A DNA stretch of 64,000 nt from positions 1,798,001 through 1,862,000 of the forward strand of contig NZ_CP042218.1 of the NCBI RefSeq assembly GCF_007795095.1. The letters run 5' to 3'. Source of the stretch: Luteimonas granuli (GTDB lineage: Bacteria > Pseudomonadota > Gammaproteobacteria > Xanthomonadales > Xanthomonadaceae). Below the pieces are notes generated by a model. It was not told the origin of the DNA. It made no database searches and was given only the letters and a program-made list of their open reading frames with translations. Made by a program: the position numbers and the translations under genes. The stretch's first letter is position 1. Every line of letters begins with the position of its first letter. Positions 1 to 64,000 of the stretch are shown here, one piece after another.

Positions 1-198
1 GCGGTCATGTCCTCGCTGCTGACCTACGCCGCGGCCTACGCGGTGATCTTCGGCGCCGGCAGCTGGTATCTGCTGGGCCTGGTCCGCAGGGGCCCGCAGC
101 CCTTCGAGGAGCCGCCACGCACCGAGGGCGGCGAGAAGACGCCCGCGCGCCCCCTGTCGGTGGGCGAACCCGGACACGCGCGCTCGGAGGGTCCCTGA
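1..198 (+). CDS. cydA: cytochrome bd-type ubiquinol oxidase subunit I, C-terminal fragment
   Basis: Only the last 65 codons of this gene lie in the window; the reading frame is already open at base 1 and ends at TGA 196-198. The visible part holds one hydrophobic segment (YAAAYAVIFGAGSWYLLGL), which fits the last transmembrane helix of CydA, followed by a short polar tail. The identification rests mainly on position: the stop codon overlaps the start of an unmistakable cydB (TGATG), the usual cydAB arrangement. CydA carries the quinol site and the haems of this proton-non-pumping terminal oxidase in the inner membrane. Whether it is a bd-I or a cyanide-insensitive CIO type cannot be told from this tail. 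Confidence 0.85.
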   Translation, partial: AVMSSLLTYAAAYAVIFGAGSWYLLGLVRRGPQPFEEPPRTEGGEKTPARPLSVGEPGHARSEGP

Positions 199-1211
199 TG
201 GACACCGCGACCTGGCTGCCGGTGGCCTGGTATTTCGTGATCGGCTTCGGCGTGCTGATGTACGTCCTGCTCGACGGCTTCGTGCTCGGCCTGGGCGTGC
301 TCGCGCCCTTCGCCGAGGACGAGGGACAGCTCGACACCATGATGAACACCGCCGCGCCGATCTGGGACGGCAACGAGACCTGGCTGGTGCTGGGCGGCAC
401 CGGGCTGCTGGCGGCCTTCCCCAGGGCCTATGCGATCCTGCTGTCGGCGCTGTACCTGCCGGTGCTGGCCATGCTGGTCGCGCTGATCTTCCGCGGGGTG
501 GCCTTCGAGTTCCGGTTCAAGGCGCGCAGGGGCAAGCGGTTCTGGGGCGGCGCCTTCGCCGTGGGCTCGATGGTGGCGTCGTTCTCCCAGGGCGTGATCC
601 TCGGCGCCCTGGTCGAGGGCATGCCGCTGGAGGAGGGCCGGTACCTCGGCGGCGCCTTCGCCTGGTTCAGCCCGTTCTCGATGCTGACGGGCGCATCCGT
701 GATGTGCGGCTACGCGCTGCTGGGCGCCGGCTGGCTGATCCTGAAGACGGAAGGCAGGCTGCAGCAGGTGGCGCGCACCACCACCCGGCCGCTGGTGCTG
801 GTGGCGGTGATGTCGATGGGCCTGGTCAGCGCCTGGCTGCCCTTCCTGGACTCGCGGATCATGGCGCGCTGGTTCGAGGGCGGGAACTTCTGGTGGCTGG
901 CGCCGGTGCCGCTGCTCGCGCTGCTGAACGCGTTCATGCTGTGGCGCGCGGCGATGGAGGAAGGTCGCGATGCCCGGCCATTCCTGTTGACGCTGAGCTT
1001 CTTCGTGCTCGGCTACGCCGGCCTGGTGATCGGCATCTGGCCCAACATCATCCCGCCGTCGCTCAGCATCTGGGACGCGTCCTCGCCGCCTTCGAGCCAG
1101 GGCTTCACCCTGGTCGGCCTCGCCATCCTGCTGCCGATCGTCCTCGGCTACACGGCGTGGTCGTACTCGGTGTTCCGCGGCAAGGTGCGGGCCGACGCCG
1201 GCTATCACTGA
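198..1211 (+). CDS. cydB: cytochrome bd-type ubiquinol oxidase subunit II
   Basis: A 337-residue integral membrane protein with about eight to nine hydrophobic helices, the usual size and topology of CydB/CioB. The N-terminal region has the family pattern YVLLDGFVLGLGVL and then APIWDGNETWLVLGG, which is strongly conserved in subunit II. CydB pairs with CydA to form the quinol oxidase that reduces oxygen to water, useful at low oxygen or under respiratory stress. The start ATG at 198 shares bases with the cydA stop, so the two are translationally coupled. No cydX-like small ORF with a clear ribosome binding site is seen in the 108 bases after the stop. Confidence 0.96.
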   Translation: MDTATWLPVAWYFVIGFGVLMYVLLDGFVLGLGVLAPFAEDEGQLDTMMNTAAPIWDGNETWLVLGGTGLLAAFPRAYAILLSALYLPVLAMLVALIFRGVAFEFRFKARRGKRFWGGAFAVGSMVASFSQGVILGALVEGMPLEEGRYLGGAFAWFSPFSMLTGASVMCGYALLGAGWLILKTEGRLQQVARTTTRPLVLVAVMSMGLVSAWLPFLDSRIMARWFEGGNFWWLAPVPLLALLNAFMLWRAAMEEGRDARPFLLTLSFFVLGYAGLVIGIWPNIIPPSLSIWDASSPPSSQGFTLVGLAILLPIVLGYTAWSYSVFRGKVRADAGYH

Positions 1212-1319
1212 CGCGCAATCCACCCGCGCGCGATCGCATGCAGCCGTGTCCGCGGAGCGCAGCCGCGCGCTTGCTTTATGCTTCCCCGGGACGCGTGCGC
1301 CCGCCCGCCGGATCTGCAG

Positions 1320-1592
1320 ATGCAAGCCTTCGTCTACAAGAGCCTGAAAAAGGCCGATACCTACGTCTATCTTGCCGGCCGCGAAGATTTCGGCCGCATC
1401 CCGGACCCGGTCCGCGCCGGACTCGGGGAACTGCGCTTCGTGCTCGAGGTCGCGCTGGTGCCCGGTCGCCGACTGGCGCGCGAGGATGCGGATGTCGTCC
1501 GCGCCAACCTCGTGAGCCGCGGCTTCCATCTGCAGATGCCGCCGCGCGCCGACGCCGATCCGCTCACCGGCGACTGGGGTACGGATGCCTGA
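1320..1592 (+). CDS. YcgL family protein
   Basis: A 90-residue protein whose N-terminus MQAFVYKSLKKADTYVYLAG is the hallmark of the YcgL (UPF0745) family. The family is small, cytoplasmic, about 85-110 residues long and has no firmly established biochemical role. An upstream in-frame ATG at 1278 would add 14 residues (PRDACARPP...) that do not look like the family, so the ATG at 1320 is preferred. The gene overlaps the next one by eight bases, so they are probably co-transcribed. Family membership is secure; the function is unknown. Confidence 0.88.
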   Translation: MQAFVYKSLKKADTYVYLAGREDFGRIPDPVRAGLGELRFVLEVALVPGRRLAREDADVVRANLVSRGFHLQMPPRADADPLTGDWGTDA

Positions 1593-4500
1593 GCCCGACG
1601 CAATGAAGTCCTGGCTGCTGTTCTCCGGCGGCGTCGCGCTTGCGTTCCTTGCCGGCGCGGTCCCCGAAGGCGCCGCGGTTGCCGCCTGGCTGGCGCAGCC
1701 GGCATTCGCGCTCGGCCTGCGTGGCCTGCGCGGTGGCGGGTTTCCTGCCGGCACCGCCCTGCGCCGGGACCTGCTGGCAGTGCTGCTGCTGTGGGCCCTG
1801 GCCATGACGGCCACGGCGCTGCTGGCGGCCTGGCCGCTTTCGGCCCTGCTGCAGAGTCGGGGCGCCTCGTCGGGCGCGGTGCTCGCGCTCAGCGCCGGCA
1901 CCGGCCTCGGCGTGATCGCGCTGTGGCGGTTGTGGCCGCTGTGGGCGATGGCGGAGGGCGAGGGCGGTCGCGGGCTGTCCGGCCACTGGCAGGCGCTGGA
2001 CGGATACGAGGGCTGGAGCTGGCGCGGCCTCGGCGCCGCGCTGGCCCTGGCGGTGGTGCTCGGTCTGGGGCTGGTCCTGGCCTGGCCGGGCCTGCTGGAC
2101 GGCGTCGCGCGCTGGCCGCTGGCCGCGATCGCGGCGGTGGCCTGGCCGCTGCTGCACCTGGTCGTGGCGCGCACGCCGCTGCCTGCGACCGGACTGCAGG
2201 TGGTGGACATGCCGGAGCCGGCGCAGCCGACGGCGGCGGAGGACGGCGATGGCGTGGACCCGGTCGCGGCGCTGTACGCCGCCGCCCGCGGTGGCCGCGT
2301 CGAGCGTGCCCTGGCCCTGCTTGATGCCGGCGTCGACCCGCACGCACTGCCCGACCCGGCAGACCGCGACCAGCGCGCGCTGGCGGTGCTGGCCGCGGTG
2401 CTGCCCGATCTGCGCCTGCTGCGCGCCCTGATCGCGCGCGGCGTGGACCTGAACCAGGCCCATGCCGGCCTGACGCCGCTGCTCGCGGCGACCCGCGACA
2501 GCTGGCACGGCCGCCCCGAGGCGGTGATGACCCTGCTCGCCAACGGCGCCGACCCCCGCGTCGCCGACCGCGAAGGCAACACGCCGTTGCATCACGCCGC
2601 GCGCAGCTCCGATCCCGGCGTTGCCGCCCTGCTGCGCGATGCCGCCGCCGAGATCGATGCGCGCAATGCCGAAGGTGTCACCCCGCTGGGCATCGCCTGC
2701 GGCTGCGGCAACTGGCGCCTTGCGAAATTCCTGCTCGAGCGCGGCGCGCGCGCCGAGCCCGCGGGCGGCTCGCCGCCGCTGCTGGCCGCGGCCGGCGGCG
2801 AGGACGACGACGTCGCCGGCGTCGAGCTGCTGCTCAGGCACAAGGCCAGGGTGGACGCACGCGACGCCCGCGGACGCAGCGCCCTGCACGAGGCCGCACT
2901 GGCCGGCCATGCCGGGATCATCGCCGCCCTGCTTGCCGCCCGCGCCGACGCCGACGCCCGCGACGCCCGCGGCCGCAGTCCGCTGCACGAATCCGCGGCC
3001 GGCGGCCACGCCGCGGCGCTGGACCTGCTCGCCGGCGTCGCCGACGTGCACGCGATCGATGGTGACGGTCGCAACGCCCTGCACCTCGTCGCCCTCTGCG
3101 ACTCCGGCACGGCCGCGCTGGCCGAGCGTCTGCTGGAGCTCGGAGTCGATGCCGGCCTCGCCGACGGCGAAGACAAGCGCCCGGTCGACCATGCCGCCGC
3201 GGCCGGGCGCTGGGCGATGGTGGCCGCGCTCGATCCCGCGCATCCGCTGCCGGCCAGCGTGCTGGGCGGCGACAGCACGCTGCCGCCCGATCGCCCGCCG
3301 CTGGAGGTGTTGCGCGGGCGTCTGGCCGAGGGCGATCTCGAAGGCCTCGAGCCGCTGGCCCGACTGCTGACTCCGGCCGAGCTCGGCGGCCTGCTGCTGG
3401 ATGGCGCCACCGCGCCCGCGCCGGCGCGGATCGAATGGCTGCTGCTCAACGGCGCCGATCCCGAGGCGCGCGCCGAGGGCCAGGACACCGCGCTGCTGCG
3501 GCTGCTCGACCGCGGCGCCGCGGCGGTGCCGGCCGCCCAGGCCCTGCTCCGCGGCGGTGCCTCGCCCGCGGGTGCAGGCGGCCTGGCACGCTTCCTCGAC
3601 GCCTGCGTGCGCGAGGACCGGGCCGCGCGAGGGCTGGAGCAGTTCGCGCTGGAACTCGTCGAGCGCGGCGCCGATGCCTCCGCCACGTCGCCGGCCGGCG
3701 ATCCCCCGGCGGCGCTCGCCGTCCGCCTGGGCTGGATGCGTCTGCTCGAGCGTCTGGTGGCCGACGGCGTCGACCTCGACCGCCGCGACGCCCACGGAAT
3801 GACCGCCCTGCATCTGGCGGCGGCCCTGGCCCGCGAACCGGCACTGAGGCTGCTGGTCAAGGGCGGCGCCTCGCCGGACGTGCGCGCCGCCGACGGTCAG
3901 ACGCCGCTCGGCGTGGCGCTGTCCGCCGGCCGCCGCGATCTCGCCGACTGGCTGGACTGGCGCGGCTGGACGCTGCCGCGACGCCTTCTCGAGGCCAGCG
4001 ACCTGCCGGCAGCGGCGATGGCCGGAGATGCCGGCGCGGTGAAGCGCCTGCTGGATCTCGGGTTCCCCGTCGATGCCGCCGACGAGAAGGGCTGTACCGC
4101 CCTGCTGCGCGCGGCCGGCGGTGGCCACGCCGAGGTCCTGGAGCTGCTGCTTGAGCGGGGCGCCGACCCGCAGCGCGCCGCGGATACCGGCGCCACCCCG
4201 CTGTCGGCCGCGGTGAGCATGCGCCACGGGGCCATCGTCGAGCGCCTGCTCGCCGCCCGGGTCCCGCTCGAACACCGCCTGCCGGGCGAAGTGACCGTGC
4301 TGATGCTGGCCGCCGCGCTCGGCCTGCCGGACATCTGCGCGCGCCTGCTCACCGCGGGCGCCAACATCCAGGCCACGGACGCGCAGGGCCTGACGCCGCT
4401 GCACTGCGCCGCGCTCCATGGCTTCACCGCGCGCGACCGCCCGCGTCTGCTGGCGCTGTTCGACACCCTGCTGCTGGCCGGCGCCGAAGCCGACGCCGCG

Positions 4501-4854
4501 GCCGCCGGCGGCGTGACCCCGCTGCTGCTGCTGCTGGGCGCGCGCGCCGAGCCGGGCACCGCCTGCGACGAGGACGTGGTGCTGGCCGCGGTCGATCGGC
4601 TGCTGGACGAGCACACGCGTCTCGACGCCCAGGATCCGCGCGGCTTCGGTCCGCTGCACCTGACCGCGCTGCACGGCCTGCTGCGCCTCGCCCGGCACCT
4701 GCTCCGCGCCGGCTGCGACCCCGAGCTGCGCGATGCCCTCAACCGCACGCCGCGCGAAGTCGCGGTGATGCGAGGTTTCATCGACGTGGCCGCCGAGTTC
4801 GCGCCGGCGCCGACCGGCGTTTCCATGGCGCGGTTCCTGCGCGATCGCGGCTGA
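1585..4854 (+). CDS. large membrane-anchored ankyrin-repeat protein
   Basis: A 1089-residue protein. Roughly the first 200 residues contain about five hydrophobic segments (for example LLAVLLLWALAMTATALLAA and ALALAVVLGLGLVLAWPGL). The rest is a long run of ankyrin repeats with typical cores such as GNTPLHHAAR, GRSALHEAALAGHAGIIAAL, GMTALHLAAA, GCTALLRAAGGGHAEVLELL and GFGPLHLTALHGL. The architecture suggests an inner-membrane anchor holding a large protein-binding solenoid, probably cytoplasmic. Similar big ankyrin proteins are common in xanthomonads, but partners are unknown. An alternative start at the ATG 1603 (MKSWLLFSGG) would remove six residues. It ends shortly before an intergenic repeat element and is convergent with rho. 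Confidence 0.85.
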   Translation: MPEPDAMKSWLLFSGGVALAFLAGAVPEGAAVAAWLAQPAFALGLRGLRGGGFPAGTALRRDLLAVLLLWALAMTATALLAAWPLSALLQSRGASSGAVLALSAGTGLGVIALWRLWPLWAMAEGEGGRGLSGHWQALDGYEGWSWRGLGAALALAVVLGLGLVLAWPGLLDGVARWPLAAIAAVAWPLLHLVVARTPLPATGLQVVDMPEPAQPTAAEDGDGVDPVAALYAAARGGRVERALALLDAGVDPHALPDPADRDQRALAVLAAVLPDLRLLRALIARGVDLNQAHAGLTPLLAATRDSWHGRPEAVMTLLANGADPRVADREGNTPLHHAARSSDPGVAALLRDAAAEIDARNAEGVTPLGIACGCGNWRLAKFLLERGARAEPAGGSPPLLAAAGGEDDDVAGVELLLRHKARVDARDARGRSALHEAALAGHAGIIAALLAARADADARDARGRSPLHESAAGGHAAALDLLAGVADVHAIDGDGRNALHLVALCDSGTAALAERLLELGVDAGLADGEDKRPVDHAAAAGRWAMVAALDPAHPLPASVLGGDSTLPPDRPPLEVLRGRLAEGDLEGLEPLARLLTPAELGGLLLDGATAPAPARIEWLLLNGADPEARAEGQDTALLRLLDRGAAAVPAAQALLRGGASPAGAGGLARFLDACVREDRAARGLEQFALELVERGADASATSPAGDPPAALAVRLGWMRLLERLVADGVDLDRRDAHGMTALHLAAALAREPALRLLVKGGASPDVRAADGQTPLGVALSAGRRDLADWLDWRGWTLPRRLLEASDLPAAAMAGDAGAVKRLLDLGFPVDAADEKGCTALLRAAGGGHAEVLELLLERGADPQRAADTGATPLSAAVSMRHGAIVERLLAARVPLEHRLPGEVTVLMLAAALGLPDICARLLTAGANIQATDAQGLTPLHCAALHGFTARDRPRLLALFDTLLLAGAEADAAAAGGVTPLLLLLGARAEPGTACDEDVVLAAVDRLLDEHTRLDAQDPRGFGPLHLTALHGLLRLARHLLRAGCDPELRDALNRTPREVAVMRGFIDVAAEFAPAPTGVSMARFLRDRG

Positions 4855-4924
4855 GCCGCGGCCGCGTCCACCGCGGCCGATGAGCTTCCGCGGAAGGACC
4901 GCGGGTGGAAGAAGGGCCAAAAAA

Positions 4925-5500
4925 GGTTCTTCTCCCAACTCCGGGGCGATGGTGTCGCGTCCCGGTTGCTCCGCTGTGACTCCGCGCTGCCCGTCCCGCG
5001 TGCAGGGGGTGTGCTCCCCCGGCAGTCTCCGCGTCCTGCTACCACTGCCGGCCGCCGGCCATCCATGGCCGGCTGTCCGCACACCCCCTGCACGCGGGAC
5101 GGGCTCCAGCGCTCTCGGGCTTCGGAACGGAAATCACGAGCAAGAGCAAGAGCGGTCACGCGCTCGCCGAGCGGCTCCTGCCATGGCGACCGAACCGTCT
5201 TCGGCATCGACCTCGACATCGACCTTGTCTCGACGTCGCGTCGCCGTCGCCGTTGCTGTTGCCCTTGCTCTCCTCCAGACCGCGACCAGAGATCGGGCCC
5301 GCTGCGGAGGCCGGGGGGATGCCCAGAGCCGGCCATGGATGGCCGGCGGCCGGATTCGGTAGCAGGACGCGCACGCTTCCGGCTGGGCATCCCCCCGGCC
5401 TCCGCGGTGGGCTGCGACCAGCTCACTGGAGCGGCGGCCCCGGCCTCCGCGGCGGGCGGCGCGAACCTCGACGGAGCGCCCCTCACTTGGGAGAAGAACC
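4925..5500. repeat. structured intergenic repeat element, copy 1 (576 bp, inverted relative to copy 2)
   Basis: This fills most of the gene-free stretch 4855-5547 between two convergent genes. It is bounded by inverted 14-base ends, GGTTCTTCTCCCAA at 4925-4938 and its complement at 5487-5500, each next to a homopolymer A/T tract. Inside are two large palindromic modules. Module A (4990-5103) has perfect 24-base arms. Module B (5297-5412) has 30-base arms, 28 Watson-Crick pairs plus two G-T pairs. Each module holds an inner hairpin based on GCCGGCCATCCATGGCCGGC and a shared segment GGTAGCAGGACGCG, and the two modules lie in opposite orientation. A reverse-complement copy with very similar sequence lies at 59582-60111. 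Copy 1 is 46 bases longer; a 19-base direct repeat with one mismatch (5394-5412 and 5438-5456, period 44) explains most of this. Short open frames here do not look like genes. Confidence 0.9.
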
Positions 5501-5526
5501 AAAAAAACGCCCCGCGGTGCGGGGCG
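5501..5526 (-). terminator. Rho-independent terminator downstream of rho
   Basis: Read on the minus strand, an eight-base G/C stem (CGCCCCGC / GCGGGGCG, plus-strand positions 5508-5515 and 5519-5526) with a three-base loop is followed by seven T residues (plus-strand A-run 5501-5507). It lies 22 bases beyond the rho stop codon. The T-tract abuts the terminal repeat of the intergenic element, the same arrangement as at copy 2. Confidence 0.88.
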
Positions 5527-5547
5527 TTTCCTCCAGGCCGGGCCGGC

Positions 5548-7306
5548 TCAGCGCTTCATCGAAGCGAAGAACTCGTCGTTGGACTTGGTGGTCTTCATCT
5601 TGTCCAGCAGGAATTCCATCGCCGCGATCTCGTCCATCGGATGCAGCAGCTTCCGCAGGATCCAGATCTTCTGCAGCAGCTCCGGCTCGATCAGGTAGTC
5701 CTCGCGGCGCGTACCGGACTGGTTGACGTTGATCGCCGGATAGACGCGCTTCTCGGTGATGCGGCGGTCCAGGTGCACCTCGGAGTTGCCGGTGCCCTTG
5801 AATTCCTCGTAGATCACCTTGTCCATCGCGCTGCCGGTGTCGACCAGGGCGGTGGCGATGATGGTCAGCGAACCGCCTTCCTCGACGTTGCGCGCCGCGC
5901 CGAAGAAGCGCTTCGGGCGATGCAGCGCGTTGGCGTCGACGCCGCCGGTCAGGACCTTGCCGCTGGAAGGAAGGACGTTGTTGTAGGCGCGTGCCAGGCG
6001 GGTGATGGAGTCGAGCAGGATCACCACGTCCTTCTTGTGCTCGACCAGGCGCTTGGCGCGCTCGATCACCATCTCCGCGACCTGCACGTGGCGCGCGGCC
6101 GGCTCGTCGAAGGTCGAGCTGATGACTTCGCCGCGCACGGTGCGCTGCATCTCGGTCACTTCCTCGGGCCGCTCGTCGATGAGCAGCACGATGAGGTGCA
6201 CGTCGGGATGGTTGTAGGTGATGGCGCTGGCGATCTGCTGCATCATGATCGTCTTGCCCGCCTTGGGCGGCGAGACGATCAGCGAGCGCTGGCCCTTGCC
6301 CTGCGGCGCCATGAGATCGAGGATGCGGCCGGCGATGTCCTCGCTGGAGCCGTCCCCGCGCTCGAGCTTGAACTTCTTGCGCGGGAACAGCGGCGTCAGG
6401 TTCTCGAACAGCACCTTGTTCTTCGACGCTTCCAGCGGCTCGCCGTTGATGGTGTCGACGACGTTGAGCGCGAAGTAGCGCTCGCCGTCCTTCGGCCAGC
6501 GGATGCGGCCGGAGAGGTGGTCGCCGGTGCGCAGGTTGAAGCGGCGGATCTGGCTGGGCGAGATGTAGGTGTCGTCCGGGCCGGCGAGGTAGCTCGCCTC
6601 GGCCGCGCGCAGGAAGCCGAAGCCGTCGGGCAGGATCTCGAGCACGCCGTCGGCGACGACGCCCTCGCCGTGGCGGGTCAGCACCTTGAGCAGGGCGAAG
6701 ATCACGTCCTGCTTGCGGGCGCGGGCAACGCCCTCGTGGATGCCCAGCTGCTCGGCGATCTCCAGCAGCTTGTGCGCGGGCATGCGCTTGAGGTCGGACA
6801 GCGAGTACTGCGGGAAGCCCTCGGGGATGTTCGGCGGCGGCAGGCGGTTGGCCTGGTCGTTGTTCTCGGTGGGCAGGCCATCGTCGCGGGGACGATCGCC
6901 ACGCTGGCGGTCGCGGCGGTTCTTGAAACGCTCGCGGCGGCCGCCCTGGCCCTGTTGCTGCTGGCCGCCAGGCTGTTGCTGGCCGCCATGCTGCTGGCGC
7001 TGGCCGCTCTCGTGGCCCTGCTGGCGCTCACCGCCGCCGGAGGATGCGTCCGCATCGCCCTGGGGCGCGGGGGCGGAGGCCGGGATCGCGGCCGGCGCAG
7101 GGGGGCGCAGCCGGAGCCGGAGCGGGCGCCGGAGGCGCCTTCGCGGCCACGACCGGCAGCTCGGCCTGGACGGGCTGTGCGGCGGGCGCGGAGGACACGG
7201 AGGACTGGGTCGGGGCGTCGGCCGGAGTGGCGGCGGCCTTGGTCGCGCGCGGCTTGCGCACGCGCTTCGCGGCGGTGTCGCCGGAATCGGAAGGATTGTC
7301 TGACAA
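5548..7306 (-). CDS. rho: transcription termination factor Rho (apparent one-base frameshift)
   Basis: Rho is the hexameric RNA helicase that ends transcription. The main frame has the RNA-binding fold ([21 protein letters not shown]), the P-loop SPPKAGKT, the [10 protein letters not shown] segment and the late motif [20 protein letters not shown]. The natural start appears to be TTG at 7306, giving (M)[19 protein letters not shown], with GAGG suitably spaced upstream. That frame joins the catalytic frame only if one base is dropped from the six-G run at 7100-7105 (plus strand), which would give about 585 residues. Since Rho is normally important or essential, a sequencing or assembly error is likely. 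Between the N-terminus and the RNA-binding domain is a disordered stretch rich in Gln, Gly and Arg ([20 protein letters not shown]). A strong terminator follows. Confidence 0.93.
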
Positions 7307-7465
7307 GTGCGGAACCTCGCTTGCTGCGAGCGCCCTGTGCGGGCGGCGTGCGGGATGGGCTGGGTGGGGTGTTGCAGAAGGTGCGGCATCGCGATCGCGC
7401 GCCGGGGTACCGCGGAAACTAGCACTCCCGGCCTGCGACGGCAAGCCGGGAGGGGGCGGCGGCCC

Positions 7466-7792
7466 TCAGAGGGCCTTGTCGATCATCTGCGCAAGGACCG
7501 GCTTGCCGACGGCGCCGATCTGGGTGGCCTGGACCTGGCCGTCCTTGAACAGCAGGAGCATCGGGATCGAGCGCACGTGGTATTTCAGGGCGGTGGCCTG
7601 GTTCCTGTCCACGTCGACCTTCACCACCTTGGCGCGGCCGGCGTACTCGGAGGCGAGTTCGTCCAGGGCGGGGGCGATCATCTTGCACGGACCGCACCAG
7701 GGCGCCCAGAAATCGACCAGGACCGGCTCGCTCGAGGCGAGGACGGTGGCGTCGAAATCGGCGTCGCTGGCGTGGATGACGGCTTGGCTCAC
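7466..7792 (-). CDS. trxA: thioredoxin
   Basis: A 108-residue single-domain thioredoxin with the redox motif WCGPC (Cys33 and Cys36) and the cis-proline at residue 77 in RSIPMLLLF. It reduces disulfides in cytoplasmic proteins such as ribonucleotide reductase, using electrons from thioredoxin reductase. The start is GTG at 7792, preceded by AGGAG seven bases upstream. It is transcribed divergently from rhlB and lies upstream of rho in the same direction, the gene order trxA-rho with rhlB opposite that is common in gammaproteobacteria. Confidence 0.97.
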
Positions 7793-7998
7793 GGGGGTCT
7801 CCTGCGTGGGGGCGGCCTGCCCGGCCCCGGCCTGCGGGGCGGCTCGCGGCCGCGGTAGCTGCTAAACTTGGGCGGTTCGCGGCCAGGTTCAAGTGGCGGC
7901 CCCGTCGGAGGGGGCACGCCGCCGCGCATTCTCCTACGGCAGTCTGATCGGCTGCCGCCTTCCACGCAAGCGCGCCCCGCCGCGCAGACTTCCGACGC

Positions 7999-9784
7999 AT
8001 GACCGACAAGCCACTGACCGACGTCACCTTCTCTTCCTTCGACCTGCACCCGCGGCTCCAGGCCGGCCTCGAGGCCGCCGGATTCACGCGCCTCACGCCG
8101 ATCCAGGCGCTGACCCTGCCCGTCGCGCTGCCCGGCGGCGACGTGGCCGGGCAGGCCCAGACCGGCACCGGCAAGACGCTGGCCTTCCTGGTGGCGGTGG
8201 TGAACCGCCTCCTGACCCGCCCGGCGCTGGCCGAGCGCAAGCCCGAGGATCCGCGCGCGCTGATCCTGGCGCCCACCCGCGAGCTCGCCATCCAGATCCA
8301 CAAGGACGCGATGAAGTTCGGCCCGGAGCTGGGTCTGCGCTTCGCCCTGGTCTACGGCGGCGTCGACTACGACAAGCAGCGCCAGCTGCTGCAGGAGGGC
8401 GTGGACGTCATCATCGCCACCCCGGGCCGTCTGATCGACTACGTCAAGCAGCACAAGGTCGTGTCCCTGCATGCCTGCGAGGTCTGCGTGCTGGACGAGG
8501 CCGACCGCATGTTCGACCTCGGCTTCATCAAGGACATCCGCTTCCTGCTGCGGCGCATGCCGGTGCGAACCGAGCGCCAGACCCTGCTGTTCTCGGCCAC
8601 GCTCAGCCATCGCGTGCTGGAGCTCGCCCTACGAGCACATGAACGAGCCGCAGAAGCTGGTGGTCGAGACCGAGACCATCACCGCCGCGCGCGTGCGCCA
8701 GAAGCTCTACTACCCCTCCGACGAGGAGAAGCTGCCGCTGCTGCTCGGCCTGCTGTCGCGCGGCGAGGGTGCCCGCACCATGGTGTTCGTCAACACCAAG
8801 GTGTTCGTCGAGCGCGTGGCGCGCGCGCTGGAGCGTGCGGGCTACCGCGTCGGCGTGCTGTCGGGCGACGTGCCGCAGAAGAAGCGCGAGAGCCTGCTGA
8901 AGAAGTTCCAGGCCGGCCAGCTCGAGATCCTGGTCGCCACCGACGTCGCCGCCCGCGGCCTGCACATCGACGGCGTGAAGTACGTCTACAACTACGACCT
9001 GCCCTTCGACGCCGAGGACTACGTCCACCGCATCGGCCGCACCGCGCGCCTGGGCGAGGAGGGCGATGCGATCAGCTTCGCCTGCGAGCGCTACGCCATC
9101 GGCCTGCCGGACATCGAGGCCTTCATCGAGCAGAAGATCCCCTCCGAGCCGGTGTCCGCCGAGCTGCTGACGGCGCTGCCGCGCAAGCCGCGCGAAGGCG
9201 TCGAGCTCGAGGCCGCCGAGGGCGAGAGCGTCAGCGAGATCTTCCGCGAGGCGCGCGAGCAGCGCGCCGCCGACGAGGCCCGCCGTGGCGGTGGCCGCCG
9301 CGATGGCGGCGGGCATTCGCGCGGTCCGCGCGGCGAAGGTTCCGGCGAGGACCGCCGCGAGCGTCGCCCGCGCAAGCCGCGCCCGCCCCGCGCCGAAGGC
9401 GAGGCTGCCACGAGCACCGGTGCCGCCGAAGGCGCAGTCGCCCCGGCCGATGTCGCGGCTCCGCCGGCGGCCGCCCGGGCCGCCGCTGCCGCGGGTGCGT
9501 CCGCACCGGGCGCGGAAAGCGAGCGTGCGCCGCGCAAGCGCCGTCGCCGCCGCAGCGGACGCCGTGTCGACGGCGACGGACAACAGGCGCAGGAAGGCCA
9601 GCAGGCGGCTTCGTCCGCGACCACCGTCGAACAGGCCCGTCCTCCGCGCCAGCCGCGTTCGCCGAAGCCGCAGCCCGCGGGCCAGGCCGCCGCTCCCGCA
9701 CAGCCGGCCGCGCCCTCGCTCCTCGGCCGCATCGGCCAGGGCCTGCGCAAGCTGGTCACCCGGGCGCCGCGTTCGCAGCACTGA
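7999..9784 (+). CDS. rhlB: DEAD-box ATP-dependent RNA helicase RhlB (apparent one-base frameshift)
   Basis: The first part reads [20 protein letters not shown] and carries the Q-motif, [20 protein letters not shown] and LLFSATLSH. The second part, in the next frame, continues with [20 protein letters not shown], then [10 protein letters not shown] and HRIGRTAR. The two join cleanly as VLELA-YEHMNEP if one C is removed from CCC at 8627-8629. As written the product would be truncated or misread after about residue 210. The corrected protein would be about 595 residues, with a long Arg/Ala/Pro-rich C-terminal tail typical of xanthomonad RhlB. RhlB unwinds structured RNA during mRNA decay, often with the RNA degradosome. 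Either a sequencing indel or a recent lesion; the intact sequence on both sides favours an error. Confidence 0.9.
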
Positions 9785-9876
9785 CGCGCGCAGGGCGCGG
9801 TAGCCGGAGCGCGCGCGGTTGGCCGCGCGCCGGCCTCCGGGCGATACTCGCGCATCCCCCGCCTTCGAGTCCCGCG

Positions 9877-10569
9877 ATGTCGCCGGTCCTGCGCTTCGAC
9901 AACGTCTGCAAGCAGTACCCGGGCGGACATGTCGCGCTCGAGAACGTCAGCTTCAACGTCGAGGCGGGCGAGATGCTGTTCGTCACCGGCCATTCCGGCG
10001 CCGGCAAGAGCACGCTGCTGAGGCTGATCCACCTGTCCGAACGCCCGAGCCGCGGCACGGTGCTGTTCGGCGAGCGCAACCTGCTGAAGGTCCGTGGCGG
10101 GCGTGTGGCGCTGCACCGGCGCGAGGTCGGCGTGGTGTTCCAGGACCACCGCCTGCTGGCCGACCGCAGCGTGCACGACAACGTCGCCCTGCCGCTGGTG
10201 CTGCGCGGCATGCGTCGATCGGACGCCGGTCGCCGGGTGCGCCCGGTGCTCGAGCGTCTCGGCCTGGGCGCGCGCGGCGGCGCGCTGCCCGGCGAGCTTT
10301 CCGCCGGCGAGCAGCAGCGCGTCGGCATCGCCCGCGCGGTGGTCGCCGAGCCGCGCCTGCTGGTGGCCGACGAGCCCACCGGCAACCTCGATCCCACCCT
10401 GGCCGCCGAGATCATGGCGCTGTTCGCTTCGCTGCCGGAGCAGGGCACCAGCGTGCTGGTTGCAAGCCACGACCTCGGCCTGGTCAAGCGCATGAAGAAG
10501 CGGGTGCTGGTGCTCGACCACGGCCGCCTGGCCGACGACATCGCGCCGGAGGACCTGGCCGATGAATGA
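9877..10569 (+). CDS. ftsE: cell division ATP-binding protein FtsE
   Basis: A 230-residue ABC ATPase with Walker [10 protein letters not shown] near residue 38, signature LSAGEQQR (the usual second residue Gly is Ala here), Walker B LLVADEPT and the switch histidine in LVASHD. With FtsX it forms a membrane complex at the division septum that transmits ATP hydrolysis to periplasmic murein hydrolase activators. The ATG at 9877 is chosen because [17 protein letters not shown] matches the family start; the open frame upstream of it is the out-of-frame remainder of rhlB. It overlaps ftsX by eight bases. Confidence 0.96.
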
Positions 10570-11509
10570 GTCCGTCGCACGCGGCAGGACAGCCGCCCGG
10601 TCGCGAGCGGGCGCCTGGCTCGACCACCACGCCTACAGCATCATCGCCAGCCTCGGTCGCGTGCTCGACAAGCCCTGGTCCACCGCGCTCACCGTCGGCG
10701 TGATGGCGGTGGCGCTGGCGCTGCCGCTGGGGCTCTGGCTGGTGCTGGCCAACGTCGAGCGCTTCGCCGGCGAGGTCCAGGCCTCGCGCCAGCTGAGCAT
10801 CTTCCTGAAGCAGGACGTCGCGCCCGCCCGCGTGGCCGAGCTGGTGGCGGTGCTTGGCGGCCGCGCCGACATCGGCGGGGTCGAGCACCGCACGCCTGAC
10901 CAGGGGCTGGCCGAACTGCGCGAACGCAGCGGCCTGCACGAGGCCATCGACGCGCTCGGCGAGAACCCCTTGCCGCACGTACTGATCGTGACCCCGGCCG
11001 GCGACGAGACCCTGCTTGCCGGTTCGCTGCGCACCCTGCCCGAGGCCGAGCTGGTGCAGCACGACGCCGCCTGGCGCCAGCGCCTGGACGGCTGGCTGCG
11101 CTTCGGCGGCCGCCTGGCCTGGGTGCTGGCGGCGCTGCTGGGACTGGGCGCCCTGCTGGTGGTCGGCAACACCGTGCGGCTGGACATCCAGTCGCGACGC
11201 GAGGAGCTGGGCGTGCTGCAGCTGCTCGGCGCCAGCGACGGCTTCATCCGTCGCCCCTTCCTCTACCTCGGCGCCTGGTACGGCCTCGGCGCCGGCGTGA
11301 TGGCGCTGGCGCTGCTGACCGCGGCGGGTGCCGCGCTGCGCGCTCCGCTGGCCGAGCTTGCCGCCAGCTACGGCAGCGGCTTCGCGCTGGACGGGTTCGC
11401 GCCGCGCCAGGCGCTGGCGGTGATCTTCGGCGCCACCGCGCTGGGCTGGCTGGGCGCAGGTGCGGTCACCGGCCATTTCCTGCGCCAGACCCGGCCCACG
11501 GAGACCTGA
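10562..11509 (+). CDS. ftsX: cell division protein FtsX
   Basis: A 315-residue FtsX-type permease. It has a cytoplasmic N-terminus, one transmembrane segment near residues 42-65, a periplasmic domain of about 120 residues, then three more segments beginning with [19 protein letters not shown]. The hydrophilic turn [17 protein letters not shown] is conserved in the family. It couples FtsE ATPase activity to septal peptidoglycan hydrolysis. It overlaps ftsE and is followed after four bases by a response-regulator gene, so all three may be on one transcript. Confidence 0.95.
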
Positions 11510-11513
11510 GCGC

Positions 11514-12362
11514 ATGTCCGGGCCCACCGACATCCGCCATCTCGACGGCAGCGCGCCGCGGATCATGGTCGTCGACGGCTCGCGCCTGGTGCGCAAGCTG
11601 ATCGGTGACGTGCTGCGGGCGGAGCTGCCCGCGGCGGAGGTGGTGTCCTGCGCCGGCCTGGCCGAGGCACATGCCGCGCTGGAGACCGCGCCGATCGACC
11701 TCGCCACGACCTCGCTGGTGCTGCCGGACGGCTACGGCCAGCAGCTGGCCCAGGCCGTGCGCGCCGCCGCCGGCCAGCGCTACGTGCCGGTGATCGTGAT
11801 CTCGGGCAACGTCCAGGAGCATCTCGAGGGCCGCCATTTCAGCGACGACGTCACCGACTATTTCGACAAGTCGCACGGCCACCGCGCGCTGGCGGAGTTC
11901 ATCCGCGGCTACGTGCAGCCGTCGCCGATCCCGGGCGCGCGCGTACTCTATGTCGAGGACAGCCGCACCGTGGCGCTGGCGACCTCGCGCATGCTCCAGG
12001 CGCAGCAGATGGAGGTCGAGCATGTGACCAGCGTCGAGGCCGCGCTGGAGTTCCTGCATGGGAGCATCGCCGCCGGCCAGGGCCCCGGCGCCGACCTGGT
12101 GATCACCGACGTCTACCTCAAGGGTGAACTCGACGGCGGCGACCTGGTGCAGGCGATCCGCGGCGATCTCGGCTGGTCCAGGCGCCGGCTGCCGGTGCTG
12201 GTGATGACCGGCGACGCCAACCCGGGCAACCAGGCGGCCCTGCTCCGCGACGGCGCCAACGACCTGGTGCTGAAGCCGATCGAGGAGAGGCTGCTGGTGA
12301 CCAAGGCGCTGTTCCAGCTGCGGCTGTCGCGGCTGCCGGAGGCGGGGACGCCCGTGGCATGA
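11514..12362 (+). CDS. protein with two response-regulator receiver domains, the first lacking its Asp
   Basis: A 282-residue protein made of two CheY-like receiver domains (about residues 15-130 and 140-275) with no output domain visible. The second keeps the expected acidic residue in YVEDS (Asp149), the phosphoacceptor Asp199 in VITDVYL and a Lys in VLKPIEE. In the first domain the phosphoacceptor position holds Ser67 (DLATTSLVLPDG), so it is unlikely to be phosphorylated in the normal way. It may act as a phosphate sink or an adaptor whose first domain is regulatory; partner kinases are not in the window. The start lies four bases after the ftsX stop, and its end overlaps ung (ATGA). Confidence 0.85.
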   Translation: MSGPTDIRHLDGSAPRIMVVDGSRLVRKLIGDVLRAELPAAEVVSCAGLAEAHAALETAPIDLATTSLVLPDGYGQQLAQAVRAAAGQRYVPVIVISGNVQEHLEGRHFSDDVTDYFDKSHGHRALAEFIRGYVQPSPIPGARVLYVEDSRTVALATSRMLQAQQMEVEHVTSVEAALEFLHGSIAAGQGPGADLVITDVYLKGELDGGDLVQAIRGDLGWSRRRLPVLVMTGDANPGNQAALLRDGANDLVLKPIEERLLVTKALFQLRLSRLPEAGTPVA

Positions 12363-13072
12363 CCGTGGCCGGGGACCGCATCCGCCTGGAGCCGTCGTGG
12401 AAGGCGCGGGTCGGCGAATGGTTCGCGCGCGACGACATGCGGGCGCTGTCGGATTTCCTGCGCGACCGCAAGGCCGCCGGCGCGCGGATCTTCCCGCCGG
12501 GCCCGGAGATCTTCGCCGCCTTCGACGCCACGCCCTTCGAGGACGTCCGCGTGGTGGTGCTCGGCCAGGACCCCTACCACGGCGCCGGCCAGGCGCACGG
12601 GCTGTGCTTCTCGGTGCGCCCGGGCGTGCGCGTGCCGCCGTCGCTGGACAACATCTACAAGGAGGTCCAGCGCGACCTCGGCCTTGCCCGCCCCGACCAC
12701 GGCTGCCTGCTGCCCTGGGCCCGGCGCGGCGTGCTGCTGCTCAACGCGGTGCTGACGGTGGAGGAGGGGCGGCCGGGCTCGCACCAGGGCATGGGCTGGG
12801 AAGGCTTCACCGACCACGTCGTCGATGTGCTCAACCGCGAGCGCGAGGGCCTGGTGTTCATGCTCTGGGGAAGCTACGCCCAGGCCAAGGGCAGGGTGAT
12901 CGACCCGCGACGCCACCGGGTGCTGCGCAGCACCCACCCCTCGCCGCTGTCGGCGCACCGCGGCTTCCTGGGCTGCGGGCACTTCTCGGCCGCCAACCAG
13001 TATCTGGCCCGGTCGGGCGCGGCGCCGGTGGACTGGTCGCTGCCGCCGTTGGCTGCGCTGGCGCTGGACTGA
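12359..13072 (+). CDS. ung: uracil-DNA glycosylase
   Basis: A 237-residue family-1 UDG that removes uracil from DNA and starts base excision repair. The water-activating loop GQDPYHG has Asp71, and the C-terminal loop HPSPLSAHRGFLGC has catalytic His193. SVRPGVRVPPSLDNIYKE and the Asn-containing segment VLLLNAVLTVEEG are also family-typical. The start overlaps the end of the double-receiver gene by four bases, so it is likely translated from the same message. Confidence 0.97.
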   Translation: MTVAGDRIRLEPSWKARVGEWFARDDMRALSDFLRDRKAAGARIFPPGPEIFAAFDATPFEDVRVVVLGQDPYHGAGQAHGLCFSVRPGVRVPPSLDNIYKEVQRDLGLARPDHGCLLPWARRGVLLLNAVLTVEEGRPGSHQGMGWEGFTDHVVDVLNREREGLVFMLWGSYAQAKGRVIDPRRHRVLRSTHPSPLSAHRGFLGCGHFSAANQYLARSGAAPVDWSLPPLAALALD

Positions 13073-13228
13073 CCGCCAAGCGCGATGCACCCGGGCGTCA
13101 CCGGAGCGCTGGCATGCTCGGCTCCCGTCGGTCCGTCGGCTCAGGCAGTTGGCCGTGTCCCTTTTGCGCGGGCCGTTTCGTAGCAACTGGACGGATGCCT
13201 GGCTGACTGTTTCATTTACAGGACAATG

Positions 13229-13256
13229 GGAACTTCTCGACGGCCCGGCTGTCGAA
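13229..13256 (+). promoter_or_regulatory. candidate sigma-E (RpoE) promoter of rpoH
   Basis: GGAACTT at 13229-13235 is followed after exactly 16 bases by TCGAA at 13252-13256, close to the extracytoplasmic-stress sigma-E consensus (GGAACTT, 15-16 bases, TCtGA or TCaaA). It lies about 15-25 bases before the possible rpoH starts. Control of rpoH by RpoE is established in Escherichia coli, so this would link envelope stress to the heat-shock regulon here. No transcription data are available. Confidence 0.65.
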
Positions 13257-13272
13257 GTTGTCCACTGCTAGA

Positions 13273-14154
<882 letters not shown>

Positions 14155-14158
14155 CCGC

Positions 14159-14968
14159 TCACCACTTGAACAGCACCAGGCTCACCGCGAGCACGGCCAT
14201 GCCGCTGACCAGGCCGTAGACGGTTTCATGGCCGCGCGCGTAGCGCTTGGCCGCCGGCAGCAGCTCGTCCAGCGCGAGAAACACCATCACTCCGGCGATG
14301 ATGCCGAACACGCTGCCGAAGACCGCGTCCGACATCCACGGCCGCAGAAGCACATAGCCGATGATCGCTCCCAGCGGCTCGGCCAGTCCCGAGAGCATGC
14401 AGGCGCCGAAGGCATAGGATTTGTTGTCGGTCGCGAAGTACACCGGCACCGCGATCGCGATCCCTTCCGGCACGTTGTGGATGGCGATGGCGAAGGCCAG
14501 GGGCAGGCCGACGCCCGGGTTCTCGAGCGTCGCGAAGAAGGTGGCCAGGCCTTCGGGGAAGTTGTGCACGGTGATCGCCAGCGCGGTCAGCAGGCCGACG
14601 CGCTTGATGTAGGCGGCGTTGTGCTCGCGGAAGAACGGGTCGTCGGCTTCCAGGCGCTCGTGCGGATTGGGCACCAGGCGGTCGATCAGCATGATCAGGC
14701 CGACACCGCAGAGGAAGGCGAGCGTGCCGAGGCTGAAACCGGCGCGGTCGCCATAGCCCTGGCTGAAGGACAGGATGGACTTGTTGAGGATCTCCGACAG
14801 CGAGACGTAGACCATCGCGCCGCCGGCGAAGGCCAGGCCGAAGGCGAGCAGGCGCGCGCTGGGCGTCTTCTGCGCGAACACCAGCAGCCCGCCGACGCCC
14901 GTGGCCAGCCCGGCCGCCGTGGTCACCGCCAGCGCGAGGAGGATGTTGGCGGTGGAGTACTCGATCAT
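14159..14968 (-). CDS. ZIP family divalent metal transporter (ZupT-like)
   Basis: A 269-residue membrane protein with about eight helices. Helices 4 and 5 carry the paired metal-binding motifs HNFPEG (135-140) and HNVPEG (164-169), diagnostic of the ZIP/ZupT branch that imports zinc, iron or manganese. The loop before them is charged and contains PNPHERLEADDPFFREHN. It is convergent with rpoH and divergent from the NYN-domain gene. The metal cannot be told from sequence, and no Zur- or Fur-like box was identified. Confidence 0.9.
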   Translation of the reverse strand: MIEYSTANILLALAVTTAAGLATGVGGLLVFAQKTPSARLLAFGLAFAGGAMVYVSLSEILNKSILSFSQGYGDRAGFSLGTLAFLCGVGLIMLIDRLVPNPHERLEADDPFFREHNAAYIKRVGLLTALAITVHNFPEGLATFFATLENPGVGLPLAFAIAIHNVPEGIAIAVPVYFATDNKSYAFGACMLSGLAEPLGAIIGYVLLRPWMSDAVFGSVFGIIAGVMVFLALDELLPAAKRYARGHETVYGLVSGMAVLAVSLVLFKW

Positions 14969-15085
14969 CGGGCGTCCTCATGCGACGTGCGGGGCGCATG
15001 CGCAGCCGCGGCGCCATCCTAGCCGAACCGGGTGCGCTATCGTGCGCGCATCGCGCCGCCTTGGCGCCACCCACTGGAGCCGGGG

Positions 15086-15928
15086 ATGCCCGACCACGAG
15101 AAACGCATCGCGTTGCTGATCGACGCCGACAACGCGCCTGCGTCCAAGATCGAGGTGATCCTCGCCGAGATCGCCCGCCACGGCGTCGCCAACGTGCGCC
15201 GTGCCTATGGCAACTGGAAGAGCCAGCACCTGGTGGGCTGGGAGAAGTGCCTGCACACCTGGGCGATCCGCCCGATCCAGCAGTTCGCCTACTCGACCGG
15301 CAAGAACGCATCGGACATGGCGATGGTGATCGACGCCATGGACCTGCTCTACGCCGGCAATCTCGACGGCTTCGCCATCGTCTCGTCCGACGCCGACTTC
15401 ACCCCGCTGGTGATGCGCCTGCGCAGCGATGGCGTCGCGGTGTACGGCTTCGGGCAGGAGAAGACGCCGCAGCCCTTCGTCCGCGCCTGCTCGACCTTCC
15501 TCTACCTGGAGAAGCTGGGCGAGCCCGAGGACGAGGGCGACGACGAGGCGTCGACGCCGCTGCAGCTGCAGCACGACGCCGACCTGGTACGCCTGCTGCG
15601 CGGCGCGATCGACGCCACCCAGGGCGACGATGGCTGGTCGAAGCTGGGCGCGGTCGGCAGCCACATCGGCAACCAGGGCCCGTTCGACTCGCGCAACTAC
15701 GGCTACCGCAAGCTCAGCGATCTGATCGAGGCGATCGGCCTGTTCGAGATGCGGCGCCAGGGCCAGGTGGTGGAGCTGCGCGAACGGCCGGCGCGCGGGG
15801 GCGGGCGCAGGGCGCGCACAAAGGCGGTCGAAACGAAGTCGGCGGTCGAGGGCACGGCGAAGGCCGTGGCGAAGCCGGAGGCTGCGGCCAGGACGGCGAA
15901 GAAACCGGCGCAGCCGAAACGGGACTGA
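15086..15928 (+). CDS. NYN-domain putative RNase with LOTUS/OST-HTH domain
   Basis: A 280-residue protein. The N-terminal NYN (PIN-like) domain has the acidic residues expected for metal-dependent RNA cleavage: LLIDADNAP (Asp13, Asp15), NASDMAMVIDAMD and VSSDADFTPLV. A LOTUS/OST-HTH-type domain follows (about residues 155-235, GWSKLGAVGSHIG... NYGYRKLSDLIEA). The tail is rich in Lys and Ala. The start ATG at 15086 has GGAG upstream; an in-frame start at 15032 has no such support. The family is widespread in bacteria and is presumed to act on RNA; its physiological targets are not known. Confidence 0.87.
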   Translation: MPDHEKRIALLIDADNAPASKIEVILAEIARHGVANVRRAYGNWKSQHLVGWEKCLHTWAIRPIQQFAYSTGKNASDMAMVIDAMDLLYAGNLDGFAIVSSDADFTPLVMRLRSDGVAVYGFGQEKTPQPFVRACSTFLYLEKLGEPEDEGDDEASTPLQLQHDADLVRLLRGAIDATQGDDGWSKLGAVGSHIGNQGPFDSRNYGYRKLSDLIEAIGLFEMRRQGQVVELRERPARGGGRRARTKAVETKSAVEGTAKAVAKPEAAARTAKKPAQPKRD

Positions 15929-15956
15929 AGGGTCCGCGCACCACCGCGTCCTCGCG

Positions 15957-18179
15957 TCAGTACAGGTCGACGGGATCCACGTCCAGCGACCACCGCACCC
16001 GCCGCGCTTCCGGCAGCGCGTGCAATCCGTCCACCACCGCATCGAGCGCTGCGTGCAGCGCCGGCCGTGCCTGGGAACACAACAGGAGCTGCGCCCGGTG
16101 CATCCCCGCGCGTCGGGGCATCGGTGCCGGCACCGGCCCCGAGACCAGCAGCGTGCGCGCCTGTCCGTGTGGCAATCCATCGCGCGCCTGGTTGAACGCC
16201 GCGGCGGCCACGCGCAGGAAGTCCTCCGCCGCGCCCGCCTGCTTCGCTTCCGCACGCAGCAGGGCCATGTGCGCGAACGGCGGAAAGCCCGCCGCCTCGC
16301 GCTGGCCGAGTTCGGCGTCCGCGAACGCGCGGTAGCCGCCGCCGACCAGCACCTGCAGCAGCGGGTGCTCCGGATGGTGGGTCTGCAGCAGCACCTCGCC
16401 CGGGCGCTCGGCTCGACCCGCGCGCCCGGACACCTGCACCAGCAGCTGCGCGAGCTTCTCGCTGGCGCGGAAATCGGCGGAGAACAGGCCCTCGTCGATC
16501 CCGGCCACGCAGACCAGGACCAGCTTCGGGAGGTCGTGGCCCTTGGCCAGCATCTGCGTGCCGACGAGGATTCCGGGACCGTCGCCGAGCTTCGCCAGCT
16601 CGCGTGCCAGGCCGTCGCGGCGGCGGGTGCTGGCGCTGTCGATGCGCAGCACCGGCACGTCGGCGAAGCGCGCCGCCAGCAGTTCCTCGATGCGTTCGGT
16701 GCCCACGCCCTGCGGCTGCAGCGCCAGGCCGGCGCAGTCGGGGCAGGCCATCGGCACCGGCCGTCGCGAGCCGCAGTGGTGGCACTGCAGGCGGCGGCCG
16801 CCGGCGTGCACCGTCATCGGCATCGCGCGCTCGTCGGTGCTGCAGCGCGGACAGGCCGCGCTCCAGCCGCAGTCGTGGCAGAGCAGCACCGGCGCGTAGC
16901 CGCGGCGGTTGCGGAACACCAGCACCTGGCCGTCGGCATCGAGCGCGCCGCGCACCGCCGCCAGCAGCTCGTCCGAGAGTCCGGCATGCAGTGCGCGCTT
17001 GCGCACGTCGAGCACCCGCACCCGCGGCGGCCGCGCCGCACCGGCGCGGGTGCGCAGGCGCAGGTGCGCATAGCGGCCGGCGCGTGCGTTGTGCAGGGTT
17101 TCCAGCGAAGGCGTGGCGCTGCCCAGGAGCACCGGAACCTGCAGCGCCTTGCCGCGGACCAGGGCCAGGTCGCGTGCGTGGTAGCGGATGCCGTCCTGCT
17201 GCTTGTAGCTGCCGTCGTGTTCTTCGTCGACCACGATCAGGCCGGCCTCGGGCAGCGGCACGAACGCCGCCGAGCGCGTGCCCACCACCACCCGTGCCTC
17301 GCCGCGCCAGGCCGCGGCCCAGGTGCGCGCGCGCTCGCCGTCGGAGAGGCCGGAGTGCAGGGCATGCACGGGCACGCCCAGGCGGGCCCGGAAACGGCCC
17401 AGCATCTGCGGCGTCAGGCCGATCTCGGGCACCAGCACCAGGGCCTGGCGGTCGCGTGCCAGGCAATGCTCCGCGATCAGCTGCAGGTAGACCTCGGTCT
17501 TGCCGCTGCCGGTGATTCCCTCCAGCAGGACCGGTGTGAACCCTTCGGTCGCGCGCAGCGCCGCGAGCACGTCCGCCTGCTCCGCGGTGGGCGTCGGGCC
17601 GGGCTGCACCGCGGCCGGGAGTGCGGAGGCGTCGAGTGCCACGCGTTCGACCAGGCCCCGCTCCTCCAGGCCGCGTGCCGCCGCGCGCCAGCCCGGGATG
17701 GCGTCGTCGAGAAGGTCATCGGCGACCGGTCCGGCGCGCAGCAGTTCGGCCAGGCGACGGGGGCGCCCGCCCGCACGCAGGGTGTCGACGGCGCCCGCGC
17801 CGGCCGCGGTCAGCGCCCGGCCGTGGGCGGCGGTCGCGGGCAAGGGGTCGCCGCGGCGCAGGCCGGCCGGCAGCGCGGTGGCGAACACCTCGCCCAGCGG
17901 GACATGGAGGTAGCGTGCGAGCCAACGCGCCGTGGCCAGCGACTCACCCTGGAACAGGGGCTGTTCGTCCAGCCACTCCAGGGCCTCGCGCAGCGGTGGC
18001 GCGTCGGTGCCGGCGGGACCGGTGGCGGCGACCACGCCCACCAGCTGGCGCGGCCCGAACGGCACCCGGATGCGGCGGCCGACGTCCGCCGGCACGGCCT
18101 CGGCGGCGCCGGGCGCGCGGTAGTCGAACAGCTGCGGTAGTGGCAGCGGCAGGGCGATGCGCAGGACGTCGGCGGGCAT
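15957..18179 (-). CDS. priA: primosomal replication restart helicase PriA
   Basis: A 740-residue superfamily-2 DNA helicase that recognises stalled forks and reloads the replicative helicase. Visible are the N-terminal 3'-end-binding domain, Walker A GITGSGKTEVYL, the DEEH box VVDEEHDGSYKQQDG, two zinc-binding cysteine groups (CHDCGWSAACPRC and CHHCGSRRPVPMACPDC) and the late helicase motif QVSGRAGRAERPGEV. Length is normal. It is convergent with the NYN-domain gene; upstream of its start is an AT-richer gap with two DnaA boxes. Confidence 0.97.
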   Translation of the reverse strand: MPADVLRIALPLPLPQLFDYRAPGAAEAVPADVGRRIRVPFGPRQLVGVVAATGPAGTDAPPLREALEWLDEQPLFQGESLATARWLARYLHVPLGEVFATALPAGLRRGDPLPATAAHGRALTAAGAGAVDTLRAGGRPRRLAELLRAGPVADDLLDDAIPGWRAAARGLEERGLVERVALDASALPAAVQPGPTPTAEQADVLAALRATEGFTPVLLEGITGSGKTEVYLQLIAEHCLARDRQALVLVPEIGLTPQMLGRFRARLGVPVHALHSGLSDGERARTWAAAWRGEARVVVGTRSAAFVPLPEAGLIVVDEEHDGSYKQQDGIRYHARDLALVRGKALQVPVLLGSATPSLETLHNARAGRYAHLRLRTRAGAARPPRVRVLDVRKRALHAGLSDELLAAVRGALDADGQVLVFRNRRGYAPVLLCHDCGWSAACPRCSTDERAMPMTVHAGGRRLQCHHCGSRRPVPMACPDCAGLALQPQGVGTERIEELLAARFADVPVLRIDSASTRRRDGLARELAKLGDGPGILVGTQMLAKGHDLPKLVLVCVAGIDEGLFSADFRASEKLAQLLVQVSGRAGRAERPGEVLLQTHHPEHPLLQVLVGGGYRAFADAELGQREAAGFPPFAHMALLRAEAKQAGAAEDFLRVAAAAFNQARDGLPHGQARTLLVSGPVPAPMPRRAGMHRAQLLLCSQARPALHAALDAVVDGLHALPEARRVRWSLDVDPVDLY

Positions 18180-18288
18180 CGGGAGAGTCTAGCGAGTCGC
18201 CGGGAGTCGTCCCCGGCCGCTTGCAGGCCAAAGTTGCCTTGCAAACTACGATTCCCCTGCAAGTTGCGGAACCACAAGGAGATTTCGC

Positions 18289-18311
18289 TTATCCACACGA
18301 GCTGTGGATAA
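18289..18311. promoter_or_regulatory. inverted pair of consensus DnaA boxes upstream of priA
   Basis: The 410-base gap 18180-18589 between the divergent priA and DUF3106 genes is noticeably AT-richer than its surroundings. It contains TTATCCACA at 18289-18297 and its exact reverse complement TGTGGATAA at 18303-18311, five bases apart. Both match the strong DnaA box consensus. The pair lies 110 bases upstream of the priA start. No dnaA, dnaN or other origin genes are nearby and only these two perfect boxes were noticed, so a regulatory or DnaA-titrating site is likelier than the origin. The rest of the gap (18312-18589) has no feature I can support. Confidence 0.6.
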
Positions 18312-18589
18312 GTCTGTGCATGGTCGATGCGTCCCGACCCTCAAACCCCGTGAAAACAGCGTTCAGGCGTGTTTGGCGAAAAAATGATCAATCCAGGAAA
18401 CAGCTTCTGATTCAATGGCTTGCTCGTGAAACATACGTGTAGCAATGCTCCACGTCATGGCCTGGACCACGACCATGACGATGGCATGACCGCTGTGCAC
18501 AACCGTCGGGGCCCCCAGGAGCGGGTCCGCGCGTTCCGTTCGCTGACTGGGCGGCCTGTCAAGCCTCGGGCGCCATCCGGCCACGGCTT

Positions 18590-20071
18590 ATGATGGCGCT
18601 CCTGACTGCCCCCGCTTCCATGCCTTCTCCCCCTTCGCCCGGTTCCGTCGATGCCGCCGCGCCTACAGCGCTCGGGGCGTTCCTGCGCGGCGTCGAGCGA
18701 CGCGGCCTGGTCTTCGCCTGGCTGCTGGCGGGCTCCCGCACATCCGCCGAGAGTGCGCTGGCCTGGACGCTGGACCGGTTCCGGCGGGAGGCCGGGCGGA
18801 CCGCCTTCAGCGAATGGCCGCGGCACTTCTGGTCCCTGATGCTGGCCGCGCCGACGCTGCGCCAGCCGCCGCCCGACCCGCGCTGGGAGCGGGGCTTCGA
18901 GCCGCTGTCACGGATCGGTCACGGACCGCGGGCGGCATTGCTGCTGCGGCTGGTGGCCGGCCTGGCCGAGTCGGACGCCGCCATCGTCCTCGGCATCACA
19001 CGCCCGACCTATCGCCTCGGTCTGCGGCGGGCGCTGCCCCATGCGGGAGATGGCGATGCCGACGTCGCGGCCTGGGAAGCGCTGGGCGGAGCGGTGCAGG
19101 ACATGCTCCGCAGGCTTCCCGTGGGCCCGTCGACGCCTCCCGACGCCGACGCCGACGCCGCGGGCGCGGCGGACCGTCCCGCTTCCGCGCGCCGCCCGGC
19201 GGGACGCGGCCTGAAGGTAGCGCTGTGGCTGGTGGCCCTGCTCACCCTGCTGGCGCTGGCCGTGACGTTCCGGTCCGTCGACCGCCTTCCCGAGGGACTG
19301 GCGGAAGCGCCCGACCGCATCCTGATCGAGCCCCTGCACGCGGCCGAAGCTCCGGCGGGGCGCTACCCGGCCGAGGCCGCGCTGGCACTGCATCCGGATC
19401 TCGGCCTGTTGCTGGATGCCGCGGACCCGGATCCGGCCGCCGCGGATCCGGCGTTCCACGCCTGGCTGCTGGCCGAGGTCGAGCCGGAGTCCGGCACCGC
19501 CGTGGATACAGGTGTCGAGACCGACCCGGGTGACTCCGTCCCTTCTCGCGATCACGCCGTGCGCGCGGCGCAGGCGCGGCTCGATGCACTCGGACCGGCG
19601 GCGCGCGCGCGGCTGGACGGACGGCGCGAGGCCTGGGACGCGCTGCCGCACTCCGAGCGGGGTGAACTCCGCGAGCGCTGGCAGACCTGGCAGGCACTGT
19701 CCCCCGCCGAGCGGCGGAGGCTGAGCGCCGCTGCGGTGCGCCACACGCAGCGCTCACCGGACGAGCAGGCCGCGCTGCGCGCCCGCTTCGACGCGCTGGA
19801 CGCCAGCATCCGTCGCGGCTGGCTGCTCGGACCGGACCTCGGTGCCGACTACCCGCGACTGCATCCGCTCATCGCCCAGGTGCCGGACGACGTGCGCGCC
19901 CCGTTGCTGGCGGCGCTGCGCGGCCTCGACGCGCAGGCCCGCGACGACCTTGCCGTGCTCGCCGTGCGCACGCCGCCGCAGGCGCGCGCCGGACTGCGCG
20001 TCGAGCTGTTGGCCACGCCGCCCGAGCAGCGCGGCCCCTGGCTGCGGCGCCAGGTGTCCCCGGCCCAATGA
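18590..20071 (+). CDS. DUF3106-domain protein with sigma-region-4-like N-terminal domain
   Basis: A 493-residue protein in three parts. Residues about 30-180 resemble the end of an ECF sigma factor: LLRLVAGLAESDAAIVLGIT followed by RPTYRLGLRRALP looks like region 4. One transmembrane helix follows (about 206-225, ALWLVALLTLLALAVTF). The C-terminal half holds DUF3106-type motifs, WDALPHSERGELRERWQTW and LSPAERRRL. Some xanthomonads appear to encode a sigma-like protein and a DUF3106 protein separately; here they are one chain, so a membrane-tethered regulator is an inference. Starts at 18590, 18593 and 18620 are all possible and none has a good ribosome binding site. It overlaps the MATE gene by four bases. 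Confidence 0.7.
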   Translation: MMALLTAPASMPSPPSPGSVDAAAPTALGAFLRGVERRGLVFAWLLAGSRTSAESALAWTLDRFRREAGRTAFSEWPRHFWSLMLAAPTLRQPPPDPRWERGFEPLSRIGHGPRAALLLRLVAGLAESDAAIVLGITRPTYRLGLRRALPHAGDGDADVAAWEALGGAVQDMLRRLPVGPSTPPDADADAAGAADRPASARRPAGRGLKVALWLVALLTLLALAVTFRSVDRLPEGLAEAPDRILIEPLHAAEAPAGRYPAEAALALHPDLGLLLDAADPDPAAADPAFHAWLLAEVEPESGTAVDTGVETDPGDSVPSRDHAVRAAQARLDALGPAARARLDGRREAWDALPHSERGELRERWQTWQALSPAERRRLSAAAVRHTQRSPDEQAALRARFDALDASIRRGWLLGPDLGADYPRLHPLIAQVPDDVRAPLLAALRGLDAQARDDLAVLAVRTPPQARAGLRVELLATPPEQRGPWLRRQVSPAQ

Positions 20072-21450
20072 GCGACGCCTCCGGCCAGCCGCCCGCGTTG
20101 TCCGTCCCGGGCTTCGCGGCCGAGGTGCGGGCCACCGGCCTGCTGGCGCTGCCGCTGGTGGCCGGGCACCTGGCGACCGGGCTGATCGGCTTCGTCGACA
20201 GCGTGATCGCCGGCCGCCACGGCACCGCCACGCTGGCCGCGGTGTCGGTGGGCACCGCCATGTTCTGGCTGCCGATGATGATTCCGATGGGCACTCTGAT
20301 GGCGCTTCCGCCCGCGGTCTCGCAGCTCGACGGCGCCGGCCGCCGGGACGACATCGCGCCGCTGTTCCGGCAGGCGCTGTGGCTGGCGCTGGGGCTCGGC
20401 CTCCTGCTGTTCGCATTCCTGAGCCTGGCCTCGCTCGCGCTGGGCCCGATGGGCATCGCGCCGGAGATCCGGCCCGGCGCCGCGGCCTTCCTGCACGGCA
20501 TCCGCTGGGGCGTGCCGGCGCTGACGCTCTACTACGCCATGCGCTACCTCAGCGACGGCCTGCACTGGACCCTGCCGACCATGCTGTTCGGCTTCGGCGG
20601 CCTGCTGCTGCTGGTGCCGCTGGGCTACGCCTTCGCCTTCGGCGCGTTCGGGCTGCCGGAGCTGGGCGCCGGCGGTCTCGGCCTCGCGTCGGCGCTGATG
20701 ATGTGGGCGCAGGCGCTCGGCTTCGCCGCGTACCTGGCGTGCTCGAAGCGCTTCGCGCCACTGGCGCTGTTCGCGTGCTTCGAGCGGCCGCGCTGGCGGT
20801 CGATCCGCGACCTGCTCCGTACCGGACTGCCGATCGGGGTGACGGTGGCGATGGAGGGTGGGCTGTTCATCGCCACCGCGCTGCTGATCGGACGCCTGGG
20901 CCAGGTCGAGTCCGCGGCCCACCAGATCGCGATCAACGTCGCCAGCCTGTGCTTCATGATTCCCTTCGGCGTCGCCGAAGCGACGACCGTGCGCGTGGGC
21001 CACGCGGTGGGCTCGCATGGCAGCCGGGAGGGTGTGCGCCGCGTGATGCTGGCCGGATTGGCGCTGGTGCTGGGCACCCAGGCGCTGTCGGCGCTGGTGC
21101 TGGTGCTGGGCCATGACGCGATCGCGGCCGTCTACACCGCCGATGCCGCGGTGGCGGCGCTGGCCGCCTCGCTGCTGTTGTTCGCCGCGGCGTTCCAGTT
21201 CCCGGATGGCGTGCAGGTGCTGTCCGCCGGCGCGCTCCGGGGCCTCGAGGACACGCGCGTGCCGATGGTGCTGGCCGCCTTCGCCTACTGGGCCGTGGGC
21301 ATGGCCATCGGCGTCTGGCTGGGCCTGGGGCTGGGGCTGGGCCCGCGCGGCATGTGGATCGGGTTGATCGCCGGGCTCTCGGTGGCCGCAGTGCTCATGG
21401 CCGGTCGATTCGTCCGCACCAGCGGACGGCTGCCCCGAAGGGGAGGGTGA
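20068..21450 (+). CDS. MATE family multidrug efflux transporter (NorM-like)
   Basis: A 460-residue protein with about twelve hydrophobic helices in two related halves. The first helix region, LLALPLVAGHLATGLIGFVD followed by SVIAGRHGTATLAAVSVG, is typical of NorM-type MATE proteins. These pumps export cationic drugs and dyes using a sodium or proton gradient. The start overlaps the upstream DUF3106 gene by four bases. The substrate is not predictable from sequence. Confidence 0.92.
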   Translation: MSDASGQPPALSVPGFAAEVRATGLLALPLVAGHLATGLIGFVDSVIAGRHGTATLAAVSVGTAMFWLPMMIPMGTLMALPPAVSQLDGAGRRDDIAPLFRQALWLALGLGLLLFAFLSLASLALGPMGIAPEIRPGAAAFLHGIRWGVPALTLYYAMRYLSDGLHWTLPTMLFGFGGLLLLVPLGYAFAFGAFGLPELGAGGLGLASALMMWAQALGFAAYLACSKRFAPLALFACFERPRWRSIRDLLRTGLPIGVTVAMEGGLFIATALLIGRLGQVESAAHQIAINVASLCFMIPFGVAEATTVRVGHAVGSHGSREGVRRVMLAGLALVLGTQALSALVLVLGHDAIAAVYTADAAVAALAASLLLFAAAFQFPDGVQVLSAGALRGLEDTRVPMVLAAFAYWAVGMAIGVWLGLGLGLGPRGMWIGLIAGLSVAAVLMAGRFVRTSGRLPRRGG

Positions 21451-21523
21451 CCGGCGGCGGGTGACGCCCGCAGCCCGCAGCGGTGATACTGGCCGCACTG
21501 TCCGTCCATCCGTCGAGCCGTCC

Positions 21524-23419
21524 ATGTCCGCACCACCCAGTCACGCCCCCCGCCGCCGAGGCCCCATCGCCCGCGTGCTGGTCGGGGCGTGGGACGCCCT
21601 CAACTTCACCCGCCGGCTGGTGTTCAACCTGCTGTTCCTGTTCCTGCTGGTGATCGTGCTGGTAGCGCTGGCCTCCGCCGAACGCGCAAGGCCGCTGCTC
21701 GACCGCACCACTCTGGTGATCGCGCCCGAGGGCGCCCTGGTCGAGCAGTTCAGCGTCGATCCGGTGAGCCGCGCCTTGGGCAAGCTCAGCGGCCAGGACG
21801 TGCCCGAGGTCCGCCTGCGGGACCTGCTGCGGGTGGTCGAGAAGGCCGCCGGGGACAAGCGCATCGAGCGCGTCCTCCTGCGCACCGACCGCATGGCGTT
21901 CTCCGGCTACGCCTCGATGCGCGAGCTGGCCGACGCCATCCGCGCGCTGCGCGCGGCCGGCAAGCAGGTGATCGCCTATGGCGACTACTTCGGACAGGCG
22001 CAGTACCTGCTGGCCGCACAGGCCGACGAGGTCTACATGGATCCCTATGGCGGCATGGTGCTGGAAGGCATCGGCCGCTACCGCCAGTACTACCGCGAGG
22101 GCCTGCAGGACAAGCTCGGCGTCGACGTGCACCTGTTCAAGGTCGGCGAGTACAAGTCGGCGGCCGAACCGTACGTGCTCGACCAGGCCTCGCCCGAGGC
22201 CAAGGAAGCCGACCTGTACTGGATGAACGACATCTGGCAGCGCTTCCTCGGCGACATCGCGGCGGCGCGCGGCCTCGACGTCGCGGCGCTGGCCGCCGGC
22301 GTCGAAACCCTGCCCGAGGGCGTGCGTGCCGCCGGCGGCGACCTCGCGAAGTTCGCGCTGGACGCGAAGCTGGTCGACGGCCTGAAGACGCTGGAGGAGG
22401 TGCAGGCGCTGCTGGCCGAACGCGGCGTGGCCGACGAGGACACCGACAGCGGCGTGCGCGACATCGCCTGGGACGACTACCTCAAGCACGTCACCAGCCC
22501 GATGGCCGCCGCCGATGCCCGGCCGCAGGTGGCGGTGGTGGTCGCCGAAGGCACGATCATGGGCGGCGAGCAGAACCCGGGCAGCGTCGGCGGCGAGTCG
22601 ACCTCGGCGCTGCTGCGTGCCGCGCGCGACGACGACAAGGTCAAGGCCGTGGTGCTGCGCGTGGATTCGCCCGGGGGCGAGGTCTTCGCGTCCGAACAGA
22701 TCCGCCGCGAGGTGGTCGCGCTGCGCGAGGCCGGGAAGCCGGTGGTGGCCTCGATGGGCGACCTGGCCGCGTCCGGCGGCTACTGGATCAGCATGGATGC
22801 CGACGCGATCTATGCCGACCCGTCCACCATCACCGGCTCGATCGGCATCTTCGGGATGTTCCCGACCATCCCGCGCACACTGGAAAAGATCGGCGTGCGC
22901 ACCGACGGCGTCGGCACCACCTCGTTCGCCGGCGCCTTCGATCCCACCCGGCCGCTGCAGCCGGAGGTCGGCGCGGTGATCCAGAGCGTGATCGAAAAGG
23001 GCTATCGCGACTTCACCGGCAAGGTCGCCGCCGCTCGCGAGCGCAGCGTCGAAGAGATCGACCTCGTGGCCCGCGGCCGCGTGTGGAGCGGCGCGCAGGC
23101 GAAGGACCGCGGCCTGGTCGACGAGTTCGGCGGCCTGCGCGACGCGCTGGCCGCCGCCGCCGCCCGCGCGGAGCTGGGCGGGCCAGACGCCTGGGGCGTG
23201 AAGTACATCGAGAAGCCGCTGACGCCGTTCGAGAGCTTCGTCGCCGGCATGGCCGAGAGCCGCATCGCGGCGCCGGTGCTCGCGCGCAGCGGGCTGGCGA
23301 CCGACCTGCTGGCCAGGGTGGCGCCGGGCCTCGCCTCCGAACTGCGCTTCATCGAACAGGTCATGGCCCGTGGCGGCCACCCGGTGAAGGCCGTGGCGCA
23401 CTGCTTCTGCATCCCATGA
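21524..23419 (+). CDS. sppA: signal peptide peptidase SppA, 67K type
   Basis: A 631-residue membrane-bound serine protease that clears cleaved signal peptides and protects against stress. One transmembrane helix lies near residues 33-50. The catalytic lysine is Lys211 in [13 protein letters not shown] and the nucleophile is Ser417 in [13 protein letters not shown], matching the Lys209/Ser409 dyad of the Escherichia coli enzyme. The tandem-fold length is normal for the long form. The ATG at 21524 ([13 protein letters not shown]) is preferred over an upstream in-frame codon at 21461. The next gene overlaps its stop by four bases. Confidence 0.95.
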
Positions 23420-24201
23420 GCGCTGCGGACCCCTCCCGCTGGCGCCTCGACGGTCAGCTGGCCCTGGTCACCGGGGGCAGCGCCGGCATCGGTCGCGCGA
23501 TCGCCTCCGAGCTGCTCGGCTTCGGCGCGCGGGTGCTGATCGCCGCCCGCGACGGTGATGCGCTCGAGGTCGCGCGCGAGGAGCTGCTGGACCTGCATCC
23601 CGACGGCGACGTGCGCGCGCTGATCTGCGATGTCGCCGACGACGAGCAGCGCCGCGAGCTGCTGGACTGGATCGAGGACCAGGGCGAAGGCCTCAACATC
23701 CTGGTCAACAACGCCGGCGGCAATCTGGGCAAGGCCGCGGTGGACTACACCGAGGACGAGTGGCGCTCGATCTTCGAGGTCAACCTCTTCAGCGCCTTCG
23801 AGCTCTCGCGCTACGCGCATCCGCTGCTCACGCAGCATGCGGCCAGCTGCATCGTCAACGTGGGCAGCGTGTCGGGCGCGACCCATGTGCGCACCGGCGC
23901 GCCCTACGGCATGAGCAAGGCCGCGCTGCACCAGATGACCCGCAACCTCGCCTGCGAATGGGCGGAAGACGGCGTGCGCGTGAACTGCGTCGCGCCCTGG
24001 TATATCCGCACACGGCGCACCTCACCGAAGCTCGCGGATCCGGACTACCTCGACGAAGTGCTGCTGCGCACGCCGATGGGCCGCATCGGCGAACCGGAGG
24101 AGGTGGCCGCCGCGGTCGCCTTCCTGTGCCTGCCGGCGTCGGGCTACGTCACCGGCGAATGCATCGCCGTGGACGGCGGCTTCCTGCGCTACGGCTTCTG
24201 A
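23416..24201 (+). CDS. short-chain dehydrogenase/reductase
   Basis: A 261-residue classical SDR. The cofactor motif is TGGSAGIG (19-26), the structural motif NNAG (98-101), catalytic Ser near 151-153 and the Tyr164-x3-Lys168 pair in APYGMSKAA. The C-terminal [14 protein letters not shown] is typical of the tropinone-reductase-like or FabG-like branch. The Arg after strand 2 (IAARD) suggests NADPH preference, an inference. It overlaps sppA by four bases. The substrate is unknown. Confidence 0.92.
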
Positions 24202-24227
24202 CCCATTTTTCCCGCGCGGAGGCTGCG

Positions 24228-24698
24228 ATGAATCGATCAGGGACTGTCCGCCCGCTGCTGCTGGCCGGGCTTGTCGCGCTGGCAGGCGCGTCGGCCATGG
24301 CACAGGACGCGCCGGGCTACGACGCAGCGCTTGCCGGAAAGCTCGGTGCCGACGATTACGGCATGGCCCGCTACGTGCTGGTGATCCTCAGGTCCGGCCC
24401 CACGCCGATGCCGAAGGGCGAAGCCCGGGACGCGATGTTCCAGGGCCACTTCGCCAACATCACTCGCCTGGCGGAGGAAGGGAAGCTGGTGCTGGCCGGC
24501 CCGCTGGACGGTGTCGACGGGCGCCGCGGCATCTTCGTGCTCGACACCGCCGACCTCGAGGAGGCCCGCGCGCTGGTGGCCACCGACCCGGTGATCGCGG
24601 AGGGCGAGATGGTCGCCGATCTCCATGTCTACTATGGTTCGGCGGCGCTGCGGATGGTCAACGAGACCCATCAGCGGATTGCACGGAAGGCGTTCTGA
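24228..24698 (+). CDS. exported YciI-like domain protein
   Basis: A 156-residue protein with a clear signal peptide: basic start MNRSGTVRP, hydrophobic core LLLAGLVALAGASAM and a cleavage-like AMAQDA. The mature part has the YciI-like pattern: MARYVLVILRSGP, then GHFANITRLAEEGKLVLAGP and a C-terminal DPVIAEGEMVADLHVYYG. Most YciI proteins are cytoplasmic and small, so export is unusual; their role is not well defined. GGAGG at 24218-24222 supports this start. Confidence 0.8.
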   Translation: MNRSGTVRPLLLAGLVALAGASAMAQDAPGYDAALAGKLGADDYGMARYVLVILRSGPTPMPKGEARDAMFQGHFANITRLAEEGKLVLAGPLDGVDGRRGIFVLDTADLEEARALVATDPVIAEGEMVADLHVYYGSAALRMVNETHQRIARKAF

Positions 24699-24711
24699 GG
24701 GAGGATCCGCT

Positions 24712-25278
24712 GTGACCCTGATGATCATCGGTCTGCTGCTGTTCCTGGGGGTGCATTCCGTGCGCATCTTCGCCGACGATTGGCGCAGCGCGGCGATCGC
24801 CCGGATCGGCGAGCCGGCCTGGAAGGGCATCTACTCGCTGTTCGCGATCGCCGGCCTCGCGCTGGCCATCATCGGCTATGGCCGGATGCGGCTGGATTCG
24901 GCCCTGGTCTGGGTCCCGCCCGCGGGGCTGCGCCACTTCGTGGCGCTGTTGATGATCCCCGCCTTCATCCTGCTGGTGGCGGCCTACGTGCCGCGCAACC
25001 ACCTCAAGGCCAGGCTGGGCCACCCGATGATCATTGCGGTGGCGCTTTGGGCCCTGGCCCACCTGCTGGCCAACGGCCGGCCGGGCGACATCGTCCTCTT
25101 TGGCGGCTTCCTGCTGTGGGCGCTGCTCGACTGGCGCGCCGCGGCGCAGCGGCCGGCTGCCGCGGCGGCAGCGCCGACGTGGGCGCGCACCGCCGTCACG
25201 GTCGTCATCGGGCTGGTCGCGTACTGGCTGTTCGCCTTCCACCTGCATGTTCGGGTGACCGGGGTGCCGGTGATGTAG
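24712..25278 (+). CDS. NnrU-like membrane protein
   Basis: A 188-residue protein with about five to six hydrophobic helices, beginning MTLMIIGLLLFLGVHSVRIF and including HLLANGRPGDIVLFGGFLLW, a pattern typical of the NnrU family. NnrU was named from denitrification gene clusters, but many members, as here, lie away from any nitrogen-oxide genes and their role is uncertain. The start is GTG at 24712 with a strong GGGAGG just after the preceding gene's stop, implying co-transcription with the YciI-like gene. Confidence 0.8.
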   Translation: MTLMIIGLLLFLGVHSVRIFADDWRSAAIARIGEPAWKGIYSLFAIAGLALAIIGYGRMRLDSALVWVPPAGLRHFVALLMIPAFILLVAAYVPRNHLKARLGHPMIIAVALWALAHLLANGRPGDIVLFGGFLLWALLDWRAAAQRPAAAAAAPTWARTAVTVVIGLVAYWLFAFHLHVRVTGVPVM

Positions 25279-25318
25279 GGGCGCCGCATCCGGCCTTTAC
25301 CATCCGCCACGGATTCCC

Positions 25319-27928
25319 ATGCCCCCTCTCACCGCCACCCTGATCATCCTGCTGATGGTGGCCGCCAACGCGCTCTACGTCGCCGCGGAGTTCGCCACGG
25401 TGGGGTCGCGCCGCTCGCGCGTGCAGGAGGTGGCCGAGGCCGGCAACGCCACGGCGTCGTCGTTGCTGGAAATCCTGAAGGACCCCGTGCGGCTGGACAA
25501 CTACGTCGCCGGCTGCCAGATCGGCATCACCCTGACCAGCCTGATCGCCGGCGCCGTCGCCCAGGCCCGGCTCACGCCGCTGCTGGAGCCGCACCTGGGC
25601 GCCGTGGGCGGCGCCACCGCCGCGATCGTGGCCGTGCTGCTGGCAATCACCGTGCTGCAGGTGGTTCTGGGCGAGCTGCTGCCCAAGACGGTGGCGCTGC
25701 GCTACCCCGAGAAGCTGGCGATGGCCACCCTGCTGCCGATGAAGGCCAGCCTGGTGCTGTTCAGGCCGCTGATCGTGCTGTTCAACGGCACGGCATTCTC
25801 GCTGATGCGGCTGTCCGGCCTGGGCGGCACCCATGACCGCGCGCATGTGCATTCGCCGGAGGAGCTCGAGGGGCTGTACCGGGAGAGCGCCGCCGGTGGC
25901 CTGATCGACGCCGCCGAACGCGACATGCTGGCCGGCGCGCTCAACGTCGATGGCCGCCTGGTGCGCGAGATCATGACCCCGCGCACGCGCATGCACGTGG
26001 TGCGAGGCGGGGACACCGTGCGCGATGTGCTGCTGCGCGTGGTCGACGTGCCGCATTCGCGCTTCCCGGTGGTCGGTGAAACCACCGACGACGTCACCGG
26101 CATCGTGCACCTGCGCGCGCTGTTCGCCGCCAGCGAGCGCGAGCCGGGCGCGACCGTGGCCTCGATCCAGCGCGAGCCGCTGGTGGTGGCCGACGTCATG
26201 CCTGTGCCGGCGCTGTGGCGCGCGCTGCGCGCGGCCGGCCGGCACAGTGCGATCGTGGTCAACGAATACGGCACCGTGGCGGGCATCGTCACCCCGGAGG
26301 ACGCGCTGGAGGAGATCTTCGGCGAACTCCAGGACGAGTTCGACCAGGAGGAAGAGCCGATCATCGAGACCGGCGAGGGGCTGAGCGTGCGCGGCGATGT
26401 GGTGCTGTCCGTCCTCAACGACCGCTACGGCCTGGGGCTGCCGGAGGACCACGTGGACACCATCGGCGGACTGGTCTGGCACGAGCTGGGCCGGCTGCCG
26501 GCCGCGGGCGACGAAGTCGACGTCACCGGCACCGCGTACCGCCTGCGGGTGGAAGCGATGGACCGGCAGGCGGTGCGCCGGGTGCGCCTGCTGCGCGGGG
26601 GGGGAGGACCGGCCATGACCGACGTGCTGGCGGTCATCGGCATCATCCTGCTGCTGGTCGTGGTCAACGGCGTGTTCGTCGCCGCCGAGTTCGCCCTGGT
26701 CGGCGCCCGGCGCAGCCGGCTGGCAACGCTGGCGCAGGGCGGCAGCGGCGCCGCGGCCTGGCTGCTGCAGGTGTTCGACCGGCGGACCGGCAAGGACGCC
26801 TACATCGCCGTCGCCCAGCTCGGCATCACGCTGGCCAGCATCGGCCTGGGCATGTACGGCGAGCCCGCGGTCGCGCGGTGGCTGTACCCCGCGCTGGAAT
26901 CCCTGGGGCTGGACGCCGGGCAGGCGCGGCTCGCCGGTTTCGCCGTCGCGCTGGGCGCGATCACCTGGCTGCACGTCGTGCTGGGCGAGATGATCCCCAA
27001 GGCGATGGCGCTGCAGGCGCCCGAGCGCACGAGCATCGCGGTGAACCCGGTGATGCGCCTGTTCGGCATCCTGTTCCGACCCATGGTCTGGGTGCTCAAC
27101 CGGATCGCGTTCGCACTGATGCGCCTGCTCGGCATCCCCGACCCGGGCCGCTCGGCCTCGCTGTACACCAGCAAGGAGCTGGAGATCGCGACCGGGGAAG
27201 TGGCCGAGAGCGGCCAGTTCGGCATCGCGCAGCGCCTGCTGATCGACAACATCTTCGAGATGGAAGAGCGTACCGCCGAGGAGCTGATGACATCGCGGGT
27301 GCGGATGCAGGCGATCAACGTCGAGGCCGATGCCGATGCCGTGGCGCTGCTGATCGCCAACCGGTCCGCCAACCGCTATCCGGTGTATGCGGACACGCTC
27401 GACAACGTGGTCGGCGTGCTGCACGTGAAGGACTTCATCCGGGCCCGCGCCCGCGGCGAGGACACCGCGCTGGAGCGGCTGGTGCGCAGGCTGCCCGCGG
27501 TGGCGGCCAGCACGACCGCCGAGGAGCTGCTGGCCACCTTCAAGCGCCATCGCGTGCACGCCGCCGCTGTCGTGGACGAGTTCGGCGGCACGCTCGGCTT
27601 CGTGACCATGGACGACCTGGTGTCGGACGTGATCGACGCCGAGGACGCCACGCCCAGCGACTGGATCCGCCGCAACGAGGACGGCAGCCTGACCCTGGAC
27701 GGCGAAGTGACGCTGGCCGAACTGTCGGAGGACCACGGTATCGAGCTCGAGCACCCCGAGGTCGTGACCGTGGCCGGCCTGTTCCTGGCGCGTAGCGGCA
27801 CCCTGCCCGCGGTGGGCGAGCGGATGGTGGTGGCGGGGCACCAGCTGCGGGTCGAGGAAATGAAGGGACTCAAGGTGACGCGGATCGTGCTGGTGCCGGC
27901 GGCGCGGGGGCAGGTTCCCCACCGGTGA
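25319..27928 (+). CDS. two CNNM/CorC-HlyC family transporters in one reading frame
   Basis: As written this is an 869-residue protein made of two complete CNNM (DUF21-CBS-CorC_HlyC) proteins end to end. Each half has an N-terminal DUF21 membrane domain (ANALYVAAEFATVGSRRSR; VNGVFVAAEFALVGARRSR), a CBS pair and a C-terminal CorC_HlyC domain. CNNM proteins are linked to magnesium or cobalt efflux and have been called haemolysins. The halves meet at an eight-G run, 26597-26604. With seven Gs, the first gene would stop at TGA 26616-26618, overlapping the ATG of the second at 26615 (ATGA), a normal operon junction. So the fusion may come from a one-base sequencing error or from a slippery tract; two separate proteins are the usual layout. 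Confidence 0.88.
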   Translation: MPPLTATLIILLMVAANALYVAAEFATVGSRRSRVQEVAEAGNATASSLLEILKDPVRLDNYVAGCQIGITLTSLIAGAVAQARLTPLLEPHLGAVGGATAAIVAVLLAITVLQVVLGELLPKTVALRYPEKLAMATLLPMKASLVLFRPLIVLFNGTAFSLMRLSGLGGTHDRAHVHSPEELEGLYRESAAGGLIDAAERDMLAGALNVDGRLVREIMTPRTRMHVVRGGDTVRDVLLRVVDVPHSRFPVVGETTDDVTGIVHLRALFAASEREPGATVASIQREPLVVADVMPVPALWRALRAAGRHSAIVVNEYGTVAGIVTPEDALEEIFGELQDEFDQEEEPIIETGEGLSVRGDVVLSVLNDRYGLGLPEDHVDTIGGLVWHELGRLPAAGDEVDVTGTAYRLRVEAMDRQAVRRVRLLRGGGGPAMTDVLAVIGIILLLVVVNGVFVAAEFALVGARRSRLATLAQGGSGAAAWLLQVFDRRTGKDAYIAVAQLGITLASIGLGMYGEPAVARWLYPALESLGLDAGQARLAGFAVALGAITWLHVVLGEMIPKAMALQAPERTSIAVNPVMRLFGILFRPMVWVLNRIAFALMRLLGIPDPGRSASLYTSKELEIATGEVAESGQFGIAQRLLIDNIFEMEERTAEELMTSRVRMQAINVEADADAVALLIANRSANRYPVYADTLDNVVGVLHVKDFIRARARGEDTALERLVRRLPAVAASTTAEELLATFKRHRVHAAAVVDEFGGTLGFVTMDDLVSDVIDAEDATPSDWIRRNEDGSLTLDGEVTLAELSEDHGIELEHPEVVTVAGLFLARSGTLPAVGERMVVAGHQLRVEEMKGLKVTRIVLVPAARGQVPHR

Positions 27929-28436
27929 ACATCCCCTGTCCGGCATCCAGCTGCACATCGAAGTGCGAGATGGACCCGCCGAGGCCGATCTTCCGCCGGT
28001 ACTGGACCTGCAGGGTGCCGCTGATGGCCTCCGTGCTGCCGGCGGGAATGGCGATCTCGGAGACCGCCTGCTCGGCCAGCAGCCGATGGCCGACCCAACG
28101 GACGTTCTCCCTGTTGAACGTCCGGACGAATTCGACCATCTCCGGGTCCCCGGCATGGTCGCCCAGCGGCAGGGGCTCTTCCGCGAACCCGGCGGGTGGC
28201 GCCAGCCGCAGCCGCGCCGCGGTCGCGCGCGGCAAGGTGATCTCGCAGATGCTCTGCTCCTTGTCCGGGTTGTTCACCGCAAGCACGATCCGCTCATCGG
28301 GGACGACGCTCGCAACCACCGCGGAAGGGCGCTTTCCGGAGTCGGGAACGACGAGTGCCAGCGCATCGCCCATGACCACGAAGCGCCAGGCGAAGTAGGC
28401 GAGCAGGGCAAGGAACAGGGCAGCGATGGTCTTCAA
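27870..28436 (-). CDS. hypothetical protein with N-terminal membrane anchor
   Basis: A 188-residue protein I do not recognise. It starts at TTG 28436 (MKTIAALFLALLAYFAWRFV) with GGAG upstream. The N-terminal hydrophobic helix could be an anchor or an uncleaved signal. The body has alternating beta-like segments (SAVVASVVPDERIVLAVNN; VSEIAIPAGSTEAISGTLQV), suggesting a periplasmic beta-rich domain, and the tail is Pro/Ala-rich. Its last 59 bases overlap the convergent CNNM gene. Coding support comes from the signal-like N-terminus, the ribosome binding site and the lack of a better frame here. Confidence 0.6.
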   Translation of the reverse strand: MKTIAALFLALLAYFAWRFVVMGDALALVVPDSGKRPSAVVASVVPDERIVLAVNNPDKEQSICEITLPRATAARLRLAPPAGFAEEPLPLGDHAGDPEMVEFVRTFNRENVRWVGHRLLAEQAVSEIAIPAGSTEAISGTLQVQYRRKIGLGGSISHFDVQLDAGQGMFTGGEPAPAPPAPARSASP

Positions 28437-28547
28437 GGGTTGGCTCCGTTCGCCTGGCGCAAAGCGCCGACAACCGACAATCGCGCAACGGCGCTTGACC
28501 CCGCCACCTGGGCAAGGATCATGCAGGCGACCGGAGGATGGCAACCC

Positions 28548-29507
28548 ATGACGCACCAGCCTCGTGGCCACGGGCACGAAGACGCGCACGGCCATGGCCG
28601 CCGCCACGGGCATGGCCATGACCACCACGACCACGCCCCCGCCGTCACCGCCGGCAACGAGCGCCGCCTGCGCTTCGTCTTCCTGCTGACCGCGGGCTAC
28701 GCGGTGGTCCAGGCCATCGGCGGCTGGTGGTCGGGTTCGCTGGCGCTGATCGCGGACTCGGGACACATGGTGTCCGATGCCGCGGCGCTGCTGCTGGCGC
28801 TGGTGGCGTACCGGATCGCGCGGCGGCCGGCGGATTCCACGCGCACCTACGGCTTCCACCGGGTGCGTGTGCTGGCGGCGCTGGCCAACGGCGCGGCGCT
28901 GCTGCTGCTGGTGGCCTGGATCGCATGGGAGGCCGTGGCGCGCTTCCGCCAGCCGGTGGAGGTCATGGCCGGGGCGATGCTGGTCGTGGCCGTGATCGGC
29001 ATGCTGGTCAACCTGTCCGGGGCATGGATCCTGTCGCGCGGGGATCGCGGCGACGGCAACCTGCGCGGCGCGCTGCTGCACGTCATCGGCGACCTGCTGG
29101 GCTCGGTCGGCGCGATCGCGGCGGCGGTAGGGATCATGCTCACCGGCTGGATGGTGCTCGACCCGGTCCTGTCGCTGCTGGTGGCGTTGCTGGTGGTGCG
29201 TTCGGCCTGGCGGCTGGTCTCGGAATCCCTGCGCGTGCTGCTGCAGGCGGTGCCGCAGGGCGTGGACGCGCGTGCGGCCGAGGAGGGGCTGGCGGCGCTG
29301 CCGGAGATCGCCGAGGCCGGGCACTTCCACGCCTGGACGCTGACCGACGAGTCCAGCGTGGCGACGGTGCACGTGAGCCCGGCGCCGGGCGTGGACCCGC
29401 TGCTGCTGCCGAAGCTGGTGTCGGGATGGCTGCACGACCGTTACGCGATCGACCACGTCACCGTGCAGGTGGACCCGCCGGGACAGCTGGACCGCGAACA
29501 CTGTTGA
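28548..29507 (+). CDS. cation diffusion facilitator (CDF) metal exporter
   Basis: A 319-residue CDF protein with six hydrophobic helices. Metal-site motifs are visible: HMVSD in helix 2 (ALIADSGHMVSDAAA) and HVIGD in helix 5 (ALLHVIGDLLGS), the H/D pairs typical of zinc exporters such as ZitB and CzcD. The first 30 residues are a histidine-rich tail (HGHGRRHGHGHDHHDHAP), common in zinc transporters. The ATG at 28548 is ten bases after GGAGG; an in-frame ATG at 28520 is less likely. It is divergent from the hypothetical gene at 27870-28436. Confidence 0.93.
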   Translation: MTHQPRGHGHEDAHGHGRRHGHGHDHHDHAPAVTAGNERRLRFVFLLTAGYAVVQAIGGWWSGSLALIADSGHMVSDAAALLLALVAYRIARRPADSTRTYGFHRVRVLAALANGAALLLLVAWIAWEAVARFRQPVEVMAGAMLVVAVIGMLVNLSGAWILSRGDRGDGNLRGALLHVIGDLLGSVGAIAAAVGIMLTGWMVLDPVLSLLVALLVVRSAWRLVSESLRVLLQAVPQGVDARAAEEGLAALPEIAEAGHFHAWTLTDESSVATVHVSPAPGVDPLLLPKLVSGWLHDRYAIDHVTVQVDPPGQLDREHC

Positions 29508-29531
29508 GCCGGCTGCGGCCGGCCCGGTGCT

Positions 29532-30218
29532 TCAGTGGCTCCCGGACAGGCCGCAGGTGGTGTCGCTGAGGATCGTCGACACGCGCGCGAACTCCTGCTG
29601 GAGCGGCGCCCTGGCGTCTCCGCGGGCGTAGCGCCAGGTGGATTCGATCTCGCGGCCGCGCTGGCGCCAGCCCTCGCAGGCCTCTTCGTCGGGGATGCGC
29701 TCGCAGCGGTCGTGCTGCCATTCGCAGGCGGCACCCGCGCCGAGCCCCGGGTCGCCGTCGATGCCGACGGTCCGCAGCGGCACGCAGCGCGGCTGCGGAT
29801 CGGAAGCCTCGTGGATGTAGCGGCCGTTGCCCGGCGTGTGGCAGCGGTAGATCGGGGGCGGCGGCAGGCGGTCGGCGGGTGCGAGCGCTGCCGGCGGCGG
29901 TGCCTGCAAGCGCTCGGCGGCCCCGGGCGCGGCCGCGGCGGGGGTCGGCGGCGCGATGTCCTGCACGGCCTGCGGCACGTAGGCCGGCATGGGCGGTGGC
30001 GGCTCGACCACGGTGCGTTCCTGCCGGCTGCCCGCGGGGCAGGGCACGTCGTTCTGCACCGTGAGCGCGCCGCTGGCGTCGGTGCAGCGGTAGATCACGA
30101 CCTGTGACGCCGCGCCTGCGGGTAGCACGGCGGCCGCAAGGGCGGCCAGGGTCACGGGGATGGCGAACAGCGCGGCGGGCGGTACTGTCCGTCCGGGCCG
30201 GCGTCTGGATCGGGGCAT
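29532..30218 (-). CDS. exported DUF4124-type protein
   Basis: A 228-residue exported protein. A signal peptide (LAALAAAVLPAGAAS) is followed by a short DUF4124-like unit, QVVIYRCTDASGALTVQNDV, with CPAGSRQE after it. Next comes a proline-rich linker and a second cysteine-containing region (IYRCHTPGNGRYIHEASD). Cysteines recur through the mature part, suggesting disulfides in the envelope. Function is unknown. It lies directly downstream of a paralogue, and the ATG at 30218 is seven bases after AGGA; the ATG at 30221 is an alternative. Confidence 0.75.
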   Translation of the reverse strand: MPRSRRRPGRTVPPAALFAIPVTLAALAAAVLPAGAASQVVIYRCTDASGALTVQNDVPCPAGSRQERTVVEPPPPMPAYVPQAVQDIAPPTPAAAAPGAAERLQAPPPAALAPADRLPPPPIYRCHTPGNGRYIHEASDPQPRCVPLRTVGIDGDPGLGAGAACEWQHDRCERIPDEEACEGWRQRGREIESTWRYARGDARAPLQQEFARVSTILSDTTCGLSGSH

Positions 30219-31066
30219 CATGGGGTCCTGCAATCGCTGTCGATGCGGGCGTTGAGCCCGCGTTCCTCGATGCGCAGGGTATCGCGCTCGCTCTGCTGGG
30301 CGTTGAAGAAGCGCCGGCGGATGTCCTCGCGGCGGTCGCGCAGACGGGCGCAGGCTTCGGCCTGTGGCAGTGCGTGGCAACGGTCGGCTTCCCAGGTGCC
30401 GGCTTCGGTGCCGAACCAGCCACTCCCGCGATGCGGCGGACGCGGACGCGGGCCGGTGGCGGTGTCGGGATCCGGGCGGGGCGGGTCGGGCGGAATGCTG
30501 ATGCGGCTCACCGGCGGCGCGCTCAGGCCGTCGCCGGCGCGGGTGGAAGTCCCGCGGGCGCCGATGTCTCCGCGGCCGCTTCCCCCGGGAGGTTCCGGCC
30601 GGCCGGGGTGCCGGCCGCCGTCGGCATGCCCGGGCCGGCCGTGGTGCCAGCCGCCGCCGACCGGCCAGCCACTGGTCCACAGCGTGACCCGGCGCAGTTC
30701 GCCTTCGCCGCTGTCGCTTTCGTAGACGCTGCCGTCGGGGCGCACGCATTCGTACAGCGGCTGCGGGGACGGGGCCACAGGGCGATTCGACGCCGGCGGC
30801 GTCGCGGGCAGGATCATCGGGCGCTCCGATGGCCCCGGCTCGGGCCCGGGCGGGGCGTCGACCGGGCGCGCCATGCTGCGCACCTCTTGCTTGGTGCCCT
30901 TGGGACAGGGCTGGTTGCCGATGACGACCTCACCGTCCGTCCCGGTACAGCGGTAGATGGTGACGTCGCCGGCGTCCTGCGCCGGCGCGGCCACCGCCCA
31001 TGCCAGCAAGGCGATCAGGCAGGCCGCGGCAGGCGCGGAGGCGAGGCGTGCCGATGGAGCGCTCAT
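30218..31066 (-). CDS. exported DUF4124-type protein, paralogue of its downstream neighbour
   Basis: A 282-residue exported protein with a signal peptide (AAACLIALLAWAVAAPAQ) and a DUF4124-like unit, DVTIYRCTGTDGEVVIGNQ then PCPKGTKQEVRSM. A second Cys-containing unit (YECVRPDGSVYESDSGEGE) and a Gly/Pro/Arg-rich low-complexity middle follow, then a C-terminal region (DRCHALPQAEACARLRDRRE). The layout matches the next gene, so the pair probably arose by duplication. Start ATG 31066; an in-frame ATG at 31093 is possible. Function unknown. Confidence 0.75.
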   Translation of the reverse strand: MSAPSARLASAPAAACLIALLAWAVAAPAQDAGDVTIYRCTGTDGEVVIGNQPCPKGTKQEVRSMARPVDAPPGPEPGPSERPMILPATPPASNRPVAPSPQPLYECVRPDGSVYESDSGEGELRRVTLWTSGWPVGGGWHHGRPGHADGGRHPGRPEPPGGSGRGDIGARGTSTRAGDGLSAPPVSRISIPPDPPRPDPDTATGPRPRPPHRGSGWFGTEAGTWEADRCHALPQAEACARLRDRREDIRRRFFNAQQSERDTLRIEERGLNARIDSDCRTP

Positions 31067-31136
31067 GGCCGCATCTTGCTCCGGCGATGGCATTGCCGGA
31101 AGCGAAGGCGCCGCGACCCTCGGTGGCGATTCAGCT

Positions 31137-31703
31137 TCAGTCGCGAAGTGCCGCCCCGCTGCGGGCGTCCCGGATCGGCGTCGGCCGCTCCAGTCCGCCG
31201 GTCGCACCGGGCAGCACGCAGTCGACGGCTTCGCGCACCCCGGCCGCGAGCCCGGTTTCGCTGCGGGCGGGCGGATCGCCGGCGAGGTTGGCGCTGGTGG
31301 AGACCAGCGGGCCGCCGAACATGCGGCACAGCGCCGCGACCAGCGGGTGGGCGCTGACCCGGATGGCGACGCCGTCGTGGTCGCCGGTGATCCAGCGCGG
31401 TACCCGCGCGGTCGCCGGCAGCACCCAGGTGTTGGCACCGGGCCAGGAGGCGAGAACGGCGTCGCGGCGCTCGGGCGGCAACGCGCCCCAGTCGACCAGG
31501 CCGTCGAGCTGGGCCGGGTCGGCGGCGACCAGCAGCAGGCCCTTGGAGACGTCGCGGCGCTTGATCGCGAGCAGGCGCATGACCGCGGCCTCGTCGAAGG
31601 GATCGCAGCCCAGACCCCACACGGCCTCGGTGGGACAGGCGACCACGCCGCCCCGGCGTAGCGCGGACACGGCGGCTTCAAGCTGCGGGGTGCGGGGCGT
31701 CAT
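31137..31703 (-). CDS. tsaC: L-threonylcarbamoyladenylate synthase (TsaC/Sua5/YrdC type)
   Basis: A 188-residue single-domain YrdC protein, the short TsaC form. GGVVACPTEAVWGLGCDPFD and IKRRDVSKGLLLVAAD form the ATP/threonine-binding cleft, with GPLVSTSANLAG later. It makes threonylcarbamoyl-AMP from threonine, bicarbonate and ATP, the first step to the t6A modification at tRNA position 37. The ATG at 31703 gives the standard length. It lies 47 bases after the effector-like gene on the same strand. Confidence 0.93.
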   Translation of the reverse strand: MTPRTPQLEAAVSALRRGGVVACPTEAVWGLGCDPFDEAAVMRLLAIKRRDVSKGLLLVAADPAQLDGLVDWGALPPERRDAVLASWPGANTWVLPATARVPRWITGDHDGVAIRVSAHPLVAALCRMFGGPLVSTSANLAGDPPARSETGLAAGVREAVDCVLPGATGGLERPTPIRDARSGAALRD

Positions 31704-31749
31704 TGGTCGGGAGCGGCGAAGGTCGGGAACGGGCGGGTGCGCTGCGAGC

Positions 31750-32994
31750 TTACCCCTGCAGCGTCGGGCGCGGCGTGTCCCGGCCTGGAAGGTGCGTGTG
31801 CTCTGGCGGTCCATGCCGGTGCCCGGATTCACGCTCGCGGGCGGCCGGGACATTCAACCCGTCCACGCGACGGTCGGATTCTCCGGTCGGGCCCAGCCCG
31901 ACGTCGGAGAGTGAAACCCACGCTCGCCGCTGTGCCGGATCGTCCAGCCTGCCCTCGATGGCGAACAGGTGTCCGGTGCGGCCCATCACCACGTGGTCGA
32001 CACGCCGGAGCGCGGGACCTGTTGCCGCGGGATCGGCGGCATCGGTGCCGCCAGCGGCGCCCTTGCAGCGGGCCAGCAGGCAGCGGCTGATGCGCTCGCC
32101 GGTCTCTTCGCAGGACGTGCCACTGCCCTCGTTGAGCGCACGGACGCCCGCTCGTATGCGCGCGTACATCGCATGGTCGGGATGGGCCGGGTCGCGGGGG
32201 CCACGGAGCAGGGCGCGCGTTTCCCGGTCGGCCACGCCGGTGACATCGAGCCCGTTCCAGAGCTGGAAATTCTCGACCGCCTGCCGCGTGTTGCGTCCGA
32301 AGATTCCATCGACGGCCAGCGGACGCCCCCGACCGTCGCGGATGCCGAGCCTGTCCAGCTCCCGCTGCAACGCCACGACATCTCCGCCGCGCACACCTTG
32401 GCGCAGGTCGGCGGCGGCAGGGGCTGGTTCGATTCGCGCCCTCGATTTCTCGATCAGCGCCGGGACGGACCGCTCCCATGCCCTTGCGTAGCGCTCACAG
32501 TCTTCCGCCGCCCTGATCGTCCAGGCCTGTCCCGTGATGCCGTTGACCACCCGCCGCGCGTTGTAGGCGTCTCGCGTTCCGTCGTTGATGTACCGGTCCA
32601 GCCGCCTGCCCGTGAACAGGCCGTCACGCATGCCGATGACGAGGATCCTGGCCGCCAGCTCCGGCTCCCGTGCCCGCGCGGGATTGTCGACCAGCGTGCC
32701 GTCCAGACCGAAGAGGTCGTCGAACTTCCGGTAGTTGTAGTCGTGGGTCAGGTGGACGTAGCCGCGGCCGTAGAACGCTTCGCCACCGCTGTAGCCGAGC
32801 TTCCTGGCCTGGCTTCTTCCGAAATCCTCCTCGGGCGCGGAGAAGTCCCGGGTTTCGTGCTGCGCCGTTGCCAGCAGGTAGGCGATCTGGCGGTGGTCGT
32901 CGACGCCGTGTCGCAGCGCCGTGTCGACGATCAGCTGTATCGAAGCGTCGCGATCGATTCCGAACCCGCCGGTACTCCTGCCGTGTCCATCCAT
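31750..32994 (-). CDS. putative T4SS antibacterial effector: GH19 lysozyme, peptidoglycan-binding and XVIPCD-like domains
   Basis: A 414-residue protein with three recognisable parts. Residues about 10-165 resemble a GH19-type lysozyme: the expected catalytic Glu in LATAQHETRD (Glu47) and YGRGYVHLTHDYNYRKF. A peptidoglycan-binding domain follows (about 210-275, LQRELDRLGI... VDGIFGRNTRQAVENFQ). The C-terminal region holds RRVDHVVMGRTGHLFAIEG then DDPAQRRAWVSL, which matches the pattern of XVIPCD, the domain that sends Xanthomonas-type T4SS effectors to VirD4. The same domain order is known for the Xanthomonas citri effector XAC2609. These effectors kill neighbouring bacteria by cutting their cell wall. 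No signal peptide is present, as expected. No immunity lipoprotein gene is visible on either side, and no T4SS genes are in the window. The start ATG 32994 has GGGAGG seven bases upstream. Confidence 0.82.
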   Translation of the reverse strand: MDGHGRSTGGFGIDRDASIQLIVDTALRHGVDDHRQIAYLLATAQHETRDFSAPEEDFGRSQARKLGYSGGEAFYGRGYVHLTHDYNYRKFDDLFGLDGTLVDNPARAREPELAARILVIGMRDGLFTGRRLDRYINDGTRDAYNARRVVNGITGQAWTIRAAEDCERYARAWERSVPALIEKSRARIEPAPAAADLRQGVRGGDVVALQRELDRLGIRDGRGRPLAVDGIFGRNTRQAVENFQLWNGLDVTGVADRETRALLRGPRDPAHPDHAMYARIRAGVRALNEGSGTSCEETGERISRCLLARCKGAAGGTDAADPAATGPALRRVDHVVMGRTGHLFAIEGRLDDPAQRRAWVSLSDVGLGPTGESDRRVDGLNVPAARERESGHRHGPPEHTHLPGRDTPRPTLQG

Positions 32995-33269
32995 CACGCC
33001 ACCTCCCTGTGGGTCCGCTGCCCGGCATCACCGACGATGCGGAGCGCGCGATCGACCCGCCGTTCCGTGGCGGTCACCGGTCCCGTTCCCCCCGAAGTGA
33101 TAGCACGGCGGGCCCGCGCCCGCCTGAGGGAGCATGACGGGGCGCTGTCGGATCCTTCCGGATTGCCGCCCGCGTGGGTGGGACGAAGGACGGTCAGGGC
33201 GTCCCGACCCGGACCCGGACGCTGCCGAACCGCATGCGGTCCCGCAGGCGTGCCGATGTCCCCGGAGGC

Positions 33270-35789
<2,520 letters not shown>

Positions 35790-35947
35790 GCGGCTGGGGA
35801 TTCCGGGGACGGCGGGCGCCGCGCCTTGAGGGTGGGAGGTGTGTGCAGACGGTAACGCCCGGGACGGAGCCCCGGGCGCGCAGCGGACGCTCTTTATAGT
35901 GGAATCACGGCCGCAATGGGACTGTCAAGCAGCGGCCGGGGCGAGGC

Positions 35948-36421
35948 TCAGTGCACGGTTTCGGGCTCGTCCACGAACATCTGCGTTTCCATCCAGGCGT
36001 AGGCGGCCTCGGCCCCGGGCTGGTTGAACAGCACCATCAGCACCACCCACTTGAGGTCATCGAGATCGAGCTCGTCCTGGTCCAGGGCCATGGCGCGGTC
36101 GACCACCAGTTCACGGCGGTCGGCGTCGATCACGCCATGCTGTTCGAGGAACAGCAGGAAGCCTCGGCATTCCACGTCCAGCTTGGCCTCTTCGCGCGGG
36201 GAGAACAGGCGGGTGGGACCGTTGGCGCGCGGTACGGCGGCCGCCGGCGGCTGCGCCGCCAGTGCGTCAAGCCAGTCGAAGGCCTTGCTGGTTTCCGCGG
36301 GGCTGAATCCGGCCTGGAGCAGGCCGCTCTGGAGGGAGTCGCGATCGCGGACGAGGTCCGCGTCTTCGGTGAAGTAGTGTTCGAACAGATAGAGCAGAAC
36401 GTCGAGGATGCTCTCTTTCAT
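35948..36421 (-). CDS. smg: Smg family protein (DUF494)
   Basis: A 157-residue acidic protein beginning [17 protein letters not shown], the standard start of the Smg/DUF494 family, which is found almost always next to dprA and topA in gammaproteobacteria, as here. The later segment [21 protein letters not shown] is also typical. Its molecular role is unknown. The gene lies 26 bases downstream of dprA on the same strand. Confidence 0.93.
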
Positions 36422-36448
36422 TTCCCCCGGCCTGCGCCCGGAGGCGCG

Positions 36449-37603
36449 TTACTGAGACTTTCGGGAATACCGGCCATGCTCGACCGCGACACGACCCTCC
36501 AGCTCCATGAGCGGCAGCATGCTGCCTAGCTCCGCGGCCGTCAATCCGGTGCGCGAGACCAGTTCATCCATACTGGTTGGGTCGTGGCCCAGTGCCTGCC
36601 ACAAGCGCTGGTGGCAGGGGCTGGCGGTCGGGCCGTCATCGCCGGCCATCGCGGAGGTGTCCCCGGTACACGTCATGGGGGCGGCCAGCCGTCCGCGCAA
36701 GCGGTGCGCCAGCGCGGCCGCCAGCGGGGCCAGGCCATCGAGCACTTCGCGCGGGGTTTCCACCAGCGCCGCGCCGTCGCGGATCAGGCGGTGGCAGCCG
36801 CGCGCCTTGGGGTTGTGGATCGAGCCCGGGATGGCGAACACCTCGCGACCCGACTCGGCGGCGAGCCTCGCGGTGATGGCGGCCCCCGAGCGCAGCGCGG
36901 CCTCGACCACCAGCACCCCCAGCGACAGTCCGGCGAGGATCCGGTTGCGGCTGGGGAAGGCGCCGCGACCGTACTCCGCGCCCGGCGGCAGCTCGCTGAC
37001 CACCGCGCCGGTCGCGGCGATGCACGCATGGAGGCCGGTGTTGCGCCGGGGATAGGGGCGGTCGATGGCGGTTCCGAGGACGGCCACCGTGCGCCCCTCC
37101 GGTGCCGCCAGCGCGCCCTCGTGGGCGGCGGTGTCGACGCCCGCCGCCATTCCGCTGACCACCACCAGGCCCGAGTCCGCCAGCGCACGGGCGAAGGCCC
37201 GGGCGTTGCCGATGCCCCCGGCGCTGGCGGCCCGGCTGCCGATCACCCCCACCGACGGGTGCCAGAGCAGGTCGACGTCTCCGGCCACCCACAGCGCCAG
37301 CGGCGGGCTGTCGATCTCGCGCAGCAGGGCGGGATAGTCGGGCTCGTGCCAGCCGACGACCCGACGCCCGGGCGCGGCATCGAGCCAGCCCGCCCAGGCG
37401 GTGACGACGTCCGCGCCGCTGCCGCTGCGCAGGCCGAGGCTGCCCTGCTGGGCGGTGTCGAGTCCGGCCGCGCGCCAGGCCGCTCGCCCGGCGGCCAGCG
37501 CCGCACTGGCGCTGCCCTGTGTCTCGAGCAGCCGACGGCGCGGCGCACGACGGCCGGCGGCGGCGATCAGGCGCAGCAGCGCCAGGGTCTCTTCTCGGTC
37601 CAT
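36449..37603 (-). CDS. dprA: DNA-processing protein DprA
   Basis: A 384-residue DprA/Smf protein that loads RecA on incoming single-stranded DNA during natural transformation. The Rossmann-like core shows VGVIGSRAAS, VVSGMAAGVDTAAHEGAL and ELPPGAEYGRGAFPSRNRI. A C-terminal winged-helix (DML1-like) domain follows (PTSMDELVSRTGLTAAELGS). Its presence suggests competence for DNA uptake, though no other competence gene is in the window. It sits between the LysM gene and smg. Confidence 0.96.
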   Translation of the reverse strand: MDREETLALLRLIAAAGRRAPRRRLLETQGSASAALAAGRAAWRAAGLDTAQQGSLGLRSGSGADVVTAWAGWLDAAPGRRVVGWHEPDYPALLREIDSPPLALWVAGDVDLLWHPSVGVIGSRAASAGGIGNARAFARALADSGLVVVSGMAAGVDTAAHEGALAAPEGRTVAVLGTAIDRPYPRRNTGLHACIAATGAVVSELPPGAEYGRGAFPSRNRILAGLSLGVLVVEAALRSGAAITARLAAESGREVFAIPGSIHNPKARGCHRLIRDGAALVETPREVLDGLAPLAAALAHRLRGRLAAPMTCTGDTSAMAGDDGPTASPCHQRLWQALGHDPTSMDELVSRTGLTAAELGSMLPLMELEGRVAVEHGRYSRKSQ

Positions 37604-37679
37604 CGGCCCAGCCTGGGCCGGAGACGGCGACGGCGCCCTCGGGCGCCGTCGCGTGCATCGGTCGGAGAAGGCCGCGGCC

Positions 37680-38852
37680 TCAGTAGGGCGCGTCCGGATG
37701 CTTGAGATGATAGCCCGCGCGGGTCGGTTTGATGCCGTTCATGACCAGACCGTAGCTGACGCGGTCGAAGGTGCGGAACACCATCACGTGGCCGGCGAAC
37801 TCGTCGGGCAGGCGCACCTTGTCCCCGAAGGCCACGGTATCCGCGTCGCGGTCCAGCCCCTTCTCGACGCGGTCGACGACGTTGCTGCCCTCGCGCCAGA
37901 TCGAGAACACGGTGCCGTTGTCCACGCCCTCGCGGGCACCGACCGACAGCGCGACCACGTCGCGCGGGCCGCCGGAAGTCAGCATGTCGGTCACCGCGAG
38001 CACGCGCGCCTTGCCGTAGTCGGTCTGGACCTTCGGCGGGTGCGGGAAGAACTGCAGGTCGTAGGGCCGGGCGTCCACCGGCACCACGCGGTCGCCGACG
38101 CGGACCTCGCGGCCCTCCTCGTCCAGCAGCAGGGTACTGGCGCCGATGCCGCCCGCCTCGCCGCGGGTCAGGGTGCCGGCGGTCACCCGCATCAGTTCGT
38201 GGCCCAGCACTTCCTGGCCCTTGTCGGGCATCACCACGTTGGCCCAGTACCGGCCGAAATCCACGCTGTAGCGACCGCTGCTGTCGAATTCGTCGGTGCC
38301 GAAGGTGTCGCAGCACATGCCGGCGCGCAGCAGGTGGGTATAGCGCACGGTCGGGCGCAGCACGGCATAGCGCGTGCCGGGCGTCGCATCGCCCAGGCCG
38401 CGCACGTAGGCCACCTGGCCGCGGCTGGCCCGCAGGCGGTCGTCCTCGAGGCCGACCACATGGGGCAGGTGGTCGAAGGAATCGACCACGCGCAGGTCCT
38501 TGAGGAAGGGTTCGATCTCGGACAGCGGCACGGCGTCGATCGGCGCCGCCTCGGTCCGCGGTCCCGGCGTGACGGCGACGCGGTCGAGGTAGGCCAGGCT
38601 GATCACGTCGCCCGGGTAGATCAGGTGCGGATTGGCGATCTGCGGGTTGGCCTGCCAGATCTCCGGCCACAGCCAGGGTTTCTGCAGGAACCGGCCCGCG
38701 ATGTCCCACAGCGTGTCGCCGCGCACGACGACATAGGTGTCGGGATGGTCACCGCGCAGCCCCTGGGCCGCCGCGAAGGTCGCCACCGTCAGCATCGCTA
38801 CCGCGGTGCCCGTGCGTAGCGCGTTAGAAAGGCGCTGAAGCTTGCCGGCCAT
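37680..38852 (-). CDS. exported LysM-domain protein
   Basis: A 390-residue exported protein. The N-terminal hydrophobic stretch AVAMLTVATFAAAQ is a likely signal peptide. A LysM domain follows directly (about residues 38-90, TYVVVRGDTLWDIAGRFLQ through NPHLIYPGDVISL), so it should bind peptidoglycan. The remaining 300 residues, including DFGRYWANVVMPDKGQEVLG, have no domain I recognise. It is conserved between dprA and def in this family. GGGGAG eight bases before the ATG supports the start, and it is divergent from def. Confidence 0.9.
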   Translation of the reverse strand: MAGKLQRLSNALRTGTAVAMLTVATFAAAQGLRGDHPDTYVVVRGDTLWDIAGRFLQKPWLWPEIWQANPQIANPHLIYPGDVISLAYLDRVAVTPGPRTEAAPIDAVPLSEIEPFLKDLRVVDSFDHLPHVVGLEDDRLRASRGQVAYVRGLGDATPGTRYAVLRPTVRYTHLLRAGMCCDTFGTDEFDSSGRYSVDFGRYWANVVMPDKGQEVLGHELMRVTAGTLTRGEAGGIGASTLLLDEEGREVRVGDRVVPVDARPYDLQFFPHPPKVQTDYGKARVLAVTDMLTSGGPRDVVALSVGAREGVDNGTVFSIWREGSNVVDRVEKGLDRDADTVAFGDKVRLPDEFAGHVMVFRTFDRVSYGLVMNGIKPTRAGYHLKHPDAPY

Positions 38853-38993
38853 CTACCTGCTCCCCTTGGAGATTTCCCCGTGTAGCGGCCGCACTATGCC
38901 TACAGGAATGGACCCGGCGCAAGCCTGCCGGCGCTACAATCCCCTGCCGTCCCGCATGGTTGTGACGGCCGACTCCTTTCCCTGTCCGCCCGC

Positions 38994-39506
38994 ATGTCCC
39001 TGATCACCATCCTCGAGCACCCACACCCGAACCTGCGCAAGGTCGCCGCCGAGCGCGAGGCCGCCGGCATCGCCGATCCCGCCTTCCAGCGCCTGCTCGA
39101 CGACATGTTCGAGACCATGTACGAGGCACCGGGCATCGGCCTGGCGGCCACCCAGGTCGACGTGCACGAGCGCTTCATGGTCATCGACGTGACCGAGACC
39201 CGGGACCAGCCGCTGGTGTTCATCAACCCGGTGATCCGCGAGCGCTCGGTCGACCTGCGCGTGCACCAGGAGGGCTGCCTGTCGATCCCGGGCATCTTCG
39301 CCGACGTCACCCGTGCCGACGGCATCGAGGTCGAAGCCCTGGACCGCCATGGCAAGCCCTTCACGCTGGCGGTCGACGGTCTGCTGGCCACCTGCATCCA
39401 GCACGAGGTCGACCATCTGGATGGCAGGCTGTTCATCGACCATCTCTCGCCGCTCAAGCGCGAGCGGGCGATGAAGAAGTACGAAAAGATGAGGCGGCAT
39501 GACTGA
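38994..39506 (+). CDS. def: peptide deformylase
   Basis: A 170-residue metalloenzyme that removes the formyl group from nascent N-termini. All three motifs are present: [16 protein letters not shown] with metal ligand Cys95, and QHEVDHLDG with His137, His141 and catalytic Glu138. It starts the def-fmt-rsmB operon; fmt carries out the matching formylation. The 141-base gap to the divergent LysM gene should hold both promoters. Confidence 0.98.
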
Positions 39507-39546
39507 CCGCCGTCGGGGCGGGGCGAGCCGCGCCGGGAGCGACGCG

Positions 39547-40464
39547 ATGAGGATCGTTTTCGCGGGCACGCCGGAGTTCGCCGTGCCCTCGCTGCGCGCC
39601 GCCTGCGGCAAGGCCGAGGTGGTCGCGGTCTACACACAGCCCGACCGGCCCGCCGGCCGCGGGCGCGGGCTGCAGGCTTCGCCCGTGAAGCGGGAGGCCC
39701 TGGCCCGCGGCATCCCGGTGGTTCAGCCGGAAAGCCTGAAGACGCAGGTCGCCCGCGACGCGCTGCGCGCACTGGAGCCGGATCTCATGGTGGTGGTGGC
39801 CTATGGCCTGCTGCTGCCGCAGAAGATCCTCGACATCCCGGTGCATGGCTGCTGGAACGTGCATGCATCGCTGCTGCCGCGCTGGCGCGGCGCGGCCCCG
39901 ATCCAGCGCGCGATCGAGGCCGGCGACACCGGAACCGGCGTCTGCCTGATGCAGATGGAGAAGGGCCTGGACACCGGCCCGGTGCTGCTGTCCCAGTCGC
40001 TGGCCATCGACGAACACGAAACCGGCGGCCAGCTCCATGACCGGCTTGCGGAACTCGGCGCGCAGGTGCTGTCCGACGGCCTGGGCCTGCTGCGGGCCGG
40101 AATCCGCCCGGTGCCGCGGCCGCAGTCGGCGGAGGGCGTGACCTATGCGCACAAGCTCGAGAAGGCCGAGGCCAGGCTCGACTGGTCGCTGCCGGCCGCG
40201 GTGCTTGCGCGCAAGGTCCGGGCGTTCAACCCGTGGCCGGTCGCCGAAGCGGTGCTGGCCGGCGAGCGCCTGCGCATCCACGCCGCGGTCGCGATCGAGG
40301 CGCCGGCCGGGTCCGCACCGGGCACCCTGCTCGCCGCCGGCCGCGACGGCATCGACGTCGCCTGCGGCGAGGGCGCGCTGCGCATCCGCGTGCTGCAGCG
40401 CGAGGGCGGCAAGGCGATCACCGCCGCCGACTGGCTCAACGCGCGTCGCGACGTCCTGTCATGA
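39547..40464 (+). CDS. fmt: methionyl-tRNA formyltransferase
   Basis: A 305-residue enzyme that formylates initiator Met-tRNA with 10-formyltetrahydrofolate. The start [16 protein letters not shown] is the classical Fmt N-terminus; an earlier in-frame ATG at 39499 would add a poorly conserved 16-residue lead, and GGGAG seven bases before 39547 favours the shorter form. The active-site region [20 protein letters not shown] is intact, as is the C-terminal tRNA-binding domain. It overlaps rsmB by four bases. Confidence 0.97.
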
Positions 40465-41765
40465 GCGGCGCCGCACCGCGAGTGGCCGCAACGCGCGTGC
40501 TCGACGCGGTGCTGCACCATGGCCGCTCGCTGAAGGCCGAGCTCACCCGCGTGCTGCCCACCTTGCCCGACGCGCGCGATCGCGCCCTGGTCGAGGCGAT
40601 CTGCTTCGCCGCGCTGCGCCAGCGCGCGCGGGCCGATGCCGCGCTGACGGCGTGGATGCCGAAGCCGCCGGGTCGTCGCGACGGTGACCTGCGCGCGCTG
40701 CTGCACGCGGGCTTCGCCCAGCTCGATCCGCTCGGGCTGGCGCCGCATGCCGCCGTCGCCGAGACCGTCGATGCCGCTCGCGGCATCGGCCGCGCCCATC
40801 AAGCGAAGCTGGTGAACGCCCTGCTCCGCAGGGCGCAGCGTGAAGGCCTGCCGGAGGCCGGCGCGGATGCCGCCTGGCCGGGCTGGCTGCGCGACCGCGT
40901 CCGCGCCGACTGGCCCGACGATGCCGACGCGATCTTCGCGGCCAGCGCGCGGCCCGCGCCGACCTGGCTGCGCGTGAACCGCCGTCGCGGGACGCGCGAC
41001 GCTTACCTGGCCCGACTACGCGACGCCGGCATCGAGGCAGCGTCCGACGCGGCACTCGCCGATGCCCTGCGGCTGCCCGAATCCATCGCCGTGGCGACGC
41101 TGCCCGGTTTCGCCGACGGCGACGTCTCGGTGCAGGACGGTGCCGCACAGGCCGTGGCCGATGCCCTGGCGCCGCCTCCCGGCGCGCATGTGCTCGACGC
41201 CTGCGCTGCGCCCGGCGGCAAGTCGGCCCATCTGCTCGAACGCGATCCTTCGCTGCGCCTGCTTGCCATCGACGTCGACCCGGGGCGCCTGGCGCGGGTG
41301 CGCGACACCTGGCAGCGGCTGGGGGTGGGCGAGGGCGTCGATCCGTGGGCCTCCGCGCGCGTGGCGGATGCCACCACGCCGGCCGCCTGGTGGGATGGCA
41401 GGCCCTTCGACGCGATCCTCGTCGATGCCCCCTGTTCGGCCACCGGAGTGGTGCGGCGCCAGCCCGACGTGCTGCTGCACCGACGGCCCGGCGACCTCGG
41501 CGCGCTGGTGGCGCTGCAGGCGCGGCTTCTGGACGCGGCCTGGGCCATGCTGCGCCCGGGCGGCGTGCTGCTGTACGCCACCTGTTCGATCCTGTCCGCG
41601 GAGAACGCCGGCCAGGTGGAGGCGTTCCTCGCACGGCACCACGATGCCGCGACGGATCCGCTGGACGCGCGCTTCGGCCGCCCCAGCGGCGGCGGTCGCC
41701 AGCGCCTCCCCGGGGAGGGCGGAATGGACGGCTTCTACTACGCGCGCATCGTCAGGGCGTCCTGA
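40461..41765 (+). CDS. rsmB: 16S rRNA (cytosine-967-C5) methyltransferase RsmB
   Basis: A 434-residue m5C methyltransferase. An N-terminal NusB-like domain (about residues 1-140) precedes the Rossmann methyltransferase. The SAM-binding motif is [16 protein letters not shown] and the two key cysteines lie in [16 protein letters not shown] and [13 protein letters not shown]. It methylates C967 of 16S rRNA. The def-fmt-rsmB order is standard, and the ATG overlaps the fmt stop. Confidence 0.95.
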
Positions 41766-41853
41766 TTGCGCGAAGCTCCCGGAGCGCGCGGCGCGTGCGC
41801 CCCCGCCGTGTGCGCTAGACTCGCGTCGGCCACACTCCCAGCCAAGCCGACCC

Positions 41854-42858
41854 ATGGCGATGCCCGAAACGCCTCCCTGGTTGAGCGTTCTCGTTCCGGT
41901 CTACAAGGTCGAACCCTATGTCCGCGAATGCCTGGAATCGGTGCTCGAACAGGCCGATGAGGGTGTGGAAATCGTCGTGCTGGACGACGCATCTCCGGAC
42001 GGCTCCATGCGCGTGGTGCAGGCGCTGCGCCAGGAGTGGCCCGACCGGATCCGTGTCGCGGCACACGGGCACAACCGCGGCCTGTCGGCGGCGCGCAATT
42101 CACTGTTGGCCCTGGCGAATGGACGTTACGCCTGGTTCCTGGATTCCGACGACATGCTGCTTCCCGGCGCGATTCCCGGTCTGCGGGCCATCGTCGAGCG
42201 CGAGGCGCCTGACCTCGTGATCTGCGACTTCCGTCTGCTTCGTGAATCTCCCGGCCTGCTGCACCGGCTGCGCGGGGAACTGCACCGGCGCGCATACGCC
42301 GGAAGGCCCGGGGAGGGTTCCGGGGATCGGGACCTCCTGCTGACCGGCCTGCTTGATGGCCGGCAGCTGCACGCATGGTCGAAGATCGCGACGCTGGACG
42401 CATGGCGCGGTGCCCGCTTCCCGGAAGGACGCTATTTCGAGGACATGGCTGTGATCGGACGACTCTGCGCGCCGGTGCGCCGCTGGCGGCACGTTGCACA
42501 GCCCTGGGTCGGATACCGCCAGCGCGGCGACAGCATCATGGCGTGCATGACCCCGGACAAGTCGCGCGACCTTCTGCAATCGCTGCGCGAACTCCACGAC
42601 GGCGTGCTGGCCATGCCCGGCGGCGTGTCCGCGCGGACGCGCCAGGCGCTGCACTACTTCTGCGTGCGCACCTTCGCCTCGCTCGCGCGCAAGGTGCCGC
42701 GCGACGACAGCCTGCTCGCGCACGAGTGCAGGCAGGCGATCGCGATGATCCTTCCCCAGGGACTTCCGGTGGTGCTGTCGGCCTACCGTGCGCGCGGCTG
42801 GTGGCTGCGCGCATGGCGTGCGCAACGCAGCCTGGCGCGCAGGGGATGGCTGGTGTGA
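41854..42858 (+). CDS. family 2 glycosyltransferase
   Basis: A 334-residue GT-A fold enzyme. The nucleotide-sugar site is seen in LSVLVPVYKVEPYVRECLES, LDDASPDGS and the DxD-like FLDSDDMLLPG. The C-terminal half (GYRQRGDSIMACMTPDKSRD) is typical of GT2 enzymes that build lipopolysaccharide or exopolysaccharide. It overlaps a family 4 glycosyltransferase, so the two may act on the same surface glycan. Donor and acceptor cannot be predicted. Confidence 0.9.
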   Translation: MAMPETPPWLSVLVPVYKVEPYVRECLESVLEQADEGVEIVVLDDASPDGSMRVVQALRQEWPDRIRVAAHGHNRGLSAARNSLLALANGRYAWFLDSDDMLLPGAIPGLRAIVEREAPDLVICDFRLLRESPGLLHRLRGELHRRAYAGRPGEGSGDRDLLLTGLLDGRQLHAWSKIATLDAWRGARFPEGRYFEDMAVIGRLCAPVRRWRHVAQPWVGYRQRGDSIMACMTPDKSRDLLQSLRELHDGVLAMPGGVSARTRQALHYFCVRTFASLARKVPRDDSLLAHECRQAIAMILPQGLPVVLSAYRARGWWLRAWRAQRSLARRGWLV

Positions 42859-43988
42859 GCGCGGTCCCGGTGCGGCGCCCGGTGCGCGTGCTGCACTTCG
42901 TCACGGGCGGATTCTCCGGCGGCGCCACCCAGGTCGCGATCCAGCTCGTCAATGCCGCGCGTGCAGGCGGACGGATCGAGCCGCTGCTGGTGCTGCGCCG
43001 CAAGCGGCACACCGACCCGGCGCGCGTCGAGGAACTGCGCGCCGCCGGGACACCGCTGCGGCTGGTGCCCGGTTGGTCGCACCTGGCCACGATCCAGGCG
43101 CTGGTGCGGGTCTGCAGGGAGTTCCGGCCCGACGTCCTGGTAGCCCACGGCTTCAGCGAACATCTGTGGGGCCGGTATGCCGGACTGCTGGCGCGCGTGC
43201 CGCACCTGGTGCACGTCGAGCACAACACCCGCGAGCGCTACACGCGCTGGCGGCTGGCACAGGCCCGCTGGCTGGCGGAACGCACCTCGCGCATCGTGGG
43301 CTGCTCCGAAGGCGTGCGCCAGGTGCTGCTGGACATGGGGATGCCCGCGGAGCGCACCGTGGCGATCCCCAACGGGATCCGCCTGGACCCGTTCGTGGCG
43401 GCCGACGCGCATCCGCTGGCGGAGCGCACCCCGGGGATCGTGATGGTGGCGCGTTATTCCCGGCAGAAGGACCACGAAAGCCTGCTGCGCGCGCTGGCGC
43501 TGCTGCGCGCGCGCGGGCTGCAGCCGCCCCTGTTGCTCGCCGGCGGTGGCAAGGCCATGCACCGCGCGCCGCTGGAGGCCCTGTCCACGGAACTCGGGTT
43601 GGCCGGCCAGGTGCACTTCCTCGGGGTGGTGCGCAACGTTCCCGAACTGCTCATGACCCATCGCATCGCGGTGCTCAGCACGCATTACGAAGGCATGCCG
43701 CTCGCGCTGATCGAAGGCATGGCGGCGGGATGCGCCGTCGTGGGCAGCGCCGTGCCCGGCGTGCGCGAGGTGCTGGTCGATGGCGTGGACGGGTTGCTGG
43801 TGCCGGAGTCAGATCCCGCGGCGCTGGCCGACGCGCTCGAGCGGCTCCTGCGCGACGACGCGCTGGCCATCCGCCTGGGCCAGGCCGCGCGCGCGGCTGC
43901 CCTGCGCGAGTACGGCCGCGATCGGATGAACGCGCGCTACGAAGCGCTGTTTGTCGAACTGGCCGCGCATCGCCCGCCTGCGGACTGA
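42855..43988 (+). CDS. family 4 glycosyltransferase
   Basis: A 377-residue GT-B fold enzyme. The N-terminal acceptor domain begins VRVLHFVTGGFSGGATQVA. The C-terminal donor domain has IPNGIRLDPF, a VARYSRQKDHESLL segment and the GT4 motif HYEGMPLALIEGMAAGCAVV. GTG at 42855 is preferred because AGGGG lies nine bases upstream and it overlaps the previous stop as GTGA; an ATG at 42846 sits directly on that AGGGG. Probably a surface-polysaccharide enzyme working with its neighbour. Confidence 0.9.
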   Translation: MSAVPVRRPVRVLHFVTGGFSGGATQVAIQLVNAARAGGRIEPLLVLRRKRHTDPARVEELRAAGTPLRLVPGWSHLATIQALVRVCREFRPDVLVAHGFSEHLWGRYAGLLARVPHLVHVEHNTRERYTRWRLAQARWLAERTSRIVGCSEGVRQVLLDMGMPAERTVAIPNGIRLDPFVAADAHPLAERTPGIVMVARYSRQKDHESLLRALALLRARGLQPPLLLAGGGKAMHRAPLEALSTELGLAGQVHFLGVVRNVPELLMTHRIAVLSTHYEGMPLALIEGMAAGCAVVGSAVPGVREVLVDGVDGLLVPESDPAALADALERLLRDDALAIRLGQAARAAALREYGRDRMNARYEALFVELAAHRPPAD

Positions 43989-43995
43989 GGTCGCT

Positions 43996-45576
43996 TCACC
44001 AGCGCAGCGGCATCGATCCGAGTTCGGTGGCCAAGCGATGGTGCAGCGCCCGCGCCTCCGCTTCCGGCATGAAGCGCACACGCAGGCTCGGCGCGGTCGG
44101 CCGGGCGCCGGCGGTGTCCAGCCACAGCGTGGCCATTCCGAACGCGCGGTCCAGCGGCGTCCGCTCCAGTCGCAGCGCCTGGATCTTGTCGATCCCGGCG
44201 AAGCGCCAGTGGCGCGACCACCATCCGGAACGCACGGCCAGCAGGCGGTCGTCCAGCGCATAGCCGGCGCGACGGGCGTGCTGGCGCGCGGCATGCACCG
44301 CCCACGGCGCCCAGGCCAGGGCGAGCAGGCCCACCGGGCCGAAGCGCCAGCAGGCCGCGACCGCGGCGACGACGGCCAGGCCGATGCCGGGGAGGGCGAG
44401 GCGCTGCCAGGCGCGCGGATGCAGCCGGCGCCAGCCCACCGGGGGCCAGGTCGCACCCGGCAGCAGTTCGCGGACGAGCCGGTCGCAGTCGTCGGCGGTG
44501 GCGATCGGGGCGACTTCGCGCAGGCCCCGCTGCTCGCCGCCCTGACCGACGCCCGCGGCGGTGTCCACGTGCAGCGAGCGGCGCCGCAGCAGGCGGTGCA
44601 GCAGTCCCTCGCGCAGGGTCCAGGCCTGGATGCGCCGGCGCGGAACGCTGGTGCGCAGGCGCGTGAGCAGGCCGCGCTCCACCGTCAGCCGCCGGCCCTG
44701 CAGCAGCAGTCGGAAGCCGTGGTACTGGACCAGCGCCAGCAGCACCGACAGCAGCCGCAGTGCGACCAGGGCCAGCGCCACCAGCATCGCCAGCGCCGCC
44801 ACCCGCGCATGCAGCCCGGGCATCACGGAGTCGGCATAGCCCATGGCCTGCCGGGCGGCTTCCTCGACGGCATTGGCCATGAGGCGGTCCGGCACCGCCT
44901 GCCAGGCCAGGGCGAACGCGCCGGCCACCACCACCATGCCGCGGTTGCTGGCCAGTCCCAGGCGCACCAGTTCGCCGAAGGGCAGGGCCAGCAGCAGCCG
45001 TCCCTCGGGTTCCGCGAGCGCATCGCCGGTGCCCGCCACATCGTCGCCATCCGCGGCACGCGCCGCCTCCGCGCCGCCTCGGATCCGGATCAGCCGTTCC
45101 AGCGCCAGCGCCTCGTCCATGCGCAGCACGCGCATCTCGGCCTCGGGCCGGGTGCCGCCCGCGGACTCCAGGCGCACCTCGGCGACGCCGAAGACGCGGT
45201 GCAGCAGGGTCTGGTGCAGGGCCACGTTGTGGATGCGCGCGAACGGCACCTGCCTCACCTCGCGCTGGAGGATTCCCTGGCGCACGACCAGCCGGTCCTC
45301 GTCGACCCGGTAGCGGTACGTGAAGTACTGCCACACCGAAGCCGCGGCCAGGGCCGCCACGCCGGCCAGCGGCCACAGCGCATGGCTGTCGCCGCGGCCC
45401 AGGAACACCAGCACCAGCAGCGGCACGATGAACTGGCGCAACTGCTGCAGCAGCACGAACAGCCACGACCAGGGATGCAGCCGGCGCTCGTGCCCGTCGG
45501 GCAGCGTCGAGGCGGCGTCGGCCGCGGCCGCACCGCCGGACTCCACGGCTGGCGGCTCAGGCGTCGGCGTCGTCAT
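43996..45576 (-). CDS. bacterial PH (bPH2) domain membrane protein, long form
   Basis: A 526-residue membrane protein of the YdbT type. Two pairs of transmembrane helices near the N-terminus and in the middle are each followed by a bPH2 domain: RYRVDEDRLVVRQGILQREV with FARIHNVALHQTLLHRVFGV, and later LTVERGLLTRLRTSVPRRRI. A third copy is near the C-terminus (YALDDRLLAVRSGWWSRHWR). Its start overlaps the end of the short partner gene by 20 bases. The family is linked to membrane homeostasis; its exact role is unknown. Confidence 0.87.
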   Translation of the reverse strand: MTTPTPEPPAVESGGAAAADAASTLPDGHERRLHPWSWLFVLLQQLRQFIVPLLVLVFLGRGDSHALWPLAGVAALAAASVWQYFTYRYRVDEDRLVVRQGILQREVRQVPFARIHNVALHQTLLHRVFGVAEVRLESAGGTRPEAEMRVLRMDEALALERLIRIRGGAEAARAADGDDVAGTGDALAEPEGRLLLALPFGELVRLGLASNRGMVVVAGAFALAWQAVPDRLMANAVEEAARQAMGYADSVMPGLHARVAALAMLVALALVALRLLSVLLALVQYHGFRLLLQGRRLTVERGLLTRLRTSVPRRRIQAWTLREGLLHRLLRRRSLHVDTAAGVGQGGEQRGLREVAPIATADDCDRLVRELLPGATWPPVGWRRLHPRAWQRLALPGIGLAVVAAVAACWRFGPVGLLALAWAPWAVHAARQHARRAGYALDDRLLAVRSGWWSRHWRFAGIDKIQALRLERTPLDRAFGMATLWLDTAGARPTAPSLRVRFMPEAEARALHHRLATELGSMPLRW

Positions 45577-46090
45577 CGTCGTCGATCTGGCGGGCGAGCG
45601 TGTCGCGCAGCCGGGCGGCATCCCCGGCGTCGAGCCCGGCCACGGCCACGGCGCTGTCCCTGGTGCCTGCGGTGTGCACCACCAGGGTCGCGAGCCCGAA
45701 GCGCCGCTCCAGCGGGCCGTGCTTCAGGTCGACGTGCTGCACCCGGGTCCGCGGCACCCTGGTGTCGCGCTGCCAGAGGCGCCCGCGGCGATAGCCCAGC
45801 CCGGTCGCGTCGAGCCGCCAGTGCGTGTAGCGGTAGCGGCGCAGCCCCAGCCACAGCCCCCAGCAGGGCAGCAGCACCAGGCTGGCGATCGCGACCGGAA
45901 GCGTGGGCAGGGCGTCCGGCAGCAGCCGGGTGACCGGTATGAGACTGGCGATGGCGAGCGCCGCCCAGGTGAAACCATGGGAGAGCAGGAACAGAGTCCG
46001 CGCGCGCGCGGGCAGCGGCTGCCAGTCCTCGGTGGGCGGCGCTGCGTCGTCGTGGTCGCCGGCCGCAGCCGGCAGTCCGGATCCACTCAT
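45557..46090 (-). CDS. bacterial PH (bPH2) domain membrane protein, short form
   Basis: A 177-residue YdbS-type protein with two transmembrane helices (about 38-85) and one bPH2 domain: THWRLDATGLGYRRGRLWQR then TRVQHVDLKHGPLERRFGLA. YdbS and YdbT usually occur as an operon, as here. It overlaps the upstream acyltransferase as ATGA and the downstream long form by 20 bases, so all three genes are translationally coupled. Confidence 0.88.
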   Translation of the reverse strand: MSGSGLPAAAGDHDDAAPPTEDWQPLPARARTLFLLSHGFTWAALAIASLIPVTRLLPDALPTLPVAIASLVLLPCWGLWLGLRRYRYTHWRLDATGLGYRRGRLWQRDTRVPRTRVQHVDLKHGPLERRFGLATLVVHTAGTRDSAVAVAGLDAGDAARLRDTLARQIDDDDDADA

Positions 46091-47013
46091 CGCCGGCGCT
46101 CCAGATCCTGGTAGGGGTTGGGTTCGCCGCTGTCCGGCGGCCGCGCCTTGAAGCGCTTGTAGGTCCACTGGTACTGCGCCGGCGCGCGCCGCGCCATGGC
46201 TTCGACGCCGGCGTTGAGTGCGGCCACCGAGACTGCGGGATCGGGGTCGATGATCGCGCCTGGCGCCGGTTCGATGCGCAGGGCGTAGGCCAGGTCGCGG
46301 CCTTCGAGACGCTCGCAGCTGGCGAACAGCACCGTCGCACCGCTGCGTTCCGCGAGCCGGGGAAGAAGGGTCATCGTCAGCGCCTGGATACCGAAGAAGG
46401 GGGCGAAGGCGCCGTCCCCGGCCTTGGGCTGCTGGTCGGGCAGGATCCCGACCACGCCGCCGTCCTTGAGTGTCCTGTACAGCTGGCGGATGCCCGGACC
46501 TTCGGCGCGGACCTGGGTGATGCGGCCGGCATCGTCGGCGGCCCGCACCCGGCGCAGGAAGGCTTCGCCGATCCTCGATTCCGGCGGCTTGTAGAGGATC
46601 GCCAGCGGCGTGCGCGCGGCCAGCCACTGGTTGAGCAGCTCCCAGTTGCCATGGTGGGGCGCGGCGACGATCAGTCCGCGGCCTGCGGCGAGCGCGGCAT
46701 CGAACAGCTCCACGCCGTGGAATTCACGGATCAGGGCCAGGTTCTCCGCGTGCGTCCGCGTCCACAGCCGAAGGGTCTCGACCGCCTGGCGGCCGGTGGT
46801 ACGCATCACCTCGCGATGCAGGATCCGGCGCTCGTCGGCGGCAAGGCCGGGCAGCGCCAGCTCCAGGTTGCGCAGTGCGACCACGCTTTCGCGGCTGCGC
46901 AGCGCCCGGCTGGCGTCGCCGAGCGCGGTCCCCAGCGCGCGCTGGACCGGCCAAGGCAGGCGGCCCACGGCGGTGGCGGCGGCGTGCAGCAGGCTTGCGG
47001 CGATCGCGGTCAT
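46087..47013 (-). CDS. LpxL/HtrB-like lysophospholipid or lipid A acyltransferase
   Basis: A 308-residue LPLAT-family acyltransferase. The catalytic HX4E motif is VAAPHHGNWELLNQW, and GILPDQQPKAGDGAFAPFFG is the conserved binding segment. LpxL-type enzymes add secondary acyl chains to lipid A at the inner membrane. A distinction between LpxL, LpxM and ornithine-lipid acyltransferases cannot be made from sequence alone. It is the first gene of an operon with two bPH2 proteins and is divergent from dtd. Confidence 0.88.
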   Translation of the reverse strand: MTAIAASLLHAAATAVGRLPWPVQRALGTALGDASRALRSRESVVALRNLELALPGLAADERRILHREVMRTTGRQAVETLRLWTRTHAENLALIREFHGVELFDAALAAGRGLIVAAPHHGNWELLNQWLAARTPLAILYKPPESRIGEAFLRRVRAADDAGRITQVRAEGPGIRQLYRTLKDGGVVGILPDQQPKAGDGAFAPFFGIQALTMTLLPRLAERSGATVLFASCERLEGRDLAYALRIEPAPGAIIDPDPAVSVAALNAGVEAMARRAPAQYQWTYKRFKARPPDSGEPNPYQDLERRR

Positions 47014-47054
47014 CGCGAGAGTCTAGCCGGCGGATCCGACGCACGAGGCCTTCG

Positions 47055-47495
47055 ATGCTCCTGCTGCTGCAGCGCGTGACCCGGGCCCGCGTGGAGGTGG
47101 CCGGCGAAACCGTCGGCGCCATCGGGCCCGGGCTGCTGGTCCTGGCCGGGATCGAGCCCGGGGACGGCGACGCGGAAATCGCGAAGATGGCGCCGCGGCT
47201 GCTCGCCTACCGCGTGTTCGCCGACGAGGCGGGGCGCATGAACCGTTCGCTGGCGGACACCGGGGGCGGTCTGTTGCTGGTGAGCCAGTTCACCCTGGCC
47301 GCCGACACGCGCTCGGGGCTGCGGCCGGGCTTCAGCACCGCCGCCCCGCCGGCCGAGGCTGAACGCACGTTCAGCGCCCTGGTCGAGGAATGCCGGCGAC
47401 TCCACGCGCCGGGGGTGGAAACTGGCCGCTTCGGGTCCCATATGACGATAGACCTGGTCAACGACGGCCCGGTCACCTTCCTGCTGCGGTCCTGA
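47055..47495 (+). CDS. dtd: D-aminoacyl-tRNA deacylase
   Basis: A 146-residue DTD that hydrolyses D-amino acids mischarged on tRNA and prevents their entry into protein. The family motifs SQFTLAADTRSGLRPGF and the C-terminal NDGPVTFLL (Gly-cis-Pro loop) are present. ATG 47055 begins MLLLLQRVTRARVEV, the normal start. rpoD follows 54 bases later with its own promoter-like -10. Confidence 0.96.
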   Translation: MLLLLQRVTRARVEVAGETVGAIGPGLLVLAGIEPGDGDAEIAKMAPRLLAYRVFADEAGRMNRSLADTGGGLLLVSQFTLAADTRSGLRPGFSTAAPPAEAERTFSALVEECRRLHAPGVETGRFGSHMTIDLVNDGPVTFLLRS

Positions 47496-47511
47496 GCCGA
47501 CGCGCGGGTGG

Positions 47512-47517
47512 TATAAT
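47512..47517 (+). promoter_or_regulatory. candidate sigma-70 -10 element for rpoD
   Basis: A perfect TATAAT lies 32 bases before the rpoD start, in an otherwise GC-rich gap. The -35 region at the right distance is weak, so the promoter may need an activator or the message may also run in from dtd. Confidence 0.55.
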
Positions 47518-47549
47518 TACTGGTTCACTTTTTCCATGGTGCGCGCCAC

Positions 47550-49433
<1,884 letters not shown>

Positions 49434-49454
49434 TCCGCCGCGGTCGCGTGGACG

Positions 49455-49489
49455 AAGGAAAGGCGCACCCGGGTGCGCCTTTCCTTTTT
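49455..49489 (+). terminator. Rho-independent terminator after rpoD
   Basis: A near-perfect palindrome, AAGGAAAGGCGCACC and its partner GGTGCGCCTTTCCTT, ends in a T-rich run (49485-49489). It begins about 20 bases after the rpoD stop and separates it from the beta-CASP nuclease gene. Confidence 0.9.
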
Positions 49490-49536
49490 CCGCCGCCAGC
49501 TCGACACCGCGCCGCCGCGCGCGCTAGCGTTCGGCG

Positions 49537-50925
49537 ATGGATATCACCTTCCTGGGCGCTGCGGGCGGCGTCACCGGCTCCTGCCACCTGGTCCGCGTCG
49601 GCGACCGTCGACTCCTCCTGGACTGCGGCATGTTCCAGGGGGGCCGGGAAGAAGAGGCGCACAACCGTGACCCCTTCCCCTTCGACGCGGCCGCGCTCGA
49701 CGCCGTCGTCCTGAGCCATGCCCACCTCGACCACAGCGGGCGCCTGCCCCTGCTGGCGCGGCGCGGTTTCCGCGGGCCGGTGCATGCCACCCCGGCCACC
49801 ATCGATCTCGCGCGCGTTCTGCTCCGCGACGCCGCGCACCTGCAGGAAAGCGACGCGGAGCGCGAGAACCGCCGGCGGCTGCGCCAGGGCAAGGGCCTGG
49901 TCAAACCGCTGTTCACCGCGGACGACGTCGAGGCCGCGCTGCGCCTGTTCCGGCCGCTCGACTTCGATGTCCCCGCCGACATCCTGCCCGGCGTCCGCGC
50001 CACCCTGGTTCCCGCCGGCCATATCCTCGGGGCCGCCAGCATCGTGCTCGACCTGGAGGAGGACGGCCGCCGGCGCCGCGTCGCCTTCAGCGGCGACATC
50101 GGCCAGGACGACAGCTGCATGCTGCCGCCGCCGCGCCCGCCCGACCGCGCCGACCTGGTGCTGCTCGAGAGCACCTACGGCGATCGCAACCACCGGGCCC
50201 GCGCCGCGACCCACGAGGAGATCGCCGGGGTACTGGAAAGCGCCTGGGAGGCCGGGGGCAACCTCTTCATCCCCGCGTTCTCGATCGGCCGGACCCAGGA
50301 ACTGCTGACCCTGTTCGCACAGCACTACGACGAGTGGCGGCTCGACCGCTGGCTGCTGTTCGTGGACAGCCCGATGGCGATCCAGGCCAATACGGTGCAT
50401 CTGCGCCACGACCACCTGGTCCGCGAGGAGGCCCGGCCGCTGTTCGCCGGCCGGGGCCTGCGCGAACGGCTGCCCAACCTGCGCGAGACCGCGTCCACCG
50501 AAGAATCCATGCGGATCAACAGCGTGCGCCGCGGCGCCCTGGTCATCGCCGGCAGCGGCATGTGTACCGGGGGGCGCATCCTCCACCACTTCCGCCACAA
50601 CCTCTGGCGGCGCGAGTGCCGGGTCATGATCGTCGGCTACCAGGGCGAGGGCACGCTCGGCCGCCGGCTGGTGGATGGCGCGGAGCGGGTCACCATCCAC
50701 GGCGAGGAGATCCGCGTGGCCGCCGGCATCCACACCATCGGCGGCCTCTCCGCGCATGCCGGACAGGACGAACTGGCGGCGTGGTACGGCGCCATCGAAG
50801 GCCGTCCGGCGGTGGCGCTGGTCCACGGCGAGGCGCGGGGGCGCGAAGGACTGGCGCGGCGCCTGTCCGCCGCCTGGGGCGTCCAGCCGACGCTGCCGCG
50901 GGCCGGCGAACTGATCGCACTCTGA
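49537..50925 (+). CDS. metallo-beta-lactamase fold beta-CASP nuclease
   Basis: A 462-residue MBL-fold enzyme of the beta-CASP (CPSF/RNase J-like) group. Metal ligands are in [24 protein letters not shown] and FSGDIGQDD. Further motifs [19 protein letters not shown] and [11 protein letters not shown] are typical of RNA-processing members. An RNA-cleaving or exonucleolytic activity is likely; the substrate is unknown. It follows the rpoD terminator and appears to be a single-gene unit. Confidence 0.9.
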
Positions 50926-51023
50926 ATGACGATCGGCGCGGGGCGCCGCTTTTCGCGCCGCGCGCACAGGCGGGCGGGGCATGGTGCGGCCACGGCGCAT
51001 CGAGCGCCCCCACAGGAGACATC

Positions 51024-51401
51024 ATGAATACCGCAAAGACCCTCATCGCCCTTGGCTTCGCCACCGCGCTGGCCGCGTGCACCAATGCCGACCAGGCCAA
51101 CCAGTCCGCCCAGGACGCCGCGGAGTCGGCCACGGAGGCCCGCGAGGCCGCCCAGAACGCGCAGGCCACCGGAGACATGGCGGCCGCCGACTCGGCCCGC
51201 GCGGCGGCCGACGCCGCCGACGCCGCGGCCGATGCCTCCGCCTACATCGCGGGGCAGGTGGACGGCAGCGACGACATGACCCGCCGCGAGGATCTTTCCG
51301 ACGCCGCGGAAAAGGCGGCCGATTCCGCCGAGCAGGCCCAGGACGCCGCCGAGGAGGCCAGCGCTGCCGCGGATGCCAAGAACAACACCGACGGCATGTG
51401 A
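51024..51401 (+). CDS. small lipoprotein with alanine-rich helical body
   Basis: A 125-residue lipoprotein: signal MNTAKTLIALGFATALAAC with the lipobox LAAC, so the mature chain starts at Cys19. The mature part is almost entirely Ala, Asp, Glu and Gln (AREAAQNAQATGDMAAADSA) and should be a long helix or coiled coil, reminiscent of Lpp-like or alanine-zipper lipoproteins. AGGAG seven bases before the ATG supports the start. Specific function is unknown. Confidence 0.8.
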   Translation: MNTAKTLIALGFATALAACTNADQANQSAQDAAESATEAREAAQNAQATGDMAAADSARAAADAADAAADASAYIAGQVDGSDDMTRREDLSDAAEKAADSAEQAQDAAEEASAAADAKNNTDGM

Positions 51402-51546
51402 GCCGTTCCCTCCCGATCCCGTGGCGGCGACCGCCATGGGACCGGGTCGCGTGGCCGTGGCCGGCAACTCGTCGTCTGGCCACGGTCGCGCGATTCTTTC
51501 GCCGGCCGGCGGAATCCGTGCGTGCGCTTTGCTAGCATCCGCGCAC

Positions 51547-51868
51547 GGGCCTATAGCTCAACGGTCAGAGCAGGGGACTCATCGAGAAGGTGCCGCCGCG
51601 CAGGAATGCGCGGACGGGAACGGGATGAATTCAGGGAAACCTCAGCGGCGCGCCCAGGCGCGGACGGTGGCAACCCTGAGCCAAGCCGGCGGTACACCGC
51701 CGGAAGGTGCAGAGACTACCTGGGGGCTGCAGTGCCCTTGATGACAGGCTCGAGCGTCCCGCACCCCACCCGCCGCGGCGGAGGGTGAAGAGATAGTCCG
51801 CGCCGCGGGGAAACCCGTGGACCACGCGAATCCCTTGGTTCCAGGTTCGAATCCTGGTGGGCCCACCA
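51547..51868 (+). tRNA. ileX: tRNA-Ile(CAU), interrupted by a group I intron
   Basis: Joining 51547-51582 and 51829-51868 gives a complete 76-base tRNA. The acceptor stem is GGGCCTA with TGGGCCC, the anticodon stem GGGGA with TCCCT (loop CTCATAA, anticodon CAT), the T arm CCAGG TTCGAAT CCTGG, and CCA is encoded. The sequence resembles the minor isoleucine tRNA of bacteria, in which C34 is changed to lysidine by TilS so that AUA is read; AUA should be very rare in this GC-rich genome. An initiator or elongator tRNA-Met also has CAT, but the arm sequences fit tRNA-Ile2 better. The gene is split immediately after the anticodon. The 632-base gap 51402-52033 contains only this gene and its terminator. 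Confidence 0.9.
51583..51828 (+). ncRNA. group I intron in the anticodon loop of tRNA-Ile(CAU)
   Basis: A 246-base intron with no protein-coding frame. The internal guide GTG (51590-51592) pairs with exon CAT, the last pair being the usual T-G at the 5' splice site. P2 is CCGCGC/GCGCGG (51596-51613), and P3 is CGGGAT (51621-51626) with GTCCCG (51756-51761). P7 is formed by AGACTA (51713-51718) and TAGTC (51794-51798), the strongest core signature of group I introns. P9 is a seven-base stem capped by GAAA (51810-51813). The last base is G (51828), as required. The P3-P6 core strongly resembles the well-studied Azoarcus tRNA-Ile(CAU) ribozyme. An extra hairpin (about 51719-51747) sits between P7 and P3. 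Self-splicing is expected from structure, not shown. Confidence 0.93.
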
Positions 51869-51888
51869 AGTCAACGCACCATACGCGC

Positions 51889-51924
51889 ACGCATGCGCAT
51901 ACGGATCGCATGCGTATGCGTTTT
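51889..51924 (+). terminator. terminator after the split tRNA gene
   Basis: ACGCATGCGCAT (51889-51900) pairs with ATGCGTATGCGT (51910-51921), with one G-T pair, and runs straight into TTTT. It lies 21 bases after the tRNA 3' CCA and fits a tRNA transcription end. Confidence 0.75.
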
Positions 51925-52033
51925 CCCGTGATGGACCGGCGCGGCCGCTGACTGGTGCCAATGCCCGGCCGCGCGCGCGTGGTGCACAATATCGTTCTTT
52001 TCCGGCATCTGCGCCGCACCGATCAGGAGTCCC

Positions 52034-52549
52034 ATGACGCGTCCTTCCTCCCTCGACCGCGAGCAACTGCTGGCCTGCGGCCGCGGCGAAATGTTCGGCG
52101 AGGGCAATGCCCGCCTGCCGGCCCCGCCGATGCTGATGATGGACCGCATCACCCACATCGCCAGCGAGGGCGGCGCCTACGGCAAGGGCGTGATCCGGGC
52201 CGAGCTCGACATCACCCCGGACATGTGGTTCTTCGACTGCCACTTCCTCAGCGATCCGGTGATGCCGGGCTGCCTGGGCCTGGACGCGATGTTCCAGCTC
52301 GCCGGCTTCTACCTGCCGTGGCTGGGCGAGCCGGGCCGCGGCCGCGCCCTGGGCTGCGGTGAGCTCAAGTTCTCGGGCCAGGTGCTGCCGTCGGCCAGGC
52401 TCGTGAGCTACGAGATCGACATCCGCCGGGTCATGCGCGGCAAGGTGCCGCTGGTGATCGCCGACGGCCGCACCTTCGTCGACGGCAACGAGATCTACGT
52501 CGTCAGCAGCATGCGCGTGGGTCTGTTCAAGGATCTGGAGAACACGTGA
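52034..52549 (+). CDS. fabA: 3-hydroxydecanoyl-ACP dehydratase/isomerase FabA
   Basis: A 171-residue hot-dog fold enzyme. The catalytic His lies in [15 protein letters not shown] and the catalytic Asp in [14 protein letters not shown]. FabA makes trans-2-decenoyl-ACP and isomerises it to cis-3, the branch point to unsaturated fatty acids. It overlaps fabB by one base in the ATG-at-52549 model, so the two enzymes of the pathway are translated together. Confidence 0.98.
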
Positions 52550-53757
52550 TGCGCCGGGTCGTCGTGACGGGCATGGGCATCGTTTCCTGCCTAGGCAACA
52601 CGCTTGATGAGGTCTCGCGCGCGCTGCGCGAGGGGCGCAGCGGGATCACCGCGGTGCCGGAGTACGCGAAGCTGGGCCTTCGCAGCCAGGTCGCCGGCGT
52701 GCCCGCGATCGACCTCGACGCCGAGATCGACCGCAAGCGCAAGCGCTTCATGGGCGACGCGGCCGCCTACGCATGGGTCGCGATGCGCGATGCGATCGCG
52801 CACGCGGGCCTGTCGGCGGATCGGGTCAGCGACCCGCGCGTGGGCGTGATCGCCGGCTCCGGCGGCGGTTCGGCCGAGTGGCAGGTCGCCACCGCCGATC
52901 TGCTGCGCGAGAAGGGCGTGCGCAAGGTCGGCCCGTACATGGTGCCGCGCACGATGTGCTCGACGGTCTCGGCCACGCTGGCCACGGCCTTCGGCATCCT
53001 CGGCCTGAGCTATTCGATCTCGGCGGCCTGCGCCACCTCGGCGCACTGCATCGGCGCGGCCGCGGACCTGATCCGGCACGGCGCGCAGGACGTGGTCTTC
53101 GCCGGCGGCGGCGAGGAGGAGCACTGGGCGATGACCAGCATGTTCGACGCCATGGGTGCGCTGTCCTCGGGCTTCAACGACAGGCCGGCGGTGGCCTCGC
53201 GTCCCTACGATGCCGCTCGCGACGGCTTCGTCATCGCCGGCGGCGGCGGCATCCTGGTGCTGGAGGACTACGACCACGCGAAGGCCCGCGGCGCGACCAT
53301 CCACGCCGAACTGGTCGGCTACGGCGTGACCTCCGACGGCGCCGACATGGTCGCGCCCAGCGGCGAGGGCGCGGTGCGCTGCATGAAGAACTCCCTGGCC
53401 GCGGTGCAGGCGCCGGTCGACTACCTCAACACCCACGGCACCTCGACGCCGCTGGGCGACATCGTCGAGCTCGAGGCGGTACGCACCGTCTTCGGCGATG
53501 CGATGCCCCCGCTGTCCTCGACCAAGGCCCTGACCGGCCACTCGCTCGGTGCGGCCAGCGTGCACGAGGCGATCTACAGCCTGCTGATGATGCGCGACGG
53601 ATTCATCGCGGGCTCGGCGCACATCGACCAGCTCGATCCGCGCGCCGAGGGCTACTCCATCGTCCGCGAAAGCCGCGAGGCGAAGCTCGACACGGTGATG
53701 TCGAACAGCTTCGGATTCGGCGGCACCAACGCCAGCCTGGTGTTCGCGCGCGTCTGA
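52549..53757 (+). CDS. fabB: beta-ketoacyl-ACP synthase I FabB
   Basis: A 402-residue thiolase-fold condensing enzyme. The active-site cysteine is in [12 protein letters not shown], and the two histidines in [12 protein letters not shown] and [13 protein letters not shown]. FabB extends the cis-3-decenoyl-ACP made by FabA, committing carbon to unsaturated fatty acids. ATG 52549 lies eight bases after GGAG; a GTG at 52546 is the alternative. The N-terminal [17 protein letters not shown] is typical. Confidence 0.97.
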
Positions 53758-53898
53758 GGCATGGAAAGGTGCCCGGCGCCCTGCGCGGCGCCGCGGCACA
53801 GGGTGTCCGGGACCCATCGTTCCATGCCTGCATCCCCGGGCGCCGTGCCGGCGACGTAGATTGACTGCATACGTCACCGGAACCTCGGAACACTGCGC

Positions 53899-55032
<1,134 letters not shown>

Positions 55033-55211
55033 GGACGTCGGGGCCGGGACGGACGGGGAAGGACGCGTCCCGGAAAGCGTGCCCGTTCCGTGACGCCCGG
55101 GAAATCCAGCCGGGCATACCATCGGCTCCAGCCGACCGTGCTCCTCCCGGTGTGCCCGGTCACGCCACCGGCGTCCTCCCCGATGCCGTCCCCCGAAGCT
55201 GGAGATCGACG

Positions 55212-55784
55212 ATGAAGACCTACAACGTTGGCTACCTGATCGGAAGCCTTGCCAAGGACTCGATCAACCGCAAGCTCGCGCACGCACTGATCAGGCTCGC
55301 GCCGGAGCAGCTGAAGTTCAGGGAGATTTCCTTCGCCGACCTGCCGGCCTACAGCTACGACTACGACAGCGACTATCCACAGGCCGGACGCGACTTCAAG
55401 AAGGCGATCGAGTCCTCGGACGCCATCCTGATCGTGACCCCGGAGTACAACCGCTCCATCCCCGGCGCGCTCAAGAACGCCATCGACTGGGCCAGCCGTC
55501 CCTGGGGCAAGAACTCCTTCGCCCACATCCCTTCGGGCGTGATCGGCACCTCGCCCGGCGCGATCGGCACCGCCGTGGGCCAGCAGCACCTGCGCAGCAT
55601 CCTGGGCTTCCTCAATTCGCCGCAGATGAACTCGCCTGAGGCCTACATCCAGTTCAAGGACGGAATGCTCGACGACGCCGGCGGGATCGCCGATCCGGGC
55701 ACCGCCAAGTTCCTGGCCGACTACCTGGAGGAGTTCCACCAGTTTGTCGCCCGGGTGCTGACCGTGCTGCCGCGCGGCGCCTGA
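55212..55784 (+). CDS. NADPH-dependent FMN reductase (flavodoxin-fold)
   Basis: A 190-residue flavodoxin-like reductase. It starts NVGYLIGSLAKDSINRKLAH, and VTPEYNRSIPGALKNAIDWA is the diagnostic motif of the ChrR/ArsH/azoreductase-like family. GGAG lies upstream of the ATG. The pirin gene begins four bases after its stop, so the two are one operon. It reduces quinones, chromate or flavins; the real substrate cannot be told. Confidence 0.92.
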   Translation: MKTYNVGYLIGSLAKDSINRKLAHALIRLAPEQLKFREISFADLPAYSYDYDSDYPQAGRDFKKAIESSDAILIVTPEYNRSIPGALKNAIDWASRPWGKNSFAHIPSGVIGTSPGAIGTAVGQQHLRSILGFLNSPQMNSPEAYIQFKDGMLDDAGGIADPGTAKFLADYLEEFHQFVARVLTVLPRGA

Positions 55785-55788
55785 CGCC

Positions 55789-56688
55789 ATGATCGAGCTC
55801 GTCATCCGGCAGCGCAGCCGTGACCTGGGTGCGTTCGAAGTCGGTCGCGTGCTGCCGTTCGCGCAGCGCCGCATGGTCGGCCCCTACATCTTCTTCGACC
55901 GCATGGGCCCGAAGGACCTCGCGCCGGGCTTTCCGCGCGAGGCCGACGTCCGCCCGCATCCGCACATCGGCCTGTCCACGATCACCTATCTGTTCGAAGG
56001 CGAGATCATGCACCGCGACAGCGTCGGCTCCGAACAGTCGATCCGGCCGGGCGAGGTCAACTGGATGACCGCCGGCCGCGGCATCACCCATTCCGAACGC
56101 TTCGAGGAACTGCGTGCACACGGCGGCCCGCTGGATGGCATCCAGGCCTGGGTGGCCCTGCCCGACGGGCGCGAGGAAACGGATCCGGGCTTCTGGCACT
56201 ACGCGAGCGGCGCGTTGCCGGTGTTCGAGGGCGATGGCCTCGTCGGCCGCCTGATCGCGGGACGGCTGGCGGGCGTGGAATCGCCGGTGAAGGTGGACTC
56301 GCCGCAGTTCTACGTCCATTGGCAGCTCCACGCCGGTTCGCGCGCATCGTTGCCGGCGGAGTACAGCGAGCGCGCGGTCTATGTCGTCAGCGGCGCGGTC
56401 GAAGTGGATGGCCAGCGCGTGGAGCCCGGCAGCATGGCGGTGCTTGCGGCCGGGAAGGCGGCGACCGTGGCCGCGCTCGACGATGCCGTGGTCATGGCCC
56501 TGGGGGGCGAGCCCGTCGGGCCGCGCTACATCGACTGGAACTTCGTGTCCTCGTCGAAGGAGCGCATCGAGCAGGCCCGCGCCGACTGGGCGGCGGGGCG
56601 GATGAAGCTGCCGGACCTCGACGACCACGAGTTCATTCCGCTGCCGCCGAGGCTCGGGCGCCTGGTGGAGCCGGAGCCGATGTCCTGA
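55789..56688 (+). CDS. pirin family protein (cupin), long form
   Basis: A 299-residue bicupin. The metal-binding cupin motif RPHPHIGLSTITYLFEGEI and MTAGRGITHSERF are canonical pirin segments. Some pirins have quercetin 2,3-dioxygenase activity and others sense redox state through bound iron. It is co-transcribed with the FMN reductase. A second, shorter pirin lies at 57912-58619 on the other strand. Confidence 0.93.
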   Translation: MIELVIRQRSRDLGAFEVGRVLPFAQRRMVGPYIFFDRMGPKDLAPGFPREADVRPHPHIGLSTITYLFEGEIMHRDSVGSEQSIRPGEVNWMTAGRGITHSERFEELRAHGGPLDGIQAWVALPDGREETDPGFWHYASGALPVFEGDGLVGRLIAGRLAGVESPVKVDSPQFYVHWQLHAGSRASLPAEYSERAVYVVSGAVEVDGQRVEPGSMAVLAAGKAATVAALDDAVVMALGGEPVGPRYIDWNFVSSSKERIEQARADWAAGRMKLPDLDDHEFIPLPPRLGRLVEPEPMS

Positions 56689-56737
56689 TGCCGGCCGAGG
56701 AAGCGGCTGTCGCCGCTCCCGCGGGATCGGAAGACGG

Positions 56738-57298
56738 TCAGCGGGCGGGGGCGAAGGTCACTTTCGTCGACACCGCGACCTCGTCCGGGATGATCGAGAC
56801 GTCGCTCCAGTCGCCCGCGCCGACGCCGAAGTCCAGGCGCTTCACCGTGGCCTTGCCCGACAGCACCGGACGGTCGCCCGGGGTCCAGGTGATGGTCAGC
56901 GGGACCGTCTTCTTCACGCCCCGCAGCTCGAGCGTGCCATCGGCGACGTAGCGGTTGTCGCCCAGGCTGCGGAAGCCCGCGGCGGTGTAGCGCGCGGTGG
57001 CGAACTTCGCGACGTTGAAGAAGTCGGCCGTCTCCAGCGTGCTGTCCCGGTCGCCGTTCTTCGTGTCCGCGGTGGCCAGCGGAATGCTCACCTCCAGCTT
57101 CGCGTCCTGCGGCGCCGCGGGATCGAAGCTGAGCGTGGTCCTGAAGTCGGGGAACAGGCCGACGAAGGTCTCGCCCTGGTATTCGCTGGCGAAGCTCAGT
57201 GCGCCCGAGGACTGGACGTAGTCGGCGGCGGCGGCGGCGGGGGCGGCGGCGAGTGCGCCGGCCAGCGCCAGCGGAAGGAAATGGTTGCGGATGGACAT
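56738..57298 (-). CDS. YceI family periplasmic lipid-binding protein
   Basis: A 186-residue YceI protein: signal peptide (LALAGALAAAPAAAAAD), then the lipocalin-like barrel with ATADTKNGDRDSTLETADFF and VADGTLELRGVKKTVPLTIT. YceI proteins bind polyisoprenoid or quinone-like lipids in the periplasm. It starts one base after the stop of cytochrome b561, the typical YceI-b561 pair, so it may receive a lipid or quinol oxidised by its partner (inference). Confidence 0.93.
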   Translation of the reverse strand: MSIRNHFLPLALAGALAAAPAAAAADYVQSSGALSFASEYQGETFVGLFPDFRTTLSFDPAAPQDAKLEVSIPLATADTKNGDRDSTLETADFFNVAKFATARYTAAGFRSLGDNRYVADGTLELRGVKKTVPLTITWTPGDRPVLSGKATVKRLDFGVGAGDWSDVSIIPDEVAVSTKVTFAPAR

Positions 57299-57299
57299 G

Positions 57300-57884
57300 T
57301 CAGTGCTCCGGTGCGGGGTCGGTGGGCGCGTCGGCGCGCCGCAGCGCGGGCAGCATGCGGCGCAGGGTGTCATCGCCCTGGAAGAGGTGGTGGTAGAGGG
57401 CGGCGCCGGCATGCGCCAGCACCAGCAGGAGCAGCAGCCAGAAGCCGTACTCGTGCACCTGGACGGCGGTCGCGGCCAGGTCTTCGCTGCGGCCGGCGAT
57501 CGCCGGCAGGTTGAACTGCTTGAACCACTGCAGCGGGTAGCCCGAAGCCGAGTTGAACACCCAGCCGCTGATCGGGATCGCGAACATCAGGGCGTACAGC
57601 GCCCAGTGCGTGGCCGACGCGATGCGCTCCTGCCAGGTCGGGGTGCCCGGCACCGGCTTCGGCGCGCCCGCGAACAGGCGCCACGCCAGGCGAAGCGCGA
57701 CCAGCGCCAGCAGCGTCAGGCCCAGCGATTTGTGCAGCGCATAGGCGTTGATCTTGGCCGGAGTGGGCGGCATGTCGACCATGGTCAGCCCGAGCCAGGC
57801 CAGCCAGGCGATCAGGCCCAGGATCGCCCAGTGCAGCAGCATGCTGACGGCGCCCCAGCGGCGGTCGGAATTTCGAAGTTGCAT
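57300..57884 (-). CDS. cytochrome b561 family membrane protein
   Basis: A 194-residue di-haem b561 with four transmembrane helices. Candidate haem histidines are in LLHWAILGLIAW, ALHKSLGLTLLAL, ATHWALYALMFA and VHEYGFWLLLLL, the expected spacing. It moves electrons between quinol and periplasmic acceptors. It is in operon with a YceI gene, a pairing seen in many proteobacteria, and lies downstream of a pirin. Confidence 0.94.
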   Translation of the reverse strand: MQLRNSDRRWGAVSMLLHWAILGLIAWLAWLGLTMVDMPPTPAKINAYALHKSLGLTLLALVALRLAWRLFAGAPKPVPGTPTWQERIASATHWALYALMFAIPISGWVFNSASGYPLQWFKQFNLPAIAGRSEDLAATAVQVHEYGFWLLLLLVLAHAGAALYHHLFQGDDTLRRMLPALRRADAPTDPAPEH

Positions 57885-57911
57885 GGTGTCGGCTCCGTTT
57901 CGAAAGCGTGG

Positions 57912-58619
57912 CTACTGCAGGCGCGGAAGATCGAACACGAGGATCTCGGCGCCGTCGCCACGCTCGATCTCCACCCGCGGCTCGTCGGCGTACAGCAGGG
58001 CGTCGCCGGCGGACAGGGCGTGGCCGTTGACCACCGCCCTGCCGCGCGCCATGTGCACATAGGCCAGGCGGCCAGGCGCGATGTCCAGCGCCGCGTCCTC
58101 GCCGGCGTCGAACAGGCCGGCGTACATGCGCGCGTCCTGGTGGATGCGCACCGAGCCGTCGCCGCCGTCGGGGCTGGCGACCAGGCGCAGGCATCCGCGC
58201 TTGTCGGCCTCGGGATAGGCCTTCTGTTCATAGCCGGGCCGGATGCCCTGGCGGTCCGGGATGATCCAGATCTGCAGGAAATGCGTCGTGCGGTCGGCTT
58301 CGTGGTTGTACTCGGAGTGGGTCACGCCGGTGCCGGCGCTCATGCGCTGCACTTCGCCCGGGACGATGCTGGCAGCGTTGCCCATCGAGTCCTTGTGCGC
58401 CAGGCTGCCGTCGAGCACGTAGCTGATGATCTCCATGTCGCGGTGGCTGTGGGTGCCGAAGCCCTGGCCGGCCTGGACGCGATCCTCGTTGATGACCCGC
58501 AGCGGTCCCCAGTGCACATGGCGGGGATCGTGGTAATCGGCGAAGGAGAAGCTGTGCCAGGAATCCAGCCAGCCGTGATTGGCATGGCCGCGTTCGGTGG
58601 CGGGACGCAGGGTGATCAT
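57912..58619 (-). CDS. pirin family protein (YhhW-like), short form
   Basis: A 235-residue bicupin. The metal-site residues are in GFGTHSHRDMEIISYVLDGS and the ring MSAGTGVTHSEYNH. YhhW of Escherichia coli has quercetinase activity in vitro. GGGAG nine bases before the ATG supports the start. It is first in the pirin-b561-YceI operon and divergent from the second YceI gene; the intergenic region has a candidate operator. Confidence 0.93.
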   Translation of the reverse strand: MITLRPATERGHANHGWLDSWHSFSFADYHDPRHVHWGPLRVINEDRVQAGQGFGTHSHRDMEIISYVLDGSLAHKDSMGNAASIVPGEVQRMSAGTGVTHSEYNHEADRTTHFLQIWIIPDRQGIRPGYEQKAYPEADKRGCLRLVASPDGGDGSVRIHQDARMYAGLFDAGEDAALDIAPGRLAYVHMARGRAVVNGHALSAGDALLYADEPRVEIERGDGAEILVFDLPRLQ

Positions 58620-58782
58620 GGTCGGGGACTCCCGGGGCTGGCGGAGCGGCAGGGCCGCGTTGAAGTCATTCTGATTGTGCTGGCGTTAGCGATAAACATG
58701 CTTCAAGTGACATCATTGTTTCATTTCTGTGGTGAATTTCGCCCGGCCCGTAGAAATGGTGCCACGGCTGAAGGGGATGGCG

Positions 58783-58813
58783 TTTGTTCCATTAAAGTCC
58801 CTATTTGTTCCAT
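58783..58813. promoter_or_regulatory. direct repeat pair, 21-base period, in the pirin/YceI intergenic region
   Basis: The 308-base gap 58620-58927 between the divergent pirin operon and YceI gene is much more AT-rich than its flanks, especially 58670-58850. TTTGTTCCAT occurs at 58783-58792 and again at 58804-58813, exactly two helical turns apart. This layout fits a dimeric transcription factor site. No other feature is supported in the gap. The bound protein is unknown. Confidence 0.55.
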
Positions 58814-58927
58814 GAGTAACTGGTAAAAGACAAAAACAGAACGATATGCTGTGCACCCGGCGCCCGCACCTTCCGCCCTGCCGGCCCGTACAGCCACCAC
58901 CATCCACAGCATTCCGGAGCGTTTCCC

Positions 58928-59524
58928 ATGAACATCAACCGACTGTCCCGCGGCGTCCTGGCCGCCACCCTGCTCGCCGCCTCCGCCTCCGCACTGGCCG
59001 CGCCGCTCACCTACACCATGGACCCGACGCACACCGACGTGGTCGCGCAGTGGAACCACTTCGGCTTCTCCAACCCGATCGCGCATTTCGGCCAGGTCGA
59101 GGGCACCATCACCTATGACCCCGACAACGTCGCGGCTTCCAGCGTCGAGGTGGTGATGCCGCTGGCGGGCCTGGACTCGCACGTCGCCAAGTTCGACGAG
59201 CATCTGCGCAGCGCCGACTTCTTCGACGCGGAGAAGTTCCCGCGGGCCACCTTCAAGAGCACGGCCGTGGAGCCGGCAGGCGAGGGCAAGCTGAAGATCA
59301 CGGGCGACCTGACCATCAAGGACATCACGAAGCCGGTGGTGCTCGACGCCACGATCAACAAGGTCGGCACCAACCCGATGACCAACCAGCCGGCCGCCGG
59401 CTTCGATGCGGTGGCCACGATCAAGCGCACCGACTTCGGCCTGGGCATGTACGCCCCGAACGTCAGCGACGAAGTGCAGTTGCGCATCACCACCGAAGCC
59501 TCGGTGCAGAAGGCCGGCGAGTAA
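58928..59524 (+). CDS. YceI family periplasmic lipid-binding protein
   Basis: A 198-residue YceI protein. A signal peptide (LAATLLAASASALAAP) is followed by LTYTMDPTHTDVVAQWNHFG, SADFFDAEKFPRATFKS and GDLTIKDITKPVVLDATI, close to the canonical family sequence. It is a paralogue of the YceI at 56738-57298 but has a separate promoter and ends in its own terminator. It may bind isoprenoid or quinone lipids. Confidence 0.95.
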   Translation: MNINRLSRGVLAATLLAASASALAAPLTYTMDPTHTDVVAQWNHFGFSNPIAHFGQVEGTITYDPDNVAASSVEVVMPLAGLDSHVAKFDEHLRSADFFDAEKFPRATFKSTAVEPAGEGKLKITGDLTIKDITKPVVLDATINKVGTNPMTNQPAAGFDAVATIKRTDFGLGMYAPNVSDEVQLRITTEASVQKAGE

Positions 59525-59544
59525 GTCCCGGCTCGCGGACACGC

Positions 59545-59581
59545 GGCCGCCGCCATCCCCTGGATGCGGCGGCCTTTTTTT
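59545..59581 (+). terminator. Rho-independent terminator after YceI gene
   Basis: A twelve-base stem, GGCCGCCGCCATCC with GGATGCGGCGGCC (one mismatch region), is followed by seven T residues at 59575-59581. The T-tract runs into the terminal repeat of the intergenic element, as at copy 1. Confidence 0.9.
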
Positions 59582-60111
59582 GGTTCATCTCCCAAGTGAG
59601 AGACGCTCCGTCGAGGTTCGCGCCGCCCGCCGCGGAGGCAGGGGGGATGCCCAGCCGGAAGCGTGCGCGTCCTGCTACCGAATCCGGCCGCCGGCCATCC
59701 ATGGCCGGCTCTGGGCATCCCCCCTGCCTCCGCGGCGGGCCCGATCTCTGGTCGCGGTCTGGAGGAGAGCAAGGGCAACAGCAACGGCGACGGCGACGCG
59801 ACGTCGAGACAAGTCGATGTCGAGGTCGATGCCGAAGGCGGTTCGGTCGTCATGCAGGAGCGGCGCGACGAGCGCGTGACCGCTCTTGCTTCTGCTCGTG
59901 ATTTCCGTTCCGAAGCCCGAGAACGCTAGAGCCCGTCCCGCGTGCAGGGGGTGTGCGGACAGCCGGCCATGGATGGCCGGCGGCCGGCAGTGGTAGCAGG
60001 ACGCGGAGACTGCCGGGGGAGCACACCCCCTGCACGCGGGACGGGCAGCGCGGAGTCACAGCGGAGCAACCCAGGGACGCGACACCATCGCCCCGGAGTT
60101 GGGAGAAGAAC
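59582..60111. repeat. structured intergenic repeat element, copy 2 (530 bp)
   Basis: Same element as at 4925-5500 but in the opposite orientation, again filling a gap between convergent genes (YceI and tetR; gene-free span 59525-60124). Ends are GGTTCATCTCCCAA (59582-59595) and its partner TTGGGAGAAGAAC (60099-60111), the latter followed by T7. Module B lies at 59625-59740 with perfect 30-base arms (59625-59654 and 59711-59740). Module A lies at 59932-60045 with perfect 24-base arms (59932-59955 and 60022-60045). The two modules face opposite ways. The short open frames across it are chance products of the repeat and no gene is called. No transposase gene is associated. Confidence 0.9.
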
Positions 60112-60124
60112 TTTTTTTCGCGGC

Positions 60125-60766
60125 TCAGTCCAGGTCGTCGAACCGAGAGGGATCGCGCGCCACGGCGCGCAGCGCCAGGTCGACGGCGGCGAGCCCGTCG
60201 CGCCGCAGATCGATGCGCGCAGGATCCAGCAGGTGCATGCGCAGCGCGCCGGAGATGACGAAGTGGAGGGTGCGCGCGCAGGTCTCGGGGGAAATGCCGT
60301 CGCGCAGCTGGCCCAGTGCCGCGGCGCGCGCGAAGGCCGCCGAGATCCTCGACTGGGTCTGGTGCATGCCCGACTTGCGGATCGCGGTGATGGCGTCGCC
60401 CTCGGCGGGCACTTCGCAGCGCAGCTCGATCACTTCCAGTGCGTTGCGCACCCGTGGCTGCTCGCTCAGGTCGATGAAGGACTGCCGCAGCAGTGCGCGC
60501 AGGTCGCGCAGCGGCGTGTTGCCATCGGGCCGCGACACCCGCTCCAGGCCGTGGAAGAAAGGCACGCTGACACGGTTGATCACCGCTTCCAGGACCTCGT
60601 CCTTGTTCTTGAAGTGCCAGTAGACCGCGCCGCGCGTCACCCCGGCGCGGGCGGCGATCGCCTCCAGGCCGGTGCGTGAGAAGCCGTGGTCCATGAAGCA
60701 GTCCTGGGCTGCGTCGAGGATGGCCTCGCGGGTGTCGAGGGCCTCTTCCCTGGTTCGTCGAGCCAT
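60125..60766 (-). CDS. TetR family repressor of the adjacent RND pump (AcrR/TtgR/SmeT-like)
   Basis: A 213-residue TetR protein. The helix-turn-helix, RTGLEAIAARAGVTRGAVYW followed by HFKNKDEV, is typical. The C-terminal ligand domain resembles AcrR and TtgR. It is divergent from the RND pump genes, and a perfect palindrome in the shared promoter is the likely operator, so it presumably represses the pump until a toxic ligand binds. Its 3' end lies 14 bases from the intergenic repeat. Confidence 0.93.
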   Translation of the reverse strand: MARRTREEALDTREAILDAAQDCFMDHGFSRTGLEAIAARAGVTRGAVYWHFKNKDEVLEAVINRVSVPFFHGLERVSRPDGNTPLRDLRALLRQSFIDLSEQPRVRNALEVIELRCEVPAEGDAITAIRKSGMHQTQSRISAAFARAAALGQLRDGISPETCARTLHFVISGALRMHLLDPARIDLRRDGLAAVDLALRAVARDPSRFDDLD

Positions 60767-60801
60767 TTCAAATGCACACCTAAGCCATCGCCGGATCGGC
60801 G

Positions 60802-60831
60802 TTGACTAACATACATCCATGTATGTATATT
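60802..60831 (+). promoter_or_regulatory. RND operon promoter with overlapping palindromic operator
   Basis: TTGACT (60802-60807) and TATATT (60826-60831) form a sigma-70-like promoter with an 18-base spacer. The spacer is filled by the palindrome ACATACATCCATGTATGT (60809-60826), eight-base arms around a two-base centre. A repressor bound there would block polymerase directly. It lies 35 bases upstream of the tetR start and about 90 bases upstream of the pump start. Confidence 0.8.
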
Positions 60832-60918
60832 GCGCAACCAACGATGCACGCCCAGCGCCGAACGCTCAAGCCGGCCCTGGGCGTGTTCCTTTTCCAGCTA
60901 CCGACCAAGGCCACCCCC

Positions 60919-62151
60919 ATGACCTCGAATGTCCGTCGCCGCGCCCTTCCCGTGCTTGCCGCACTCACGCTCGCCCTCGCCGCCTGTGGCGGTGGCGGAC
61001 AGGATGCGGAGCCGCCGAAGCCGGCGGTGACCGTCGCCGTCCTCGAATCCGGGCCGGTCACCCTCCGCCGCGAGCTGCCGGGCCGGACCAGTGCCTGGCT
61101 GGTGGCCGAGGTCCGACCCCAGGTCAATGGCCTGGTCGCCAAGCGGCTGTTCACCGAGGGCGACATCGTCGAGGCCGGCCAGCCCCTGTACCAGATCGAC
61201 GACGCCAGCTATCGCGCGGCCGCCAACAGCGCGCGCGCCCAGCTGAAGCGCGCGGAGGCCACCCTCGTCGCCGCACGGCTCACCGCACGCCGCACCGGCG
61301 AGCTGGTGGAAGTGAGCGCCGTCAGCAAGCAGGACCATGACAACGCCGTGGCGGCGCTGGGCCAGGCCGAGGCCGACGTCGGCGCCGCCCGAGCGGCGCT
61401 GGACGCCGCCAACGTCACCCTGGGCTACGCGCGCATCACGTCACCGATCAACGGCCGCATCGGTCGCTCCAGCGTCACCCAGGGCGCCCTGGTGACCGCC
61501 AACCAGCCCCAGGCGCTGGCCACCGTGCAGCAGCTCGATCCGATCCATGTCGACCTCACCCAGTCCAGCGCCGAACTGCTGGAGCTCCGCCGCTCGCTGG
61601 CCGAAGGCCGGCTCGAGCGTGGGGAAGAGGCCATGGCGGTCACGATCCTCATGGAGGACGGCAGCGAATTCCAGCATCCCGGCGCCCTGAAGTTCTCCGA
61701 GGTCGCGGTCGATCCGCGCACCGGCAGCTACACCCTGCGCGTCGAAGTGCCCAATCCCGACCATGTGCTGATGCCCGGCATGTACGTGCGCGCCATGCTC
61801 GGCGCGGGCGTGCGCAAGGACGCGGTGCTGGTGCCGCAACGCGGCATCGCCCGCGACCCCAAGGGCAACACCACGGCGATGGTGGTCAATGCCGAAGGCG
61901 TGGTCGAACAGCGGCCGGTGGTGGTCAGCCGGACCATCGGCGACCAGTGGCTGGTCGAGTCCGGCCTGGCCGCGGGCGACCGCGTGGTGATCGAAGGCCT
62001 GCAGAAGATCGGACCCGGCGCCGCGGTGGAGGTGACGGAGGAAGTCCGCGCCGCGGGCGCGCCCGCCGCCGTGGCACCGGCGACCGCCACCGCCGATGCA
62101 GCCGATGCGGGCGACGCGACCGACGCCGCCATCCCGGCCGGTCAGGAGTAA
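60919..62151 (+). CDS. RND efflux membrane-fusion protein (AcrA/MexA/SmeA type)
   Basis: A 410-residue periplasmic adaptor lipoprotein: signal RRALPVLAALTLALAAC with lipobox LAAC, then two biotinyl-lipoyl halves around an alpha-hairpin (ARAQLKRAEATLVAARLTAR). ARITSPINGRIGRSSVTQGA and VPQRGIARDPKGNTTAMVV are canonical. It links the inner-membrane pump to an outer-membrane channel. ATG 60919 lies eight bases after AAGG; upstream in-frame codons lack a lipoprotein signal at the right place. The tail is Ala/Pro-rich. Confidence 0.95.
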   Translation: MTSNVRRRALPVLAALTLALAACGGGGQDAEPPKPAVTVAVLESGPVTLRRELPGRTSAWLVAEVRPQVNGLVAKRLFTEGDIVEAGQPLYQIDDASYRAAANSARAQLKRAEATLVAARLTARRTGELVEVSAVSKQDHDNAVAALGQAEADVGAARAALDAANVTLGYARITSPINGRIGRSSVTQGALVTANQPQALATVQQLDPIHVDLTQSSAELLELRRSLAEGRLERGEEAMAVTILMEDGSEFQHPGALKFSEVAVDPRTGSYTLRVEVPNPDHVLMPGMYVRAMLGAGVRKDAVLVPQRGIARDPKGNTTAMVVNAEGVVEQRPVVVSRTIGDQWLVESGLAAGDRVVIEGLQKIGPGAAVEVTEEVRAAGAPAAVAPATATADAADAGDATDAAIPAGQE

Positions 62152-62157
62152 GCACGC

Positions 62158-64000
62158 ATGGCACGCTTCTTCATCGACCGGCCCATCTTCGCGTGGGTCA
62201 TCGCGATCATCATCATGCTGGCGGGCGCGCTGTCGATCACCAGCCTGCCGGTGTCCATGTATCCCACCGTGGCTCCACCCGCGGTCGAGATCCGCACCAT
62301 GTATCCGGGCGCATCGGCGCAGGTGCTCGAGGATTCGGTGACCCAGGTCATCGAGCAGAACATGAAGGGCCTCGACGGCCTGATGTACTTCTCGGCGCAG
62401 TCGTCGTCGAACGGCTTCGCGACCATCACCCTGACCTTCGAGAGCGGGACCGATCCCGACATCGCGCAGGTGCAGGTGCAGAACAAGCTGCAGCTGGCGA
62501 TGCCGCTGCTGCCGCAGGAAGTGCAGCGGCAGGGCGTCAACGTCGCCAAGTCGATGACCAGCTTCCTGCAGGTCGTCGGCTTCGTGTCCGAGGACGGCTC
62601 GATGGACGAGATCGACATCGCCGACTACGTCAGCGCCAACATCGTCGATCCGCTCAGCCGCGTGCCCGGCGTCGGCAACATCCAGGTGTTCGGCGGCAAG
62701 TACGCCATGCGCATCTGGCTGGACCCGAACAAGCTGCACGCCTACAAGCTGTCGACCGCCGAGATCACCACTGCGATCCGCGCCCAGAACGCGCAGATCG
62801 CCGTGGGCGTGCTCGGCGGCGCGCCGGCCATCGACGGCCAGCAGATCAACGCCACCATCAACGCCCAGGACCGGCTGCAGACCCCGGAGCAGTTCCGCGA
62901 CATCATCGTGCGCAGCGAGCCCGACGGCTCGGTGCTGCGCCTGGGCGACGTCGCGCGCGTGGAAATGGGCACCGAGACCTACGAGTTCAAGTCGCGCTAC
63001 AACGGCCAGCCGGCCACCGGCGTGGCGATCTCGATGTCCACCGGTGCCAACGCGCTCGACACCGCCGCCGGCGTGCAGGCGGCGATGGACGACCTCCGTC
63101 CCTACTTCCCGCCGGGCCTGAAGGCGGTTCTGCCCTTCGACACCACGCCGTTCGTGAAGGTGTCGATCAAGGGCGTGGTGGTGACCCTGCTCGAGGCCAT
63201 CGCGCTGGTGTTCCTGGTGATGTACCTGTTCCTGCAGAACTTCCGCGCCACGATCATCCCGACGATCGCGGTGCCGGTGGTGCTGCTGGGCACCTTCGCC
63301 GTGCTCGCCGCGCTCGGCTTCTCGGTGAACATGCTGACGATGTTCGCGATGGTGCTGGCGATCGGCCTGCTCGTCGACGACGCCATCGTCGTGGTCGAGA
63401 ACGTCGAGCGCATCATGAGCGAGGAGGGGCTGTCGCCGCTCGAGGCCACGCGCAAGTCGATGGACCAGATCACCGGCGCCCTGGTGGGCATCGGCGTGGT
63501 GCTGTCGGCGGTATTCGTGCCGATGGCCTTCATGTCCGGCTCGACCGGCGTGATCTACCGCCAGTTTTCGGCCACGATCGTGTCGGCGATGGTGCTGTCG
63601 GTGATCGTCGCGATCGTGCTGACGCCGGCGCTGTGCGCGACCATGCTGAAGCCTCTGGAGAAGGGCGGGCAGCACGACTCCGGCAACGGCCTCTTCGCCC
63701 GCTTCTTCCGCCGCTTCAACCGCGGCTTCGACGCCACCAGCCACCGCTACCGCGGCGTGGTCGGCGGCGTGCTGGAGCGGCCGTGGAAGGGCATGGCGGT
63801 GTTCGGCGTGCTGGTGGTGGTGATGGGCCTGATGTTCGTGCGCCTGCCCACCGCCTTCCTGCCCGACGAGGACCAGGGCGTGCTGATGGCGATGATCCAG
63901 ACGCCGGTCGGCGCGACCCAGGCGCGCACCGTGGAATCGATCGAGCGCCTGGAGAAGCACTTCCTCGAGAACGAGCCCGACGCCGTCGAGTCGGTGTTCT
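62158..64000 (+). CDS. RND efflux pump inner-membrane transporter (AcrB/MexB type), 5' part
   Basis: The first 614 codons of an HAE1-family RND pump; the gene runs off the window. It starts [20 protein letters not shown] after AGGAG. The proton-relay aspartates are in [20 protein letters not shown]. Porter-domain segments such as [20 protein letters not shown] and [20 protein letters not shown] are canonical. It should export drugs, dyes or detergents using proton-motive force, together with the membrane-fusion protein. A channel gene, if present, lies beyond the window. Confidence 0.97.

Follow-up and report, generated by a model that had tools for sequence, protein, structure and literature searches.

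In the Azoarcus tRNA-Ile(CAU) gene, a group I intron of subgroup IC3 is placed after the anticodon, pairs its guide GUG to CAU and carries no endonuclease gene; the introns of this subgroup, which include those of Azoarcus and of tRNA-Leu, have a small core devoid of P7.1/P7.2. Vepritskiy reportedly described, in 2002, a tRNA-Leu(UAA) group I intron in a gammaproteobacterium, a Pseudomonas. The intron reported here interrupts the same tRNA as that of Azoarcus and is also alike in position, guide (GUG to CAU) and absence of an endonuclease. Its kind, its host tRNA and its position were already known from Azoarcus, and we filed it as a variant and not as a new class. The tRNA-Leu(UAA) introns also lie in the anticodon loop, but at 34|35 and with another guide.

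As far as the cited passages go, the tRNA-Ile(CAU) group I intron of Azoarcus sp. BH72 is named in PMC3984707, and the tRNAscan-SE 2.0 paper mentions group I introns in tRNA-Ile2 of Acidovorax and Burkholderia, with 36 genomes having such introns in fMet or Ile2 (PMC8450103); these introns occupy tRNA-Ile2 as here, in different hosts, and are known by mention, without a structure. Passages of PMC4033280 place tRNA-Leu(UAA) group I introns in cyanobacteria and plastids and give cyanobacteria, alpha- and beta-proteobacteria as the bacterial hosts of tRNA group I introns, and those of PMC1995217 count four bacterial tRNA genes with group I introns as of 2007. The latter source also notes P7.1/P7.2 in the introns of phage Twort and of cyanobacterial 23S (L2593), where these helices are said to stabilise the guanosine pocket (PMC1995217). 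Likened by description only, the Twort and L2593 introns share extra helices between P7 and P3 with the intron described here and reside in other host genes. Among the papers listed by our literature search, which had most subscription journals outside its coverage, none was seen to treat gammaproteobacterial tRNA-Ile2 genes split by a group I intron, in agreement with the preliminary description of the locus, which had cited precedents in beta-proteobacteria and none in the host's group; Acidovorax and Burkholderia introns are in print, by mention (PMC8450103). Within that same coverage, the search did not find the P7.1/P7.2 form in tRNA introns, its three host tRNAs or its coming and going within Luteimonas.

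The window, that is, the whole 64-kb stretch of Luteimonas granuli DNA analysed here, contains on its forward strand a tRNA-Ile2(CAU) gene with an encoded CCA (51547-51868), which is split directly after U36 by a 246-nt insert (51583-51828; Table 1). Once the insert was removed, the acceptor, D, anticodon and T stems all paired with no mismatch and the loop read CUCAUAA with the anticodon CAU, bearing out the earlier claim that the tRNA is complete only without the 246 bases directly after CAT. The exons closely match the intronless tRNA-Ile2 gene of a sister species (G018). ARAGORN at default settings found no tRNA anywhere in the window. The tRNA search with introns suggested earlier (ARAGORN, 100-500 nt allowed) recovered a single gene at 51547-51868 with a 246-nt intron, although the program places the intron two bases early and therefore prints the wrong anticodon. 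The intron-split tRNA-Ile2(CAU) gene is confirmed by these observations. When 36 tRNA genes with the intron were inspected by eye, many of them, though not every one, had a TAnnAT-like box near the same upstream place; the sigma-70 promoter and terminator scans listed nothing for the tRNA-Ile2 locus. Just 3′ of the tRNA (51860-51925), G+C-rich inverted repeats ending in TTTT, absent from the output of the terminator scan, possibly represent a terminator.

Table 1. Features of the intron-bearing tRNA-Ile2(CAU) locus, in window coordinates.
Feature	Position	Strand	Basis
Likely -10 box TAGCAT, 8 nt 5′ of the tRNA	51533..51538	+	by eye
5′ exon of tRNA-Ile2(CAU), nt 1-36, anticodon CAU at its end	51547..51582	+	stem pairing; ARAGORN with introns
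P1: CATC 51580-51583 / guide GGTG 51589-51592, U.G at the 5′ splice site	51580..51592	+	pair counts
Group I intron, 246 nt, terminal G = 51828	51583..51828	+	RF00028 46.6 bits, E 9.6e-11; no variation in P7 or the terminal G among 34 aligned relatives
P2 hairpin	51596..51613	+	both-side changes at 7/7 pairs, 88.7% of cells paired
P3: 51621-51627 / 51755-51761	51621..51761	+	99.6% paired, both-side changes at 3/7 pairs
P4: 51631-51636 / 51674-51679; P5: 51640-51641 / 51669-51670	within 51631..51708	+	P4-P6 nearly invariant
P6: 51680-51682 / 51706-51708; P6a: 51686-51692 / 51697-51703	within 51631..51708	+	P6a both-side changes at 7/7 pairs
P7, guanosine-binding helix: GACTA 51714-51718 / TAGTC 51794-51798, pseudoknot with P3	51714..51798	+	invariant in 34/34
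P7.1: 51719-51722 / 51745-51748; P7.2: 51723-51727 / 51734-51738	51719..51748	+	pair counts, single-strand fold, relatives' listing, core trees
P8: 51762-51766 / 51783-51787; P8a: 51770-51774 / 51777-51781	51762..51787	+	P8 99.4%, P8a 72-88% paired
P9.0: 51800-51802 / 51825-51827	within 51800..51827	+	both-side changes at 3/3 pairs, 91.2% paired
P9.1, GAAA-capped: 51803-51809 / 51814-51820	within 51800..51827	+	82-87% paired
3′ exon of tRNA-Ile2, nt 37-76, CCA encoded	51829..51868	+	T arm and acceptor mismatch-free

Rfam at its gathering threshold gave no match in the window. When the Intron_gpI model (RF00028) was searched against 601 bases with an E-value threshold, the insert aligned with the complete model, from position 1 to 253 of 253, at 46.6 bits and E 9.6e-11; the covariance search proposed earlier thus yielded a full-length match, but one under the curated cut-off of 50 bits, so that a default Rfam scan overlooks the intron. 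In the RF00028 scan of the whole genome (E ≤ 10), the window intron was the sole match listed (E 1.1e-10). The cut-off was passed by 13 of 15 related loci, L113 and L241 falling below it. The intron of the relative G003, 98.8% identical to the window intron over gap-free columns, scores 51.5 bits and passes. The insert possesses the conserved core P3-P4-P6-P7-P8 with the P3/P7 pseudoknot (RF00028 positions 1-253; pair counts), an internal guide with a U.G pair at the 5′ splice site (U36.G in 34/34 aligned relatives) and a terminal G before the 3′ splice site (invariant in 34/34, with the 3′ cut in the relatives set by the downstream AATC and no G required). These results support the assignment of the insert as a group I intron within the anticodon loop of tRNA-Ile(CAU).

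The relatives in question are 34 intron-bearing tRNA-Ile2 genes selected by GGACTCAT and a core motif, the guide not being used for selection. A 91-pair structure, drawn on the window sequence (a choice that favours the structure), had 96.4% of its cells paired over the 34 sequences, with both-side changes at 45 pairs compared to 25.9 (sd 2.2) in shuffles that ignore kinship among the rows. The covariation score was 0.292 versus 0.099 in shuffles, and on each of five measures 0 of 500 shuffles came up to the observed value; pairing dropped to 36-45% when the partners were offset by 1-3 columns. Covariation among these relatives therefore supports the pairing of the intron, with P2, P3, P6a, P9.0 and P9.1 as the covarying helices and P8a as a weaker one. 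Being invariant, P7 gives no covariation evidence. Pairs 1-3 of P1 were also invariant in 34/34, the CAT itself having been part of the selection, while the fourth was C-G in 33 rows and A-U in one; the guide GTG was unchanged across all rows. The single-strand fold lacked the P3/P7 core because that method is unable to draw a pseudoknot. All elements named in the preliminary description were recovered by the RF00028 match and the pair counts, namely the guide GTG (GGTG versus CATC), P2, P3, P7 (GACTA/TAGTC), a GAAA-capped hairpin and the terminal G, and to these we add P4-P6, P8 and a 30-nt P7.1/P7.2 extension. That the insert is no ribozyme, but a G+C-rich stretch inserted by chance or an artefact of assembly, as the sub-cut-off Rfam score might suggest, has a negligible probability in view of the relatives that occupy this position in other genomes, including those of other families, the covariation and the 13 of 15 related loci above the cut-off.

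Group I introns are removed by an established two-step attack initiated by guanosine. We consider it highly probable that the window holds a self-splicing intron in a working tRNA-Ile2, which would then receive lysidine from TilS and read AUA. The gene structure, the family match, the covariation and the conserved catalytic elements were observed, as was the presence of a TilS gene (above cut-off, 497-aa frame), and no other tRNA-Ile2 was found. As predicted from these features, the gene would be transcribed as a pre-tRNA whose intron would adopt a group I ribozyme fold with the core P3-P9 and the extra P7.1/P7.2. The guide GGUG would hold the 5′ exon end CAU in P1 with its U.G pair, a guanosine bound in P7 would attack after U36, and the freed U36 would in turn attack after the terminal G (51828) and join A37. 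TilS would put lysidine on C34 of the spliced tRNA, and the reading of AUA would hence depend on splicing. Counted against this explanation were the Rfam score, the incomplete assembly (89.98%), the rarity of AUA, the absence of a listed promoter and the unremarkable fold of P7.1/P7.2 (z -1.07). In the window, 37 likely ORFs picked by a simple G+C criterion contain 14,457 codons, of which 3 are AUA, a rarity at which poor splicing might be tolerated. Low output may suffice under such rarity, which would also suit an intron that requires a host protein for splicing or is adjusted by one, its removal setting the level of the AUA-reading tRNA; we regard this as very unlikely, as the Azoarcus intron and other small introns of tRNAs splice unaided in vitro.

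The genome searched (2.9 Mb, one contig) is 89.98% complete. Among its 43 tRNAs above the cut-off, none had the anticodon TAT and two had CAT (L010 and L024). ARAGORN called both Met, and we take them to be the elongator and initiator tRNA-Met by their likeness to E. coli tRNA-Met; given this resemblance, both were set aside as candidates for a second tRNA-Ile2. An intronless tRNA-Ile2 pattern with one mismatch allowed matched nothing in this roughly 90% complete genome, and the 11 further genomes of the genus that carry the intron likewise yielded no intronless tRNA-Ile2. tRNA-Ile(GAU) and tRNA-Ala(UGC) were absent among the 43 tRNAs and a 16S search, whose control was positive in only 9 of 14 known genomes, gave no match, suggesting that part of the host genome is missing from the sequence searched. 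The earlier proposal that this gene is the only lysidine-type tRNA-Ile thus stands insofar as no intronless copy was found, but an assembly of this completeness, without a 16S match, could hide one. If it did, the split gene could be a dead copy while an intronless tRNA-Ile2 elsewhere does the work. A precedent for such decay exists in genome G082 (L062, L186; G082:C100), in which an intact intronless tRNA-Ile2 is preceded, 367 bases upstream, by a copy still reading GGGGACTCAT and followed by a degraded intron, the remainder of that tRNA being unrecognisable by eye. This arrangement shows that a copy with the intron can degenerate while an intact gene lies next to it. It seems that such a copy decays once unneeded, which also fits selection on splicing where the intron-bearing copy is the sole one. 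In the window, by contrast, the tRNA stems and the ribozyme core are intact, and no genome of the genus was seen with both forms (12 with the intron and 38 with an intronless gene out of 52). Moreover, among 24 class genomes with an intron at 36|37 of tRNA-Ile2 (see below), 19 had no match to GGACTCATAATC, and in the other five all three of the matches inspected were chance matches outside a tRNA. The same pattern matched 247 of the other 345 genomes and missed 98, so a missing 12-base match is weak evidence for any one genome, yet the contrast remains clear. These observations make a dead copy highly improbable. With a working split gene as the preferred reading, the one tRNA-Ile2 found in this genome would rely on a predicted ribozyme, and default tRNA and Rfam scans would report the gene absent.

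The claim that the intron has no endonuclease gene agrees with the ORF scans: seven ORFs of at least 30 aa overlap it, one of them wholly internal, and the four of these seven that were scanned, including the internal one, had no Pfam match at E ≤ 0.01. Plasmid sequences gave no match to the intron. A phage search returned four records, a pair for each of two phages, in which 19-31% of the query was matched, short similarities being found in HQ634157.1 (Vibrio phage 11895-B1) and MW015081.1 (Synechococcus phage S-SRM01).

We surveyed 52 genomes of the genus, of which the 12 with the intron scored 147-154 bits and two (G037 and G049) lacked both the intron and any match to the intronless pattern; G049 is a complete genome. 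Weak matches to the intron model in G002 and G027 (L362, L363) were located in tRNA-Leu. On a quick rpoD tree (SH-aLRT only) of 50 of the genomes, the intron trait switched at least 9 times and did not cluster clearly (9 changes, compared with 10.8 on average in shuffles, 52 of 500 of which gave as few). In 9 of the 12 intron-bearing genomes and at 15 of 38 intronless places (from 37 genomes, as G009 has two and G006 was left out), the tRNA shares its strand with rpoD and follows it at a distance of no more than 3 kb. This shared position implies that much of the presence and absence of the intron concerns one locus. Intron and rpoD similarities disagreed (97.1% versus 89.5% for G000/G032, 89.3% versus 92.3% for G010/G012), which points to transfer or recombination; an intron tree of 23 rows left most groupings unresolved (stars on 2 of its 20 inner branches) and was too weak to show this. 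The intron-bearing G003 and its intronless sister species G018 did not provide a clean empty site: beyond a shared upstream stretch, their flanks and tRNA alleles differ, so the intronless gene there looks like a replaced cassette and not like a clean loss. Related species with and without the intron offer a way to ask what a tRNA intron costs or brings.

The P7.1/P7.2 extension sets the window intron apart from IC3, which has neither helix. Subgroup IA calls for P7.1/P7.2 together with the IA core signatures, and the window intron, judged on the former feature alone, has these helices. In the 34-row alignment, double changes occurred in 6, 7 and 1 rows at three pairs of P7.2 and in one row (L160) at two pairs of P7.1, while three rows (L081, L169, L182) were misaligned there. 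By eye, these three, as well as the Lys and Thr introns, pair at P7.1/P7.2 with other letters (GGGTG/CACCC, AGGTG/CACCT, GCGG/CCGC, AGAGG/CCTCT and GGGGG/CCCCC). Alone, the stretch folds as drawn, no better than its shuffles. P7.1 is not a feature of all tRNA introns, as it was absent from 14 others compared, two in tRNA-Leu(UAA) (L241, L258) included. The 22 carriers (18 Ile2, 3 Thr(UGU) and 1 Lys(CUU)) are all inserted at 36|37. A core tree of 36 hand-picked rows and 89 columns, taken left of P7.1 and including several long rows, separated them from the 14 rows without P7.1 by one branch (98/93); the tree is unrooted and fits one gain as well as one loss. The same branch (97/88) appeared in a wider tree of 133 columns, in which rows without P7.1 were less filled (18-38 versus 44-74 letters) because their P3′ strand was among the dropped columns. 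L113 (MAG CTSoil_126, 204 nt), the locus nearest to the Azoarcus system among those compared and presumably of Azoarcus type, lacks P7.1/P7.2 and, unlike the window intron, falls among the 14; Azoarcus was compared through this locus only. Since L081 (a Comamonadaceae MAG) and L182 (a Rhizobacter MAG) carry the P7.1-bearing form, the Acidovorax and Burkholderia introns may belong to the same family as the window intron.

By eye, the guides fit their own exons (GUG to CAU, GCA to UGU and GAG to CUU). We give an even chance to the proposal that P7.1/P7.2 introns form a distinct gammaproteobacterial (in the GTDB sense) family of tRNA group I introns with a single origin, settled at 36|37 in at least three tRNAs (Ile2 CAU, Lys CUU, Thr UGU) with a guide fitting each new anticodon, and, lacking an endonuclease, gained and lost within a genus, probably as entire tRNA-gene cassettes. 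Related species with and without the intron also make it possible to ask how such an intron, devoid of endonuclease, passes from one tRNA to another when its guide has to fit the anticodon of each.

When a sample of 369 genomes from the GTDB class was searched with a core model, for which a short calibration makes the E-values rough and strict filters may lose weak matches, 66 matches were obtained in 57 genomes. The host tRNA was assigned for 59 of these matches by reading the exons, which was done by eye for several loci, L224 and L227 included, and by likeness to L237 for L235. The strong matches at Ile2 36|37 (24, in 24 of the 369 genomes) were accompanied by matches in Leu(UAA) (13 at 34|35, one at 33|34), Arg(UCU) 34|35 (7), Thr(UGU) 36|37 (5), Ile2 33|34 (3), Arg(CCU) 36|37 (2), Lys(UUU) (2), Lys(CUU) 36|37 (1) and Ser(UGA) 34|35 (1). 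Across 398 genomes of the phylum, 34 matched, with scores above 80 bits in the host genome itself only. One genome, G656, had three intron-model matches (C1:604895, 888254 and 899543), the best of which (L365) lies within tRNA-Ile2. Among the class matches, the introns hosted by tRNA-Lys(UUU), tRNA-Ser(UGA) and tRNA-Arg(UCU) (L248, L252, L255, L261-L264, L271, L273 and L275) occupy tRNAs not named as hosts in the cited passages of the literature. At L243, L253 and L257 (G146, G132 and G107), tRNA-Ile2(CAU) is split at 33|34, before the anticodon, by a group I intron without P7.1, revealing a second insertion site in this tRNA.
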